From NCBI GenBank assembly GCA_002355455.1, contig AP017375.1, positions 4,517,640-4,581,639 on the forward strand: 64,000 bases of DNA, given 5' to 3'. The notes beneath the pieces are model-generated. The model had not been told where the DNA came from. It did no database searches and was given only the letters and a program-made list of their open reading frames with translations. A program made the position numbers and the translations under genes. Shown here piece after piece: positions 1 to 64,000 of the stretch (positions are counted from its first letter, which is position 1; each line of letters starts with the position of its first letter). This DNA comes from Stanieria sp. NIES-3757 (GTDB taxonomy: Bacteria; Cyanobacteriota; Cyanobacteriia; Cyanobacteriales; Xenococcaceae).

Positions 1-2
1 AA

Positions 3-275
3 ATGCCAGCCAACCGAGGTCAATTATTTGTCGGTATTTATCAATTCTCTAAAACTAATCATAGGAAAATTTATTTACCCGATACGGTAATGACACCAGA
101 AGCTTGGCAACAAGCTTTAACAGATTTAAATTTACCTTATCAATTAATTGAAACTCCTGTTAATCTTGCTCAGACTGTTACTAATATCCTTCAACTTGGT
201 TATTTAGAATGGCAGCAAAGACATTTTGAGCAATGGTCAGAAGTCGTTCCTTTTTATGGTCAGAATCCAGTTTAA
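3..275 (+). CDS. Uncharacterised protein, possibly 5'-truncated by the window edge
   Basis: The frame is open from the first complete codons and ends at a TAA-type stop at 275. The first ATG lies at base 3, so this may be the whole 90-residue protein or the tail of a longer one whose start lies upstream. The sequence is globular and has no membrane segment, with a tryptophan-rich C-terminus (LEWQQRHFEQW). I recognise no family. It does not resemble DndC or DndD, although the next gene is dndE-like. A terminator-like hairpin 214 bases downstream suggests that its transcript stops before dndE. Confidence 0.5.
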   Translation: MPANRGQLFVGIYQFSKTNHRKIYLPDTVMTPEAWQQALTDLNLPYQLIETPVNLAQTVTNILQLGYLEWQQRHFEQWSEVVPFYGQNPV

Positions 276-488
276 AAAACCAAGTTAATCGAATCTTCAT
301 TTTGATAGTAACTATTTTCAAGATTTAGTTAAATTTCGGCTTTAATCCAGTCATTTTTGATTTGATATGTCATATTAATAATAACTCTCTTGTTTAAAAC
401 TAAGTGATTTGACTTTATCAATTATAGTTAGAAAAAATATACATAACTAAACTGTAAAATAATTGTCAAACAAATGGTTTTTACCTTG

Positions 489-520
489 CTCATGGTCATG
501 ACTAGCCATGAGTTTTTTTT
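489..520 (+). terminator. Rho-independent terminator-like hairpin
   Basis: A perfect 7-bp stem (CTCATGG at 489-495 with CCATGAG at 506-512) encloses a 10-nt loop and runs directly into eight T residues (513-520). The form is that of an intrinsic terminator on the + strand. It separates the 3-275 gene from dndE. The rest of 276-676 is very AT-rich and I see nothing else in it. Confidence 0.6.
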
Positions 521-676
521 GTTTTAGGTGAAATTTAGGCTTGATAATGATTTATCAAATATTACTAAATATTACATAAAAAATACTAACACAAGCTAAA
601 ATCAGCCCAAATCTTGTCAAGAAGATTAATTAAAATGATAAAATCTCAAACACTTGGCTTCATTACTATTTAATCT

Positions 677-1102
677 ATGAATACATCAATAGAACGTGTT
701 CGTTTATCAACAACGGCTAAAGAACAACTGATAAAACTTAAACGTCTGACTAAAATTGAACAGTGGAATATTTTGTGTAGGTGGGCATTTTGTTATTCTT
801 TAGCTGAACCTAGTATTCCTACTTCTGTACCAATAAATTTAGATAGTAATGTGGAAATGACTTGGAATGTTTTTGGTGGAGAAATCGCAGATATTTTATT
901 ATTGGCTCTTAAAAAAAGATGCGATCGCGACGGTTTAGAGACAAATCAAGAAACTCTTAAAATGCAATTTATGTTGCATCTTCATCGAGGAATTAGTTAT
1001 TTAGCTGGTGAATTGGATTTTAAAAATATTGACGATTTAATTACTATGGCGGTTGAACCAACCCAAACTTTACAAACCGTTACTCAATTAGAATCTAATT
1101 AG
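677..1102 (+). CDS. dndE: DNA phosphorothioation-associated protein DndE
   Basis: This 141-residue protein matches the small DndE family throughout. The N-terminal part pairs RVRLSTTAKEQLIKLKR with an ILCRWAFCYSL helix. The middle has a WNVFGGEIADILLLAL segment, and the family-typical FMLHLHRGISYLAG stretch lies near residues 98-112. In known systems DndE is a small tetrameric protein that binds nicked duplex DNA. It is required, with DndC (sulfur transfer) and DndD (ATPase), to replace a non-bridging phosphate oxygen by sulfur. No dndB, dndC or dndD lies in the window: the upstream frame is unrelated and downstream genes are ordinary. It is therefore either the end of a cluster lying to the left or a solitary copy. 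The hairpin at 489-520 argues for its own promoter. Confidence 0.8.
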   Translation: MNTSIERVRLSTTAKEQLIKLKRLTKIEQWNILCRWAFCYSLAEPSIPTSVPINLDSNVEMTWNVFGGEIADILLLALKKRCDRDGLETNQETLKMQFMLHLHRGISYLAGELDFKNIDDLITMAVEPTQTLQTVTQLESN

Positions 1103-1199
1103 GACATAAACCATTACTTACTAATTCACTCCGAGTTTTGAGCGTCATTTTTTTATCTCACCAGCTAAGATAAAAATTAAAATTCTTTATCCTAAAACT

Positions 1200-1460
1200 A
1201 TGCCACGCTTAAATCTTCATAGTTTATCAATGCAAATAAGTCGGATGTTTGAGCAAGGACAATCTTTATTCTGTACGATTAAAGTTCAAGATTGGCTCAA
1301 AGAACGCAATTACGACCCTAACGAATACGATATTATTTTTCATCATAAACCTGCACCGCCAGAATCAGGCTTAATTCAAATGGTAGAAATTGAATTGCGT
1401 CGCAAGGATGGACAACCTGTAGATAGTTGGCTACAAACAGAAGTTAATCGTTATAGTTAA
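1200..1460 (+). CDS. Small uncharacterised cyanobacterial-type protein
   Basis: An 86-residue soluble protein starting at an ATG. It has a mixed alpha/beta character, with VQDWLKERNYDPNEYD followed by strands IIFHHKPAPPESGLIQMVEIELRR. I recognise no catalytic motif. It lies 97 bases after dndE on the same strand and could share its transcript, but its sequence gives no link to phosphorothioation. Start choice rests on the first ATG; no strong Shine-Dalgarno sequence is visible. Confidence 0.6.
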   Translation: MPRLNLHSLSMQISRMFEQGQSLFCTIKVQDWLKERNYDPNEYDIIFHHKPAPPESGLIQMVEIELRRKDGQPVDSWLQTEVNRYS

Positions 1461-1702
1461 GCTGAATTTGGGATAAGAAAAAGGACAGGTAGTAAGCTGA
1501 AAATAACGACTTTCTTCAGAAACCTGTTCTATAAGTCTTTATTACTAGCGTTTTTGACCTTAACTCATATTCTCAATATTGGGCAACTCATCATTATTCC
1601 TAATGTCACCAGCAGTCAAGAGCGAAGCCGAGGCACTTCGTGGTCGCTATTCAAATTAAAGGATGGTCTTTTTAGGTAAAAAGTTTTTTTTACTTTTAAT
1701 TT
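1461..1702. other. Intergenic stretch with imperfect inverted repeats
   Basis: GGACAGGT (1483-1490) and ACCTGTTC (1522-1529) form an imperfect 8-bp inverted repeat. Further on, near 1620-1648, AGCGAAG and CTTCGTGGTCGCT are partly self-complementary. The two genes on either side converge, so this may be termination structure or the worn remnant of a small repeat element. No reading frame of note is present. Confidence 0.35.
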
Positions 1703-4621
1703 TTAAATCCATAATTTTGTTGGTGCAATCGGTTCAATCTCTTCGTCCCAACCGCCGACTTGATTAGTCCGCAACAGCCATAAACAAGCACCGTGTTGAA
1801 GTAAGATTTCTGCTAATTGATCGTTAGCTAAACGAGGCAAAAGCGATCGCCAACTGGTTAAAGCACTAATAATTGTAGTTACTGGTTGTTCGGCGAGTCT
1901 AGTCCCAATCAAAGATTCGTAAGGGTCTAACCAATCGGAACGAACTGTTTGCCAAGGAACTAATTTTTTTTCTATGGCTTTGTACAATGCAATCAATCTT
2001 TCTAAGCGTTTGGTTTGAGGGTCTTCTGGATATGCTGCGATCCAGTTTTGAATCTCTTGGTTGCGTTTAATTTCCGTCAAAATCATTTTAATAGCTAAAT
2101 ATAGAGCCTGACAGGAATCTTGGACACAAGAGTTGGCAAGTCCTGCAAAGGTTGCGCCAGTTGCATCACCTGTGCGATAACGCGCCATCATTTTATCTAA
2201 TTGATAGGCTAAAGCATTAAGGGGAAAACGAACATTGCCACCGAAGTCATATTTTTCTAAGACATCTAGCTTAACAATGATATCGACTATCGGACGACTT
2301 CCCAACCAACCAAACTGGCGATCGCCTAAATAATTACTCCAGTCTAAGTTACCAGCAATAATACCATCGAGGTTTTGAGTATAAACTTGATCGTAAGTGA
2401 TTTTAAATCGCAGTTCTTGGGTAATCGGTTCGCGCATTACGGAAGCGATGCCAAAGGCGAAATGTCCAAAAAACAGACCTATTGGAGGAACTTCAGCTTT
2501 CTTTCCGCCAATTCCGCCATAAGTATGCAATAGTAACAAGCGATCGCCTTCTTGATATTGAGCAATTGCTTCGGTTTCGGGTAAAGAATTAGGATTCAGT
2601 AGAATCGAATCAATCTGACCTTTTTGCTGTTTAATATCCTGCCAATATTCGTTATGGATGTAATTGGTAGTAGTAGATAAACCTGAAATAAATCGTTTGG
2701 GTTTTAATTGAAATAACTCTCTAGGAGCGATCGCTCTTACAGTAAAAACTCCATCTTGATTGTATTCCCCATAAATATACCAACCAGTCGAGTTGACAGG
2801 AGAGTCTTCAATCTTATTATTAGTAGATGGAAATACCCCATTAAGATCGGGAATTACTTGAGGAAGATAAACATTTTCTTCTCGACCATCAAATTGTTGG
2901 GAAGTAGGATTATAGTGACGAACTCGAACATGATCTGACTGGTTTACCTTACCTAAAATAGTTACCAAACCATAAAAGCGACCAGTAATAACTGTGGGTT
3001 CTTTCTCAATATACAATGTAGGCTGTTTTCCTCTAGAAGCAACCTTTACTGGTTCTAAAGCAACAATAACATCATCAATTGGTCTAGCACCAACCAAAGA
3101 TTCCAAGGCATCAATCTCCCGCCAAAAATTCAAGCGAATAGGATGAACCAAACCCTCCTTCATACTTGCATAAGCTTGAGCAGAAAAATGAATGCTACAT
3201 TTAACTTGATTGAGATAGGCTTGTAGATCGGCGCGATCGCTCCAGCTTAAAATTACTTTTTGTCCGATCAAATCTTGATATTGTTTCGGCGCAAAATAAA
3301 CTTCTAAAAAAATTCCTTTAACCTGAGAACGTTCTTGAAGATCGGGTAAAATCAAACGACCGATCCAATTAGCCACAGGTTGATAACCAAATGGTACGGA
3401 TTGTTTAGTTGGATAATAAGTATATTGATTAAAAGCAGCTTGAAGATAACGTTCGTAATTACTTAGTTTTCTGGGTGTGTAAACTGTTTCGGGAACGCTA
3501 GCAGGAAAAAATTCAATCCCATCTTTGCGATGCAAAATCTTGGTAATAATTTCCACCGTCTGAGTTAAATAACTACGACCATCAGGAAGATAAGTTGTAT
3601 CATCTAGAGGACCGCCAATGGCATCATGTCGTACAGGGCCAAGAGAAATAAAACTGATTTCTCCCCGACTTTTAGCCAAATTCCAATTTGACCAAGAAAT
3701 AATCGACCATCTTTGGGGAAACAAACAAGGAACCAAACGAGCGACTAAATCTTTTTCTCCGACTAGATGATAAAGATGTTCTAATTTAACTACTTCTGTA
3801 TTACCACTCAAAACTCCAGCCAAAGAAATCACCTCTAAAGGTGCAGCCAAAACTTTTTTTAAATAAGGTACAGTTCCTAAAGCAACCTGTCCACCACCAC
3901 TGTAACCAATCAGCGTAACAGGAGTACCGCTTCCTGGTCGATAACCGCGATCGAGTAAACTATCAATAATGATTTGTGCTGTACCCCGATTAAAAATTGG
4001 ACCGTAGCGACTATCTACTGATACCGCTACCTGAAACATATTCCGCAACAAAATTAAAACCCCAAGTCCTGGGATTTTGCTTTGAATAACCCATCGCCAA
4101 AAAGCAGCTAGGGGTCTTCCGATAGTTAAAGGCAGATTAAAAACCGAATAAGGCATGATCTCGCGAATTAAAATAAACTCGCTGCCAACTGCTTCAGTTA
4201 ACCGTTCTAAAAATATTCCCACTCCAAAAGCATCTTCAAAGGAACTAATCCCAATGCCATCGAGATAAACTAGATAGTGGGTTGCACTTGCTTGATCTAT
4301 AGTAGATTGCGCTCTCGACGCAGCAAAGACTCGAAGCGATCTATAAGTTGTACTATTTCCTTTGAGTAGAGGTTGTTGTTTAGAGTCTTGATTATTACCA
4401 TACCATCCTGCCCACCAACCCAAAGCTTCAAAAGGAGCAAGTAAACCCGCAAAAGTCAGGGTTAACAAACCAATTCGGATTAGATCGAGACTGAGATAAA
4501 ACAATTGATTTTCCACAACTCGATACCAGCTTAACCACCAAACATTAATTGGAGAGAGAAAGACGATTAAACTTAAGGCTAAAAGAATTAAAACCCAACT
4601 TTTAAAAGATTGCTTGTTCAC
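1703..4621 (-). CDS. Large membrane-anchored alpha/beta-hydrolase-like protein
   Basis: A 972-residue protein. Two or three N-terminal hydrophobic segments (about residues 8-27, 40-63) anchor it. A region around 115-360 then looks like an alpha/beta-hydrolase core: a strand HYLVYLDGIG, a nucleophile-elbow-like GYSGGG at 239-244 with Ser241, and later LYHLVGEKD and GPVRHDAIGG, which could carry the acid and histidine. The remaining 600 residues are soluble and unassigned, and include a region with beta-rich character (about 430-640). I know similar large proteins only as conserved cyanobacterial hypotheticals. The hydrolase reading is an inference from the elbow motif, and no substrate can be named. 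It stands alone on the minus strand. Confidence 0.6.
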   Translation of the reverse strand: MNKQSFKSWVLILLALSLIVFLSPINVWWLSWYRVVENQLFYLSLDLIRIGLLTLTFAGLLAPFEALGWWAGWYGNNQDSKQQPLLKGNSTTYRSLRVFAASRAQSTIDQASATHYLVYLDGIGISSFEDAFGVGIFLERLTEAVGSEFILIREIMPYSVFNLPLTIGRPLAAFWRWVIQSKIPGLGVLILLRNMFQVAVSVDSRYGPIFNRGTAQIIIDSLLDRGYRPGSGTPVTLIGYSGGGQVALGTVPYLKKVLAAPLEVISLAGVLSGNTEVVKLEHLYHLVGEKDLVARLVPCLFPQRWSIISWSNWNLAKSRGEISFISLGPVRHDAIGGPLDDTTYLPDGRSYLTQTVEIITKILHRKDGIEFFPASVPETVYTPRKLSNYERYLQAAFNQYTYYPTKQSVPFGYQPVANWIGRLILPDLQERSQVKGIFLEVYFAPKQYQDLIGQKVILSWSDRADLQAYLNQVKCSIHFSAQAYASMKEGLVHPIRLNFWREIDALESLVGARPIDDVIVALEPVKVASRGKQPTLYIEKEPTVITGRFYGLVTILGKVNQSDHVRVRHYNPTSQQFDGREENVYLPQVIPDLNGVFPSTNNKIEDSPVNSTGWYIYGEYNQDGVFTVRAIAPRELFQLKPKRFISGLSTTTNYIHNEYWQDIKQQKGQIDSILLNPNSLPETEAIAQYQEGDRLLLLHTYGGIGGKKAEVPPIGLFFGHFAFGIASVMREPITQELRFKITYDQVYTQNLDGIIAGNLDWSNYLGDRQFGWLGSRPIVDIIVKLDVLEKYDFGGNVRFPLNALAYQLDKMMARYRTGDATGATFAGLANSCVQDSCQALYLAIKMILTEIKRNQEIQNWIAAYPEDPQTKRLERLIALYKAIEKKLVPWQTVRSDWLDPYESLIGTRLAEQPVTTIISALTSWRSLLPRLANDQLAEILLQHGACLWLLRTNQVGGWDEEIEPIAPTKLWI

Positions 4622-5005
4622 TAGACTTCCTATGAATTCCTTCTTTTTCCATTAAATTAGAAAAAATCTTAACTCTTAATTAATAGACTTCTCGCAAAAA
4701 TAAATTAGAAATCTAGATTAATATTTTTTGCATGAATGCCTTTTCTCGCAACTAAACCGAGGATGAAAGGGCTTAGGCAACAGGTCTAACAATTTAAAAT
4801 GCGAATTACTATGTTTGAGTAAATGGTCATTATCTCTAGTTAAAATATATACTTTATTTTGATTAACAATGGAAACGGCTAAACTTTTTCAAAACGAACT
4901 AATAATGTTAAAGAATTTAGCCGAGTACCCAAATTAAAAGTAGACAATTGGGTTAGTTAATTGTTTAATGACAAAGACGATAACCAACTTCTTATTTTGA
5001 TAGTT
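4622..5005. other. Intergenic stretch, possible decayed minus-strand frame
   Basis: No intact gene is present. On the minus strand, about 4726 to 4895, one frame stays open for some 50 codons and reads as protein-like sequence (VYILTRDNDHLLKHSN). It has stops on both sides and no start. It could be the relic of a PIN-like or similar small protein. This is weak evidence, recorded because the amino-acid composition is better than random AT-rich DNA gives. Confidence 0.2.
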
Positions 5006-5713
5006 TTATTCGTTTTCTTCCAAATTACCAAGAAAGTTAGGAATATTAGTAGGTGCAGGAGCAATTGGTAACCCTGTATAAAGTATTTCTTCTAATTCAA
5101 GCTGATTGGTAATTAACTCTACTCCCGCAATTTGTTCAGTCAGCCAATTACTAACTATAGCAATGGGACGACCGAGAAGACGTTGAGAAATTTGTAGCAC
5201 AATCCAACCACCGATACAACATTCAAAAACTTGCCACAATCCCAAATGAGCAACTGCATCTATACCTGTCACAATTGCTAATAGTGTCCAAACTGATAAG
5301 ATAATAAATATAGGCATACCAAAATAAGGAATAACCATCAAAAAACCAAATAATAAAGGAGCATAACTAAAGCCAAAAGTTTGGACAACTTCGAGCAGAG
5401 AAAGAGAAGCTTGAAAAATTTGAGTAGCTACTAACCAGGTACTTAAAACCCAAAAATTATAGTTAAAGGTAAAAATAACCGCTGAAATTGCCAGTGATAA
5501 AATAAATCTAATTGGTCGCACTCGATTAATAAATAAGACGACACTCTGACCAATACCTTGAGATAAAGCTGCTAACAAAACTACTAAAATACTTGCAATT
5601 AAGCTCAAAGGTAAATGGTTTAGAAGTCGAAAAGTTTCACTATTGAGTGTTAAAACTCCAGCTACCAGACTCCAAAATCGATCTAATGCTGTAGTTGTAG
5701 TCATAATTAACAT
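5006..5713 (-). CDS. Multi-span membrane protein, Yip1-like
   Basis: A 235-residue protein with five or six hydrophobic segments (about 32-55, 68-95, 110-135, 138-155, 158-180) and a soluble acidic tail. The layout and residues (FGFSYAPLLFGF, GLWQVFECCIGGW) are reminiscent of bacterial Yip1/YIP1-domain membrane proteins of unknown function. The annotated ATG gives MLIMTTTT; a second ATG three codons in is equally possible, since neither has a clear ribosome binding site. It is 384 bases downstream of the large hydrolase-like gene's start and is transcribed towards it... with no evidence of co-transcription. Confidence 0.6.
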   Translation of the reverse strand: MLIMTTTTALDRFWSLVAGVLTLNSETFRLLNHLPLSLIASILVVLLAALSQGIGQSVVLFINRVRPIRFILSLAISAVIFTFNYNFWVLSTWLVATQIFQASLSLLEVVQTFGFSYAPLLFGFLMVIPYFGMPIFIILSVWTLLAIVTGIDAVAHLGLWQVFECCIGGWIVLQISQRLLGRPIAIVSNWLTEQIAGVELITNQLELEEILYTGLPIAPAPTNIPNFLGNLEENE

Positions 5714-6174
5714 TCAAATAAATTTGCTATTCAATATAATGAGTTATTCATCCTGATTGTAAAAGCCAAAATCAATTTCAATTTAAATATGATTGCGATA
5801 AATTTATTTTGGTCAGAAGAATCGCGCCTTTTTAAAATTTATCTAGGAATTAATCAGCAATTATTGTTACTGTAGAATCATCAGTACACTTTTAGTTGGA
5901 TTAAAAAATATTAGTGTCGATAAGTATCTTCCGTGGTTAAATTTTAATTTGTGCTTTAGAATCTCTACTAATAATATAAAACTATAAACTTAAAAGCTTA
6001 TCCTGGCTAACTAATGTATTGCCAACGTTTTTCTAAGTAGGTCAGCTTAATAAAATAACAAACCGCAATGCAGGAGTCAGAGTAAGAAAATCGACAGATT
6101 ATTTTTACGTTTTGTTTAAGTAAATTTACTTAGTAAAGAGCAAATCGAACAGGAATTTTGCTTTTATAATCTAG
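5714..6174. other. Promoter-bearing intergenic region of the giant kinase
   Basis: 461 bases between divergent genes. It is AT-rich with no open frame. It must hold the promoters of the 5006-5713 gene and of the giant kinase. I see no convincing operator or conserved RNA structure. Confidence 0.4.
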
Positions 6175-9100
6175 ATGAAAAAACAGTCAATTATATCCAA
6201 CAACTCTAACACCAATTTTCTGCTTGGTGGCGGAGAAATGGGAGCGAGAATTAGAGCTAGAGACTGGTCAAACACTCCGTTAGGTTCAGTAGAGAACTGG
6301 TCACAAAGTTTAAAAACAGCAGTCCGTATCATGCTGACTTCTCGTCAACCGATGTTTGTTTGGTGGGGCGAAGAACTAATCAATCTTTATAACGATGCTT
6401 ATAAATCTATTGTTGGGGGTAAACATCCAGAAGTATTAGGTCAACCTGCCTCGGTTGTTTGGCGAGAGATTTGGGATCAAGTAGGACCTAGGGCAGAATC
6501 GGTCATGCTCAATAATGAAGGAACTTACGACGAAGCTCTAATGCTGATTATGGAGCGCAATGGCTATCCGGAAGAAACCTATTACACTTTTTCCTATAGT
6601 CCAATTCCGGATGACCAAGGTAATACAAGTGGAATTATTTGTGCCAACACAGATGACACACAACGCATTATTGGTGAACGGCAATTAGCACTTTTACGAG
6701 AATTGGCAGCTAAAACCGCAGACGCGAGAACTTTTGAACAAGCTTGTACTTTAAGTGCTAAATGTTTAGAAACTAATCCTTATGACTTACCCTTCGCGAT
6801 GATTTATTTGGTCGATGCGGATCGGCAAAGCATGGTTCTAACAGGAAGTTGTGGTATTGAGCCTGGTCATGAAATAGCACCAAAAACAAGAGATTTTGAA
6901 GATAATTCGCTTTGGTCTGGAGAAGAAGTTCTTAAAAAAAATCAAAGTATTCTAATTTCCGACTTAGAAGCCAATTTTAGTGATTTACCACGAGGAGCTT
7001 GGGAGAAATCGCCAAAACAAGCAGTAGCAGTACCAATTTCTCCTTCTGGACAGACGGGCAAAGCCGGTATTTTGGTTGTTGGTTTAAATCCGTTTCGGTT
7101 GTTTGACGATAATTATCAAAGATTTATTGATTTAGTTTCGGCTCAGATTTCAGCTAGTCTGGCTAACGCCCAAGCTTATGAAGAAGAACGCAAGCGGGCT
7201 GAAACTTTAGCAGAATTAGACCGTGCTAAAACAACCTTTTTTAGCAACGTTAGTCATGAATTTCGGACTCCTCTTACTTTGATGCTGAGTCCTTTAGAAG
7301 AAACCTTGACTAATTGTGCCACGGTGCTGCCACCGCAAGAACGAGAGCAGTTAGAAATGGTACAGCGGAATGGACTTCGTCTGCTGAAATTGGTAAATAC
7401 ATTGCTAGATTTTTCTCGACTTGAAGCAGGCAGAATTGAAGTTGCTTACGAACCTACCGACCTTGCCAGTTTTACCACAGAACTGACTAGTTTATTTCGT
7501 TCGGCTATAGAAAGGGCAAAAATAAGTTTAGTGGTTGATTGTCCTCCTCTGCCTGAACCTATCTACGTAGATCGGGAAATGTGGGAAAAAATAGTTTTTA
7601 ATCTGCTTTCCAATGCCTTTAAATTTACCTTTGCAGGAGAAATAGAAGTTAGTTTGCAGTGGCAAAATGACCGAGTTGAATTAAAGGTAAAAGATACAGG
7701 AATTGGGATTCCAACCGAAGAGCTTCCCCATTTATTTGAACGATTCCACCAAGTTAAAGGTTTGCAAGGACGTAGTTTTGAAGGCTCAGGAATTGGCTTG
7801 TCACTGGTACAAGAATTGGTGCGAATTCATGGCGGGAAAATTGAAGTTACTAGTGTGATAGGGGAAGGTAGTTGTTTTACCGTTACAATTCCTACAGGAA
7901 CGGCTCATTTGCCGACAAGCCGTATTGGTATTAATAGAACTCAGGTTTCAAGGGCTGTGGATGCTACTCCTTATTTGGAAGAAATGTTAAGTTGGCTACC
8001 CAAAGACTTAAGAGAGATGGGGAGCAAAAGAAGACGGGGAGAGGAGGTGAGGGAAAAACTTGCTTCAGTATGTTACTCCCTAAATTCTCAAGTTCCAGAG
8101 TCCCAGAGTCCTGCTCGTATTTTGCTGGCTGATGACAATAATGATATGCGGGATTATTTGCAACGATTATTAAGTCAGCAATATCAGGTAGAAACTTTTG
8201 CCGATGGTTTAGCTGCTTTATCGGCTGCTCGTCAGAACCTTCCCGACTTAATTCTGACTGATGTTATGATGCCCGAACTGGATGGCTTTGAATTATTGCG
8301 ATCGCTACGTAAGGATCCGCAAACTCAATCAATTCCGATTATTTTACTTTCGGCAAGGGCTGGTGAAGAGGCGCGAGTTGAAGGATTAGCAGCAGGGGCA
8401 GATGATTATTTAATCAAACCTTTTTCGGCAAGAGAACTATTAGCAAGAGTCGAATCTACTCTCAAACTTGCCCAGTTAAGAAAAGAGGCAAATCAAAGAG
8501 AGCAAAAGCTTCGTCAGGAAAAAGAAGCCGTTCAGCAGCAATTAAGCGATCGCTTGGAAAAGATGTCCGATGCCTTCGTAATGCTAGACCTAGATTGGCG
8601 CATCGTTTATCAAAATCAAGCAGCAGAAAAGATTAACAAAAAACCGCGATCGCAAGTACTAGGTAAGACTCACTGGGAAGAGTGGCCAGCCTCTGTTGGT
8701 ACACAAATCGAATCATATTATCGACAGGCAATGGCAGAGCAAGTCCCTGTTCATTTCGAGTATCATTATTCTTTCCCTCCTGACTATGATGTGTGGTTAG
8801 AAATTCATGCCTATCCTTCGGAAGAAGGACTGAGCCTCTTCTATCGAGATATTACTGAACAAAAGCGGACACGAGAGCGGGTCGCAGAAATTGAAACACG
8901 CTTCCGTAAAGTTGCCGATCTTGTACCGGACCTCCTCTGGCGCAATGATAGCCAAGGCGTAACCAAATGGTGCAATCGACGTTGGCATGAATATACTGGA
9001 CAATCGCTTGAAGATTTCCAGAGAGCTAGTTGGCTAGATGTAATTCATCCCGATGACCGCGAACAGTCTTTAACTAATTTTCAAAATGCTGTGAATGCAC

Positions 9101-12000
9101 GTCTATCGCTACAACAGGAATACCGCATTCGAGGTGCGGATGGAATCTACCGTTGGTTTTTGGTTCGTTCAGAACCTTTATTCGCTCACAATGGTCAAAT
9201 CTTACAATGGTTTGGGGCTGCTACCGATATCCACGAACAACGCACCGCCTTAGAAACTTTACGCGATCGCGAAGCCTTTATTTCAGCTATTAACAACACT
9301 GCCAGAGTCGCGATCGTTCTCTACAATCTGGCGATGGGTAAAGTTGTTTATGTTAATAACTACGTCGAGCAAGTGCTTGGTTTTTCTGTAGAAGAGTTCT
9401 ACGCCATTAGCCGTAAGGAAGCCTTGGAATTAATTCATCCAGATGATGTTGAAGCAACGATAGGCTTTATCAAACGTTCTCAAGTAGCTAGAGATGGCGA
9501 GAATCTACTCCACGAATATCGTCTGCGACATAAAAACAGCGAGTATCGTTGGTTCCAAGCTAGTAATGTCGTGTTTGAAAGAGATTCAAACAACAATGCC
9601 ACATTATTATTAAGTGTTCTTGAAGACATCAGTGAGCGTAAGCAGGCAGAGCAAGCTTTACGGGAAAGTGAATCTCGATTCCAAACGCTAGTCAAAAATA
9701 TGCCAGGAATGGTATATCGCTATCATCCAGAACAAAATGCCTTTACTTATGTCAGTTCTGGTTCTCTAAAACTATTGGAATTAGAACCCGAGCTAATCCT
9801 TCAGGATGCTAATGTTTTTTGGAGCGTGATTCATCCTGACGATTTACAATCGCTTAAAGATTCGGTAGTCATAGCAGTAGCTCAGTCACTAACCTGGCAG
9901 TGGGAAGGACGCATTATTACTCCATCCGGTCAACTTAAATGGATTCAAGGTATTTCTCGTCCTGAAGCAACTATTACGGGAAAAGTTTGGGATGGTTTAC
10001 TGATCGACATTAGCGATCGCAAAGAAGCAGAATCAGCCCTTCGTAGATCTGAAGAACGGTTCCGTCAGATGGCAGAAACTATTGAGGATGTCTTTTGGAT
10101 TAAAGATCCCTATCAATCTCAAGTTGTATATGTCAGTCCCGCCTATGAAAAAATCTGGGGACGCTCGCGAGACGAAATCTATCAAAATTTCTCCGCTTGG
10201 ATGAATACGATTCATCCCGATGACCGAGAACGAGTACAAAGAGTTGCGGTCAATAGTCAGCACCAAAATCAAGATCGAATCGAATATCGCATTGTACGCC
10301 CTGATGGCTCGATTCGTTGGCTCTTGGATCGCGGGTTTGCAGTCCGAGACGAAACGGGAAAGGTTGAGCGAGTTATTGGGATTGCTCAAGACATTAGCGA
10401 TCGCAAACAAGCAGAATCAGCCCTTCATCAAAGTCAGCTACAACTGCAACAACAATTAGCTGAAATTGAAGCTATTTACGCCACAGCCCCGATTGGTTTA
10501 ACTATTTTAGACAGCGAGCTACGCTATGTCCGCATTAATAAGCAATTGGCAGAGATCAATGGCTATTCGGTTGAAGCCCATATTGGTAAGACAATTCGTG
10601 AATTATTACCCGGTCTAGCAGATGCAGCAGAGCAAATTTTGTATCCCGTTCTGGAAACTGGACAACCCAAGCTTAATGTAGAACTTCGGGGAGAAACTCC
10701 GGCTCAACCAGGTGTAGAGCGAATTTGGTTAGAACATTTTTTGCCCCTCAAAAATGGTGAGGAAGTGATTGGAATTAGTGTTGTCTGCGAAGAGATAACT
10801 TCTCGCAAACAAGCAGAAGTTGAACGAGAAGAACTCTTACAACGAGAACAAGCTGCTAGAGAAGAAGCGGAAAAAGCCAACCGCATCAAAGATGAATTTT
10901 TGGCAGTGCTTTCCCACGAATTGCGATCGCCCCTAAATCCTATTTTGGGTTGGTCAAGACTTCTACAAACCCAACAGTTCGATCAAGCTACAACTAACCG
11001 TGCCTTGGAAACCATCGAGCGAAATGCTAAGGTACAAGTTCAACTGATTGAAGATTTACTTGATATCTCCCGAATTATTCGAGGCAAACTTAGTCTGAAT
11101 ATCCATCCAGTTAGTTTAAAATCTACTATTCAGGCAGCGATAGAAACAGTCAATCTTTCGGCTCAAGCTAAATCGATTAAAATCAAAACCATTTTTGAAC
11201 CTGAAGTCGGGCAAGTATCTGGCGATCCTAGTCGATTACAACAAGTAGTTTGGAATCTACTTTCCAACGCAGTTAAATTTACCCCTGAAGGAGGAAAAAT
11301 TGAAGTCCAACTTCAATCGATTGGCTCCAAAGCTCAGATCATTGTTAAAGATACTGGTAAAGGTATTTCCTCTGATTTTCTGCCTCATGTCTTCGATTAC
11401 TTCCGTCAAGAAGATTCGGCTACAACTCGCAGGTTTGGTGGATTAGGATTGGGTCTGGCAATTGTTCGTCATTTGGTAGAACTTCATGGTGGAACAGTCG
11501 CAGTAGATAGTCTCGGCGAGGGACAGGGCGCAACTTTTATGGTGAGATTGCCTATTCTACAACCTCAAAACCATAACAGCGATCCGAAAAAATCAATTCC
11601 TTCTTTATTTTCTGCTACCCTTCAAGGAATTCGTATTCTCGTCGTAGACGATGATGCAGATATCCTAGAGCTAGTAGAATTTATCTTACAACAGGCAGGA
11701 GCCAATGTTAGAGTTGCTGCCTCTGCAACAGAAGCTTTCAAACAGTTTGAGGATTTTTTACCCAATTTGCTGATTTGTGACATTGGTATGCCTGAAATAG
11801 ATGGTTATATGTTGATGCGCCAGATTAGAAAACTTCCCTCAGAACAAAAAAGAAAAGTAAAAGCGATCGCTTTTACTGCTTATGCTGCGGAGATCGATCA
11901 ACAACAAGTTTTAGCTGCTGGTTTCGATCTCCATCTCGCTAAACCCGTAGAACCAGAAAGATTAGTTGATGCGATCGCTACTTTAACTAGACAAAATTAG
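6175..12000 (+). CDS. Giant hybrid histidine kinase with two kinase cores and two receivers
   Basis: 1941 residues. Order: PAS-like domain (about 35-155), GAF (165-335), HisKA with phospho-acceptor His361 in SHEFRTP, HATPase (about 470-585, NLLSNAFKF, DTGIGIP, GSGIGLSL), receiver (648-760, acceptor Asp696 in LTDVMMPELDG), six PAS/PAC modules (about 800-1545), a second HisKA (His1581 in SHELRSP), a second HATPase (about 1690-1800, GGLGLGLAIV), and a terminal receiver (about 1820-1940, Asp1869). There is no membrane segment, so it should be a cytoplasmic multi-input phosphorelay sensor. Between the first HATPase and first receiver (about residues 610-645) lies a purine-rich, low-complexity linker (GSKRRRGEEV) that resembles intergenic spacer sequence. 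The GAF lacks bilin-binding cysteines. No dedicated response regulator is adjacent. Signal unknown. Confidence 0.93.
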   Translation: MKKQSIISNNSNTNFLLGGGEMGARIRARDWSNTPLGSVENWSQSLKTAVRIMLTSRQPMFVWWGEELINLYNDAYKSIVGGKHPEVLGQPASVVWREIWDQVGPRAESVMLNNEGTYDEALMLIMERNGYPEETYYTFSYSPIPDDQGNTSGIICANTDDTQRIIGERQLALLRELAAKTADARTFEQACTLSAKCLETNPYDLPFAMIYLVDADRQSMVLTGSCGIEPGHEIAPKTRDFEDNSLWSGEEVLKKNQSILISDLEANFSDLPRGAWEKSPKQAVAVPISPSGQTGKAGILVVGLNPFRLFDDNYQRFIDLVSAQISASLANAQAYEEERKRAETLAELDRAKTTFFSNVSHEFRTPLTLMLSPLEETLTNCATVLPPQEREQLEMVQRNGLRLLKLVNTLLDFSRLEAGRIEVAYEPTDLASFTTELTSLFRSAIERAKISLVVDCPPLPEPIYVDREMWEKIVFNLLSNAFKFTFAGEIEVSLQWQNDRVELKVKDTGIGIPTEELPHLFERFHQVKGLQGRSFEGSGIGLSLVQELVRIHGGKIEVTSVIGEGSCFTVTIPTGTAHLPTSRIGINRTQVSRAVDATPYLEEMLSWLPKDLREMGSKRRRGEEVREKLASVCYSLNSQVPESQSPARILLADDNNDMRDYLQRLLSQQYQVETFADGLAALSAARQNLPDLILTDVMMPELDGFELLRSLRKDPQTQSIPIILLSARAGEEARVEGLAAGADDYLIKPFSARELLARVESTLKLAQLRKEANQREQKLRQEKEAVQQQLSDRLEKMSDAFVMLDLDWRIVYQNQAAEKINKKPRSQVLGKTHWEEWPASVGTQIESYYRQAMAEQVPVHFEYHYSFPPDYDVWLEIHAYPSEEGLSLFYRDITEQKRTRERVAEIETRFRKVADLVPDLLWRNDSQGVTKWCNRRWHEYTGQSLEDFQRASWLDVIHPDDREQSLTNFQNAVNARLSLQQEYRIRGADGIYRWFLVRSEPLFAHNGQILQWFGAATDIHEQRTALETLRDREAFISAINNTARVAIVLYNLAMGKVVYVNNYVEQVLGFSVEEFYAISRKEALELIHPDDVEATIGFIKRSQVARDGENLLHEYRLRHKNSEYRWFQASNVVFERDSNNNATLLLSVLEDISERKQAEQALRESESRFQTLVKNMPGMVYRYHPEQNAFTYVSSGSLKLLELEPELILQDANVFWSVIHPDDLQSLKDSVVIAVAQSLTWQWEGRIITPSGQLKWIQGISRPEATITGKVWDGLLIDISDRKEAESALRRSEERFRQMAETIEDVFWIKDPYQSQVVYVSPAYEKIWGRSRDEIYQNFSAWMNTIHPDDRERVQRVAVNSQHQNQDRIEYRIVRPDGSIRWLLDRGFAVRDETGKVERVIGIAQDISDRKQAESALHQSQLQLQQQLAEIEAIYATAPIGLTILDSELRYVRINKQLAEINGYSVEAHIGKTIRELLPGLADAAEQILYPVLETGQPKLNVELRGETPAQPGVERIWLEHFLPLKNGEEVIGISVVCEEITSRKQAEVEREELLQREQAAREEAEKANRIKDEFLAVLSHELRSPLNPILGWSRLLQTQQFDQATTNRALETIERNAKVQVQLIEDLLDISRIIRGKLSLNIHPVSLKSTIQAAIETVNLSAQAKSIKIKTIFEPEVGQVSGDPSRLQQVVWNLLSNAVKFTPEGGKIEVQLQSIGSKAQIIVKDTGKGISSDFLPHVFDYFRQEDSATTRRFGGLGLGLAIVRHLVELHGGTVAVDSLGEGQGATFMVRLPILQPQNHNSDPKKSIPSLFSATLQGIRILVVDDDADILELVEFILQQAGANVRVAASATEAFKQFEDFLPNLLICDIGMPEIDGYMLMRQIRKLPSEQKRKVKAIAFTAYAAEIDQQQVLAAGFDLHLAKPVEPERLVDAIATLTRQN

Positions 12001-12065
12001 GTAAAAAATTTATTTAATTAAATACTGAAATCTATTAAAAAAATCCGACACTTTATAACTTTAGG

Positions 12066-12085
12066 GCGATTTACCAATCGCTTTT
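12066..12085 (+). terminator. Terminator-like hairpin after the giant kinase
   Basis: A perfect 6-bp stem GCGATT/AATCGC (12066-12071 with 12076-12081) around a TACC loop, followed by TTTT. It lies 66 bases past the kinase stop. The short U-tract makes it a modest terminator. Confidence 0.5.
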
Positions 12086-12250
12086 ACTAGTTGAAATAAA
12101 AATGATTTCGATCTAATTGTATTTGTTTTACGATTTTATTTTGATGTATTTGTATTACAATATTGTCTAGTCGAGCGGGATATTTTCAGAGATTAAAAAA
12201 AATTGCAATAGCTGATGAGATTTATCCCAATTCTTTAGGAGTAACAGCAG

Positions 12251-12781
12251 ATGTTTTTTAGTTCAGATGATTGGCAAACTCTGATTTTTAGAACAGGCAT
12301 GGCTTTACTAGTGGGAAGTTTACTAGGATTTAATCGTCAGCGTAATGGTAGACCTGCGGGATTAAGAACATATATGATTGTTAGCTTGGGAGCAGCCTTG
12401 TTTGTCATGATTCCTTTACAAGCTGAACAGGATATTGGCTACCCCTCATCTAATGCTCTTAGTCGGACTATTCAGGGAGTTGCTTCAGGTGTAGGCTTTT
12501 TAGGTGCAGGAATTATTTTGCAACAATCCCATCACGAACTCAATAAAATTGAAATCAAAGGATTAACTTCTGCTGCCACAATTTGGCTAGCAGCAGGATT
12601 AGGTGCAGCAGCAGGTTGTGGATTGTGGCGGATGGTTTTAGTAGGTATTTTATTTTCTTTATTAACTCTTAGTGGTGTTAAAAGACTTAAAAAAACTAAT
12701 CCCTTACTTTCTAAGAAAAACAATTCAAAAACAATAAAAATAGTTAAACAAAAAAATATAGTTAAGGATGAGCGATATTAA
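12251..12781 (+). CDS. MgtC/SapB family membrane protein
   Basis: 176 residues. The first 145 match the MgtC/SapB transmembrane domain, with four hydrophobic helices and the family signatures LLGFNRQRNGRPAGLRT (about 23-39), SGVGFLGAGIIL (about 77-88) and LTSAATIWLAAGLGAAAGCG (about 101-120). The C-terminal 30 residues are a lysine-rich tail that replaces the ACT-like domain of MgtC proper, as in the shorter SapB-type members. The family is tied to magnesium limitation and membrane ATPase control in pathogens; its role in cyanobacteria is not established. An AGGAG sequence lies 10 bases before the ATG, supporting this start. Confidence 0.88.
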   Translation: MFFSSDDWQTLIFRTGMALLVGSLLGFNRQRNGRPAGLRTYMIVSLGAALFVMIPLQAEQDIGYPSSNALSRTIQGVASGVGFLGAGIILQQSHHELNKIEIKGLTSAATIWLAAGLGAAAGCGLWRMVLVGILFSLLTLSGVKRLKKTNPLLSKKNNSKTIKIVKQKNIVKDERY

Positions 12782-12901
12782 GTTCGGATGATGACTTTAA
12801 ATTAAATTTCTCCTTGTCTCCGAGTCTTCCCGTCATCCATAACATTTAACTGTTGAAACGAACCAGATCTGATGATACTTTCTGCCTGGGAGAGATTTTG
12901 G

Positions 12902-13681
12902 CTAGATTATTTCTTCTCTAGGAATAGCAACCAACAACCAAGGTTTATTAGCTTCTCCAGGCTGTGTTTCGATCATTTTTTGTCCCTCAAAAAAATTAAC
13001 CAGGGTTTTAAAGCTTTTAAAGCTTGTATTTCTCATATCAAGTCCTGGATCTGACAATTTCATGCGATCGTGAATGACTGAGATATTACAAGGAAGTTTA
13101 TCTGGATCGATGGTTTTAAGCACTTCAATAAAAGCTTTTTTCGCAAGTTCATCATTCTCTTGTTCATCGCTTTTATCTCTCTTTTGAAGAGAATTTTGTT
13201 CAGACTCATAATAATCTTCTAAATAAAGCAATTTATCAAATGCGTTTGACAAGATAGCTCTTTCTCGATCCTGTTTTCTACAAACAAGCCAGACATCCTT
13301 GCCATAAGTTCTCAGCTTTTCTCCAATCACGGTAAAGTCAGAATCACTGGTCAAAAATATGTAGCGATTAATATTAGGATTATTTAGATAAAGAGACTCG
13401 AAAGCGTCAATACTAATAAACAGATCCGCTCTATTCTTCTTTTCGCCAATACGAATTGTATGAATCATGTAGAATCCAAGTTCTGACAGTTGTTTTTTGA
13501 AATCCGTATTAACAGAATCTAATAAACCATAAGCTCTTTTGATTGAGAAGACTGGTTTGATAGCCGAATAATTGCCTTCGTTGGACTCTAACTCTAATTG
13601 TTTAATTAATGCTTTTAATTGAAACTTACTGCACGGTATGTTTTCAAGATCGATATAAATTGCTACAAATAATCTGTTCAT
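12902..13681 (-). CDS. LabA/DUF88-type NYN-domain protein with LOTUS-like C-terminus
   Basis: I start this at the ATG at 13681 (MNRLFVAIYIDLEN), not at a TTG 19 codons upstream, because the NYN fold begins here. The result is a 259-residue protein. The NYN (PIN-like) domain covers about 1-160, with acidic positions in YIDLEN, ADLFISIDAFE and FLTSDSDF that would bind metal. After a charged linker (about 170-190), residues about 190-255 resemble an OST-HTH/LOTUS module (AFIEVLKTIDPDKLP ... FKTLVNFFE). Such proteins are predicted RNA-processing nucleases; the cyanobacterial relative LabA acts in circadian output. It is convergent with mgtC and has no obvious partner. Confidence 0.85.
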   Translation of the reverse strand: MNRLFVAIYIDLENIPCSKFQLKALIKQLELESNEGNYSAIKPVFSIKRAYGLLDSVNTDFKKQLSELGFYMIHTIRIGEKKNRADLFISIDAFESLYLNNPNINRYIFLTSDSDFTVIGEKLRTYGKDVWLVCRKQDRERAILSNAFDKLLYLEDYYESEQNSLQKRDKSDEQENDELAKKAFIEVLKTIDPDKLPCNISVIHDRMKLSDPGLDMRNTSFKSFKTLVNFFEGQKMIETQPGEANKPWLLVAIPREEII

Positions 13682-13947
13682 AAATATTGGATTTGATCGC
13701 GAAATGTCTGGTAAAGCAATCGCGCTGACAATCAACAACTAATAAATTAACACTAATTACTTAAGTTCTCTAAGCCAAACTTGATGCGCTGCTTGAAGAA
13801 GCTAATCTTGATTAATGGCAATTTCCTACCTTTAAAAGAATTTATAGCGTTTCTCTAATTATTCTCGATTGATTTTTAGGATGTTGTTTAAGTTGATATT
13901 CGTGCTTTAATGCACAGAGCTTTCCTAGCGCATTCTTGAAAAAAATT

Positions 13948-14535
13948 ATGACAAAATTATTATCCATTAAAAATCCCACAAAATACGAGATAGATCGAAT
14001 AGTAAATTCAATCGTACTTGCCTTTAGTCTAGATCCTGTAGCTCGTTGGATGTATCCCTTACCACATAATTATCTTCAAAATTTTCCCAATTTTGTCAAG
14101 AAATTTGGTGGTAAAGCCCTCGATACCAAGACAGTTTACTACACTGATGATTATTCAGGTGCAGCTTTTTGGCTTCCTCCTCAAACCGAGCCTGATAGTG
14201 AAGCAATATGTGCGTTCTTGCAAGCAACCATACCTGAACAGCAACAAGAAGAAGTCTTTGCCTTGTTGGAGCAGATGGGCAATTATCACCCTGATGAGTC
14301 TCATTGGTACTTAGGAATTCTTGGTGTAGAACCGACTCAACAGAAAAAGGGATATGGTTCGATGTTGATCAAGCAGATACTCCAAAAGTGCGATCGCGAA
14401 CGAACAATTGCCTATCTTGAATCTTCTAATCCAATCAACATCTCATTTTATGAAAAACATGGCTTTGAGGTAATCGGTAAAATTCAAGCTGGAGAGTCAC
14501 CAACCATTTTTCCTATGTTACGCTACCCACGATAG
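13948..14535 (+). CDS. GNAT-family N-acetyltransferase
   Basis: 195 residues from the ATG at 13948; an in-frame TTG four codons upstream is less likely. The C-terminal half has the acetyl-CoA binding signature LGVEPTQQKKGYGSMLI (about 127-143; Q/R-x-x-G-x-G/A form) and a later FYEKHGFEVIGK strand-helix, both typical of GNAT enzymes. The N-terminal half (RIVNSIVLAFSLDPVARWMYP) resembles members that act on small amines or antibiotics, but the acceptor cannot be predicted. It is followed after 83 bases by the SnoaL-like gene on the same strand. Confidence 0.85.
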   Translation: MTKLLSIKNPTKYEIDRIVNSIVLAFSLDPVARWMYPLPHNYLQNFPNFVKKFGGKALDTKTVYYTDDYSGAAFWLPPQTEPDSEAICAFLQATIPEQQQEEVFALLEQMGNYHPDESHWYLGILGVEPTQQKKGYGSMLIKQILQKCDRERTIAYLESSNPINISFYEKHGFEVIGKIQAGESPTIFPMLRYPR

Positions 14536-14618
14536 ATAATGTTTCTTGGAAGCAATGAGGGCATATTTGACAAGCATTGGTAGTTGAAGCGAACTAGTTT
14601 GGTTCAACAAGACAAAAA

Positions 14619-15065
14619 ATGAGACAAGATCGACAAAAAGAAACGATTAAACGTCATAAAACTATTGCTAGAGAGTTTGTTGATGCAATTAATCACAAAA
14701 ACTGGGATAAGCTTGATCGACTAGTCGCTACCAACTTCGTGCGACATAGCTATGCTGCTGGGGAATCAAAAATTTGTCATCGAGACAAACTGAAAGAGTT
14801 TCTCCATCGTGAACTAGCCACATTTCCAGATGCCTTTGAAAGAATTGAAGATATTTTTGCTGAAGGCGATCGAGTAGCCGTCAGACATCAATTCGAGGGA
14901 ACACAACAAGGTTGGATGGGAAAGTATCCACCAAGCGGAAAGAAAATGAAAGCTAACTATATTGCTATCTATCGAATAGATAACAATCAAATTGTAGAAG
15001 CGTGGGTAGAATGGGACAATCTACACGGACTTAAGCAACTTGGTCATTTTAACCAAGCTACTTAA
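14619..15065 (+). CDS. SnoaL-like (NTF2-fold) polyketide-cyclase-type protein
   Basis: 148 residues forming a single NTF2-like cone. An N-terminal helix pair (TIAREFVDAINHKNWDKLDRL) is followed by FVRHSY, the segment RVAVRHQFEGTQQG, a PPSGKKMKANYIAIYRI strand, and IVEAWVEWDNL near the end. This order is characteristic of the ester-cyclase/SnoaL-like group, many of which are small stand-alone proteins with unknown ligands. No polyketide genes are nearby, so the name describes the fold only. It probably shares a transcript with the preceding acetyltransferase. Confidence 0.8.
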   Translation: MRQDRQKETIKRHKTIAREFVDAINHKNWDKLDRLVATNFVRHSYAAGESKICHRDKLKEFLHRELATFPDAFERIEDIFAEGDRVAVRHQFEGTQQGWMGKYPPSGKKMKANYIAIYRIDNNQIVEAWVEWDNLHGLKQLGHFNQAT

Positions 15066-15318
15066 CAATTGAAAGACAGCAGACAAAAGAAAATTGCTGT
15101 TGCTGAGTTTAAACTAAAAACATCTTTTTACAATTATTTGAGTCTTCGACTCACGCAATGTCAACCTTTTTGGTAGTGTACTTTATGATGACAGTATAGC
15201 TGTAGCGTAGTTTCTTGATGTCAAACTGGGGCTTTAAATCCACACTTACGATCGGAACAAGTGCGTTACAAGTTACTCGCGATCGCCTAACTAAGAGATT
15301 GAAGTAAAAAGGTATGAC

Positions 15319-15819
15319 ATGAAACCAGAGGCATCGAGAGATTCCTTAATTAATTTGCTATTGCCTCTAGCATTGATTCTAGGGCTAGTGTTGCTGTTGA
15401 GTTTAAATGTAGAAGGTACGGGAGGAAACAGAGAAACTACTCCTTTAGAAACATGGCTCAAAGTGATTGTTGATTATTTGGCAGTAGCAGCAGAAATTGC
15501 AGCAGCAGTAGTGATTGGTGGCGGAGTTTTCCGAGGTATTGTTACTTATTTACGACTCTTATTCTCTCATCCTAGACAACATTTTGATGCCACAGAAGGA
15601 ATTCGTCTGCAATTAGGGCGAGTTTTGATCTTAGGATTAGAATTTACTGTTGCCAGCGATATTTTGCGAACAGCAGTAGCACCAACTCGTCAAGATATTT
15701 TGAATTTAGGTGCGATCGTTTTGCTGCGAACCTTACTGAATTATTTTGTAGAGCGCGAGATTCAACAAGGAGAACAACGTCGTTTACAGGAGTCGGAATT
15801 TGATCGGAGTATGCGATGA
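15319..15819 (+). CDS. DUF1622 membrane protein
   Basis: 166 residues with three hydrophobic segments (about 10-28, 50-75, 105-135). The conserved block IRLQLGRVLILGLEFTVASDILRTAV (about 94-119) identifies DUF1622. The function of the family is unknown. Its stop overlaps the start of the next gene by four bases (ATGA), so the two are translationally coupled. A second DUF1622 gene begins at 63835. The first gene of a DUF1622-HPP-ZIP run. Confidence 0.85.
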   Translation: MKPEASRDSLINLLLPLALILGLVLLLSLNVEGTGGNRETTPLETWLKVIVDYLAVAAEIAAAVVIGGGVFRGIVTYLRLLFSHPRQHFDATEGIRLQLGRVLILGLEFTVASDILRTAVAPTRQDILNLGAIVLLRTLLNYFVEREIQQGEQRRLQESEFDRSMR

Positions 15820-16334
15820 AACCCCATCAGTCTAGCTTAAAACCTCTAGCAAAGAAGGCTCGTACACTTCGCAATCGTCTTAATTGGAAAGGTGAATTGA
15901 TTTTAGCCACTGCCCCAACAGTAGTGATCTTGAGCGTATTTGCTCTTGTAGAAGCACTAACCCGTCAGCGTTTATTATTTGCATCCCTTGCCTCTAGTGC
16001 ATTTTTAATTTATCTCGATCCTCAGCACGGTACAAACACAGTGCGAACTCTAGTCATTTCCCAAATGATGGCAGCTACAATCGGTTTTTTAACTTATCTG
16101 CTGCTAAGTTCTGGTTATATGTCTGGTGGAACTGCAATGATCGTCACCATCGTGCTGATGATTTTATTGGATGTGATGCATCCTCCCGCCGTCGCCACAT
16201 CCTTAAGCTTTGCCTTAAAAGCTGGTAATGAAAACAATTTAATTTTATTTGGTTTGGCTGTAGTTATAACTACCGTTTTGGTTGGATTAGAAAGATTTGC
16301 CCTGTGGCTTTTGGTATACTTTAGCCCGAAGTAA
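15816..16334 (+). CDS. HPP-family integral membrane protein
   Basis: 172 residues, four transmembrane helices after a basic N-terminus. The sequences LASSAFLIYLDPQHGTNTVRT (about 55-75) and the family-naming DVMHPPAVATSLSFAL (about 118-133, with H-P-P) place it in the HPP family. Some members are implicated in nitrite transport in chloroplasts and cyanobacteria. That role is possible here, but no nitrate-assimilation gene is adjacent. The start codon overlaps the DUF1622 stop. Confidence 0.85.
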   Translation: MKPHQSSLKPLAKKARTLRNRLNWKGELILATAPTVVILSVFALVEALTRQRLLFASLASSAFLIYLDPQHGTNTVRTLVISQMMAATIGFLTYLLLSSGYMSGGTAMIVTIVLMILLDVMHPPAVATSLSFALKAGNENNLILFGLAVVITTVLVGLERFALWLLVYFSPK

Positions 16335-16388
16335 TTTCAAATTTTTAATGACGAATTAATTTATTGGTGATTAGGCGGTAGGTATTCA

Positions 16389-17144
16389 ATGTTTCCACTT
16401 TGGTTAAAAGCAGGTTTTTGGGGTTTGGTTGGTGGTTCAGCACTGCTATTAGGTTCAGCGGTGGGTTATTACGCTAAAATTCCCCAGAAAGCGATTGCTG
16501 GGGTGATGGCTTTTGGTGCTGGTGTATTAATTTCAGCATTAGCATTTGAACTGATGGATGAAGCTTATCGGCGTGGCGGTTTTGATTCGACAGCGATTGG
16601 GTTTATCAGTGGTGCAGTTGTATATACAGGAGCAAACTGGTTACTTGCCCATCGAGGGGCAAAACATCGTAAACGTTCGGGAGGACAACAACCATCAGAG
16701 GAAGAAAACAGTGGTAGTGGAATGGCGATCGCTGTCGGGGCATTACTCGATGGTATTCCAGAATCTATTGTGATTGGTGTAAGTATGATTGGAGGAGCAG
16801 TTGTAAGTTGGGTTACAGTGGCAGCAGTGTTTCTTTCTAATGTTCCTGAAGGGCTTTCAAGTGCTGCTGGCATGAAAAAAGCAGGACGTTCCCCAGCTTA
16901 CATTTTTGGCGTATGGGGAGGTATCAGCATTATTTCTGGTATAGCAGCACTTCTAGGCTATGCTTTGTTCAGTCACTTTTCACAAGAAGTCATTGCTGCA
17001 ACTACTGCCATCGCAGCAGGTGCTATTTTAGCGATGATTACAGACACGATGATTCCTGAAGCTTTCGAGCAAGCCCATGATTTTGCTGGGCTAATTGTTG
17101 TTTTGGGGTTTTTGACTGCTTTTATTCTTAGTAAGCTGGCTTGA
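16389..17144 (+). CDS. ZIP-family divalent metal transporter
   Basis: 251 residues, about eight transmembrane helices. Helices 4 and 5 carry the ZIP metal-site motifs in divergent form: ALLDGIPESIVIGVSM (about 118-133), where Asp stands in place of the usual His, and LSNVPEGLSSAAGM (about 149-162). The loop before them (about 90-110) is short, charged and serine-rich and lacks the histidine cluster of many zinc transporters. Substrate choice is therefore open (zinc, iron or manganese). The gene follows the HPP gene by 54 bases on the same strand and is probably co-transcribed with it. Confidence 0.85.
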   Translation: MFPLWLKAGFWGLVGGSALLLGSAVGYYAKIPQKAIAGVMAFGAGVLISALAFELMDEAYRRGGFDSTAIGFISGAVVYTGANWLLAHRGAKHRKRSGGQQPSEEENSGSGMAIAVGALLDGIPESIVIGVSMIGGAVVSWVTVAAVFLSNVPEGLSSAAGMKKAGRSPAYIFGVWGGISIISGIAALLGYALFSHFSQEVIAATTAIAAGAILAMITDTMIPEAFEQAHDFAGLIVVLGFLTAFILSKLA

Positions 17145-17182
17145 GAATGGTTCAATCCTTTAGAAGCGGAAAGATGGAATAA

Positions 17183-17341
17183 ACTAAAGCTAAAGCTAAA
17201 GCGATCGCGCAGCGCCTCGCCGAAGGCGAGATCGCGTCTATTAAAGACGAAGAACTGAGAAAGCAGTTACTCGAAGATGCGATTACTAACTCGTTATCCT
17301 TGAGTCAGATCAAAGAGAAAGTAAGCGCGATCGTTGGGTGA
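17183..17341 (+). pseudogene. Coding scrap, tail of a lost protein
   Basis: A frame running from just after a stop to a TGA at 17341 reads as a credible C-terminus (AIAQRLAEGEIASIKDEE, then LRKQLLEDAITNSLSLSQIK) but has no start codon. Its upstream end runs into GCGATCGC and the inverted repeat CCTCGCC/GGCGAG near 17214-17230. The helical, charged sequence is reminiscent of plasmid partition or replication-control proteins, but this is a guess. Probably what is left of a gene cut at a repeat. Confidence 0.4.
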
Positions 17342-17352
17342 AAAAATTTTAA

Positions 17353-18792
17353 TTAACCGATTGACAAAACCCTAAAAATAACATCCCATAGAGTAGCATT
17401 CTGTTCGGCTGTTTTCAGAACACTTTCCCAAAGTTGTGGTGGTGCTTGTAATAAGCTATCTTGAGCGATAATTTCTTGCCAATTTAATCGTTTTGGATCG
17501 GCATCAATAACACCCGCTTTTTGCATTTCTTCTAGAAAAGCTTCAGCCACAATCCCAGATCCAATAGTTGAAGGGTGAACGCAATCTAAACTGAATAAAC
17601 CACCACTAAAGCGTTGACCATTACAAAGCTCTAGACGAAGAACATTGGGAATAGGAGAAAGTTGAAGAAGAGGATGCTCGCTAATTCCCTTGCTGGCATA
17701 ATAATCTTTCAGGGCAAGATTTGGAGAATCTGTTAACTCATTCCGCTTAATAGCTAATGAATCTAAAACCTGTCCTATTTCAACAATATGCCAATTAACT
17801 CCTTGAGCTTTGACAATATTTCTAATTATTCCATTAAAGTCATCTATTCTTTGATCGATTATTTGAGCTTCTTTTCGCTTTAAGTGTTTTTGAGTAAATG
17901 ACGAAAAATTTTTAGGGTCGATAAAAAATCTTCCATAATACTCGAAATATGTTCCATCAAAAGGTGGTATTCCTTGGGTAATAGGTGGAATAGTAATGTG
18001 AGGAATTGTGCCAACAAAAACTTGGGTGTGATTAGGAATAATATTTTTAACGTCTGATACTAATCGATTAAAATCTTGTTGAAAAATATTGAGATTAGTA
18101 AGATTATATTTTCTTCGTTTTTGGGGGTTATCACCAATATTATCGGGCATATCGTTGATTTCTAAATTGACAACAGTACCCAAACAATCGTTAGACCCCA
18201 ACCAAATAATTACACTGTCCAAGCTTTGTTCGGTTTCAACTATCTTTTTTAAATTTCCAATTTGAGTTAAATTATTTCGCTCATCTACTAATTTCGGATT
18301 GAGAACTCTTAAAGCAGTGCGATACATAGGTGCAGCAGGAAGACCGAGGAAATCGTCTTCTAACCATCCCTCATCTCTTGTAATTTGTTGTCGGCAATAA
18401 TTAGCATCAACCTTAAAACTATCAACAACCCGAAATCCCCAAACTGCTAAGTTGTGATAAAAACCTCCATAGGTTGCTGGTCGAGAGCCATCCTCTCGTT
18501 CGTATAAATCCTCTACTCCATCCATAAACTGCTCCAATAAAAAAGGAAATCGAAAGCTCCACTCGAACAAATCGATCTCAGAACCTAACAGAGTTTTTAG
18601 CCAACGCAAAAATTCCTCGATATTGAAGGGTAACCCGCTACCTGGAAATATGGGTGGTACGGGAAAATCACTAGGAATTGCTAAACCCATTGAGCGAGCA
18701 ATCATAGCAGGAAAAGATAAATCCGTTCTATAAATAGCTCCACTTTGAAAACCTTGGGTTAAACTATCTCCGATTGATACTAATTTAGCCAT
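17353..18792 (-). CDS. SGNH/GDSL hydrolase-like protein
   Basis: 479 residues. All four SGNH blocks are visible: the nucleophile in SIGDSLTQG (Ser10), an early glycine region (GGFYHNLAVWG, 109-119), GSND at 199-202, and the acid and base in DCVHP (Asp403, His406). It has no signal peptide, which is unusual for lipolytic members, so a cytoplasmic esterase or acyl-hydrolase is the simplest reading. It is longer than typical 200-300-residue GDSL enzymes because of large insertions between blocks. The substrate is unknown. It is monocistronic and flanked by intergenic relics. Confidence 0.88.
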   Translation of the reverse strand: MAKLVSIGDSLTQGFQSGAIYRTDLSFPAMIARSMGLAIPSDFPVPPIFPGSGLPFNIEEFLRWLKTLLGSEIDLFEWSFRFPFLLEQFMDGVEDLYEREDGSRPATYGGFYHNLAVWGFRVVDSFKVDANYCRQQITRDEGWLEDDFLGLPAAPMYRTALRVLNPKLVDERNNLTQIGNLKKIVETEQSLDSVIIWLGSNDCLGTVVNLEINDMPDNIGDNPQKRRKYNLTNLNIFQQDFNRLVSDVKNIIPNHTQVFVGTIPHITIPPITQGIPPFDGTYFEYYGRFFIDPKNFSSFTQKHLKRKEAQIIDQRIDDFNGIIRNIVKAQGVNWHIVEIGQVLDSLAIKRNELTDSPNLALKDYYASKGISEHPLLQLSPIPNVLRLELCNGQRFSGGLFSLDCVHPSTIGSGIVAEAFLEEMQKAGVIDADPKRLNWQEIIAQDSLLQAPPQLWESVLKTAEQNATLWDVIFRVLSIG

Positions 18793-19336
18793 AAATCTAT
18801 TTATTAGTAATTTTTATCGCCTGAAGTCTAGCAATAGTATCAAGAGCTAGAAAAAAATCCCTAGAATTTTTTAATTAATCAAGCTCGAAAGGATTTTTTA
18901 TATGAATTAATCTAGTTTTATTCAAAAGTTAATTGAAATTAGCAGGTTAAAAATGGTAGTTATCTTTTTGATTGCTCACCTTTTTTGGTTACTTCGATTA
19001 CTCAATACTTTTAATATCTCTTCAACCTGACGAGGAGACAAAGTAAGCTATAAAGTTGATGAAACTAAAGATTTTTTTATGATTTGTAAATATTGTTTTG
19101 CTTAATATACAAATAATTTAAAACCGAGCAAAAAAGATAACAACTATAAATAAATTTAATGAAAACAGTTATTAATCCAAGTCATCAGCCATAGTATTGA
19201 ATTAAGTTTTTATAACTAAAGGATGATTACTATCTATTGAATTTCTGTTTATATAAAATCTATAAACCAATAGGTATTCTTTACTCCATCTAAAAAATAC
19301 TTGGTTTTGAAACTAAAAATCGGAAGGTAAAATTAA
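18793..19336. other. Long intergenic region
   Basis: 544 bases, very AT-rich. AAAAAATCC (18852-18860) and GGATTTTTT (18891-18899) form a weak 9-bp inverted repeat with a 30-nt loop. On the minus strand near 18980-19050 a 23-codon open stretch reads LTLSPRQVEEILKVL. It resembles a protein tail but is bounded by stops. Nothing else is evident; the promoter of the 19337 gene must lie here. Confidence 0.3.
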
Positions 19337-19708
19337 ATGTACAGAAAATTTCTAGCAACTTTAAAAGCTAAAATCACCAATCTATTAACTATTACGCTTT
19401 TATTAACAGGATTAGTTTTTGGTAATCTCTTATATGCAGTACCCGCTACAGCAAATTCTTTAACTGCTGAAGCCGAATCTTATGCAATAGAAAGAAACGC
19501 TAATGGTTCTAGTACCGAAACTAGAAGTATCCCTACTCAAGTTAAAGATGCTTTTGAGGGTGCCAAAGATACTTTTGCTGGAGGTACTAAAAATGCTCAG
19601 AAAGAAGTAGAAAACCTTGATCCTGAATCTTTAAGTAAGCAAAAAATGGGGATTAAAGGCAATAGCAACAATAAAATTGGCGATTATCAAAACGACCTAG
19701 CTAACTAA
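19337..19708 (+). CDS. Small exported protein of unknown function
   Basis: 123 residues. Residues 1-40 form a signal peptide: basic start, hydrophobic LLTITLLLTGLVFGNLLYAV, and a likely cut after AVPATANS or nearby. The mature part is about 80 residues, hydrophilic, without cysteines, and rich in Lys, Glu and Asn (DAFEGAKDTFAGGTKNAQKEV). It resembles small periplasmic helical proteins of cyanobacteria but I cannot name a family. The GGAAGG 10 bases before the ATG is a good ribosome binding site. Confidence 0.7.
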   Translation: MYRKFLATLKAKITNLLTITLLLTGLVFGNLLYAVPATANSLTAEAESYAIERNANGSSTETRSIPTQVKDAFEGAKDTFAGGTKNAQKEVENLDPESLSKQKMGIKGNSNNKIGDYQNDLAN

Positions 19709-19716
19709 AGATAACG

Positions 19717-19843
19717 TGAGTTCGATGAATCCAAACATCTTGAGTTAGACGGTATCAAAGGTTATTAATCTTAGACAACCGTAAAATATGCTATTGCCCA
19801 GCACTCATAAATATTTTCGTCGAACTCAAATGAATCTAAACAT
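19717..19843. repeat. Paired inverted and direct short repeat
   Basis: TGAGTTCGA (19717-19725) and TCGAACTCA (19820-19828) are perfect inverted copies. Each is followed at once by a near-identical direct repeat: ATGAATCCAAACAT (19725-19738) and ATGAATCTAAACAT (19830-19843). The arrangement is too regular to be obvious chance and sits between the small exported-protein gene and the decayed leuC remnant. It may mark a rearrangement border. Confidence 0.35.
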
Positions 19844-19864
19844 AATTAATCTTATTTGCTTAAT

Positions 19865-20165
19865 CTAATCAATTAGATTAGTAATTTTTCCTTTTACGGC
19901 TGAAATTGCGACTATTCGGGGAGAAGCTAAATAATTTTTTGCAGTCGGGTCGCCACTACGTCCTTTAAAATTACGATTAGTCGCATAAACGCCTACTTCT
20001 TCTCGTTCTAACTCGATCTGATTTGGGAGGAAGGGCAACTTGAGGTTCTAAATTGCTCAGATCGAATTGATAAACTTGTTCATATTCTGCATCTGAATCA
20101 CTGGTAATTATCTTAAATTCTTCTTTGCTTATTCTTTTTTGAAGATATTCAATAGTTTGCGGACT
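19865..20165 (-). pseudogene. Remnant of a 3-isopropylmalate/homoaconitate dehydratase large subunit
   Basis: Two stretches in different minus-strand frames are recognisable pieces of a LeuC-type large subunit. The first (about 20165-20030) reads QTIEYLQKRISKEEFKIITS and then [12 protein letters not shown], the mid-protein region. The second (about 20035-19865) reads [14 protein letters not shown], then [17 protein letters not shown], the C-terminal region. Between them the part with the GSCTN and other Fe-S cysteine motifs is missing and the frame has shifted. The N-terminal half is absent too. Such a piece cannot bind the 4Fe-4S cluster, so it is dead. It follows the leuD-like fragment directly, the reverse of normal leuC-leuD order. 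Confidence 0.8.
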
Positions 20166-20401
20166 TTTTTAATTCCTGCTGCTTTAATTGCTAAAGGTGC
20201 GTATTCTCGACTCGAACCACAACCAAAATTATCTCCAGCTTCGATAATATTGTATTTTTTTAATTGATTTTCTCCGAGCAGATGTTCTAAAGCATACCTT
20301 GCCAAGTGTTCTAGATCGCCATTAGTTCCTCGTTTAGCAGAAATAATATCATCAGTATTGATGTCATCTCCTAAATAAAGAATGTGTTCCAACTTATTCA
20401 T
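20129..20401 (-). pseudogene. Truncated 3-isopropylmalate/homoaconitate dehydratase small subunit
   Basis: A 90-codon frame starts at an ATG and matches the small (swivel-domain) subunit of the aconitase superfamily: GDDINTDDIISAKRG (11-25) and the signature AGDNFGCGSSREYAPLAIKA (about 56-75). Normal subunits are about 160-200 residues. Here the family sequence stops near AAGIK, where the frame runs into leuC-type sequence in another frame. The last dozen residues are therefore out-of-frame junk. The N-terminal half looks intact, so decay is probably recent or by a single deletion/fusion. Confidence 0.75.
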
Positions 20402-20550
20402 CTTTTTGGGTAACTCAAATTATCGAGCGAAAAATCTTAAGTTAACCCATAATATAGTTATTTTCTAAGAATATGCCTCAATTGAATTGCCTAATAATTT
20501 AAATTGGGCTGATTAAAGGAAGAAAAAACAACCACTTTCTACTTAATTAC

Positions 20551-21000
20551 TTAACTCGATTGAGATAATTTGATCCGATGATGGCCTTGTTGCATCCATT
20601 GGTAAGAAACCACATTCAAAATAATACCAACTAACAATAAAACTACCATCAAAACAATTTGATACCAAGCGATCGGATCCACAAACAGATCGAGTACTAC
20701 ATGAAGCAAATTCATTACTGAATAAACAACAGTCAAACCAAAATGAATGCTTCTGTAACGGTAAGAATTATAAAAAGCTGTACCAACTATAGCAATCATT
20801 GGTAAAACAAAAAAAGCTAACATTAACCATAAAATATAAGAAATCTCGTTAATACTTGCTGCTGTTTCACCATGACCATGACTTACATCTAAACCATGAA
20901 AAAGAGGCATTAAAGCTAACTGAGTATGAAAAATAGTTCCTAATAAAAATACTGTCCAAAGAGCAATTATTTTTTCCTGATAATTAACTTTAGTATTCAT
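20551..21000 (-). CDS. Four-helix membrane protein of unknown function
   Basis: 149 residues with four predicted transmembrane helices (about 12-32, 55-77, 87-108, 112-135). A histidine-rich loop between helices 1 and 2 (HGLDVSHGHGET) could bind metal. No family recognised. It is 43 bases downstream of the universal stress protein gene on the same strand, so the two probably form a unit of response to a shared condition, but that is inference. Confidence 0.65.
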   Translation of the reverse strand: MNTKVNYQEKIIALWTVFLLGTIFHTQLALMPLFHGLDVSHGHGETAASINEISYILWLMLAFFVLPMIAIVGTAFYNSYRYRSIHFGLTVVYSVMNLLHVVLDLFVDPIAWYQIVLMVVLLLVGIILNVVSYQWMQQGHHRIKLSQSS

Positions 21001-21043
21001 TTTTTACCTCATTCAAAGATTACAATAAAACTAAATTAATTAG

Positions 21044-21568
21044 TTATATTTGTTTAGATTTTTGAGTAATTTCGTCACCTTCTTCAGTTTGAATTCCTTG
21101 AATTACTAATACAGAACAATCAGCATGATGAGTAACATAATTACTCACACTTCCCATAATTAATTCTGACAAACCACTGTAACCCCGACGACCAAGAATA
21201 ATTAAATCTGCACCCCAATCTTTAGCGCGATCGCAAATTAAAACCCCAGGATTTCCAATCCGACAATCTGATTGAGCGGTTATATTTTTAGCGTTAGCAT
21301 ATTCACAGTAAGTTGCTAGCCAATCTTTGATTTGTCCAATATCTTTTTGCAAATTTTCATGTTGTAGTCGTTGAAAAGTATTGTACATATTGGCATCACC
21401 TAAAGTTCCAATCCCAATGACAGGACTAATTTCTTCAGTGTGAAGATCTAAACAGTTAAATAACATTAATTGACTGCCCTGAGTTTCTGCTATAGCTAAA
21501 GCTTGTTTAAAAATCATTGTTGTTTGAGAGGAACGATCTAAGGCAATTAAAATTTTTTTGAAAACCAT
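21044..21568 (-). CDS. Universal stress protein (UspA family)
   Basis: 174 residues with a single Usp domain. The N-terminus KKILIALDRSS carries the first strand and acidic turn. The ATP-binding signature G-x2-G-x9-G-S is complete (GRRGYSGLSELIMGSVSN, about 126-143), followed by the last strand CSVLVIQ. A 45-residue insertion after strand 2 (about 44-85) is common in cyanobacterial members. Expected to be a cytoplasmic dimer binding ATP. It leads a likely two-gene unit with the membrane protein at 20551. A GAGGTAAA sequence just upstream is a ribosome binding site. Confidence 0.88.
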   Translation of the reverse strand: MVFKKILIALDRSSQTTMIFKQALAIAETQGSQLMLFNCLDLHTEEISPVIGIGTLGDANMYNTFQRLQHENLQKDIGQIKDWLATYCEYANAKNITAQSDCRIGNPGVLICDRAKDWGADLIILGRRGYSGLSELIMGSVSNYVTHHADCSVLVIQGIQTEEGDEITQKSKQI

Positions 21569-22034
21569 AAATTTTACCTCTAATTTGTACTAGATATAAA
21601 TCAAGGAAATTAAGCCAATAATTGTATAAATATATCAACTATTAACTATCAACAAAAAAACAAATTTTCAAAATCATTTATTGCAAAAAGAAGATTTCTA
21701 TTTATCTTTATTTAAATGAATTTTGCTATTTTTTAGTTGGTTTTACTAAGGGAATTTTCTAGTTTAATTAATTTTGTAAGGACTACTAATTTACTGAGTT
21801 ATCTTAAGCTTTAAATTAAATTTAAGTTAGTCTAGTTGTTTAAGGATATTCTTATCATCTCGTAAATTAAAGCATTGAGAGCAAGTTTGCAATCTTTTTT
21901 TACTTAATGATGAAATTTAAGATTATTCGTATGAATTTTTCAGATTCAGCGATGGTTCTCAATTGACGATATTGTTTGGCTTAACTTAAGCTGTGAGGCG
22001 AGTTCTATGTGTCTCTAACTCTTTATTATAAAAA
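21569..22034. other. Intergenic region, nothing recognised
   Basis: 466 bases between the stress-protein gene and the end of the cytosine methyltransferase gene, both on the minus strand. AT-rich, no protein-like frame, no clear hairpin terminator. It must hold the promoter for the stress-protein gene. Confidence 0.35.
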
Positions 22035-24125
22035 TTAAAGAACTAATTTTTTGATTGTTTCTAGCAAATCTGTTAATTGACTAATATTTTGATTTAACTG
22101 TATTGGTGCTTTGATATAGTTAGGATAACTTAGCTCTGTTCCATCTGGTAATTTTTTACTTACATAACTATTTTTAAAATCATTTTTACTAATAAAACCT
22201 CGGATTTCTAACCAACCAAGGTTTTCATTAAGATTAAGTTGAGCTAATTGTAGACCCGCTTTAATTGCTTGATATAAAAACGTTTCTTTAATATGGAGTT
22301 TGACTAACACGAATATTTCTCCTTCCCAGTCAATTTCATGCTGTGGAATTGCTAAGTAGTTACCGTTTGTAGATTTTAAAGATATATGATATTGCTGCGG
22401 AATATCATACATTTGATAATTTATAACTACTTGAGTAAAATCTCCAGCATCTCTTTTTGTATTAGAATCACTTACTTTAGAGTAGTCGACAGGGAATTCA
22501 ATATTATTTAAATTAGCAAGATATTTACTAAACCCATGCTCCGCTAGCTTGCCTCTGACTTCATCTTCAATTTTTCCAGTAAAGTTTCGCTGTCCTCTCA
22601 TTCCATGTTTTTTCGACCTATGAAGAACTTCATCATAATTTTCAATGACAATTTTAGCGTCATTATATTCTAAATCTATTGAATGCTTGTATATATTGAG
22701 AATATAGTTTTCTAAATCTCTTAATTGACAGCATACTCGATTTCGAGAACCCCTAACTCGTTGGAAAACTATTTCTGGTTGAATAGTTTCATCTCCTATT
22801 TTGAGGTTTTTTTTTCTTCTAAACTCTAAATCTTTTGGTTGAATATCTCTCTTGCATAACTCAAAAAATTTTAAAGCTTGATTTGGAGTTAAATAAGTAT
22901 TTTCATTGATAAATAATAGATCAGTTTCTTCGTTATTAATTGTGTTGACAAGATTATATTGTTGTTTAATTGTATTAGAAGCTGTATGTACACGACTACT
23001 GGGCATCATATCTTCTTCTTGGATCAGTTCTAGTATCTTTTCTGTTTTAACCGAATATTTTTCAAATACCAAAGGTAATTGCAACTGTTGATATTGATTC
23101 AACCCATTTTGATGAAAATTTGTCTGCGTACGCTTCCTCAAACCTTTGTGAAGTACGTTTTGTTTAGATTTAATATTAAAAATCGGTTTAAGTTCATCTG
23201 CTATAACTTTAATCGCCACAGGGGATACTGAATTACCTATTTGTCTGCGTACATCTGCTATCTTGCCGATAAATTTAAAATCATCTGGATAACCAAACAA
23301 ACGCGCTCTCTCTCGATTAGTTAAAGGTCTAGGTTCAGAGAAATGATATCCCCATGTTCCTCCACCTCCTGCTGCAATAATAGTAGTTGCAGGTTTGTTG
23401 CGATCTAATCTTCTATAGACATGAGAAATCATTCCTTTAACATAATAAGGAGAATCTTTAGGAATAGATTGAAAATTCCCGCCTTCAGGAATTAGCTCTA
23501 AAATCTTTGTGGTTTTAGGTCTAATTTTAAGAGTTTCATTATTATAAATTGCTTTTTCTACACCTCTTAAAGCTTCTCCAGCCGTAATATAATTATTATG
23601 AGTTGGTTGTGGTTTTTGATAATTAAAATCAATATCTTTTCTAATACCAATTATTAAAACTCTTTCTCTGAGTTGTGGCGTACCATAATCGGCAAAATTG
23701 TAAATATCTGCATTGATTTTATAACCACAATTTTCAAAATCTTCAATAATTTTTTGAATAGCTTTTCCTTTGTTTGCTGTTAACAACCCTCTAACATTTT
23801 CTGCTACAAAAAATAAAGGTTGTTTGAGAGCTACTGCTTTAACAAAATATTGATAAAGATTACCGCGATCGCTTTCAATTCCTTTTCGTTTCCAAATCAT
23901 AGAAAAATCCTGACAAGGAAAACCCCCTAAAATTACGTCACAATCGGGAATAGAAAAAAAATCTATTTGAGCAATATCAGCTTCAATAATATGATTGCCA
24001 ATATTTAATTTATATGTTTCACAAGCATAATGATCGATATCATTTGCCCAAACTACTTGATAGCCTGACCAAATAAATCCTAAATCCATTCCTCCACAAC
24101 CACTAAATAGTGAAACAATTTTCAT
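22035..24125 (-). CDS. DNA (cytosine-5) methyltransferase with a long C-terminal extension, possibly an R-M fusion
   Basis: 696 residues. Residues 1-312 are a complete C5 methyltransferase: motif I FSGCGGMDLG (7-16), motif IV GGFPCQDFS with catalytic Cys71, motif VI ENV (110-112), motif VIII QLRERV (151-156), a compact target-recognition region (about 195-265) and motifs IX-X (RERARLFGYPDDF, QIGNSVSP). A 380-residue extension follows. Its last part (about 515-650) reads like a PD-(D/E)XK nuclease: helix GKLAEHGFSKYL with Glu529, then GDF with Asp562, then HISLKST with Lys584. If so, modification and cleavage would sit in one chain. The nuclease assignment is inference; a target-binding or accessory domain is the alternative. 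No separate endonuclease gene is adjacent. Sequence recognised cannot be read. Confidence 0.85.
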   Translation of the reverse strand: MKIVSLFSGCGGMDLGFIWSGYQVVWANDIDHYACETYKLNIGNHIIEADIAQIDFFSIPDCDVILGGFPCQDFSMIWKRKGIESDRGNLYQYFVKAVALKQPLFFVAENVRGLLTANKGKAIQKIIEDFENCGYKINADIYNFADYGTPQLRERVLIIGIRKDIDFNYQKPQPTHNNYITAGEALRGVEKAIYNNETLKIRPKTTKILELIPEGGNFQSIPKDSPYYVKGMISHVYRRLDRNKPATTIIAAGGGGTWGYHFSEPRPLTNRERARLFGYPDDFKFIGKIADVRRQIGNSVSPVAIKVIADELKPIFNIKSKQNVLHKGLRKRTQTNFHQNGLNQYQQLQLPLVFEKYSVKTEKILELIQEEDMMPSSRVHTASNTIKQQYNLVNTINNEETDLLFINENTYLTPNQALKFFELCKRDIQPKDLEFRRKKNLKIGDETIQPEIVFQRVRGSRNRVCCQLRDLENYILNIYKHSIDLEYNDAKIVIENYDEVLHRSKKHGMRGQRNFTGKIEDEVRGKLAEHGFSKYLANLNNIEFPVDYSKVSDSNTKRDAGDFTQVVINYQMYDIPQQYHISLKSTNGNYLAIPQHEIDWEGEIFVLVKLHIKETFLYQAIKAGLQLAQLNLNENLGWLEIRGFISKNDFKNSYVSKKLPDGTELSYPNYIKAPIQLNQNISQLTDLLETIKKLVL

Positions 24126-24253
24126 AGCAGCAATAAATAAAATTTCTTGCTCATCTTAGATAGATTGTAGGCATAACTCCAAGACTTTAAATATATCACC
24201 TGAAAGTATGTTTTATGCTAGTAAATTATTATTTGTTAGTTCAAATAACTTTG

Positions 24254-26119
24254 CTAAAACGGTAAAGATAAACCCAATCCGATCGCGGTTTCATTTTGAT
24301 CGCGGACGCGGAGTTGATGCCATGTAGAAAATCCGACTCGATTAGTTAAATATAATTCTAGTTGAGGATTACTATTATTAGCAGAAGGTTCTAAACCCAA
24401 TAAAGATAAAGGTTGCCAACGAACACCTACAGTCCAAGGAATTTCATCTTGTAAACTATTGCCAATAAAAGCATTACCATCGCCTGCAAAATTTGCTCCA
24501 ACTTCTCCTAAGAGATTAAATTCTTTTCCTAAAGGAATTGAACCACCAACATTAAAGCCAACTAATTCAGTTCCTTTGCGTTGTAAATAACCAATCATTG
24601 GTGTCAACCAAACCGCAGCATCGTTTTGAAATTGATAATGTAAAGGTAAAGATAGAGTAAAAAGAAATTCTTTGCCTTGAGCGTTATCATCTGCACCAGG
24701 ATAAAAGATGGGAACTTCTTTATCTAAATTACGCTGATCGAATTCCTGGCGGTCATTATTAGAAAAATTAGTTAAAGCTTGATTACCAAGCCCAATTGTT
24801 GCAGCCAAACTAGCAGTTAAAGGTTGATTTTCTGCTTGATTAAGTAAACGAATTTTGGTACTTAAACCTTGTTCAGATTCGTCTGTTTCTCCTGAAATAT
24901 AATCCAAATAAATTCCTACTTCAAAATCCTTTAACACACCATATCTGAGAGAAGTTAACAGTCCTTGACTGCCTCCCTGTAAATTAAATAAAAATTGCCC
25001 ACTAGATAACGTGCCACCATCAAAAAACCCCAATCCATCAATAGTAATTGGTGTACGATCAACATTAGATTGAGAATTAAACCTGTCAGGTTGACGACGA
25101 TTAACAGCAAAAAGATCGGGCATAAAAACTATATTTGTCCCTAAAGCCATTAAATCTCGATCTGCGGTTAAAGATAAAGGTGCAATACTGCCAAAAGTAT
25201 TAGAAGCATAGATATCTAAAGCCAAACGAGGATTAACAAAATAACGCAAACCCGCATTATATGCGATCGCATCATCGGGTTTACCCGATTGTCTGCTGAT
25301 ACTGTTATTGCCTGTTAAAGGCAGAAACACATCACCCCAGAGAGTTAATTTCGGACTAATTGTATAGGAAACTGCACCCGCAAACCCAAACACAGTTCCG
25401 AACGAACTATCCTCATCATTAGGCAAACGTTGGAAAAATTCGGCATTATCTTCATTAAAAAAAGCCAGAGTAGGAGATACAGTAAATTGCCATCTGCGAT
25501 TTACCGTCGTAGTGAAAGGAAAATGAACGGCAGTGTAAATATTACGGTTATTCAACTCTGTGGTTGTACCTTCTCCAGTCAAGCGAAAACCGCGAGTACC
25601 CCAAGAAGCAGAAAAAACCCCACTCAAAGATTGAGTACCCGACGCATTTTCCCACAACTTTTGTTTAACTTCTAAAGCTGCCTCGTTATCTTCAGTTCGT
25701 TCCGAAGTAAAATTACCTTGACGGGCAGGAGAACTACTATCGACGTGTTGAAATTGTAAAGTAAGTTCTAACTCATCGCTAATGCCCCAACTAAAACCAG
25801 TATTATAATTTGAGGCAGTATCAGAATCATCTACTCCATTATTAGGAACTAAATCGGGAAGAAAAAACAATCTACTATCAAAATTAATTACCACTTCTCC
25901 CTTTCGCAAATGTCTACTGGTAGGTTGGGTAAATAATTGATTGATTAACGGACTAACTGTAAAAGTAAATTCAGTATCTTCTTGTGCTTGGAAATCAGAT
26001 TCTTGGCGGGGTTCATCAACTTCTTCGTTCAAAGCAGGAGAAGACCCCTCACCAGCTAAACTTTCACCTGCAACAACCAGCATCGTTAAATTGCAGAGGA
26101 AAAAAGAAATAAATCTCAT
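24254..26119 (-). CDS. Outer-membrane beta-barrel protein
   Basis: 621 residues. A signal peptide (about 1-22, ending near SLAG) precedes an acidic region (about 23-50). Alternating hydrophobic/polar strands with aromatic girdle residues then run to the end, and the last residue is phenylalanine (LGLSLPF), the classical outer-membrane insertion signal. Segments such as YNTGFSWGISDELELTLQFQ and FTFTVSPLINQLFT suggest 16-22 strands of a transporter-like barrel. No plug or POTRA domain was seen. Substrate unknown. It is divergent from the amino-methyltransferase at 26328 across a 208-base spacer. Confidence 0.75.
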   Translation of the reverse strand: MRFISFFLCNLTMLVVAGESLAGEGSSPALNEEVDEPRQESDFQAQEDTEFTFTVSPLINQLFTQPTSRHLRKGEVVINFDSRLFFLPDLVPNNGVDDSDTASNYNTGFSWGISDELELTLQFQHVDSSSPARQGNFTSERTEDNEAALEVKQKLWENASGTQSLSGVFSASWGTRGFRLTGEGTTTELNNRNIYTAVHFPFTTTVNRRWQFTVSPTLAFFNEDNAEFFQRLPNDEDSSFGTVFGFAGAVSYTISPKLTLWGDVFLPLTGNNSISRQSGKPDDAIAYNAGLRYFVNPRLALDIYASNTFGSIAPLSLTADRDLMALGTNIVFMPDLFAVNRRQPDRFNSQSNVDRTPITIDGLGFFDGGTLSSGQFLFNLQGGSQGLLTSLRYGVLKDFEVGIYLDYISGETDESEQGLSTKIRLLNQAENQPLTASLAATIGLGNQALTNFSNNDRQEFDQRNLDKEVPIFYPGADDNAQGKEFLFTLSLPLHYQFQNDAAVWLTPMIGYLQRKGTELVGFNVGGSIPLGKEFNLLGEVGANFAGDGNAFIGNSLQDEIPWTVGVRWQPLSLLGLEPSANNSNPQLELYLTNRVGFSTWHQLRVRDQNETAIGLGLSLPF

Positions 26120-26327
26120 GCGATCGCCCGTTCACTTCCTCAAAGTATTCTGGAAGACACTTCGCCTAAATTAAATTCAGGTGCTTGTGTTGTCCGTTCT
26201 GAATTTACTCGATCATTGATTAGTGATCAATGCTTAACTAAATATTTTTATCGCTTCAGAGTTTCTCAAAAAACTTATTTCTACTGATATGTTATTGTTT
26301 GAAAGCAGCTTTTAGATTCCAAATTGG

Positions 26328-27287
26328 ATGAATAATCTGTCTATTTTTGAAAAAAGTACATCAATTGAAACACAATTTAATCCAGAGCATCGGTTAGTAC
26401 TTTATCCAGGAAATGTTTACGAATTTTTAGCAACTATTCCTAACCAGTCTATTACCTTAATAGTTACTTCTCCTCCTTATAACTTAGGTAAAAATTATGA
26501 ACAACGCATCTCAATTCAAGATTATCTTCAACAACAAGAACCAATTATTGAGGAATTAACTAGAGTTTTAAAATCAGATGGTAGTATTTGTTGGCAAGTT
26601 GGTAATTATGTTGAACAAGGTGAAATTTTTCCTTTAGATATTTTTTATTATCAAATCTTTAAAAAATACAATTTTTTGCTCAAAAATAGAATTATCTGGC
26701 ATTTTGGACATGGACTGCACGCATCTAAAAAATTTTCTGGTCGTTACGAAACAATTCTTTGGTTTACTAAAAGCCAAAATTATATTTTCAATTTAGATGC
26801 AGTTAGAGTTCCTTCAAAATATCCAGGTAAACGTCACTATAAAGGAAAAAATAAAGGTAAACCTTCAGGTAACCCCCAAGGAAAAAATCCCTCAGATCTA
26901 TGGCAAATTGCTTTAGAAGAATGGTCAAAAGAAGTCTGGGAAATCCCCAATGTTAAATCAAATCATCCAGAGAAAACAATTCATCCATGTCAATATCCTG
27001 TCGAATTAGTCGAAAGATGCGTTTTAGCTTTAACTAATGAAAATGATTGGGTATTCGATCCTTTTGCTGGTGTTGGTTCATCTTTGATTGCTGCCCTTAA
27101 ACATAATCGTAAAGCAGTAGGTTGCGAAAAAGAACCACAATATTTAGAAATCGCTAAAGAACGAATTAATGCTTATTTTAGCGGTACGCTTATTACCAGA
27201 CCAATGGGAAAACCAGTTTATCAACCGACAGGAAAAGAAAAAATTAGTCAAGTTCCTGATGAATGGGAATTGAAAGAGATAAAATAA
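26328..27287 (+). CDS. Site-specific amino-methyltransferase (N4-cytosine or N6-adenine), solitary
   Basis: 319 residues of a beta-class methyltransferase. The catalytic motif IV is TSPPYNL (47-53) near the N-terminus, and the S-adenosylmethionine motif DPFAGVGSS is at 244-252 near the C-terminus, with CEKEPQYLEIAKERI after it. The segment between (about 125-220, basic, KGKNKGKPSG) is the likely target-recognition part. The S-P-P-Y form occurs in both N4-cytosine and N6-adenine enzymes, so the base cannot be decided. No endonuclease gene adjoins it, so it looks like an orphan methyltransferase of the kind used for genome-wide marking in cyanobacteria. Start is the first ATG. Confidence 0.88.
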   Translation: MNNLSIFEKSTSIETQFNPEHRLVLYPGNVYEFLATIPNQSITLIVTSPPYNLGKNYEQRISIQDYLQQQEPIIEELTRVLKSDGSICWQVGNYVEQGEIFPLDIFYYQIFKKYNFLLKNRIIWHFGHGLHASKKFSGRYETILWFTKSQNYIFNLDAVRVPSKYPGKRHYKGKNKGKPSGNPQGKNPSDLWQIALEEWSKEVWEIPNVKSNHPEKTIHPCQYPVELVERCVLALTNENDWVFDPFAGVGSSLIAALKHNRKAVGCEKEPQYLEIAKERINAYFSGTLITRPMGKPVYQPTGKEKISQVPDEWELKEIK

Positions 27288-27309
27288 TTTAGTCGGCAAA
27301 GAGAATCAA

Positions 27310-27945
27310 TCACTGTTCACTGTAAACGCTTCCATCAGGCATAATTGCACCTGTCAAAATTGCTTTATTTAAATTTACCTGTTCTAAAGAAGCCTGAAAT
27401 AAATTCGCTTCTACCAAAAAAGCTCCTTCTAGATTTGCTCCTCTCAAGTCTGCTCCTGTTAAATCTGCATTGGTTAAATTTGCTTCTTGCAGATTTGCTT
27501 CCCACAAGATTGCATGACTTAAATTTGCACCTCGTAAAAATGTTCTTTGTAAAATAGCTCGGCTCAAAACTGCTCCCTGTAATTGAGCTTTCCCTAAAGA
27601 AGTTTTATATAAAAGTGCTTCCGTTAAATTAGCCTCTCTTAAATCAGCTTCAGTTAAAATTCCTTGACTCAAATTAACCAGTTGTAATGATACTCTGTGT
27701 AAAACCGCTTTTTCTAAATTCGTTCTGGTTAAATTAGCTTCAGTTAATATAGTTTGGCTGAGATTAGCTTCACACAGGATTGCTTTGCTTAAGTCAATTT
27801 CTCTACAATCTGCTCCTGTCAAATAAGCTTGACTCAAATCGATCGCTTGTAAGTCTACTCCTCGTAAAATCATCTGAGAAAGGTTAACTCCTCTAAAGTC
27901 TCTTTCCCCCATTGCATAACGTTTCAACAAATCTTCTGTGTTCAT
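27310..27945 (-). CDS. Pentapeptide-repeat protein
   Basis: 211 residues, about 30 successive A(N/D)Lxx-type pentapeptides (for example ANLSQ, ANLTR, ADLRE, ANLQE) covering residues 18-200. They are expected to form a right-handed four-sided beta-helix. There is no signal peptide and no membrane segment, so it is cytoplasmic. Repeats are abundant in cyanobacteria and mostly of unknown function; a few DNA-mimicking members bind gyrase. No such role can be claimed. It converges with the amino-methyltransferase, leaving 22 bases between the stops. Confidence 0.85.
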   Translation of the reverse strand: MNTEDLLKRYAMGERDFRGVNLSQMILRGVDLQAIDLSQAYLTGADCREIDLSKAILCEANLSQTILTEANLTRTNLEKAVLHRVSLQLVNLSQGILTEADLREANLTEALLYKTSLGKAQLQGAVLSRAILQRTFLRGANLSHAILWEANLQEANLTNADLTGADLRGANLEGAFLVEANLFQASLEQVNLNKAILTGAIMPDGSVYSEQ

Positions 27946-28150
27946 TCCTTTTATTATCTATTCAACATTCCTCCTTAATTTCGTTAATAAAATTTAACAA
28001 GAAAATTTAAGTATAAATACTTAATTAACATTTTATTAATGTTTTCTGTGCCAGTAGGTAAATTTAATATGACAAATTATTAAATTTTTAATCTAAATAT
28101 TAAAAAAGTATTAAATTAACAGAAAGAACAATAATTTAAATAACAAATCC

Positions 28151-29989
28151 TTGCCTAACTCCAACTCAAAAGCAAATCAAGAAATGCTTACTTTACAGAC
28201 TGAGAGAGAGAAATTGGTAGCAGCCATTGCTCTTCGGATTAGGCAGTCTCTAGATTTAGATGTTATTCTCAATCAAACAGTAGAAGAAGTTAGACAATTT
28301 TTACAAGCAGATCGAGTATTAATCTTTCGCTTTGAACCCGATTGGAGTGGACTGATAGTAGTAGAATCTTTGGTTTCACCTTGGCAAGCGGTTTTTGGTC
28401 AAAAAATTCATGACCCCTGTTTTACAAAAAATCATATTAAACAATATCAACAGGGAAGAGTTCAAGTCATAGAAAATATTTACGCTGCTAACTTATCTTC
28501 CTGTCACATTGATTTACTAGCTAGTCTTGAGGTAAAAGCCAACTTAGTTGTGCCGATTGTAGCAGAAGAAGAGTTATGGGGTTTGTTAATTGCCCAACAG
28601 TGTAGTGGTACTCGGAAATGGCATTTAGCTGAAGTCGAATTACTGAAACAATTAGCAATTCAAGTAGGAATTGCCATTCAACAAGCCGAACTCTACCAAC
28701 AAGTCCAAAGTTTCAATATTTACCTCGAAAGAAAAGTTAAGCAGCGCACCAGTCAACTACAACAAGCTTTACAGTTTGAAGCTTTAATTCGGCGAGTTAC
28801 AGAAAAAGTTAGAGACAGCTTTGATGAAGGACAAATTTTGCAAATTGTTACTCAAGAATTAGCAAAGGTTCTCAAGATTGAACGCTGCAAAATCGAACTT
28901 TACGATCCTCTTCAAGAAATAGCAACTATTGTTTATGAATATACAACCAGTTCTCTTACTTGCCAGGGTATAGTGAGACAAGTAGCCGATTTTCCAGAAT
29001 TATATCAACAACTTTTAGAGAAACAAACTTTACAATTTGTCGAAATAATTCCCGAACTCAGTCCGAAAAGAACCCAAGCTACCCGGCTGGTTTGTCCAAT
29101 TTTTGACGATCAAGGAATTTTAGGCAATCTTTGGTTATTGAAACCGAGAGAGCAAATATTTGATAAATTTGAAATTCGTTTGGTACAGCAAGTTGCCAAT
29201 CAATGCGCGATCGCTATTCGTCAGGCTCGACTTTATGAAACTGCTCAAACACAAGTACAGGAATTAGCAAAACTCAATAATCTTAAAGACGACTTTCTTA
29301 AAACTATTTCCCATGAATTACGTACTCCGATGAGTAGTATTTTGCTTGCTTCTCAAACTCTTGAAAAACTGATCGAGACTGGTCAGCAACAGAGAATTGA
29401 GTCTCGTATATTTAAGCAAGTGTTTAGAATTTTTAAAAACTCTTGTAAGCAACAAAATAAACTAGTTACCGATCTACTGACTCTTTGTTATATCGATGCC
29501 GATAACGTCACTTTGATGCCCGAATGGGTCGATCTCAAAGTTTGGCTTCCAACAATAGTAGAATCTTTCCGAGAACAAACTCAATATCACCAGCAACAGT
29601 TAATTATCAATCTCTTACCCGAATTACCTTTATTAGAATCCGATCTTTCTTTTTTAGAACGGATTGTCAACGAACTACTTAATAATGCTTGTAAGTACAC
29701 CCCTGCGGGAGAGACAATTATGGTTTCTGCTTGGGCGACACAAGATACACTTAGTTTAAGTTTTAGCAATTCTGGCATAGAAATTGCATCAGAAGAACAA
29801 AAATGCATCTTTGAAAAATTTTATCGGATTCCCAGTCACGATCCTTGGCAATATGGTGGAACTGGTATCGGATTAGCTTTAGTCAAGAAGTTGGTAGAAC
29901 TGTTAAGTGCAACTATTGAAGTTGAGAGTCACGCTAGCCAAACAACATTTACACTTCAATTTCCTTTAGAAGCCAAAAACCTAGCTTAA
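28151..29989 (+). CDS. Histidine kinase with a predicted DXCF-type cyanobacteriochrome GAF
   Basis: 612 residues from a TTG; an ATG at 28184 (residue 12) is an alternative start. Residues 20-185 are a GAF whose sequence fits bilin-binding cyanobacteriochromes: HDPCF at 87-91 (the DXCF motif, Cys90), SSCHIDLL with Cys118 next to His119, and KANLVVPI then LWGLLIAQQC. The two cysteines are 28 apart, the same spacing as in known DXCF photoreceptors. After a coiled coil (about 180-210) comes a second GAF (about 215-375) without these cysteines. HisKA follows with His388 in SHELRTP and HATPase with GGTGIGLALV. No membrane anchor. Expected to sense blue/green-range light and phosphorylate an unlinked regulator. 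Chromophore binding is a prediction. Confidence 0.85.
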   Translation: MPNSNSKANQEMLTLQTEREKLVAAIALRIRQSLDLDVILNQTVEEVRQFLQADRVLIFRFEPDWSGLIVVESLVSPWQAVFGQKIHDPCFTKNHIKQYQQGRVQVIENIYAANLSSCHIDLLASLEVKANLVVPIVAEEELWGLLIAQQCSGTRKWHLAEVELLKQLAIQVGIAIQQAELYQQVQSFNIYLERKVKQRTSQLQQALQFEALIRRVTEKVRDSFDEGQILQIVTQELAKVLKIERCKIELYDPLQEIATIVYEYTTSSLTCQGIVRQVADFPELYQQLLEKQTLQFVEIIPELSPKRTQATRLVCPIFDDQGILGNLWLLKPREQIFDKFEIRLVQQVANQCAIAIRQARLYETAQTQVQELAKLNNLKDDFLKTISHELRTPMSSILLASQTLEKLIETGQQQRIESRIFKQVFRIFKNSCKQQNKLVTDLLTLCYIDADNVTLMPEWVDLKVWLPTIVESFREQTQYHQQQLIINLLPELPLLESDLSFLERIVNELLNNACKYTPAGETIMVSAWATQDTLSLSFSNSGIEIASEEQKCIFEKFYRIPSHDPWQYGGTGIGLALVKKLVELLSATIEVESHASQTTFTLQFPLEAKNLA

Positions 29990-30120
29990 AATGTTTTACG
30001 GCTATTCGAGCACCAGAAAATCCAAGTAGATTAAGTTAAATTCACAATGATGAACTAATTTGAAATTTTATGGCATTTTCTTAAATAGAAACATTCTAGG
30101 TAAGCTATCAAGCTAGCATT

Positions 30121-30336
30121 TTAGTTTAAAGCAGATTCTGCCAAATCGCGAATCAGCATAGTTTTAGTATTCAGGTAAGATTCTACCTTTTCTCGCTCGT
30201 GAGAGCTAAGTAAGATTTCTTGTTGAAGTCTTTCGATCACATAGGAAGTGAGTTTTGTATCGCTCCAGTCGACAATTGTATCAGTTTGTATATTGCCGAT
30301 CATAGACCAAAGCAGACGTAGTGTTGTCGAATTCAT
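30121..30336 (-). CDS. Small uncharacterised protein
   Basis: 71 residues, wholly helical in character, with a C-terminal amphipathic stretch (LLSSHEREKVESYLNTK). GGAAGG six bases before the ATG is a strong ribosome binding site, which supports translation. Convergent with the cyanobacteriochrome kinase. No family recognised; proteins of this kind are common short cyanobacterial hypotheticals. Confidence 0.6.
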   Translation of the reverse strand: MNSTTLRLLWSMIGNIQTDTIVDWSDTKLTSYVIERLQQEILLSSHEREKVESYLNTKTMLIRDLAESALN

Positions 30337-30517
30337 GATTACCTTCCTTCAGTCACTCTACTACTACAAATTAGTTCATCACCTTTTTTATTTAATAATG
30401 TTTTTAGATTTTTGGGTGTGCTTTGCCCTTTTACGTTACAAATATTAAAAGAGTTTTCTGGTTAAATTGCCTCAAACCTTGGTTAAGACGCTTATAATTA
30501 GGAGTTTTTGGGCTACT

Positions 30518-31507
30518 TTAGTGGTAAATCAAGATTGTCAACAATACTTGCACAATTAAAGCGATCGCGAGCCACCATAAAAAACAACCACGAGTCAACC
30601 CCAAAGCTTGTTGAACGATTTTTGGGGTAATGGGATGAATTGCTTCGCCCAACAATGGCTTCTGCTTGACTATTCCTTGATAAGTATTAACTCCTCCCAA
30701 CTGCACTCCTAAAATTGCAGCATAAATACCTTCACTCCAACCAGAATTAGGGCTAGGGTCTTTAACTGCATCTTGACGACACAAAGCTAAAACTTGTCTT
30801 GGTTTTCCTGAATATAAAGCCAACGTTAAAACTGTTAAACGACAAGGAACCCAAGTCAGTCGATCTTCCAATTGCGCGCTAAACCATCCTAGATCCGTAT
30901 AAGGTTCATGACGATAACCAATCATCGAATCTAGAGTACTTGCAGCCTTATAACCCAAAGCTAACGGAACACTACCTATTCCTGGGATAAACGCCCCCAA
31001 AATCGCATAAAACAAAGGTGCAGTTACACCATCAACTGCATTTTCTGCTACAGTCTCCAAAATAGCCCGCAAAATTTCTGACTCAGATAAATTATCCGTA
31101 TCTCGACCGACATAAAAACTTAAACGAAAACGAGCCGTTTTGAGATCTCCTTTTCCCAAAGGTTGAAGAACATCTTCGGCTGCTAATCTTAAACTTTTTC
31201 CTGCAAAGCAACTTGCTAGCACCACGGTTGCTATTATTATCCCCAACCAAAAATTAATTAAATTGCTTACCCAGACAATCAACCAACCAAACACACTGCT
31301 ACCAAAAATTAAGAGTAAACTTAACAAAATTCCTTGCAGACGACGTTGCCTTGGTTGCTGATACAAATTGAGGGTAAATTTAGTAAATTTAGTAATTGCC
31401 CAACCCATTACTTGAACAGGATGTAGCCAACCGCTAGGATCTCCAATTAGATAATCCCAAATAGCTGCAAGCAGTAAGACTAAAAATACCTGTTCTAGTG
31501 CCAGCAT
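30518..31507 (-). CDS. cbiB: Adenosylcobinamide-phosphate synthase CbiB/CobD
   Basis: 329 residues, integral membrane protein with about five helices. It has the family hallmarks WDYLIGDPSGWLHPVQVMG (about 16-34), ETVAENAVDGVTAPLFY (about 151-167), YKAASTLDSMIGYRHEPYTDLG (about 185-205) and DAVKDPSPNSGWSE (about 245-258). It joins aminopropanol phosphate to cobyric acid in the later part of the cobalamin pathway. Length is normal. No other cobalamin gene is adjacent. The 177 bases upstream do not show the conserved core of a cobalamin riboswitch. Confidence 0.92.
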   Translation of the reverse strand: MLALEQVFLVLLLAAIWDYLIGDPSGWLHPVQVMGWAITKFTKFTLNLYQQPRQRRLQGILLSLLLIFGSSVFGWLIVWVSNLINFWLGIIIATVVLASCFAGKSLRLAAEDVLQPLGKGDLKTARFRLSFYVGRDTDNLSESEILRAILETVAENAVDGVTAPLFYAILGAFIPGIGSVPLALGYKAASTLDSMIGYRHEPYTDLGWFSAQLEDRLTWVPCRLTVLTLALYSGKPRQVLALCRQDAVKDPSPNSGWSEGIYAAILGVQLGGVNTYQGIVKQKPLLGEAIHPITPKIVQQALGLTRGCFLWWLAIALIVQVLLTILIYH

Positions 31508-31684
31508 TTTTGACCAGTTTATAAAAATAAAGTTAAAGCCTTAGTTATTTTGACAAACTTAAAGTAGTCTTTTTAACTATCAAAATAAATCTCTACTACT
31601 AAATTAGGATGAGCCTTAGGAAACCTACTATTATACTGCCTACTCTTGATTAATCAATTAAGTCAATCTTAATTTGAGTTATGA

Positions 31685-32077
31685 TTAGTTATTTTGTATT
31701 TTATGAACATTTTCTTCCCAGTTTATCCCATCAAAAGATTTAACTTGAAATTGAGAAATTACATCGTCGTCTAAACAGCGGATATTAATATCTATCCATC
31801 CAGGATGAGAGCGGGGATAGTAAAAAGAATGAATCCCACAAATCGAGCAAAAAATATGTTTAGCTGTCCCTGTATTAAAAGTATAAGTAGTTAAAAATTC
31901 TTCTCCTTTAAGTAAAGTGAAATTGCTTGGTGGTACAATCAAATGTAAAAAACCTTTTTTACGGCAAATTGAACAGTTACAGTCTTCTACTTCCCAGCGA
32001 TCAACTACTACTTGAAAACGGACTGACCCACAATGACAACCACCTTGATAAATAACTGATTTTTTATCTTCACTCAT
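31685..32077 (-). CDS. GFA-family (CENP-V/Gfa-like) zinc protein
   Basis: I start at the ATG at 32077 (MSEDKK), 24 codons inside the longest frame, because the longer form would overlap the upstream gene and lacks family sequence. 130 residues. The cysteine pattern of the GFA fold is complete: GGCHCGSV (about 12-19), CNCSICRKKG (about 32-41), and FCSICGIHSFY (about 74-84). Members are zinc proteins named after a formaldehyde-glutathione adduct activity now doubted; actual substrate unknown. It follows the Rrf2 gene by 16 bases, so the regulator probably controls it. Confidence 0.85.
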   Translation of the reverse strand: MSEDKKSVIYQGGCHCGSVRFQVVVDRWEVEDCNCSICRKKGFLHLIVPPSNFTLLKGEEFLTTYTFNTGTAKHIFCSICGIHSFYYPRSHPGWIDINIRCLDDDVISQFQVKSFDGINWEENVHKIQNN

Positions 32078-32093
32078 AGCTTTAATTTTGTAA

Positions 32094-32537
32094 TTAAACA
32101 ATAAAATTATTTTCTTCTCCTTGGGCTGCTTGCCAACTGCGAGCATCATAATATAGATCGGCTAAAGTAATACTATATAAAGCTTCTTTCAATTTTTGGT
32201 TTAGTTTTTTCCACAAACTAAAAGTTACCCAATCTTCAGCGATATTTATATCAGGTGTATAGCTAGATAAAGGATTGATATTTTCTCCAACGGCTTCCAA
32301 AATTTGCCCTAAAGAAATTTGTTTTGGTTGACAAGCTAATTGATAACCTCCTTGCGCTCCTCTAATAGAATTAACTAATCCAGCACGCCTCATTTCTATC
32401 AATAATTTTTCCAAATAAGGTGCAGGTAAACCCTGACGTTGTGCGATCGCATTAACTGATGCCGGTCCGTATCCTGGTTGTAAACTAAGATCTAACAATG
32501 CTTTTACACTATAGTGACCTTTAGTTGTTAACTTCAT
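32094..32537 (-). CDS. Rrf2-family transcriptional regulator
   Basis: 147 residues. The winged helix-turn-helix starts at MKLTTKGHYSVKALLDL and includes VNAIAQRQGLPAPYLEKLL (about 28-46) and the wing SIRGAQGGYQLA (about 57-68), all typical of Rrf2/IscR. The three cysteines that hold an Fe-S cluster in IscR-type members (about positions 90-105) are absent, and the only cysteine is in LACQP. It should therefore not be an iron-sulfur sensor. It leads a two-gene unit with the GFA protein. The ATG is preceded by AAGATGAAG-type sequence. Confidence 0.88.
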   Translation of the reverse strand: MKLTTKGHYSVKALLDLSLQPGYGPASVNAIAQRQGLPAPYLEKLLIEMRRAGLVNSIRGAQGGYQLACQPKQISLGQILEAVGENINPLSSYTPDINIAEDWVTFSLWKKLNQKLKEALYSITLADLYYDARSWQAAQGEENNFIV

Positions 32538-32770
32538 CTTCTATATTCAATTGTAAGGAAAACATTTATCAAGAACTTAAATTTTTTTTTTTACAGATTC
32601 AATAATAATTTAGCTATTTAACTCAATTAATCTAGATTAAAATTTAATTAATTATGCTTAATGAGTGTAAGATAGTTTTATATATAGATAGCAAAGTAAG
32701 ATATTATTATCTTTGCATTCTTATTTTAGAAGCAAATCTGTAAACCACATATTAGTTTTAGTTTAAGTTG

Positions 32771-33157
32771 ATGGCAAAAACAAACCAACCGCAACCTTTA
32801 ACAGGACAAGAGTTGCTGACCAAAGTAAAGGAGTTAGGCAATCTCTCTAAAGAAGAAAAAGCAAGAGAGTGTGGCTATTACACCGTTACTAAAAATGGAG
32901 TAGAACGAGTTAATATGATGAAATTCCTTAATGCTTTGATTGATGCAGAAGGAATTGAATTAGATAGCACTTCTAACGGTCAAGGAAGAGGTGGTCGTTC
33001 TGCTAGTTATCGTATTAGTGTACAGTCTAACCATAATTTGTTGATTGGTTCTGCTTATACAAAAAAAATGGGTTTAAAACCAGGAGATGAATTTGAAATA
33101 ACATTAGGTAGAAAACACATTCATCTTCGCCAACTTGATGCTGACGAACAAGAGTAA
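32771..33157 (+). CDS. Cyanobacterial AbrB-like transcription factor (cyAbrB)
   Basis: 128 residues from the ATG at 32771; a TTG just upstream is not needed. cyAbrB proteins have a characteristic N-terminal region (LTGQELLTKVKELGNLSKEEKARECGYYTVTK, here 10-41, written across family positions). Their AbrB swapped-hairpin domain lies at the C-terminus (TKKMGLKPGDEFEITLG, about 97-113), the reverse of Bacillus AbrB. In cyanobacteria cyAbrB1 and cyAbrB2 are global regulators of carbon and nitrogen balance. Which of the two this is cannot be settled here. It is divergent from the Rrf2 gene across a 230-base AT-rich spacer. Confidence 0.88.
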   Translation: MAKTNQPQPLTGQELLTKVKELGNLSKEEKARECGYYTVTKNGVERVNMMKFLNALIDAEGIELDSTSNGQGRGGRSASYRISVQSNHNLLIGSAYTKKMGLKPGDEFEITLGRKHIHLRQLDADEQE

Positions 33158-33244
33158 AAAACTACCAAGCTAAATAATAATAGCGATACAACTCAAGTCA
33201 ATTCTACTAATTATTGATAGTTAGAGTCATAATCGATTTCTTAA

Positions 33245-33325
33245 GGCGTTGTTTAGTCAGAGATTACTCCGCCGTACAACGACGGAGCCTGCTCTGACCG
33301 TTGGTCAAAATTAACTAAACGGCGT
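33245..33325. repeat. Nested palindromic intergenic element
   Basis: Three nested arms can pair: an outer arm 33246-33257 with 33314-33325 (12 positions, three as G-U in RNA), CAGAG (33259-33263) with CTCTG (33292-33296), and a GC-rich inner hairpin CTCCGCCGT (33267-33275) with CGACGGAG (33280-33287, one mismatch). GC content is far above the surrounding AT-rich DNA. It lies between the converging cyAbrB and glycosyltransferase genes and has no following T-run, so it is not a standard terminator. It may be a small mobile palindromic element. Confidence 0.5.
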
Positions 33326-33373
33326 CTCATAATTAATTAGATTTATTAAATAGTATTTGGTTTGTTTATTTAT

Positions 33374-35005
33374 TTATTTAAGATTTTTTATTGCCAAAAA
33401 CCAATCAACAGACTGGTTATTAATAACTGGAATGAGATTTTGCTTGGCTATCGGTAAATATTTTAAGGTAGAGTGATCAATTAATAAATAAGAATTAGAT
33501 AATTCTTGCCAGTATTGTTGAAGTTGCTCTTGTGGTACAGCAACTACTTGGTGTTCACTATAAAAATTTAAAGAGGAACGATTATAACTAAAAGAAGTAT
33601 AAACGATTTGATCTTTAGGTACATACTGTTTGATTATTTGAGCAACAGGTTTAACAGGATAAGCTTGATTTAATTCCCAAAGCCAGTGAGATGAACTAAC
33701 TAATAAGAAAAGAGAAATATAAGTCCCCCAAAATAACAAGAAGATAAATTGAACTTCTCTTTTAGCTATCAATAAAGCTGTGATTGTCAGAGTAATTGCG
33801 ACTGAAGCACAAACTAATAATAAAGAAAGTTCTAAGTCATCTTGCCAAATTAAATATAGTCCAGTGACACTAGCAATAAATGCTAATAAGCTTAATACCA
33901 CCATGAAGGGACGAGGATAAACAGTATAACTGGGTAAATTATAAATTTGATACAGTTTAATTCCTCCTGCCAAAGCCAAGGCTGGGTAAAGTGGCAAAAT
34001 ATACCAAGGTAGTTTAGTTACCATTAAGGAAATCGCTAGAAAATAAACTCCACTCCAAACCAAAATCAGTTTTGCCCAACCCCAATGACGATTTTCCCAA
34101 GCTAGTTTCCAACCATAAATAGCGAAAATTAACCAAGGCCAAGTAAATTTGAGAATTTCAATCAAATAATAGCCAGGAATCTTGGGATGACCTTCGACTA
34201 CCGACCAAATTCTTGCCCAAGATTGAATAATACTTCTCCAATCAAACAATAACTCTTGATAATAATGCCATTGAGCCACATACCAAAATAGAACTGGTAT
34301 ACTACCTAGAATTATTCCACTCCAAAGGTAAACCGAAGTAATTAATCGAGGAGTATCCCAAGCTAGAAAAATTAAAACAATTAGTCCTACCAATAATCCT
34401 GTAATTCCTTGAGTTAGAGAAATTAAACTAAAACTAATTCCTGCAATTAAAGTCCAACGTAAGTCTCTTCTTGCCCGTAGAATTGACCAAAAAGTCAGCA
34501 ATTCAAAACAAAGTAAAGGTCCATCTAAAATAGCTAAACGTCCGTAATGAACTATTGGTAATAAAGTTAAATAAATTAATGCTGAAAATAAAGCTGGAAT
34601 ACGAGCAACAAAAATTTCTCGACCAATACCATAAAGTAAAATGACTGAAATAGCAGTGAGTAAAGCACAAGGAAAGCGCACAGTCCATTCACTAATCCCT
34701 GCGATCGCATATATACCAGCAATCAAATTATGAATCAGAGGAGGTTGATTTAGATAAGGTTTTTCCCAAAGAGTAGGAAAAAGCCAACGCCAAGAATCTT
34801 CGGGAGCTTGCCAAATTTCCTTAGCCACTTGAGCGATCGTAGCTTCATCTCCATCTAGTAAAGGTAAACTACCCAAATTAGTACTAAATAACAGTAAGGA
34901 TGCCAATAATAAACCAACAATACAAAAATATTCGAGCCACTGTTCTTCTTGACGTAGTTTATTTTTTTGAGAGCGCTTCCAAAGAGAAGTTTGATGAGAT
35001 GACAT
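33374..35005 (-). CDS. Family-39-type (ArnT/PMT-like) membrane glycosyltransferase
   Basis: 543 residues with 11-13 transmembrane helices. The first large periplasmic loop begins LGSLPLLDGDEATIAQVAKE (about 46-65), where the acidic pair in DGDEA is the catalytic site of this family, and continues with EKPYLNQPPLIH (about 81-92). Later, VTKLPWYILPLYPALAL is also typical. Enzymes of this type move a sugar from a polyprenyl-phosphate carrier to lipid or protein outside the membrane. Acceptor and sugar are unknown. It has a soluble C-terminal part (about 450-543). It stands alone on this strand. Confidence 0.85.
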   Translation of the reverse strand: MSSHQTSLWKRSQKNKLRQEEQWLEYFCIVGLLLASLLLFSTNLGSLPLLDGDEATIAQVAKEIWQAPEDSWRWLFPTLWEKPYLNQPPLIHNLIAGIYAIAGISEWTVRFPCALLTAISVILLYGIGREIFVARIPALFSALIYLTLLPIVHYGRLAILDGPLLCFELLTFWSILRARRDLRWTLIAGISFSLISLTQGITGLLVGLIVLIFLAWDTPRLITSVYLWSGIILGSIPVLFWYVAQWHYYQELLFDWRSIIQSWARIWSVVEGHPKIPGYYLIEILKFTWPWLIFAIYGWKLAWENRHWGWAKLILVWSGVYFLAISLMVTKLPWYILPLYPALALAGGIKLYQIYNLPSYTVYPRPFMVVLSLLAFIASVTGLYLIWQDDLELSLLLVCASVAITLTITALLIAKREVQFIFLLFWGTYISLFLLVSSSHWLWELNQAYPVKPVAQIIKQYVPKDQIVYTSFSYNRSSLNFYSEHQVVAVPQEQLQQYWQELSNSYLLIDHSTLKYLPIAKQNLIPVINNQSVDWFLAIKNLK

Positions 35006-35363
35006 AATTAAACAAGATCGACTAAATTGTTAAGATAACAATTATTACCAGGGCGATTAAATTTTTACCCCTTAATTTTGCCAGGATTTACTGCCTAATT
35101 GTAGTTTTAATTGTTAACAGTTTTTACTGATATAGTTTGAATAGCTTATTCTCTGCAAAAGAAAACGTGTAATTATTTTTAGTCAACTGTTAGCAGAACC
35201 AAAATGTTAAAATACCCCAAATAAATCATTTATTTCTTAAATTAAAGTTTTATTGGCAAACATCTACTCTAGTTTATAGTTTAAATTTTTTGTCTGAAAT
35301 ATTAGAAACTTTTCGAGCCCAAATTTTCAGACCTGCGCCAGAACGTTTATAATCGATTGGCTT
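35006..35363. other. Divergent intergenic region
   Basis: 358 bases between the glycosyltransferase and the antiporter genes, which are divergent. It must contain both promoters. I see AT-rich sequence without a clear operator or RNA fold. Confidence 0.35.
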
Positions 35364-37292
35364 ATGGAAGGATCTTTTGAATTAACTCTACAAATAGTCA
35401 TTGCCGTTCTTGCAGGCATTAGCGCGCAAGTTATTGCCGAATATCTTAAAGTACCCAGTATAGTTTTTTTACTACTATTCGGAATTCTTTTAGGTTCTGA
35501 CGGCTTAAATGTGCTTCACCCTCATCATTTGGGGATGGGTTTAGAAGTTCTTGTCGCTTTAGCAGTTGCCATTATTTTATTTGAAGGAGGTCTAAATTTA
35601 GAATTACGTGAGTTAGATCGAGTTTCAGGAAGCTTGCGTAATTTAGTTACAATCGGAACTTTGATTACTTTAATCGGTGGTGGTATTGCTGCTCACTATT
35701 TAGCAGAGTTTCCTTGGTCGATATCTTTTCTGTATGCTTCTTTAGTAGTAGTTACTGGTCCGACCGTAATCAGTCCTTTATTAAAACAAGTTCGGGTTGA
35801 CCGACAAGTCGCTACTTTACTAGAAGGAGAAGGTGTTTTAATCGATCCCGTAGGAGCAATTTTAGCTGTAGTAGTACTCAATACGATCCTTAATAGTAAT
35901 GCTGCACCAATCACCATCGTAAGTGGACTAATTTTACGTTTAGGTATTGGTGCGCTGATTGGAGTTGCTGGTGGCTGGTTACTTGGTTTATTGCTCAAAC
36001 AAGCTAACTTTTTGTCAGAAGATTTAAAAAATTTAGTTGTCTTGGCAGGAGTTTGGGGTTTATTCGTTCTCTCACAAACAATAAGAAGTGAGTCTGGACT
36101 AATGGCAACAGTTGTTGCTGGTATTGTTGTTAAAGCTTCTTCCCTGCCAGAAGAAAGATTACTCAAACGATTTAAAGGACAATTAACAGTTCTTTGCGTT
36201 TCAGTTTTATTTGTTTTATTGGCAGCAGATTTATCAATTGATAGTGTTTTTGCTTTGGGTTGGGGTAGTCTTTTGGCAGTATTTGCATTGATGCTAATTG
36301 TTCGTCCCCTCAGCGTGGCATTTTGCACTTGGAATAGTGATTTAAACTGGCGACAAAAAGTATTTTTAGCTTGGATTGCTCCCAAAGGAATAGTTTCTGC
36401 TTCTGTCGCTTCTTTATTTGCTATTTTGCTTACTGATAAAGGAATTAACGGTGGTGATGCAATTAAAGCCTTGGTCTTTCTCACCATCATGATGACAGTA
36501 TTTTTACAAGGTTTAACAGCTAGATTAATAGCTAATTGGCTACAAATTACTTCTCATGAAGCAACTGGAGCGGTCATTGTTGGTTGTAATGATTTAGGAC
36601 GTTTACTTGCTCGTCTTTTTAAAGAAGCAGGAGAATCGGTTGTTTTGATTGATACCGATCGCGAAGCTTGTCGAAAAGCAGAAGCAGAAAATTTACCTGT
36701 ATTTCAAAGTAGTGGACTCGATTCGGAAGTTCTCACTGAAGCAGGAATTAACTCAATGGGAACTTTTATTGCACTGACCAATAATGGAGAAGTAAATTTA
36801 GTTTTAGCTCAACGAGCGGTAGAAGAATTTCAGCCACCAAAAGTATTGGCAATTTTTCCTCAGAGTAATCTCAATAATACTAATAGTAAAAGTAAGGTTA
36901 GTCAGGCTTTTATTGCTCAACTACCAATCAAAGTTTGGAATAATTATTTAAACGAGGGGCAAGTCAAGCTGGGCAAAACTGTTCTGAGAGAGCCAGAATT
37001 ATCTTTTCAACAGGCTCATTTACAAGCTTTGATTCGTTCGGGCGAGTTGCTACCTTTATTAGTGAAGCGTAAAGAAAATTTACAAGTAGTCAAAGCCTCA
37101 GAAGAATGGCAACTAGGAGATGAAATTATTTATCTGCTCCACGATCCTAGACCTAAATTACTGAAAAGACTCTCTGGTGGCAATCAATCTTCTCGTTTAG
37201 CCTTGGAAAAGCTCCCCGAAGTCGAAGAAGTTCCGATCGCAGCTCCTGTTATTCAAACTTCAGAATCAACCAAATCAGAAGCTTTACCCTAA
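35364..37292 (+). CDS. Cation/proton antiporter with C-terminal TrkA-N domain
   Basis: 642 residues. The first 395 form about 12 transmembrane helices of the CPA family, with FEGGLNLELRELDR (about 74-87), TGPTVISPLLKQVRV (about 131-145) and LEGEGVLIDPVGAILAVVV (about 152-170); the Asp in IDP is the expected ion-binding residue. A cytosolic Rossmann-type TrkA-N domain follows (about 400-515, VIVGCNDLGRLLARLFKEAG), then a TrkA-C-like part. That arrangement suggests gating by NAD(H) or another nucleotide. It exchanges Na+ or K+ for H+ across plasma or thylakoid membrane; the preferred ion is not readable. No operon partner is apparent. Confidence 0.9.
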   Translation: MEGSFELTLQIVIAVLAGISAQVIAEYLKVPSIVFLLLFGILLGSDGLNVLHPHHLGMGLEVLVALAVAIILFEGGLNLELRELDRVSGSLRNLVTIGTLITLIGGGIAAHYLAEFPWSISFLYASLVVVTGPTVISPLLKQVRVDRQVATLLEGEGVLIDPVGAILAVVVLNTILNSNAAPITIVSGLILRLGIGALIGVAGGWLLGLLLKQANFLSEDLKNLVVLAGVWGLFVLSQTIRSESGLMATVVAGIVVKASSLPEERLLKRFKGQLTVLCVSVLFVLLAADLSIDSVFALGWGSLLAVFALMLIVRPLSVAFCTWNSDLNWRQKVFLAWIAPKGIVSASVASLFAILLTDKGINGGDAIKALVFLTIMMTVFLQGLTARLIANWLQITSHEATGAVIVGCNDLGRLLARLFKEAGESVVLIDTDREACRKAEAENLPVFQSSGLDSEVLTEAGINSMGTFIALTNNGEVNLVLAQRAVEEFQPPKVLAIFPQSNLNNTNSKSKVSQAFIAQLPIKVWNNYLNEGQVKLGKTVLREPELSFQQAHLQALIRSGELLPLLVKRKENLQVVKASEEWQLGDEIIYLLHDPRPKLLKRLSGGNQSSRLALEKLPEVEEVPIAAPVIQTSESTKSEALP

Positions 37293-37409
37293 CGGTAGAT
37301 TATTAATTTTTAAGTTTAAAGCTGAAATAAATAGATTTTTTGAATAATTAAGCCAAATTACTAGCACTATCATATTTAGTAAGAATCCTGATGAAATAGG
37401 AAAATACTT

Positions 37410-37532
37410 ATGGATGTCAAATTATTGATGGTCGTTCTGGCTGGTCTGTTTATCGTTGCTTCTTTGTTTTTTGGGACTAAAAATGGATTTTATGACTCTG
37501 ATAATTATGATGGTAACGGTACTGCTCACTGA
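37410..37532 (+). CDS. ndhP: Probable NAD(P)H-quinone oxidoreductase subunit P (NdhP)
   Basis: 40 residues encoded just after the antiporter. One transmembrane helix (LLMVVLAGLFIVASLFFG) is followed by a short, polar, conserved-looking tail GFYDSDNYDGNGTAH. That size, topology and tail are what I recall of NdhP, a single-helix subunit that stabilises the photosynthetic NDH-1 complex in cyanobacteria. AGGA ten bases upstream of the ATG fits a ribosome binding site. I am confident it is a real gene; the name is less sure, since other single-helix thylakoid proteins are similar in size. Confidence 0.6.
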   Translation: MDVKLLMVVLAGLFIVASLFFGTKNGFYDSDNYDGNGTAH

Positions 37533-37576
37533 TACAAGTAGTTTGAGCATGAAGTTGAGCAACGAATGCCAGACCG

Positions 37577-37729
37577 CTAATTTTTTTTAGGAGTGAGATA
37601 ATCAGGATCAATTTTTGCAATTGGTGGAAATTCTTCTTTCATGCCCCTTGAGCTTTTGATGTGGTTAGCTTGAATTGCAATTACAGGGCTGATTTGTTTA
37701 TTTTTAAGATTGATAGGGGCTGACTTCAT
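37577..37729 (-). CDS. Possible small antisense-side ORF
   Basis: A 50-codon minus-strand frame from ATG at 37729 to TAG. The last 20 residues (RGMKEEFPPIAKIDPDYLTP) look strongly protein-like. It overlaps the start codon of the metallo-beta-lactamase-fold gene on the other strand by two bases. There is no clear ribosome binding site and I know no family. It could also be the tail of a decayed gene. Low confidence. Confidence 0.3.
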   Translation of the reverse strand: MKSAPINLKNKQISPVIAIQANHIKSSRGMKEEFPPIAKIDPDYLTPKKN

Positions 37730-39383
37730 GGATAAGCGTCGCACAGTACCCGCAACTGATACAAATTCTTTATCTTGTCTTCCCTATGGCGTTGGTCATA
37801 GTGATGAAGGAGTTTGTTTGTTAGTGCAAATGGGAGTGCATCGCATTATTTTAGACTGCGGTTTAGAAAGCATCGAATTGTTGCAAAAGCAAAAAACACC
37901 ACCCGCCGAATTTGTGATTTGCTCTCATGCTCATGTCGATCATTGTCGTAGTCTTTCTGCCTTGCATCAAAGTTTTCCCCAGTTACCTATTTATACAAGC
38001 GAGGTGACTGCCAAACTTTTATCTATTTATGAGCAACAACCCAACAGCATCTCTTGGTGTCAAACTGTTCCTTGGCGATCGCAAATTAAATTAGCCGAAG
38101 ACCTCAGTTTTCAGTTATATCCGGCAGGACATTTGCCAGGAGCAGCAGCAATTCTGCTAACTTATGTCACTCAAGAGCGCAATTATAAGTTACTTTATAC
38201 AGGTGATTTTTCTCTCTCCAATTTTCAATTAGTAGAAGGTTTATCTTTAGAAGATTTGAGAGGGATCGCGCCTGATATTTTGATTGTTGAAGGAAGTTAT
38301 GGTACAGTTCGTCATTCCCATCGTCGTCAACAAGAAAAACAATTGATGGAGCGAATTGCTCAAGCATTTGCAGAAGGACGCAATGTTCTTTTACCTGTCC
38401 CACTCATCGGTTTAGGACAAGAAATTCTCAAGTTACTGCGCTCTCATCATCAATTTACTGGTCGTGATTTAGATATTTGGGTTGATGGCAAAATTGCCTC
38501 CGCTTGCGATCTTTATTTAGAACTTTTGCCTCAACTTCCTTTAGCCGTACAAAATTTTGCCAAACATCAATCTTTGTTTTGGGATGAACGGGTTTGTCCT
38601 CGAATGAGAAGATTGACTAATCATCATGACTTGATAGAAAGCAAATTTCCTTGCATTTTGTTAGTTGATGACACTGCCGATCTCAAACAATATTTAAATT
38701 TTACTTGGGGCGATTGGCTAATTTTAATTTCTGAATCTTCCCAGAAATATTTAGATTTAGATGCTGTGAAACTAGCTAACCAATCTTCCTCAAAAGTTGC
38801 CCTAGAAACTTATTTGCTAGCAGAACATAGTGATGGACGTAATACCACTCAGTTAATTCATAATTTACGACCGCAACATGTAATTTTTGTTCATGGTTCT
38901 CCTAACTATTTGATGGATCTAACCAGTTTAGAAGAATTACGTAATCGCTATCAACTACATTCTCCATCGGTAGGAAATTTGCTTGAATTACATTTAAGCG
39001 ATCGCTTTATTCAACCAGCGACAACGCCACCTAGTTATTATGAGGGAGAATTAAACGAAGTTGGTTCTGTAATTACTGTGGTTCTTCCTGATGCTTTAAT
39101 TAACGATTCTCGTTGGAATAATTTTGCTGATACTGGAATAGTCGAAGCTCGCTGGCAAGGAGAAGAATTAGTTTTAAGAGGCGTTTCTCAAAGAGAATTA
39201 TTAAATCAAAGTAGTGAACCAAAAACACCAGAAGATGTTGATTGTTGTAACAATTGCTATTATTACGCCAACCAACGTTGTTTAAATCGCATTTCACCCT
39301 TATACGGTTTTAAGGTTATCCCAGAAGGTTGTTGTCCAGTATTTGAACCCTTATCATCAGAAAATAGCTTGGACGAACATTAG
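37728..39383 (+). CDS. Metallo-beta-lactamase-fold protein with a cysteine-rich C-terminal module
   Basis: 551 residues from the ATG at 37728, preceded by AGGGG; a TTG six codons upstream is less likely. Residues about 15-200 hold the metal-binding motif HAHVDH (about 67-72) with PAGHLPGA and YTGDFS further on. The segment DILIVEGSYG...HSHRRQQEKQL (about 185-210) and a later VHGSP fit the RNA-processing (beta-CASP) branch. The last 50 residues add CCNNC (506-510), Cys518 and GCC (534-536), a cluster able to bind zinc or iron-sulfur. A nuclease acting on RNA is the most likely function; the cysteine tail is unusual for that group. Confidence 0.82.
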   Translation: MDKRRTVPATDTNSLSCLPYGVGHSDEGVCLLVQMGVHRIILDCGLESIELLQKQKTPPAEFVICSHAHVDHCRSLSALHQSFPQLPIYTSEVTAKLLSIYEQQPNSISWCQTVPWRSQIKLAEDLSFQLYPAGHLPGAAAILLTYVTQERNYKLLYTGDFSLSNFQLVEGLSLEDLRGIAPDILIVEGSYGTVRHSHRRQQEKQLMERIAQAFAEGRNVLLPVPLIGLGQEILKLLRSHHQFTGRDLDIWVDGKIASACDLYLELLPQLPLAVQNFAKHQSLFWDERVCPRMRRLTNHHDLIESKFPCILLVDDTADLKQYLNFTWGDWLILISESSQKYLDLDAVKLANQSSSKVALETYLLAEHSDGRNTTQLIHNLRPQHVIFVHGSPNYLMDLTSLEELRNRYQLHSPSVGNLLELHLSDRFIQPATTPPSYYEGELNEVGSVITVVLPDALINDSRWNNFADTGIVEARWQGEELVLRGVSQRELLNQSSEPKTPEDVDCCNNCYYYANQRCLNRISPLYGFKVIPEGCCPVFEPLSSENSLDEH

Positions 39384-39400
39384 TTTTTTAGGAGTTTGCT

Positions 39401-39724
39401 TTATTCCTGTTGCCACTCAGAGTTAGCTTCGGGAAATTGAGGATAAATCTGTTCAGCTTCTGGACAATCATCGGAAACAGCTAATTCTGAATTTAACTTC
39501 GAGACAGAAGCTAGTTTTTGAGTTACGGCACCGATACTTTCGAGACGTACCATTTCTTCCCAAGAACTAATTTCATCTTCTTCTTCAGTTTCATAGCGAA
39601 TAGTTACGAGATCTCCCTCGAAATCAACAATACGACCGCTTTCTATCCAGCGTTGCTGATCCCGCAAGAAAATACAAACTTCACGACCATCTTGATAGAG
39701 TTGATAAATCTTGCGGTGTAGCAT
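39401..39724 (-). CDS. Conserved small cyanobacterial protein of unknown function
   Basis: 107 residues. The first 70 are a compact beta-rich block (LHRKIYQLYQDGREVCIFLRD, GRIVDFEGDLVTIRYETEEE) reminiscent of Sm/SH3-like barrels; the rest is acidic and disordered. I recall a cyanobacteria-wide family with the same opening, possibly numbered DUF6679, but cannot confirm. It converges with the metallo-beta-lactamase-fold gene across 17 bases. Start at the ATG preceded by AGGAGAAAC. Confidence 0.6.
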   Translation of the reverse strand: MLHRKIYQLYQDGREVCIFLRDQQRWIESGRIVDFEGDLVTIRYETEEEDEISSWEEMVRLESIGAVTQKLASVSKLNSELAVSDDCPEAEQIYPQFPEANSEWQQE

Positions 39725-39854
39725 GGGTTTCTCCTGTACGAGTAACTCCTCAATCTTAATCTGTTTAAATTTTTCCCTTAATGCTATTGTGACACAATGA
39801 TTGAGGGAATTAAATGATGATTTTAGTTAAAGACAAAAATACTTAGTTAACTTA

Positions 39855-40736
39855 TTAACTTAACTGAGATTGTGACACAATATTGCCAATAAGATCTGCC
39901 ACTACTTTGGGCTGTTCTAGCATTGAAAGATGACCACAATCAGCAACTTCAATTACATTACTATAATTTTGTTTAAACAGGGGATGAAAACTAGCTAAAT
40001 GATGAACATATTTTAATTCCATTACCTGGTCTTGTTTTCCAGCTATAAAATAAACTGGTTGTTGTAGTTGTGCAACAATTTTGGGTAATAGATGAACTTC
40101 GGCTTCCGTCGTCGAATCTAAAAGCGCACCTAGGGCAGCTTTTCGATTAGCTCGAACAAAATCAATTAATCTCTGACGACCCCAACTAATAGTAAGAGGG
40201 CGAGCAACCATCATTCTAGCGAAAATCAAATCTAACCAAGGCAGTTTGCTTAACCAATAAGGGCGAAATTTGACTAACTGCTGACCTACAGCGCGAAAAC
40301 GTTCAAATTCTTCTTTAAGATATATTCCTCCTCCAGAATTTAAACAAATTACCCCTTCGACTCTTGGTTCAATTGCTTTGGCTCCCCAAAGAGCAATACT
40401 TCCTCCTAGAGAATGACCAATTAACCAAACTTTCTCTATATTTAAATGTTGTAATAACAACTCCAAATCTTCAGCATAAGCAGCCAAAGTATAATTGCGG
40501 TCGTTAATTAAACTAGTTTTTGAATCTTTACTTGGTAAAACTTGCGAATCACCAAATCCACGTAAATCGTAAAGTAAACATTGATACTCTGAACTAAGCA
40601 GATCGAGCAAAGGCTGCCAATAATGCCGACTCAAAAGCCAGCCATGAATAAAAACTAAGACGGGAGTGCGAGGTTTGGCAGTCCAAGGTGTTAGCTCGTA
40701 TACGTGAGGAACGCCCAAAATGTCTATAATTGGCAT
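39855..40736 (-). CDS. Alpha/beta hydrolase
   Basis: 293 residues, the classical fold: oxyanion region FIHGWLLS (29-36), strand and turn YDLRGFGDS (56-64), nucleophile elbow GHSLGGS with Ser109, and the likely catalytic histidine in DCGHLSMLEQP near residue 270. A cap region (about 140-200) has no features I can tie to a substrate. Similar to esterase or epoxide-hydrolase/haloperoxidase-type enzymes; cytoplasmic. It shares direction with the gene at 39401 but the 130-base gap gives no firm operon evidence. Confidence 0.85.
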   Translation of the reverse strand: MPIIDILGVPHVYELTPWTAKPRTPVLVFIHGWLLSRHYWQPLLDLLSSEYQCLLYDLRGFGDSQVLPSKDSKTSLINDRNYTLAAYAEDLELLLQHLNIEKVWLIGHSLGGSIALWGAKAIEPRVEGVICLNSGGGIYLKEEFERFRAVGQQLVKFRPYWLSKLPWLDLIFARMMVARPLTISWGRQRLIDFVRANRKAALGALLDSTTEAEVHLLPKIVAQLQQPVYFIAGKQDQVMELKYVHHLASFHPLFKQNYSNVIEVADCGHLSMLEQPKVVADLIGNIVSQSQLS

Positions 40737-41075
40737 ACTCCTATCCTATCATTACTGAAATCGACAAAAGTAGAGACTAGGAAAAAACAAGCAATTTATT
40801 AATAGTCGTTAACAGCAAAAAATTTGCTTATGCGATCGCCTGCTCACTATGCTGTACATTTGGTTTCGCAAATGCACCTGCCGAGTAGCTCGCGTCTTAA
40901 GTCAACTTAATCAAAAAAGTCATGAAAATACGGTTATTGCGGTTATTTTACTGTGGTAAGAACCGTACTTCCTTATCTTGACATTTCTGTTAATTTATAG
41001 TCAGGTTAAACTTTAAATTTATTAAAATTTCTAATCATTATCAGCCAGTAATTACTGTCAAGGAGATCGCTATCA
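40737..41075. other. Intergenic region with a HIP1 site and short palindrome
   Basis: 339 bases between divergent genes. It contains GCGATCGC near 40833 and the palindrome CATTTG/CAAATG near 40857-40874. The dnaJ-like gene has an AAGGAGATC ribosome binding site. No frame of note. Confidence 0.4.
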
Positions 41076-42092
41076 ATGCCTTCCACCGATTTTAAAGACT
41101 ATTATGCTATTTTGGGGGTGAGCAAGACCGCTAGTCCAGAGGAAATCAAAAAACAATTCCGTAAACTTGCCCTCAAATATCATCCTGACCGCAATCCCGG
41201 CGATAAACAAGCAGAAGCTAAGTTTAAAGAAATTAGTGAAGCTTATGAAGTTCTGTCGGATTCCGAAAAACGAGCTAAATACGACCAATTTGGTCAGTAT
41301 TGGCAACAAGCTGGTCAAGGTGGTTGGTCTGGTAGTAGTGGAACTGGGGTTGATTTTGGTAATTTTGACTTCAGTCAATATGGCAATTTTGAAGAGTTTA
41401 TTAATGAGTTATTAGGTCGCTTTTCTACTCCGGGAAACACTAATAGTTCGCGTACTTACTCTTATAATACTAATACTTCAGCTAATCGAGGCAGTAGTTA
41501 TAGTAGTAATTTTGGTGGTTTTGGCGATTTTGAAGGTTTTAGCAATCAAAAAGTTGCGACAGATCGAGAAGCAACTATTCGTCTTAGTTTGAGTGAAGCT
41601 TTTCATGGTGTTACCAAACGCCTCAATCTTGGTAATGAAATGGTAGATGTTCGTATTCCTCCAGGAGCAAAACCAGGTAGTCGTATTCGGGTAAAAGGAA
41701 AAGGACAACCAAGTCCCTATAATCAGACTAGAGGAGATCTTTATCTCAACGTTGAAATACAACCTCATGCTTTTTTCAAATTTGAAGGAGATAATTTAGC
41801 TTGTGAAGTCCCCATTACTCCTGATGAAGCTGTTTTAGGAGCATCGATTGAAGTTCCTACTCCCGATGGTTTAGTAACAATGAAAGTTCCGCCCGGAATT
41901 CGTTCTGGTCAAACTCTACGCTTAAGAGGTAAAGGATGGTCGCTTCCCAAAGGAGGGCGTAGCGATCAGTTGGTACATATTATGATTGCGACTCCCACTC
42001 AAATTAGTGCCAAAGAACGAGAATATTACGAACAAATTCGGACAATTCGCAATTATAATCCCCGCAGTGACTTGCGACAGGTTAGATTATAA
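41076..42092 (+). CDS. DnaJ/CbpA-type Hsp40 co-chaperone
   Basis: 338 residues. The J-domain (5-70) has the HPD triad within YHPDRNPGD (residues about 32-40). A glycine/phenylalanine/serine-rich linker runs from about 75 to 160 and is notably rich in Asn, Ser and Tyr ([17 protein letters not shown]). The C-terminal substrate-binding domains (about 165-330) include [19 protein letters not shown] and [15 protein letters not shown]. The zinc-finger CxxCxGxG repeats of DnaJ proper are absent, so this is a type II (CbpA-like) protein that stimulates DnaK. It is followed by rplU but is separated from it by a structured leader. Confidence 0.92.
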
Positions 42093-42150
42093 AAAATAAC
42101 TTGACATCAGTAATTTTTTTTTAAGATAATAAGAGATTGTGTGTCTAATT

Positions 42151-42222
42151 CCTGCTCGGAACAGGTAAAGGCATCCAAAAGCTAGACTAAATTTAATTTG
42201 AAAAAATTAGTCTGCTACCTGT
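42151..42222 (+). promoter_or_regulatory. Structured leader before rplU with alternative hairpins
   Basis: Upstream of rplU, CAGG (42162-42165) can pair either with CCTG (42151-42154), loop of 7, or with CCTG (42218-42221). The second pairing extends to ACAGGTA/TACCTGT (42161-42167 with 42216-42222). Inside it AGACTAA (42184-42190) pairs with TTAGTCT (42207-42213). These two folds exclude each other. The position suggests an autoregulatory ribosomal-protein leader, but the mechanism is inferred from base pairing only. Confidence 0.5.
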
Positions 42223-42250
42223 ACGGCAATATTTTAGTTAATGCAATTTT

Positions 42251-42631
42251 ATGACTTACGCAATTATTGAAACTGGTGGTAAACAACTACGGGTTGAACC
42301 AGGTCGTTTTTACGATATTGAATTATTACACGTCGATCCCGATGCTGACTATACTGTAGACAAAGTTTTGTTAGTAAGTCACGAGGATGAAGTTACTGTA
42401 GGACAACCTTTCATTGAAGGAGCTACAGTAGAAGGTACAGTCATGGAGCATCGACGGGGTAAAAAAGTCATCGTTTATAAGATGAAACCTAAAAAGAAAA
42501 CCCGCAAAAAAAGAGGACACCGTCAAGAGATTACTCGTTTCATGGTTAATTCTATTAACATGAATGGTTCTGTAATAGCCTCTGCTGAAGTTGAGGAAAC
42601 AACAGCAGCTACTGAAGTTGCTGCGGAATAA
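42251..42631 (+). CDS. rplU: 50S ribosomal protein L21
   Basis: 126 residues. The family opening [18 protein letters not shown] and the conserved basic run [18 protein letters not shown] (about 77-94) identify bacterial L21. The last 25 residues are an Ala/Glu/Thr extension that is common in cyanobacterial and chloroplast forms. It binds 23S rRNA in the large subunit. The gene is followed by rpmA after 34 bases, the standard operon order. Confidence 0.97.
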
Positions 42632-42665
42632 AATTATTGATTATATAAGAAGTTAGGAGAAAAAG

Positions 42666-42938
42666 ATGGCTCATAAGAAAGGAACTGGTAGTACTCGTAA
42701 CGGACGCGATTCTAATTCTAAAAGATTAGGAGTGAAACGTTATGGTGGTCAAGAAGTTACTGCTGGTAGCATTTTAGTTCGTCAAAGAGGAACTAAGTTT
42801 CATCCTGGTTCAAATGTTGGTCGTGGTAATGATGATACTTTATTCGCCTTAATTGATGGGGTAGTTAAGTTTGAATATAAAACTAAAAGTAAGCAAAAAA
42901 TTAGCGTTTATCCTGTAACTGAGGAATCTGCTGCTTAA
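42666..42938 (+). CDS. rpmA: 50S ribosomal protein L27
   Basis: 90 residues. It begins [20 protein letters not shown], without the removable N-terminal extension seen in Firmicutes, and has the conserved [20 protein letters not shown] (about 37-56). L27 reaches the peptidyl-transferase centre with its N-terminus. AGGAG just before the ATG is the ribosome binding site. A clear terminator follows. Confidence 0.97.
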
Positions 42939-42980
42939 TCTTTCTCAAAGTTTACCCTGACTATTCGACAATTAAGTAAG

Positions 42981-43008
42981 AAGCACTCATTAATACGGGT
43001 GCTTTTTT
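42981..43008 (+). terminator. Intrinsic terminator of the rplU-rpmA operon
   Basis: AAGCACTC (42981-42988) pairs with GGGTGCTT (42997-43004), 8 pairs with one T-G, loop of 8, and the T-run continues to 43008. It is 43 bases past the rpmA stop. Confidence 0.8.
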
Positions 43009-43044
43009 AGTTTAATTTGCCTTTAATTTAATCAATTAAATGGC

Positions 43045-44160
43045 TTATTTTGTTGATAAAGATTGCAAGATTTCTCGATTTACTTGGTCAATTGTAGCCA
43101 TAATACTTGATTGATGATTGGCTAGTAGAGAAGCCTTAATTTCTTGCAAATAATCATAAATAGCTTCCCTTAAGATTGGTTTTTCAATGGCAACAGTATA
43201 ATGATAATCCCAAACATCCCAAATAATAATCCCCACTGCCACAATGGGATCGAGTAATTGTGCGCCTAATTTACCTGCTACGACTCCACCTGTTTTTGCT
43301 GCAATTTTTGTACCTGCTTTTCCAGCCATAGAGAGAGCTACTTTACTGCCAACTTTAGTCACTACTGGTATCATTGCTTTGGCTAGTAAATAAGTACCAC
43401 CTCCAGCAATAAATTTCATTGATAAATTAGAAATATTACCTTCGGTATCGGTAATAGTAATAGCAATATCATCTAAATATCTTTCCCAATTGCCTTGAGG
43501 AATTTGATAACTAGCTTGAATTTGAGTGAGATTATTTTCTAATTCATTAATATATAAATTAACCGTATCTCTGGTAATTCTTTCTAACTCTAATTGAGCA
43601 ATTTTGGGACGGAGTACTCTTTTAGTAAATTCGGTTTGAAATTTCTCAGTTATGCTTTCTGCGACTACGTGTTCTGCTGATAAAGTTTCAGGATTAATCC
43701 AATGAGATACTGATGAAGATAACCAAATAAAAGGAGTACTAAATTCAATTTTCTTTTGATTAAAATAATCGAAATACCAATCCAAAAAACTATGATCCAC
43801 TCTCCACATTAGTTTGTCGATCCAAGCATCTAATTCCTTTGCAGCAAATTTTTGGGAATGATTGTAAGCAGTTTTAACTCCAATAGCGATCGCATTATCA
43901 ATTTGAGTCGGGTCAGGCAGAGTTTTATTAATAAATACAATCTGTTCTGGTTGTGGTTGTTTAAAATCAGAAATCTTGCCAATCGAATTAACTAAAAATG
44001 CTTTGCCTATTAAAGGAAAAATTACTACTAAAACAACAATTCCCCAAGCCAAAATAGCCAAATATTTAATTAGTTGAATCCAAGTTTTAAAGCGATCTGT
44101 TTTCTCTGCATAACTGGGATTTGGAGTTAATTGTTTTTGATTTTCATCTGTTTGATTCAT
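43045..44160 (-). CDS. Membrane protein of unknown function, linked to a MacB-type permease
   Basis: 371 residues. One clear transmembrane segment lies near the N-terminus (LIKYLAILAWGIVVLVVIFPLIG, about 31-53). A large soluble part (about 60-250) follows, predicted helical, then a glycine/alanine-rich hydrophobic region (about 255-325; GSKVALSMAGKAGTKIAAKTGG) and a short tail. The Gly/Ala-rich stretch could insert in or line a membrane. I know no family. Its start is 7 bases past the permease stop, so it is very probably translated from the same message as the exporter. Confidence 0.6.
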   Translation of the reverse strand: MNQTDENQKQLTPNPSYAEKTDRFKTWIQLIKYLAILAWGIVVLVVIFPLIGKAFLVNSIGKISDFKQPQPEQIVFINKTLPDPTQIDNAIAIGVKTAYNHSQKFAAKELDAWIDKLMWRVDHSFLDWYFDYFNQKKIEFSTPFIWLSSSVSHWINPETLSAEHVVAESITEKFQTEFTKRVLRPKIAQLELERITRDTVNLYINELENNLTQIQASYQIPQGNWERYLDDIAITITDTEGNISNLSMKFIAGGGTYLLAKAMIPVVTKVGSKVALSMAGKAGTKIAAKTGGVVAGKLGAQLLDPIVAVGIIIWDVWDYHYTVAIEKPILREAIYDYLQEIKASLLANHQSSIMATIDQVNREILQSLSTK

Positions 44161-44167
44161 TCTCAGT

Positions 44168-45385
44168 TTAAATACTTCTTAGTGCCACAATGGGATCGAG
44201 TTTGGCAGCAGAACGTGCAGGAAAAACACCAAAGAAAAGTCCAATGCCACCAGAAACACTTACCGCCATAACAATTGCGACAGGGGAAACAGTAGCTGCT
44301 AAGGGAGAAAATGCTCCTACTATTAAAATAGTACCAACTCCAATTAAAGTACCAATCACTCCACCCGTAGCCGATAAAATAATTGCTTCAATTAAAAACT
44401 GTCCTAAAATATCTTTTTCTCTAGCACCGATCGCTTTACGTAAACCTATTTCTTGAGTTCTTTCTCTGACTGAAACTAGCATAATATTCATTACGCCGAT
44501 ACCACCAACGACTAGAGAAATTCCTGCCACCGCAGCTAAAAGAAAAGTTAAACCATTAGTTACTGTGCCAACAATTGTCAAAATATCTTTTTGAGTTTGT
44601 ACCCCGAAATCATCACTATCGGTAATTTTATGACGTAAGCGTAAGAGGTTTTCAATTTGAAACTTAGCTGCACGAATGCTATTTTCATCTTTAGCGGAAA
44701 TAGCAATAAAGGAAACTTGAGTTCCGTAAGGAGAAGTGTTGCCAACAATTTGATTGGACATTGTTGTGAGTGGTATGTACACAGAATCATCTTGATTACT
44801 TCCCAAAAAAGAACCTTTTGATTCCATTATGCCAATCACTTCAAAGCTAATATTTTTAATCCTAATTTGTTTACCAATTGGATTAGTTTGTAAAAAAAAC
44901 TGTTCGGCAATTTCTGAACCTAAAACAACTACACGATTATTACGCTTCAAGTCATTTTCATTGATAAATCTGCCTCGATCAACCTCAAAACTTCGCACGC
45001 TCAAAAACTCTGGTGTTGTTCCAATTACCAATTTATTATTATTGCGACTGCGATAAGTAATCAGTTGATTACCATTAATTTGAGGAGCAACTTCAGTAAC
45101 GCTTGGAACTTGTTCGGCGATCGCGTCTGCGTCTTCCCATACCAAAGTTTTTGGTAAATCAAAGGAAGTACGGCGTTCTTCTTGCGAACCTGGTACAACA
45201 AACAACACATTAGGGCCTAAAGACTCAAATTGTTCTTTGGCTAATTTTTGCGCTCCCTGTCCAATGCCTACTAAAGCAATTACAGAAGCATTACCAATTA
45301 CAATGCCTAACATGGTTAAACTGCTACGTAACTTATTACTAGTTAAGGTAGAAGCTGCCATTTTCAGGTTTTCTACAATATTCAT
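44168..45385 (-). CDS. MacB-type ABC transporter permease (FtsX domain)
   Basis: 405 residues. An N-terminal helix (LTSNKLRSSLTMLGIVIGNASVIALVG, about 14-40) is followed by a periplasmic MacB_PCD-like domain (about 45-265). Three C-terminal helices form the FtsX domain with the characteristic VSVRERTQEIGLRKAIGARE (about 305-324). The ATP-binding subunit is on a separate chain in this type (DevC/MacB-permease style), and no ATPase gene is next to it. Together with the upstream membrane-fusion protein it should form a tripartite exporter of lipids, peptides or heterocyst-type glycolipids. Confidence 0.9.
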   Translation of the reverse strand: MNIVENLKMAASTLTSNKLRSSLTMLGIVIGNASVIALVGIGQGAQKLAKEQFESLGPNVLFVVPGSQEERRTSFDLPKTLVWEDADAIAEQVPSVTEVAPQINGNQLITYRSRNNNKLVIGTTPEFLSVRSFEVDRGRFINENDLKRNNRVVVLGSEIAEQFFLQTNPIGKQIRIKNISFEVIGIMESKGSFLGSNQDDSVYIPLTTMSNQIVGNTSPYGTQVSFIAISAKDENSIRAAKFQIENLLRLRHKITDSDDFGVQTQKDILTIVGTVTNGLTFLLAAVAGISLVVGGIGVMNIMLVSVRERTQEIGLRKAIGAREKDILGQFLIEAIILSATGGVIGTLIGVGTILIVGAFSPLAATVSPVAIVMAVSVSGGIGLFFGVFPARSAAKLDPIVALRSI

Positions 45386-45448
45386 TTGTTAACTGTTAAT
45401 GGTTGATAGTTGATTATTCATCATTAGTAATTAGTAACTGATCACTGT

Positions 45449-46873
45449 TTATTCTGATTCTTTATTTTTCTCTTCTGGTAAATCAATAAACACGCGATCG
45501 CTTGTAGACAAACCTGATAAAACTTGAGTTTTATCCCGTAAGGTGAGTCCAATTTTCACGGGTTTAAACTCGGGTTGATTTTTTTGGTTGAGAATCATTA
45601 CTCCCTGTTCTCCCTCTTGAGTCACAATGGCTACGGTAGGAACAACTAAAGCATTATTTAATTCTTGTCCTAAAAAAGTCACATCGACATTCATTTTTGA
45701 GAGCAATTTATCTTGACCAGTCATCAAAGCAATTTTGACTTGAAACGAAGTCACGTTATCTTCTACGACTGCTTCAGGAGCAATAGTTTTGATCACACCA
45801 AAAAAAACATCATCGGGATAAGCATCTGCTATAATTCTTACTTTTTGTCCTGGTTGTAACTGACCAATATCTACTTCTGGAACTTCGGCTACTATTTCTA
45901 ACCCTTGCGCGATCGCTAAAATAGAAGTCGAAGTAGCTGAAGCTGTACTAGAAGCCGAAGTAGTTGGAGTGACAAAAGCTCCTTCCACTGCATATTTTTG
46001 AGTGATAATTCCATCAAAAGGAGCGGTCAAAATTGTATCAACAAATTGAACTTCTACTTGCTTCAGAGCAGCTTGAGAAGATTCTACCGCAGCTTCTAAA
46101 GAAGCTATTTCATTTCTAGCATTTTGTTGTCTTTGTTCTAGAGCAAGTTTAGCTTCACCAATAGCAGCAGCTAATTGTTCCAGTTCAGGATTTCCCGTGC
46201 CTTTAAGTTGTTCAAGCCGTTGGGCAATTTCGGCTACATTAGCCTGAGCATTTTGATAATTATTGACAGTTTCATCAAAACGATCTTGAGTAATTGCTCC
46301 TTGCTCAAGTAGATATTGATTACGTTTAACCCTTTCTTGGGATAATTTTAAAGCTGATTCTGCTGCTTGCAGTTGCGCTCTAGTTTGATCGATATCTCTC
46401 GGAATTCTAGCCTGAGCTTGACTAAATTGAGCTTGAGCTTGAGCTAATCTAGCTTTAGCCTGTTCAATTTCACCTGCCACACTAACTTTTTTCTCTTGAA
46501 GATTAGCGATCGCGCCTTTGAGGTCAGCCTGAGCTTGAACACCTTGAGCTTGAATCTCGACATTTTCCATTACCGCCAGCTTTTGTCCTTGTTTGACGGA
46601 ATCGCCTTGTTCGACCAGTAATTTCGCTAAACGACCAGGATTTTTTGGGCTAATGTTGACACTTTTGATTGGTTCTACAGTGCCACTGGCTTTAATTTGT
46701 ACAGTTAAATCTTGTTGTTCAACAGGTACAGTTAACTCTTCTAATTCCGAGCGAGAACCAGCATTTTGCACAGTGAAATAAATAGTAGTACCTAGCAAGA
46801 TAAAACTACCTGTAATTATACCGACTATCCACGGTAAAGGACGTTTTAGCTTGCCAAATAAAGGACTTTCCAT
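45449..46873 (-). CDS. Periplasmic adaptor (MacA/HlyD-type) of an ABC exporter
   Basis: 474 residues. An N-terminal helix (PWIVGIITGSFILLGTTIYF) anchors it. A biotinyl-lipoyl half (VNISPKNPGRLAKLLVEQGD, about 68-87) comes next, then a long coiled-coil hairpin (about 105-275, rich in Gln, Ala and Glu), the second lipoyl half (LTAPFDGIITQKYAVEGAF, about 278-296), and beta-barrel domains to the end. This is the membrane-fusion component linking an inner-membrane permease to an outer-membrane channel. It is 63 bases upstream of the permease gene, so the three genes form one operon. Confidence 0.9.
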   Translation of the reverse strand: MESPLFGKLKRPLPWIVGIITGSFILLGTTIYFTVQNAGSRSELEELTVPVEQQDLTVQIKASGTVEPIKSVNISPKNPGRLAKLLVEQGDSVKQGQKLAVMENVEIQAQGVQAQADLKGAIANLQEKKVSVAGEIEQAKARLAQAQAQFSQAQARIPRDIDQTRAQLQAAESALKLSQERVKRNQYLLEQGAITQDRFDETVNNYQNAQANVAEIAQRLEQLKGTGNPELEQLAAAIGEAKLALEQRQQNARNEIASLEAAVESSQAALKQVEVQFVDTILTAPFDGIITQKYAVEGAFVTPTTSASSTASATSTSILAIAQGLEIVAEVPEVDIGQLQPGQKVRIIADAYPDDVFFGVIKTIAPEAVVEDNVTSFQVKIALMTGQDKLLSKMNVDVTFLGQELNNALVVPTVAIVTQEGEQGVMILNQKNQPEFKPVKIGLTLRDKTQVLSGLSTSDRVFIDLPEEKNKESE

Positions 46874-47101
46874 AAATATTTTTAACCAATGAATGATTCG
46901 GCAATAGAGGAGCTAACCAAGCTATACTGTAATTTAATCTTTACTTAAATATTAACTTTAATCAAAAAAAAATGTGGGTTAACTCCTCCTCAAGTAAGGC
47001 TTTGAGCGAATTGCTTTTGAATAGTTCTATTTAAAATACGGAAAAATACCCTTAACATAGATTGAATGATAGAGTGTGTAAGTTTAAATTGAGGCGATGC
47101 C

Positions 47102-47998
47102 GTGCCTAAACTGAATTGGTTATATTCTCTGATAGTTTGTACTGGTTTATCTAGTATAGTCGTTCCTGCCCAGGGACAAGCTCTTCTTCCCTACATACCA
47201 AAACTAAATTCAGAACAACTAGAACAACAAGGTCTGCAACTGCTTCAAGATGCAGTACAGTTAATTAAATTTCAGCAGTATGAATTAGCTTTACCTAGGG
47301 CTGAATTGGCTACGCAATTAGCTCCTGACACGTATGAAGTTTGGTATATATTAGGCAGTCTTTATATACAACAAGACCAATTAGACCAAGGAATTAAAGT
47401 ACTTCAAAAAGCGGAAAAACTTGCGCCTAATCAAGAAGGGGTATTATTTACTTTAGGTAACGCTTATTTCCAAAAAGGTAATTATCAAGCAGCATTACAA
47501 AAATTAGAAGCAGGATTAAAAATTAAAGGTGATGCTCCTGAAGCTTTATTTGATTTAGGGAATACTTATTTAAAATTAGATCAATATCAAGACGCAATTT
47601 CTTCTTATCAAAAAGCTGTGTCTCAAGAAGAAAAATTTTGGCCGGCAATTAATAATGTTGGTTTAGTTAAATACGAACAGGGTGATATTAATGAGGCGAT
47701 AGAGCAATGGCAAGCCGCTCTCAAAATTGACCCCGAACAAACTGAACCACAACTGGCTTTAGCAGTCGCCTTGTATACTCAAGGAGAAGTTGACAAAGGA
47801 GTAGAACTTGGAGGCGCAGCTTTAGCTAATGACAGTCGTTATGCGGAGCTTCAGTTTCTCCAAGATAATCTGTGGGGAAAACGTTTGCTTGAAGATACTA
47901 AAGCTTTTCTAGCTAATCCACAAATGCAAGCAATTGTTTCTCGTCTTAAAGAAGAAGCTCCGACAGAAAATTCACCAAAAACAGATTTGGTACCCTAA
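47102..47998 (+). CDS. Exported TPR-repeat protein
   Basis: 298 residues from a GTG start. The signal peptide is about 1-26 (LYSLIVCTGLSSIVVPAQGQA). Five to six tetratricopeptide repeats follow (about 35-245), seen as W..LG..Y and A....A..L.P patterns (for example YEVWYILGSLYIQQDQLDQG). The last 40 residues are unassigned. It should act as a periplasmic protein-protein scaffold. Divergent from the exporter operon; a role in it is possible but unproved. Confidence 0.8.
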   Translation: MPKLNWLYSLIVCTGLSSIVVPAQGQALLPYIPKLNSEQLEQQGLQLLQDAVQLIKFQQYELALPRAELATQLAPDTYEVWYILGSLYIQQDQLDQGIKVLQKAEKLAPNQEGVLFTLGNAYFQKGNYQAALQKLEAGLKIKGDAPEALFDLGNTYLKLDQYQDAISSYQKAVSQEEKFWPAINNVGLVKYEQGDINEAIEQWQAALKIDPEQTEPQLALAVALYTQGEVDKGVELGGAALANDSRYAELQFLQDNLWGKRLLEDTKAFLANPQMQAIVSRLKEEAPTENSPKTDLVP

Positions 47999-48099
47999 TC
48001 AAACTAAAATTTTCCAAAAGTTTTCAATTTATAGCTCTATTTAATTTTGAGAAGTGAAATAATTATTTAGTTGATTTGTACTAGTAAAGATGATATTAT

Positions 48100-48125
48100 G
48101 CCACTGAAGTCAAAAAGGCAGTGGC
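48100..48125. terminator. Hairpin between converging genes
   Basis: GCCACTG (48100-48106) and CAGTGGC (48119-48125) form a perfect 7-bp stem with a 12-nt loop, in the gap between the TPR gene and the response-regulator gene. No T-run follows directly on either strand, so termination is probable but not certain. Confidence 0.45.
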
Positions 48126-48182
48126 TCTAAACTTTGTTATGTATACTTTTCAAGTTGTCGACTTGAGATTGTCAAGATTGGC

Positions 48183-48581
48183 TTATGAGTGATTAATCAA
48201 AGCTAAAATTTGGTCGATAAACTTTTGGTGATCGACAACAGGTTTAGAAATATAATCATCAGCACCGCTTTGTTTGAGGAAATTTTCGCGATCGCCTTGC
48301 ATAGCATGAGCCGTCACTAAAATTACTGGCAGAGTAGAAGTTTTTGGGTCGGATTTTAACATTTGGGTAATTTTAATGCCATCGACTGATTTCCCTTGAT
48401 AAACACTATTAGCAAGAGAAACGTCCATTAAAATAATATCTATTTCGCCAGATTGGGCGAATTGAAGAACTTCTTCCACATTTTCCGTGCCTCTTACTTC
48501 CAAACCACCTCTTTTAGTCAGAATTTTGGAAAAAACTCGAAAATTGATTGGGTCATCTTCTACAATCAAAACCGTTGTCAT
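48183..48581 (-). CDS. Single-domain response regulator (CheY-like)
   Basis: 132 residues, one receiver domain. VLIVEDDP carries the acidic pair (Glu8-Asp9-Asp10), the acceptor is Asp53 in ILMDVSLANS, and the conserved Lys lies in DDYISKPV near the C-terminus. There is no output domain. There is a seven-residue insertion after Asp53 (NSVYQGK) compared with typical CheY. It is next to a type II topoisomerase gene but in the opposite direction; its partner kinase is not evident. Confidence 0.88.
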   Translation of the reverse strand: MTTVLIVEDDPINFRVFSKILTKRGGLEVRGTENVEEVLQFAQSGEIDIILMDVSLANSVYQGKSVDGIKITQMLKSDPKTSTLPVILVTAHAMQGDRENFLKQSGADDYISKPVVDHQKFIDQILALINHS

Positions 48582-48726
48582 AGATATTAATTACAAATAT
48601 TAATTACAAAACTTTTCTTTAAATTCAAAGGAACTTAGTGTTAAGAATAACTTGAATCAGGTTACCTTGAAGGCAGTACCTGTCTACTAACACAATTGTG
48701 GCTTAAAAGTTTAGGATCGGAAACTC

Positions 48727-51354
48727 ATGGCAAAACAGTTTAACCTACTCGGTAGTGGTCAAATTATTTCTACTGCGCTCCACTCGGAAATGGAAAGGTC
48801 TTATCTGGAATATGCTATGAGCGTGATCGTGGGACGAGCTTTACCAGATGTTCGAGATGGACTTAAACCAGTACATCGGCGAATTTTATATGCCATGCAC
48901 GAACTTGGTTTAACTCCAGACCGTCCTTTTCGCAAATGCGCCCGTGTAGTAGGAGATGTTTTAGGAAAATACCATCCTCACGGCGATCAAGCCGTCTATG
49001 ATGCTTTGGTGAGGATGGCACAGGATTTTTCTACTCGTTATCCCCTGCTCGATGGTCATGGTAATTTTGGCTCGGTGGATAACGATCCTCCAGCAGCGAT
49101 GCGCTACACCGAAACTAGATTAGCTTCTGTGGCTCATCAAGCAATGTTGAGTGAAATTGGTGAAGCAACTGTCGATTTTACGAGTAATTTTGACAATTCT
49201 CAGCAAGAACCAGTCGTTTTACCTGTTCAACTGCCAATTTTACTTCTCAATGGTTGCTCTGGCATTGCTGTAGGGATGGCAACCAATATACCTCCCCATA
49301 ATTTACCTGAAGTAGTTGATGGTTTAATTGCTTTAATCGATAAACCAGAATTACCCGATGAACAACTGTGGCAGTTAATTCCAGGGCCCGATTTCCCGAC
49401 AGGAGGAGAAATTATTGACAAATCAGGCATTATCGAAGCCTATCGCACGGGTAAAGGGATTATTACGGTTCGAGGAATAGCCAAGGTTGAAAGCATTTCT
49501 GTCAGCACGAAAAGACGCAAAGAGAGAACTGCGCTGATAGTTACAGAGTTACCTTATCAAGTTAATAAAGCTAGTTGGATTGAAAAAGTAGCAGAGTTGG
49601 TCAATCAAGGCAAAATTGAAGGAATTGCCGATATTCGAGATGAAAGCAATCGGGCTGGAATTCGCGTAGTGATTGAATTAAAACGAGATACGAATCCTCA
49701 ACCAGTCCTCAAACAACTTTATCGACAAACTGCCCTACAATCGAATTTTGGGGCAATTCTGCTTGCTTTGGTAGACAACAAACCTTGTCAGCTTCCTCTG
49801 CGAGATTTATTGACCGAGTTTTTAAAATTCCGCGAACAAACTCTTAGAAGGCAATATAGTTATGATTTAGAACAAGCACAACAACGTCTCCATCTCGTCG
49901 GAGGATTGCTCGCAGCTTTAAATAATCTTGATCGCGTGATTGATATCCTTCGTAATGCTCCTGATGGCACTACTGCTAAATACAGTCTTGAAGCAGAATT
50001 AAATCTTACTGATGCTCAAACAGATTCAATTTTAGCTATGCCGATGCGTCGTCTGACGGGGTTGGAAAAGCAAAAACTAGAAACCGAATTTGCTGATTTG
50101 CAACAACGCATTGCTGAGTTAGAAAGAATTTTAAGCGAGCGCCATGAATTAATGAAGGCTCTCAAAAAAGAACTTCGCGCTCTCAAACGTAAATACGGTG
50201 ATGAACGTCGAACTCGAATTGTTATTCCTGTCAAAAAAGAGCAACCGAAGCAAGAGTTATCAGCAAAAGAAACCAACCATCAAGATGCTCAAGGACTAAA
50301 GGAAAAGCAACTCTTGACTTTGAACGAAGCTAATGGTTCAAGAACTAAAATAGCAAAAGAACAAAAACTTGACGCTTCCTCGAACAAACAGAAAAAAAAC
50401 GAGATTCAGCCTTCAGTGTTCAATATTCAGCGCGATCCAAACGCTACCATAGCTATTACCCATCAAGGTTGCATTTATTGGCAAAATCCTACTCAAGAAC
50501 AAGAATTACTTCCTGCTAAACCTAAACCAGGAGAAGATTTGGTCGTTTACGCTGAACCAATTAATGCTCGCGAACAAGTTATTGTAATTACAGATAGCGG
50601 TAAAGCTTATCCACTTAGTATTGAAGAAATTCCTGCTAAAATTCAAGCCCAAAATGTCACTGCGTTGAACCTGTTATCTAAAGCTGCCCAACGAGATGCT
50701 AATAGTACAGTAGCGCACTTTTTCTTACCTACAGAAGCTAAAAACCTGGATTTAATTTTAGTAACCGAAAAAGGCATAATTAAACGTCTTCCTATTTCAG
50801 AATTAACCAATCTCGGTAATCGCGGTTTAGTCCTAATCAAACTTAAAGAACAAGACCGTCTCAAATATGTCAGTTTTACTAAAGAAGACCAAGAAGTTGC
50901 GATCGCAACAACGGGAGGACGTATTCTTCGTCTGCCTGTCAACGATCAACAAATTCCCATTCTGGGTAGGAATGCTCAAGGCAACCAAGCGTTGAAATTA
51001 CGTTACGGTGAAGCAATTGTTGGTTGTGTCACTTTAACCAGTGAAGATAACCTACTTTTGGTTACTCAGTCGGGTTACGGTAAGTGTATTCCCGTAACGG
51101 CTCTCAGGTTAGCGAGTCGAGGTGATATTGGTACGCAAGCAATTCAATTTAGTAATAAAACTGATAATTTGGCTGGAATGATTTTGGCTCAACCACATCA
51201 GTCAATTATGTTAAATACTAATAATGAACAAAAATTGCTGATTGCGATTGATGAAATTAATTTATTAGGAACAGATGGTGCTGGTAATAAATTAGTAAAA
51301 CTTCAACCTCAAGAAGTAGTGACGGAAATTATACCGTTAGAGTTGGATAAGTAA
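48727..51354 (+). CDS. Type II topoisomerase subunit A (GyrA paralogue lacking the GyrA-box)
   Basis: 875 residues. The breakage-reunion domain (about 10-500) is intact: catalytic Tyr127 in [16 protein letters not shown], and a helix-loop with [13 protein letters not shown]. At the site equivalent to the quinolone-contact Ser83 of Escherichia coli it has Gln88, while Asp92 keeps the acidic residue. The C-terminal pinwheel (about 575-870) has its blade repeats, but I find no QRRGGKG-type GyrA-box. A lysine/glutamine-rich linker (about 500-570, [14 protein letters not shown]) separates the two. Loss of the box suggests topoisomerase IV-like behaviour, not negative supercoiling. Cyanobacteria commonly carry two GyrA-like genes; this looks like the second. 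No gyrB/parE is adjacent. Confidence 0.88.
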
Positions 51355-51379
51355 GTCAAATTGAATAAGTATCTGATAA

Positions 51380-51414
51380 TTAAAAAAGGGGGATAAAACC
51401 AAATTCATCCCCTT
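51380..51414 (-). terminator. Intrinsic terminator of ftsH
   Basis: On the minus strand, AAGGGGAT (from 51414) pairs with ATCCCCCTT (to 51386; one bulged C) around a loop of 12. It is followed by TTTTTT. It lies about 25 bases after the ftsH stop and also sits after the topoisomerase gene, so it may work in both directions. Confidence 0.7.
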
Positions 51415-51438
51415 AATTCTTTAACTAAGAAACAAAAA

Positions 51439-53328
51439 TTATAGCTGAGGAACAAACTGTTCTTTCTCAGGTACTTCAGTGTACTCAGCTACGATTTGAC
51501 GAAACTCTTCTCCATCAATAGTTTCTTTTTCAATCAACAAATCAACTAAACGATCAATAACTTCACGATTTTCTCGAATGATTTTACGAGCCAAATTGTG
51601 ACCGTGTTCGCTAATTTGACGGACTTGATCGTCAATTCGAGAAGCAACTTCTTCTGAATATTCGGCACGGGACATTAAACCTGCACCCAAAAAGACTTCT
51701 CCACCTTGACCTTCTAAAGAAACAGGGCCTAAATCACTCATCCCAAAGCGAGTAACCATTTGTCGTGCCATTTCTGTGACTTGTTGTAAATCACCACCTG
51801 CACCAGTGGTAACTTCGTCATAACCAAAAATTTCTTCTTCAGCAGCACGACCACCCATTGCACCAGCGATTCTCGCCATTAACTGAGATTTGGTGATTAA
51901 ACCTTGGTCTTCATTAGGAGTGAACCAAGTTAAACCCTGCGCTTGTCCTCGTGGAATGAGGGTGACTTTTTGTACAGGGTCATGGTCTTTAATCAAAGTA
52001 CCAACGATCGCATGACCTACTTCATGATAAGCAATTAATCGTTTACTCTTGCCATCTACTAAAGGAGTTCCTTCCATACCAGCGACAACGCGGTCAACTG
52101 CATCATCAATTTCTGCCATGGTAATCGCTTCTTTTCTTCTTCTAGCAGTAAGAATGGCTGCCTCATTAAGGAGGTTAGCAAGATCTGCACCAGAGAAACC
52201 AGGAGTCCGACGAGCGATCGCATCTAAAGAAATTTCAGAGGCTAATTTTTTATTGCGAGAGTGAACTTCTAAGATTTCTAAACGACCTTTGATATCAGGA
52301 TTGTCGACAATTACCTGACGGTCAAAACGACCAGGACGCATTAAGGCAGAGTCAAGGACATCAGGACGGTTGGTAGCAGCAATAATGATAATGCCAGTAT
52401 TCCCTTCAAAACCATCCATTTCGGTCAGTAACTGATTAAGAGTTTGTTCCCTCTCGTCGTTACCACCACCGATACCAGCACCTCTTTGACGACCTACCGC
52501 ATCAATCTCATCAATAAAGATTAAACAAGGTGCATTTTCCTTAGCTTTCTTAAACAAATCGCGGACGCGAGAAGCACCGACACCGACAAACATTTCCACA
52601 AATTCCGAACCAGAGATACTAAAGAAAGGAACTCCAGCTTCTCCTGCGATCGCTTTGGCTAAGAGAGTTTTACCTGTACCAGGAGGGCCAACTAATAAAA
52701 CACCCTTGGGAATTCTGGCACCTACGGCGGTAAATCTTTCTGGTTGTTTTAAGAAAGTGACAACCTCTTGTAATTCTTCTTTGGCTTCATCAATTCCCGC
52801 TACGTCATCAAACATCACTCCCGTTTTAGCTTCCATTTGGAAACGAGCGCGAGATTTACCAAAGTTCATCGCTTGACCTGGACCACCAGGAATATTGCTG
52901 GAACGACGGAATAAAAAGAATAAAGCAGCAATCAATAGAATTGGAAAAACTAAATTACCTAATAAACCCCAAATGGCACCGTCGTTATTAACAGGATGGT
53001 AATCAAAACTAATATTGGCATCTCTTAACTTACTAATTAATTCGGGAGAATTTCCTGGTAAGTCTACTCTTAGCTTAAGCAAACGATTATCTAATTCGGG
53101 ATCGATCGCTTGAACGATCGCAGTTCTACCATTTTCGTATAATTCAACACTCGTTACTTTGTCAGCATTCAGATATTCTAAAAAACGACCATAGGTCATC
53201 CGAGTATTAGCTGTATTACCACTTAGACTGTCGGTAGCTGGTGCAAAGGTTCCCTGCCACAAAAAGAAACCTACCACCAACAAGGGTAACGTCCACAGTA
53301 AAATAATTCTCCAAGAAAATTTTTTCAT
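51439..53328 (-). CDS. ftsH: ATP-dependent zinc metalloprotease FtsH
   Basis: 629 residues. Two transmembrane helices (about 8-24 and 120-140) flank a periplasmic/lumenal domain. The AAA module has Walker A GPPGTGKT (214-221), Walker [10 protein letters not shown] (about 269-277) and second-region-of-homology residues (about 310-345). The protease has zinc motif HEVGH (435-439) and a later acidic ligand. Cyanobacteria have four FtsH proteins; this is closest in length and layout to those that remove damaged photosystem II D1, but assignment to FtsH2 or another needs alignment. Membrane-bound hexamer. Monocistronic, with a good terminator. Confidence 0.95.
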
Positions 53329-53772
53329 AGGCTCTGATTTAGTTGTAATTGATTTTTATCAAGGCTATTTTGTTTTAGCTATACATTTAGTTTGGAAAAG
53401 CACTTAATTTATTTTTTGTCAAGTTATTTTTATCTTTAAGGGTTTAGCTTAATTAAATTTAACGTAATTCTCATCTAACAATCAACCCAATTTTAGGAAA
53501 GATGCTAAATTCAAAAAAACTGGTCTAAATCTTTTCTTAGTTGAACTGTTAATAAAGACTAATAAATTGCTACTTATCCTTAGCGTTTAAGCGAAAAATT
53601 TTGATTAGTTTCTTCAATTAAAAATCTCAATTTAACGGTATTAAAACAATCAGTGTTTCAACTTCAGTACTCGCCAACAGAAAATAGAAAATTATCAACT
53701 TCGTACTATAAAACTCTAGTTCCCTATCTGAATCGATGGGAAAAAAGGCGTTAGGCTGTAATCATAAACTTA
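53329..53772. other. Intergenic region upstream of ftsH
   Basis: 444 AT-rich bases holding the ftsH promoter and the end of the DUF1830 transcript. No protein-like frame. No clear operator or terminator was seen. Confidence 0.35.
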
Positions 53773-54042
53773 CTAGCACTCAAGCTGTTCACATCTAATC
53801 CGCTCAGCAAGAATTGCACTAGAAAAGCTACTGGTATAAATTTCTAATTCCGCTTGTGGAGGTGCTTCAAATACAAGGCGTTGCCCTGGAAAAATTACCC
53901 TTTCAAGATACCAATTAGTCACATTAGAAATTCGACCAATTTGTACTTTTTGGGTATGGTTAGTGTAGGAACAAAGGATATTTTCAGGGCAGTTAGATGG
54001 ACAGGAAGAGAACATAACTATTTGAGTCCAATTTATTAGCAC
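53773..54042 (-). CDS. DUF1830 protein
   Basis: 89 residues from the GTG at 54042, or 80 from the ATG at 54015. The block ILCSYTNHTQ, then RISNVTNWYLERVIFPGQ and RLVFEAPPQAELEIYTSS (about 22-70) matches DUF1830, a short family found almost only in cyanobacteria and of unknown role. An N-terminal pair of cysteines (SSCPSNCPEN) is notable. The GTG lies within a hairpin stem, whereas the ATG is outside it, so the ATG is the more likely start if the hairpin forms. Confidence 0.78.
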   Translation of the reverse strand: MLINWTQIVMFSSCPSNCPENILCSYTNHTQKVQIGRISNVTNWYLERVIFPGQRLVFEAPPQAELEIYTSSFSSAILAERIRCEQLEC

Positions 54043-54072
54043 TCAAACCTATTCGCTCTGAGTGCGCTTTTT
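54039..54072 (+). terminator. Terminator-like hairpin overlapping the DUF1830 start
   Basis: GCACTCA (54039-54045) and TGAGTGC (54059-54065) form a 7-bp stem with a 13-nt loop, followed on the + strand by GCTTTTTTATTT. It would end a + strand transcript running antisense to DUF1830. On the minus strand the same stem would cover the GTG candidate start. No + strand gene precedes it. Confidence 0.5.
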
Positions 54073-54337
54073 TATTTATCAGCCGTTTTATTCAAGAAGT
54101 TGGCTGACTGTTTTTAAAACTATGTAAACAAATATAAAGTTTTGTTGACCTAAAGAGAAACTTCTTTATATTTTCTCAAGACTTGGCTGAAAAATACTCT
54201 GTATCTACCCCGTAACTCTTTACTCTATAATGCGATCGCTCTTATCCCGCTAAGGAGTGTCAAAAGCGATCGCCCGAACCAGCCAAGACTAAATTTTTAG
54301 AAAATCATTTTAAGATTTTAGAAAAAATTCCCTCATC

Positions 54338-54376
54338 AAAAATAAAACGCGCCTAACTGGGGTTTGATAGACGCGC
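54338..54376 (-). terminator. Intrinsic terminator of petH
   Basis: Read on the minus strand, CGCGTCT (from 54375) pairs with AGGCGCG (to 54348), seven pairs with one G-T, followed by TTTTATTTTT. It is about 45 bases after the petH stop. The stretch between here and 54066 holds two GCGATCGC sites near 54232 and 54268 that form the arms of an inverted repeat; otherwise it is empty. Confidence 0.7.
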
Positions 54377-54416
54377 TAATAATTTTTCAGAATTAAAATT
54401 AACAGAAATGAAATTT

Positions 54417-56217
<1,801 letters not shown>

Positions 56218-57219
56218 ATGACCACTGATCTAGACCGCGTGGTGCTTATCGGAGTAGCAGGAGACTCCGGTTGTGGTAAATCAACATTTTTACGTCGTTT
56301 AACAGATTTATTTGGCGAAGAGTTTATGACAGTCATTTGTTTGGATGATTATCATAGCTTAGACCGTCAAGGCAGAAAAAAAGCAGGAGTTACCGCCCTA
56401 AATCCTAAAGCAAATAACTTTGATTTGATGTATGAACAGATCAAAGCTCTTAAAGAAGGAAATGCGATCGATAAACCAATTTATAATCATGAAACTGGGA
56501 TGATCGATCCTCCTGAAAGAATTGAACCTAACAAAGTGGTTGTGATTGAAGGACTTCATCCTTTGTTTGATGAGAGAGTTCGTTCTTTATTAGATTTCAG
56601 CGTTTATTTAGATATTAGTGACGAAGTAAAAATCCAGTGGAAAATCCAACGGGATATGGCGGAAAGAGGTCATAGCTATGATGATGTGATCGCTTCAATT
56701 AATGCCAGAAAGCCTGACTTTTCTGCCTATATCGAACCCCAAAGAGAATTTGCTGATGTGGTAATTCAAGTTTTACCAACTCAATTATTAGAAGATAGCG
56801 ACCTTTTACGAGTACGTTTAATTCAAAAAGAAGGTGTGAAAAACTTTGAACCTGCTTATCTATTTGATGAAGGTTCAACTATTGATTGGAGACCTTGTGG
56901 CCGTAAGTTAACTTGTGCCTATCCTGGTATCAAAATGTATTACGGACCAGATAGTTTTTACAGCAATGAAGTGTCCATTTTAGAAGTAGATGGTCAATTC
57001 GATAATCTTGAAGAGATGATTTACATTGAAAGCCATTTGAGTAAAACAGGAACTCAACATTATGGCGAAATGACAGAATTATTGCTCAAACATAGAGATT
57101 ATCCAGGTTCTAATAATGGTACTGGCTTGTTCCAAGTTTTAGTAGGTTTAAAAATGCGTGAAACCTACGAAAAATTAACCTCTACTGTTACCAAGCAACC
57201 TGCTCAAGTTTCTTCATAG
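56218..57219 (+). CDS. prk: Phosphoribulokinase
   Basis: 333 residues from the ATG at 56218, preceded by AGAGGGAAG; the longer in-frame TTG start adds 25 residues foreign to the family. The P-loop is GVAGDSGCGKST (12-23). Cys19 and Cys41 are the thioredoxin-controlled pair of the oxygenic-type enzyme, and a second pair is in PCGRKLTC near residues 230-237. CP12/GAPDH binding is therefore likely. It makes ribulose 1,5-bisphosphate in the Calvin cycle, cytosolic. Length matches cyanobacterial forms. Confidence 0.97.
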   Translation: MTTDLDRVVLIGVAGDSGCGKSTFLRRLTDLFGEEFMTVICLDDYHSLDRQGRKKAGVTALNPKANNFDLMYEQIKALKEGNAIDKPIYNHETGMIDPPERIEPNKVVVIEGLHPLFDERVRSLLDFSVYLDISDEVKIQWKIQRDMAERGHSYDDVIASINARKPDFSAYIEPQREFADVVIQVLPTQLLEDSDLLRVRLIQKEGVKNFEPAYLFDEGSTIDWRPCGRKLTCAYPGIKMYYGPDSFYSNEVSILEVDGQFDNLEEMIYIESHLSKTGTQHYGEMTELLLKHRDYPGSNNGTGLFQVLVGLKMRETYEKLTSTVTKQPAQVSS

Positions 57220-57261
57220 ATTGTTGAGAGTTGAAAATCTAAAAGTTCATTAAAAATTAGT

Positions 57262-57316
57262 TCGCGGGAGATGGATCTAGTTATTAAGATTAGATAATTT
57301 AGCTCTCGCGATTTTG
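57262..57316 (+). terminator. Terminator-like long hairpin after prk
   Basis: TCGCGGGAG (57262-57270) pairs with CTCTCGCGA (57303-57311), nine pairs including one G-T, with a 32-nt AT-rich loop, then TTTTG. It is 43 bases past the prk stop. The long loop is unusual for an intrinsic terminator. Confidence 0.55.
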
Positions 57317-57368
57317 TTTGGATTAACATACAATTAAGTCCAGCCAGACCTAATGAATTGTTGTCACT

Positions 57369-57668
57369 ATGAAAGTATGGTTAATTAGTGTTGCCTTTTT
57401 ATTTGTAGTAGCAGAATTTTTGCTTTGGGCAAAAAATTTTATTTTGCCGTTACCAGTTTATCTGTTGGGTGGTGCGTTTTTAGCGATCGCATCTAATTAT
57501 GAAAAAGGTATTGTTGCTTTATTCCGTTCTCCAGAACAAGTACCTCTAAATACTCTATCTCAAACAGCTACTTTAATTGAAACTGCTCCCAACCAAATTT
57601 CAGAGACTGAATTAACTGCTGTGACTTCTCTCCCTCAACAGCAACCTCAATTAACAAAACCCGATTAG
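57369..57668 (+). CDS. Small membrane protein of unknown function
   Basis: 99 residues. Two hydrophobic helices (WLISVAFLFVVAEFLLWA, and LPVYLLGGAFLAIASNY) are followed by a polar tail rich in Thr, Gln and Pro (about 55-99). This short-tailed two-helix design is common in cyanobacterial hypothetical proteins. No family name can be supported. It follows prk by 150 bases and a terminator, so it is probably transcribed alone. Confidence 0.6.
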   Translation: MKVWLISVAFLFVVAEFLLWAKNFILPLPVYLLGGAFLAIASNYEKGIVALFRSPEQVPLNTLSQTATLIETAPNQISETELTAVTSLPQQQPQLTKPD

Positions 57669-57721
57669 ACTCAAAAATTTGATTTAAATTTTATTTGGGT
57701 CATAAGTCGATTAATTGCAAT

Positions 57722-58300
57722 TTATTTACCCAAATTACGTTTCATGCGATCGATTTCTTCATCTAATTCCCATTTTTGAAACTGAGCATCTAAAGGATCG
57801 GCTGCTCTACTATAATGACTGGAATTAACTCCTTGATTCCAACCGACAGTATAACCATTGTTACTACTCTTAGAGGTAGAAGTTGTTTTGACTTCAGCGT
57901 ATTTAGCCGTAACTTCTTGTCGTCGCTGTTGAATTTGTTTGAGCAATTCTTTGGCTTGAATAATCCTTTGTTTAACTCCCTCCATTTGTCCCCAAACTTG
58001 ATTACCTTGGCGTAACAAAGCAGCCTCTCTTTCCTTAGCAGCCTCAGCTAAATCTTGTCTGCCTGCTGCTTGAGCTTTACTTACTCTACCGTGCCAAGTT
58101 TGAATATCTTGAGCCAAATTTAAAATTTCATCTTGAAGTCCTTTTTCTTTGAGTTGTAATTCGGCAATTAGTCTTTGTGTATCTTGTTGCTGTTCTCTAA
58201 GTTGCTCTTCAATCGCTTGTAATTCTAGATCGGGATTATTGGCTAAAAACTCATCCAGACGATCTTCAAGAAACTGATTAAAATCTTCAAATAAACCCAT
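57722..58300 (-). CDS. Coiled-coil protein of unknown function (TIGR04376-like)
   Basis: 192 residues. It starts MGLFEDFNQFLEDRLDEFLA, then a long coiled coil rich in Gln, Glu and Leu (about 25-140). A short polar segment and a terminal helix (DAQFQKWELDEEIDRMKR) follow. Similar cyanobacterial proteins are grouped as TIGR04376, to the best of my memory. No signal peptide. It lies 40 bases downstream of the PilP/GspC-like gene on the same strand and may be co-transcribed. Confidence 0.65.
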   Translation of the reverse strand: MGLFEDFNQFLEDRLDEFLANNPDLELQAIEEQLREQQQDTQRLIAELQLKEKGLQDEILNLAQDIQTWHGRVSKAQAAGRQDLAEAAKEREAALLRQGNQVWGQMEGVKQRIIQAKELLKQIQQRRQEVTAKYAEVKTTSTSKSSNNGYTVGWNQGVNSSHYSRAADPLDAQFQKWELDEEIDRMKRNLGK

Positions 58301-58340
58301 TGGCTCGATTTAAATTTAGTTTGGCGGTTATGTGTTTATG

Positions 58341-59318
58341 TTAGAACTTTTCGCCAATACTCAGAGAACGATTTTTACTTTGAAAACTAATAGTTGCTTG
58401 TTGATTAGATACTGATCTGAGTATCCAACCTGTATCTTCAATGGTTTCTCCTAAGCTAATTTTTTTAGTTGTACCGTTAACTTTAAATAAAGCTACGGAT
58501 TGTTCCCCCAACTCTAGTATTCCGATCAAAACGTAATTATGAAGAGCATTAGTAGAAGTAGCAGCAATTGGTGTTGGTGTGGCAACGGAAGAAGCTACAG
58601 TTGAAGAATTTTGGGATGCAAAAGTAGGTGGTGGTGCAGGGGGAAGAGATTGAGGAGGAGGTGGTGGTTCAATTTGAGCTACAGGTGGTAACCAAGCTGG
58701 TTGAGAAGGGATGGTAGCATAGGGAGATGGAGTATAAACAGGGACATAAACTAAGGTGGAATGATTAGATTGATTGACAGCTTGAGAATCTGTCTCAGTT
58801 GTCTGGTTAGCCTCAGTTTTACGTTCAATGACTTCGAGCGATCGCTCTAAATAATCAAGAAACTGAATTTCTTCTGCTGATAATTGATGAGTAAGTTGTG
58901 ATGGTGCAAATAGCCAAGTAAGTTGTCCCTGAGTTTGATAAAAAATCCATCCAGATACACCAATGACATATAAACAGGAAAGAGCAAATAAAATCTTATC
59001 GAAAGGGATTTTGCCCTTCTGAGGTGAATTGTTAATTGCTGTTGAAAATTCTAATTCGCGATCGAGATCGAAGTTGTAGGCTAAGTCTGGAGAGTTACCA
59101 ATAATCAAATTAGAATAAAGTGTTAGAGTTGGCAAACTAAGAGTATTAGTACTCGATGCCAGATTGTCTGGCTGAGATTTTTTTGGGTTAATAGTCTCAG
59201 ATGATTGATAATTAGACTTTCGCCGAGCTTGAGTTTGATTTACTGAGCGGGAATAATTAATTTGCTCAATAAAAGAAAATTTTTTAGTTACAAGCTGATA
59301 ACTGGCATCGGTTGACAT
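58341..59318 (-). CDS. Single-span protein with GspC/PilP-like C-terminal domain
   Basis: 325 residues. A disordered N-terminal cytoplasmic part (1-105) precedes one transmembrane helix (ILFALSCLYVIGVSGWIFY, about 108-126). Next come a charged segment and a proline-rich stretch (about 195-235; PPPPPQSLPPAPPP), then a C-terminal beta domain (about 262-325; NYVLIGILELGEQSVALFK, SLGETIEDTGWILRSV). That layout, a short periplasmic domain after a Pro-rich spacer, is that of GspC/PilP proteins of type II secretion and type IV pili. No other pilus gene is next to it. The assignment is by architecture. Confidence 0.6.
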   Translation of the reverse strand: MSTDASYQLVTKKFSFIEQINYSRSVNQTQARRKSNYQSSETINPKKSQPDNLASSTNTLSLPTLTLYSNLIIGNSPDLAYNFDLDRELEFSTAINNSPQKGKIPFDKILFALSCLYVIGVSGWIFYQTQGQLTWLFAPSQLTHQLSAEEIQFLDYLERSLEVIERKTEANQTTETDSQAVNQSNHSTLVYVPVYTPSPYATIPSQPAWLPPVAQIEPPPPPQSLPPAPPPTFASQNSSTVASSVATPTPIAATSTNALHNYVLIGILELGEQSVALFKVNGTTKKISLGETIEDTGWILRSVSNQQATISFQSKNRSLSIGEKF

Positions 59319-59621
59319 CGATAATTCCAGCAGTAATTAGGTTGACTAAGTGCAAACAAAACCTGTTGTTTTAAAGCAAAGAAGTTTGCATCGATCAAGA
59401 ATAAGCGTAGTTATCAGTTAAAGACTATAGTAATTACTCAGAAATTTCTATTGAACTAATAATTTTAAGTTAGTAAAATTACTTACTTGAATTTCTAGAT
59501 GTTTTTTAGTTGTACTGCATCGAGTTGCCTTGGCAAAAGTAAACTTTGCTATAGAAAATAATTTTAAAAACTAAGATTGTTGATATTCTCTAAGTAATAT
59601 CACGGTTCGGAAAGTGTGGCA

Positions 59622-62600
59622 ATGAGTATACAAAAACTTTACAAATTTTGGCTCACAACTAGTTTAGCCTTTACCAGTTTTTATTGCTTAGTTGGTACAG
59701 GTTTAGCTCAAGCACAATCAATTACTCCAGATGCGACACTTCCTACACCTACTGAAGTGACTCCGACGGAGGATGGAGTTGAAATTACTGGCGGTACAGC
59801 AAGAGATATTAATTTATTTCATAGTTTTCAAGAATTTTCTCTGCTTAATGGAAATGAAGCTTTCTTTAACAATGCTAGTACCATTTCTAATATTATTACC
59901 AGAGTTACGGGCGGTGAAATTTCTACCATTGATGGTCTAATTAGAGCTAATAACGCTAATTTATTCTTCCTCAATCCTGCGGGCATTCTCTTCGGCCCCA
60001 ATGCTAGCTTAAATATCGGTGGTTCTTTTTATGGTTCTACGGCTGATAGTTTAATTTTTCCCGAAGGAGAATTTAGTGCAACCAATCCCCAAGCTCCTCC
60101 AATCTTAACGATTAATGCGCCAATTGGGTTAGGTTTTCGGGATAATCCTGGTGATATTAATGTAAATGGAAGTGTTCTGAGTGTAGATGCAGAAAAAACT
60201 CTAGCTTTAATTGGTGGTGATGTTACTGGAGATTTTGGCTACTTAATTGCACGAGGTGGAAGAATTGAATTAGGAGGATTAACAGCTACAGGAACAGTAA
60301 GTTTTAATGATGATGGTAGTCTCAGTTTTCCTGATGCAGTACCTAGAGGAAATGTATCATTAATCGATCAAACCTGGTTAGAAGTTGATGGCAAACAAGG
60401 CGGTAGTATTGCTATCAACGCAAATAACCTAGATATCCTAGAAAATAGTAAATTACAAGGTGGTACTTTTTCCAGTGTTGGTTTAGCTAATTCTCAATCA
60501 GGAGATATTATTCTCAACGCTACAGGAGACATTACTGTTGACTCCAGCAGAATAGATAATGCTGTGGGAATAGGCAATGCAGGCAATACAGAGATTATAG
60601 GGCAATCTTTTTCGTTAAATAACGGTGGAGTTTTAACTAACAGTACATTTGGAGAAGGAAATGCAGGCAATATTACTCTCAATATTGACGGTGCAGTAGA
60701 TATTAATAATTCAGAAATTAATAGTAATTTAGAATCTGGTGCAACTGGAAATGCAGGAGATATAGAGATTACAAGTGAGTCTTTATCTATACAAAATGCA
60801 GGATTTTTAGAAAATAGTAGTTACGCTGAGGGCAATGCAGGAAATGTAACTCTTAATATTAATAATGCAGTAAACATAAATGATGGAAACATTTTTAATA
60901 ATGTTGAAGCAGGAGCAGAAGGAAATGGTGGCACAGTTACGATCAACTCAGGCTCTTTGTCATTACAAGATGGTGGTCAAATTCAAGCTTTAGTTCGAGG
61001 AGAAGATACAGAAGCACAATTACCTGGAGGAGTAGGTTCGGCAGGAAATATAGTAATTGATGTAGAAGATAGTGTCAATATTGCTGGCATTAGCGGAAGA
61101 ACTGAACTATTTAGCGCAATTTTTAGTTTTTTAGGAAATGGAGCAAAGGGTAGCGCAGGTAATATAAATATTACAGCAGGTTCTCTTGTTTTAGATGATG
61201 GAGGATTTCTCCAAAATAGTACTTTTGGTGAAGGTAGGGCAGGAGATATTACTCTCGATATTGATGGTGCTGTAACGCTAAGTAATGATGGTGATATTTT
61301 CAGTGAAGTTAGAACTGGTGCAATACTACCACAAGATGAAGTCAGTAAAATTATTATTAATGCAGATTCGCTATCAATTGCTGATGAAGCAAGTTCAATT
61401 AGTACTAATACTTTTGGTACTGGAAATGCAGGTAATATTACGCTTAATGTTTCCGATAATATTTCTTTGAATGGTGGCGATATTTTTAGTCAAGTCGGAG
61501 ATGGTGGCAAAGGAAATGCGGGAAATATTGAAGTCAATACTACTAATCTCTCTTTACTCAATGGTTCACAATTAACTGCTGGCGTATTTGGGACAGGAGA
61601 TGCAGGAAAAGTAATTATTAATGCTACTGATACGGTTTCTTTTCAAGGAGTTGGAAGTGATGGACTTCCTAGTGGCGTTATTAATAATGTGGCAGCTACA
61701 GGTGTAGGTAATGCAGGCGATATTGAGATTACTACAAAAAATTTGACCTTGAATGATAACGCGAGAATTAGCAGCATTCTTTTTGGCAAGGGAAATTCAG
61801 GTAATATTACACTTAACTTAGATTCGCTATCGATTGCGGATGAAGCAAGTTCAATCAGTACTAATACTTTTAGTACTGGAAGAGCAGGTAATATTACCCT
61901 TAATGTTTCCGATAATATTTCTTTGAATGGTGGTGATATTTTTAGTCAAGTCGGAGATGGTGGCAAAGGAAATGGAGGAAATATTGAAGTCAATACTACT
62001 AATCTATCTTTGCTGAATGGTTCACAATTAAGTGCTGGTGTCTTCGGGACAGGAGATGCAGGAAAAGTAATTATTAATGCTACTGATACGGTTTCTTTTC
62101 AAGGAGTTGGAAGTGATGGACTTCCTAGTGGCGTTCTTAATAATGTGGCAGCTACAGGTGTAGGTAATGCAGGCGATATTGAGATTACTACAAGAAATTT
62201 GACTTTGAATGATAAAGCGATAATTAGCAGTAATCTTGAAGGAATAGGAAATGCAGGTAATATTAACATCAATACTCAATCATTTTCCTCATCTGCAAGT
62301 ATAGTATCTAGTAGTGTATTACAAAATGCTAGTGGGCAGGGTGGTAAAGTTACTATAACTACAGATTCTTTGAATTTATCAAAAGGTTCATTTATATCTA
62401 CAGGAACTTTCGGCAAAGTAGGAGAAAATGGACGCTCTAATGCAGGTAGTATAGAAATCAATCTTACCGACTCTCTCGAAGCAACAGATGGTTCATTTTT
62501 ATTCTCTGTTACTTTTGGTGAAGGAGATGCAGGAGACATAAGTATTAATGGAAAAGGAGCAACTATTTCTTTTGATGGGATAGGTAATAACAAAGTACCT

Positions 62601-63767
62601 AGTAGTATATTTACGTCAGTTGGCCCAGTTGCAGTAGGTCAAGCAGGAAACATATTTATTACAGCTAAGTCATTTGATTTAACTAATGGAGCGCAAATAA
62701 ATAGCAGTACTTTGGGACAAGGTTCGGCAGGAAAGATTGATATTGACGTTGATAAAACTATCAATATTGATGATGGAAAAATTTTCAGTACAGTAGAATT
62801 TGGAGCGATAGGTAATGGCGGTGAAATTAACATCATTACTAGTAATCTAAATTTAATTAATGGAGGTACGCTTACTGTTAGTTCTTTCGGACAAGGAAAT
62901 GGAGGTAATATATTTGTTCAAGCAGATTCTTTGACTCTTAATAATGGAGGAATTTTTGCGGGTAATCAACCATCAAAACTTCTTGCTACTAATCAAGAAC
63001 AACCAGTAGGTGGTAATATTACGCTAGAAATAGCAGATAATCTAATTTTAAAAAACGATAGTACGATTTCTGCTAGTGCAGGTGAAAATGCCAATGGGGG
63101 CAATATAGATATCAATGCAGAATTTGTAATTGCTTTTCCTAGTAATGGTAATGACACTGGTAACGATATTATTGCCACGGCACAACAAGGAAGGGGTGGA
63201 AATATTGATATCAGTACACAGCAAATTTTTAATCTAGAAGAACAAGATGCAGTTGATGAAAATAATAATATTATTGCCAATGGCACAAATGATATCGATG
63301 CTAGTTCTGATCTAGGTATAGATGGTCAAATAAATATCAGAACCTTTACTGAGGACGTGATCCGAGGTGCTAGTGAATTGCCCAGAAACCCCATAGAACC
63401 AGAGCAAACTGTTGCTCAAGCTTGTTCTTCTCAAGGTATAGCAGAAGGAGGAAATAGCTTTACTATCACAGGAAAAGGTGGCGTACCTCCTCAACCGACT
63501 GAACCAATGTCTAGTGAGGTAATTTTATCAGAAGGGACGGTTGAAGCAGAGGTGCAGGGAAGTCGAGGTGCAGGGGAGAATTTATCAACTGATTCATCTC
63601 ATAATCAGAATCAACAACCACAGGGAATTTTAACTTCTCAAGGTTATATTGTTCCTGCACAAGGAATAGTTAAGAAAGAAAATGGTGAGGTGATGTTAGT
63701 TGGTTATCCTGTTAATAATATTAATCAACGAACTCCCGTTCAATCTCCTAATTGTGGTAAATCTTAG
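59622..63767 (+). CDS. Two-partner-secretion exoprotein with filamentous haemagglutinin N-terminal domain
   Basis: 1381 residues from the ATG at 59622; an in-frame GTG two codons earlier is possible. A signal peptide (about 1-30, ending LAQAQS) is followed by the TPS/FhaB secretion domain (about 32-190), with FLNPAGILFGPNASLNIGGS and a NITG-like region. From about 200 to 1250 the protein is a beta-helix built of short GNAGNI- and SLSLxxG-type repeats. The C-terminal part (AQACSSQGIAEGG, then SFTITGKGGVPPQP) is typical of cyanobacterial TPS proteins. It is exported through a TpsB porin, which is not in this window. A 456-bp internal duplication is described separately. Adhesion or surface function is likely. 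Confidence 0.93.
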   Translation: MSIQKLYKFWLTTSLAFTSFYCLVGTGLAQAQSITPDATLPTPTEVTPTEDGVEITGGTARDINLFHSFQEFSLLNGNEAFFNNASTISNIITRVTGGEISTIDGLIRANNANLFFLNPAGILFGPNASLNIGGSFYGSTADSLIFPEGEFSATNPQAPPILTINAPIGLGFRDNPGDINVNGSVLSVDAEKTLALIGGDVTGDFGYLIARGGRIELGGLTATGTVSFNDDGSLSFPDAVPRGNVSLIDQTWLEVDGKQGGSIAINANNLDILENSKLQGGTFSSVGLANSQSGDIILNATGDITVDSSRIDNAVGIGNAGNTEIIGQSFSLNNGGVLTNSTFGEGNAGNITLNIDGAVDINNSEINSNLESGATGNAGDIEITSESLSIQNAGFLENSSYAEGNAGNVTLNINNAVNINDGNIFNNVEAGAEGNGGTVTINSGSLSLQDGGQIQALVRGEDTEAQLPGGVGSAGNIVIDVEDSVNIAGISGRTELFSAIFSFLGNGAKGSAGNINITAGSLVLDDGGFLQNSTFGEGRAGDITLDIDGAVTLSNDGDIFSEVRTGAILPQDEVSKIIINADSLSIADEASSISTNTFGTGNAGNITLNVSDNISLNGGDIFSQVGDGGKGNAGNIEVNTTNLSLLNGSQLTAGVFGTGDAGKVIINATDTVSFQGVGSDGLPSGVINNVAATGVGNAGDIEITTKNLTLNDNARISSILFGKGNSGNITLNLDSLSIADEASSISTNTFSTGRAGNITLNVSDNISLNGGDIFSQVGDGGKGNGGNIEVNTTNLSLLNGSQLSAGVFGTGDAGKVIINATDTVSFQGVGSDGLPSGVLNNVAATGVGNAGDIEITTRNLTLNDKAIISSNLEGIGNAGNININTQSFSSSASIVSSSVLQNASGQGGKVTITTDSLNLSKGSFISTGTFGKVGENGRSNAGSIEINLTDSLEATDGSFLFSVTFGEGDAGDISINGKGATISFDGIGNNKVPSSIFTSVGPVAVGQAGNIFITAKSFDLTNGAQINSSTLGQGSAGKIDIDVDKTINIDDGKIFSTVEFGAIGNGGEINIITSNLNLINGGTLTVSSFGQGNGGNIFVQADSLTLNNGGIFAGNQPSKLLATNQEQPVGGNITLEIADNLILKNDSTISASAGENANGGNIDINAEFVIAFPSNGNDTGNDIIATAQQGRGGNIDISTQQIFNLEEQDAVDENNNIIANGTNDIDASSDLGIDGQINIRTFTEDVIRGASELPRNPIEPEQTVAQACSSQGIAEGGNSFTITGKGGVPPQPTEPMSSEVILSEGTVEAEVQGSRGAGENLSTDSSHNQNQQPQGILTSQGYIVPAQGIVKKENGEVMLVGYPVNNINQRTPVQSPNCGKS
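61365..62276 (+). repeat. Tandem 456-bp duplication inside the haemagglutinin-like gene
   Basis: Copy 1 is 61365-61820 and copy 2 is 61821-62276, exactly 152 codons apart and in frame. Most of the two copies are nearly identical (for example GATTCGCTATC at both starts, TTGAATGGTGGCGATAT/TTGAATGGTGGTGATAT, and a shared GATACGGTTTCTTTTCAAGG). Differences are scattered and concentrated at the ends. It has the look of recent in-frame duplication by unequal crossing-over. Confidence 0.85.
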
Positions 63768-63834
63768 ATAAAGTAAAAGCAGTCTTGACTTTGCCAAAGC
63801 GTAGAGTGGTTGCGCCGATCTAGAAGAAATAATA

Positions 63835-64000
63835 ATGCTTATAACTTTAGTTAGAACCCTCAATAATTGGGTAGTTGCTATCTGTCAATTATTAGCACTG
63901 TTTGTGATTGTTACAGGGATTATCAAAGCTTTAATTATTTATTGTAAGCACGTTTTTTCTAATTCTCGTTCTGCCCTAGCTTTTCAAGCAAGTCGATTGG
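63835..64000 (+). CDS. DUF1622-type membrane protein, 3' end outside the window
   Basis: The first 55 codons from ATG at 63835, running off the edge. One strong transmembrane helix (QLLALFVIVTGIIKALIIY) is followed by a basic segment and LAFQASRL, matching the opening of DUF1622 proteins before the EIRLELG-type block. It would be a paralogue of the gene at 15319. It starts 67 bases after the haemagglutinin-like gene and could be co-transcribed with it. Confidence 0.6.
   Translation, partial: MLITLVRTLNNWVVAICQLLALFVIVTGIIKALIIYCKHVFSNSRSALAFQASRL

Follow-up and report, generated by a model that had tools for sequence, protein, structure and literature searches.

A predicted dual-cysteine (DXCF) cyanobacteriochrome histidine kinase in Stanieria sp. 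NIES-3757

The described systems closest to the protein analyzed here are cyanobacteriochromes (CBCRs), photoreceptors that bind a bilin in a GAF domain. They include the blue/green DXCF protein TePixJ of Thermosynechococcus (3vv4, 4glq), the dual-sensor histidine kinase PPHK (6oap, 6oaq, 6ob8), and the extended red/green CBCRs (AnPixJg2 3w2z, NpR6012g4 6bhn, Slr1393g3 5dfx). Dual-Cys photochemistry of the kind predicted in this study is reported for Tlr0924 (SesA), another blue/green DXCF CBCR (PMC4067208, PMC4223177), and the photoproducts of DXCF domains reportedly range over green, teal, yellow and orange (PMC5240096). Here, we examined a gene in a 64,000-nucleotide stretch of the Stanieria sp. 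NIES-3757 genome (hereafter the window; Table 1), which had been proposed, from its sequence, to encode a DXCF cyanobacteriochrome histidine kinase. Alignment, predicted fold, tree placement and the bilin enzymes of the genome all support this original prediction, and the assignment of the first GAF domain (GAF1) as a predicted dual-Cys CBCR, an ordinary member of a known photoreceptor family, is well supported by sequence and model. A search for cyanobacteriochrome papers naming Stanieria found none.

Table 1. Features of the kinase locus, with positions in the window
Feature	Position	Strand	Basis and details
Predicted DXCF-type cyanobacteriochrome GAF1-GAF2-histidine kinase gene	28151..29989	+	612 aa, TTG start; ORF and Pfam
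GAF1, predicted bilin-binding sensor, residues 35-176	28253..28678	+	Pfam GAF, solved CBCR chains, AlphaFold2 model
DXCF motif D88-P89-C90-F91, C90 being the predicted second thioether Cys	28412..28423	+	Matches DPCF of TePixJ in the alignment
C118-H119, canonical bilin-anchoring Cys and following His	28502..28507	+	Aligned with C-H of TePixJ, AnPixJg2 and PPHK
GAF2, about residues 209-362 (borders approximate), predicted non-bilin relay/dimer domain	28775..29236	+	Second Pfam GAF stretch
HisKA dimerization/phosphoacceptor domain, residues 379-445, H388 in S-H-E-L-R-T-P	29285..29485	+	Pfam, E 3.3e-10
HATPase_c catalytic domain, residues 498-607	29642..29971	+	Pfam, E 2e-22
Pentapeptide-repeat protein, 211 aa, divergently transcribed, conserved neighbor	27310..27945	-	Pfam Pentapeptide, E 1.1e-62
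Shared intergenic region, 205 bp	27946..28150	.	Conserved AT-rich blocks TAAATAC.t.g.TTAA and AAAAARTATTAA, then the conserved TTG start

Gene structure and the kinase core

The reading frame contains a single stop, and a frame or coordinate error was ruled out, as both the frame and the motifs proved exact. The TTG codon is aligned in the upstream regions of all ten close-ortholog loci and is followed by similar codons and N-termini, so it is probably the true start of the kinase gene, with alternative starts further inside the frame being possible in a few of the ten. These loci represent nine organisms, because two of them (L012 and L030), with identical kinases, appear to be one. One genome in the family carries a kinase identical to that of Xenococcus sp. 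PCC 7305, in line with a cyanobacterium of Xenococcaceae type. An in-frame TAG seen in the relatives L032, L036 and L037 turned out to be the terminal stop just beyond the kinase domain.

Pfam recognizes two GAF stretches, the better one being GAF1, followed by HisKA and HATPase_c. The sensor had been expected to join the kinase core directly, and this part of the proposal has to be amended, since GAF2 sits between GAF1 and HisKA and the link is therefore indirect. GAF2 lacks both the DXCF motif and the canonical Cys, the aligned positions being occupied by VADF and by a gap, and it was thus ruled out as a second bilin domain.

The core carries what is expected of a sensor histidine kinase, i.e. 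the HisKA His motif and the N, G1 and G2 boxes of HATPase_c. H388, the N box (NELLNNACKY) and the G2 box (GGTGIGLALV) are intact, and the G1 box (29768-29785) reads N540-S-G-I-E-I, with Asn instead of the usual Asp. The variant N-[S/T/D/N]-G occurs in nearly all relatives of the GAF2-kinase core; of 11 other kinases sampled from the same genome and showing the pattern, ten have Asp and one has Asn. Judging from this distribution, the Asn is a family trait and not damage. We consequently describe the protein as a predicted sensor histidine kinase whose activity, in view of the G1 Asn, is not certain. NCBIfam models matched the kinase domain far under their cut-offs and none is applicable to the protein, including the HrmK hybrid kinase model (123 of 725 bits).

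The DXCF GAF1 domain and its predicted colors

GAF1 has homology to bilin-binding GAFs, a canonical Cys with a following His, and a second Cys within Asp-Xaa-Cys-Phe, the sequence hallmarks of a CBCR GAF and of the DXCF subfamily, respectively. The two cysteines, noted originally as Cys90 in HDPCF and Cys118 in SSCHIDLL, lie at the TePixJ spacing of exactly 28 residues, and in the alignment that had been suggested as a check they fall on the two thioether cysteines of that protein; the flanking stretches KANLVVPI and LWGLLIA were also found as quoted. The best PDB sequence matches of GAF1 are all bilin-binding CBCRs, i.e. PPHK (6oap, E 1e-50), miRFP670nano (6mgh, 4.9e-41), NpR6012g4 (6bhn, 1.4e-38), AnPixJg2 (3w2z, 7.9e-35) and TePixJ (3vv4, 3.2e-33), and both cysteines and their spacing are retained in orthologs as distant as about 42% identity. 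These matches, together with the conservation in distant orthologs, argue that the Cys motif is not a chance occurrence. An AlphaFold2 model of GAF1, built from 29 aligned sequences (mean pLDDT 91.2), superimposes on PPHK 6oap with Z 27.0 (1.5 A over 169 residues), on AnPixJg2 3w2z with Z 26.6, and on TePixJ 4glq with Z 23.3 (2.0 A over 149 residues). Since phytochrome GAFs also score Z above 22 against the model, the fold by itself is no proof of bilin binding.

To place GAF1, a tree was built from 68 GAF domains, namely orthologs, domains from the same genome, six solved references and GAF2. TePixJ is the sole characterized DXCF reference among them, Tlr0924, Tlr1999 and NpR1597g1 being absent. 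GAF1 branches within the CBCRs, as part of a starred clade (95/91) of 16 rows, all of which retain both cysteines, with DPCL in two rows and DDCF in one. Placement among non-chromophorylated GAFs would have spoken against a photosensor; instead, the Cys-less relatives (L047, L048, L053, L055 and L057) form a starred clade of their own, apart from GAF1, and membership in that clade is ruled out. An extended red/green type was also ruled out, as GAF1 has I86-H-D-P-C-F instead of W-x-D-x-x-L and belongs to a separate clade. The larger group around GAF1 holds PPHK and miRFP670nano, both single-Cys proteins, with moderate support (82/95). TePixJ clusters outside this group with GAFs of the Stanieria genome (L006/L080), and the search of the 16-row clade for a characterized DXCF domain, with TePixJ as the only such reference in the tree, found none. 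By its residues GAF1 is thus TePixJ-like, yet the tree does not support a TePixJ lineage. L006, just outside the window (G000:C1, about 4495200-4497400), contains a frame of 908 aa in which two GAFs carry DPCF and group with TePixJ and a third is Cys-less; this protein is likely the PixJ of the genome.

In order to consider the colors, published pocket positions were transferred to GAF1 through the NpR6012g4 sequence. The three positions whose mutation alters phycocyanobilin-to-phycoviolobilin isomerization (PMC11284453) are I86, P89 and I147 in GAF1 and I, P and I in TePixJ, and the beta2 and helix-4 positions at which Phe has been linked to photocycles of the trapped-twist, red/green and teal kinds (PMC5240096) are both non-Phe, being I69 and L126 in GAF1 and V and L in TePixJ. 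Over all eight mapped pocket positions, GAF1 (I-I-P-C-C-H-L-I) equals TePixJ (V-I-P-C-C-H-L-I) at seven, with Ile for Val at the remaining one. The beta2 position is tentatively taken to be I69, by a numbering that was checked for internal consistency. GAF1 accordingly has the residues expected of phycoviolobilin and of a green and not a teal photoproduct, an expectation resting on correlation with one characterized DXCF protein, and the agreement at seven of eight positions makes blue/green with phycoviolobilin our best guess for the color pair. As GAF1 lies outside the TePixJ clade, we infer rather than read off the exact colors, and the blue/green type proposed at the outset therefore stands with regard to pocket residues and not with regard to lineage. 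At helix-4 position 126, Phe is found in eight of the nine other close orthologs, against Leu in our protein, and a Tyr directly follows the anchor Cys in four of the nine, differences which suggest that colors may vary between members of this ortholog group.

Interchangeable inputs, bilin supply and gene neighborhood

Relatives share the GAF2-kinase core (residues 190-612) at 45-91% identity and combine it with inputs as different as DXCF GAFs, canonical-Cys-only GAFs, Cys-less GAFs and receiver domains. In the proteins L014-L021 a receiver domain precedes the same GAF-kinase core, which is 48-57% identical to that of our protein, and in an unrooted core tree of 41 rows these receiver-bearing cores (8 rows) adjoin the DXCF group. 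The tree requires six input-state changes, indicating that the input module has been swapped or degraded several times, the unrooted tree being compatible with either direction of change.

In the whole genome (5.46 Mb, two contigs), heme oxygenase is represented by two genes that exceed the family cut-off, and ferredoxin-dependent bilin reductase by four. One reductase gene, PcyA-like, lies directly upstream of a PAS/GAF kinase gene, which is followed by a receiver protein (L065, G000:C1:2233800-2238000, at 407-3471 on the minus strand); the kinase carries an E-E-V-F...C-L motif, as in green/red RcaE/CcaS-type sensors, and the locus would place pigment synthesis beside a predicted light sensor. 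Two bilin reductase genes are situated side by side (L081, G000:C1:124800-127000) and are perhaps pebA and pebB, a pair that suggests synthesis of phycoerythrobilin.

The gene for the pentapeptide-repeat protein is head-to-head with the kinase gene in 10/10 close-ortholog loci, and the conserved blocks of the region between them were recognized in a MAFFT alignment of the ten intergenic regions. A sigma-70 promoter scan of this region (27946-28150) gave matches not above those in shuffles, and a literature search combining cyanobacteriochrome and pentapeptide found nothing related. No ORF from 24 to 35 kb of the window encodes a response regulator, and the kinase is therefore regarded as an orphan; its neighbors in this interval include two DNA methyltransferases, the pentapeptide-repeat gene, CobD/CbiB and an AbrB-like regulator. 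A protein that resembles cytosine methyltransferases and has a long extension at its C terminus (22035-24125, minus strand) and a nearby N6/N4 DNA methylase (26328-27287, plus strand) are possibly the remains of a restriction-modification locus.

Proposed signaling and comparison with described systems

We consider it likely, from sequence and model together, that the protein is a soluble dual-Cys DXCF CBCR histidine kinase with a phycoviolobilin-bearing blue/green GAF1 that signals via GAF2. For this protein we infer bilin attachment, phycoviolobilin, blue/green colors, kinase activity and a partner in the following scheme. GAF1 would bind phycocyanobilin, most likely through C118, and isomerize it to phycoviolobilin. 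In the dark, C90 would form a second thioether to bilin C10, giving a blue-absorbing state, and blue light would flip the 15,16 double bond, upon which the C90 bond would break and a green-absorbing state would appear. The change would then travel along the exit helix of GAF1 and across GAF2, a domain devoid of bilin motifs, to the HisKA/HATPase core, where it would alter the phosphorylation of H388 and the onward phosphotransfer to an unlinked response regulator.

Counting against this scheme are the position of GAF1 outside the TePixJ clade and next to single-Cys solved neighbors, the Phe at position 126 in most orthologs, and N540. The first two bear on color. A dual-Cys CBCR in which both thioethers form could keep phycocyanobilin (blue/orange-like) or reach a teal/yellow photoproduct, and this would agree with a lineage different from that of TePixJ, with the spread of photoproducts from green to orange reported for DXCF domains (PMC5240096), and with a clade in which no characterized DXCF domain was found; all three phycoviolobilin-related and both Phe-tuning positions are nevertheless of the TePixJ class, and we regard such other colors as unlikely while granting them some weight. 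N540 bears on output, in that a working photosensor might feed a protein acting mainly as a phosphatase or as the partner of another kinase. The G1 Asn, family-wide in the form N-[S/T]-G-x-E-I and set against Asp in most sampled kinases of the genome, would suit this idea, which we nonetheless judge improbable, considering that H388 and the N and G2 boxes are intact, that one of the sampled kinases has the same Asn, and that conservation of the variant favors a functional form.

The least probable of the alternatives, in our view hardly credible, is that GAF1 is of CBCR descent but no longer a photosensor (with no bilin or no photoconversion), and that the kinase is driven by other input. Loss does occur in the family, as relatives of the same protein lack one or both cysteines, and GAF2 could carry another signal, but retention of both cysteines, Asp88, His119 and the pocket residues over deep divergence makes disuse unlikely.

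Alongside the preferred blue/green kinase, we tentatively put forward a wider and rather doubtful picture, in which this DXCF lineage arose apart from PixJ, the kinase and its pentapeptide-repeat partner form one light-controlled unit, the photosensory GAF sits on a core that takes receiver or other inputs elsewhere, and the photocycle could differ from blue/green. While the general view of cyanobacteriochrome function is unchanged by this protein, it adds a clearly delimited, apparently uncharacterized group of kinase-tied dual-Cys light sensors. Close orthologs occur throughout the family, next to a gene neighbor that is conserved, and the group thus offers a natural series for testing color tuning, where position 126 is Leu or Phe and the anchor Cys is followed by His or Tyr, as well as input exchange, where a single kinase core is combined with light-sensing, receiver or Cys-less GAF modules.

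PPHK is the solved protein closest to GAF1 by both sequence and fold; it too combines a CBCR GAF with a histidine kinase, and its GAF and exit helix closely resemble those of our protein. It has D-Q-Y-F and lacks the second Cys where GAF1 has DPCF, and, unlike our protein, it carries a receiver-like domain ahead of the GAF and shows no intervening second GAF in the solved construct. TePixJ resembles GAF1 in DPCF, the C-H pair, the 28-residue spacing, seven of eight pocket residues and fold; however, it is annotated as a methyl-accepting chemotaxis protein (phototaxis), whereas the present protein is a predicted kinase, and at 34-37% identity it belongs to a different clade together with the PixJ-like L006. 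The output of Tlr0924 is a cyclase, as opposed to the kinase predicted here. The extended red/green CBCRs share the domain family and the canonical Cys with GAF1, but have W-x-D-x-x-L, Phe at both tuning positions and a clade of their own, in contrast to the I-x-D-P-C-F of GAF1.
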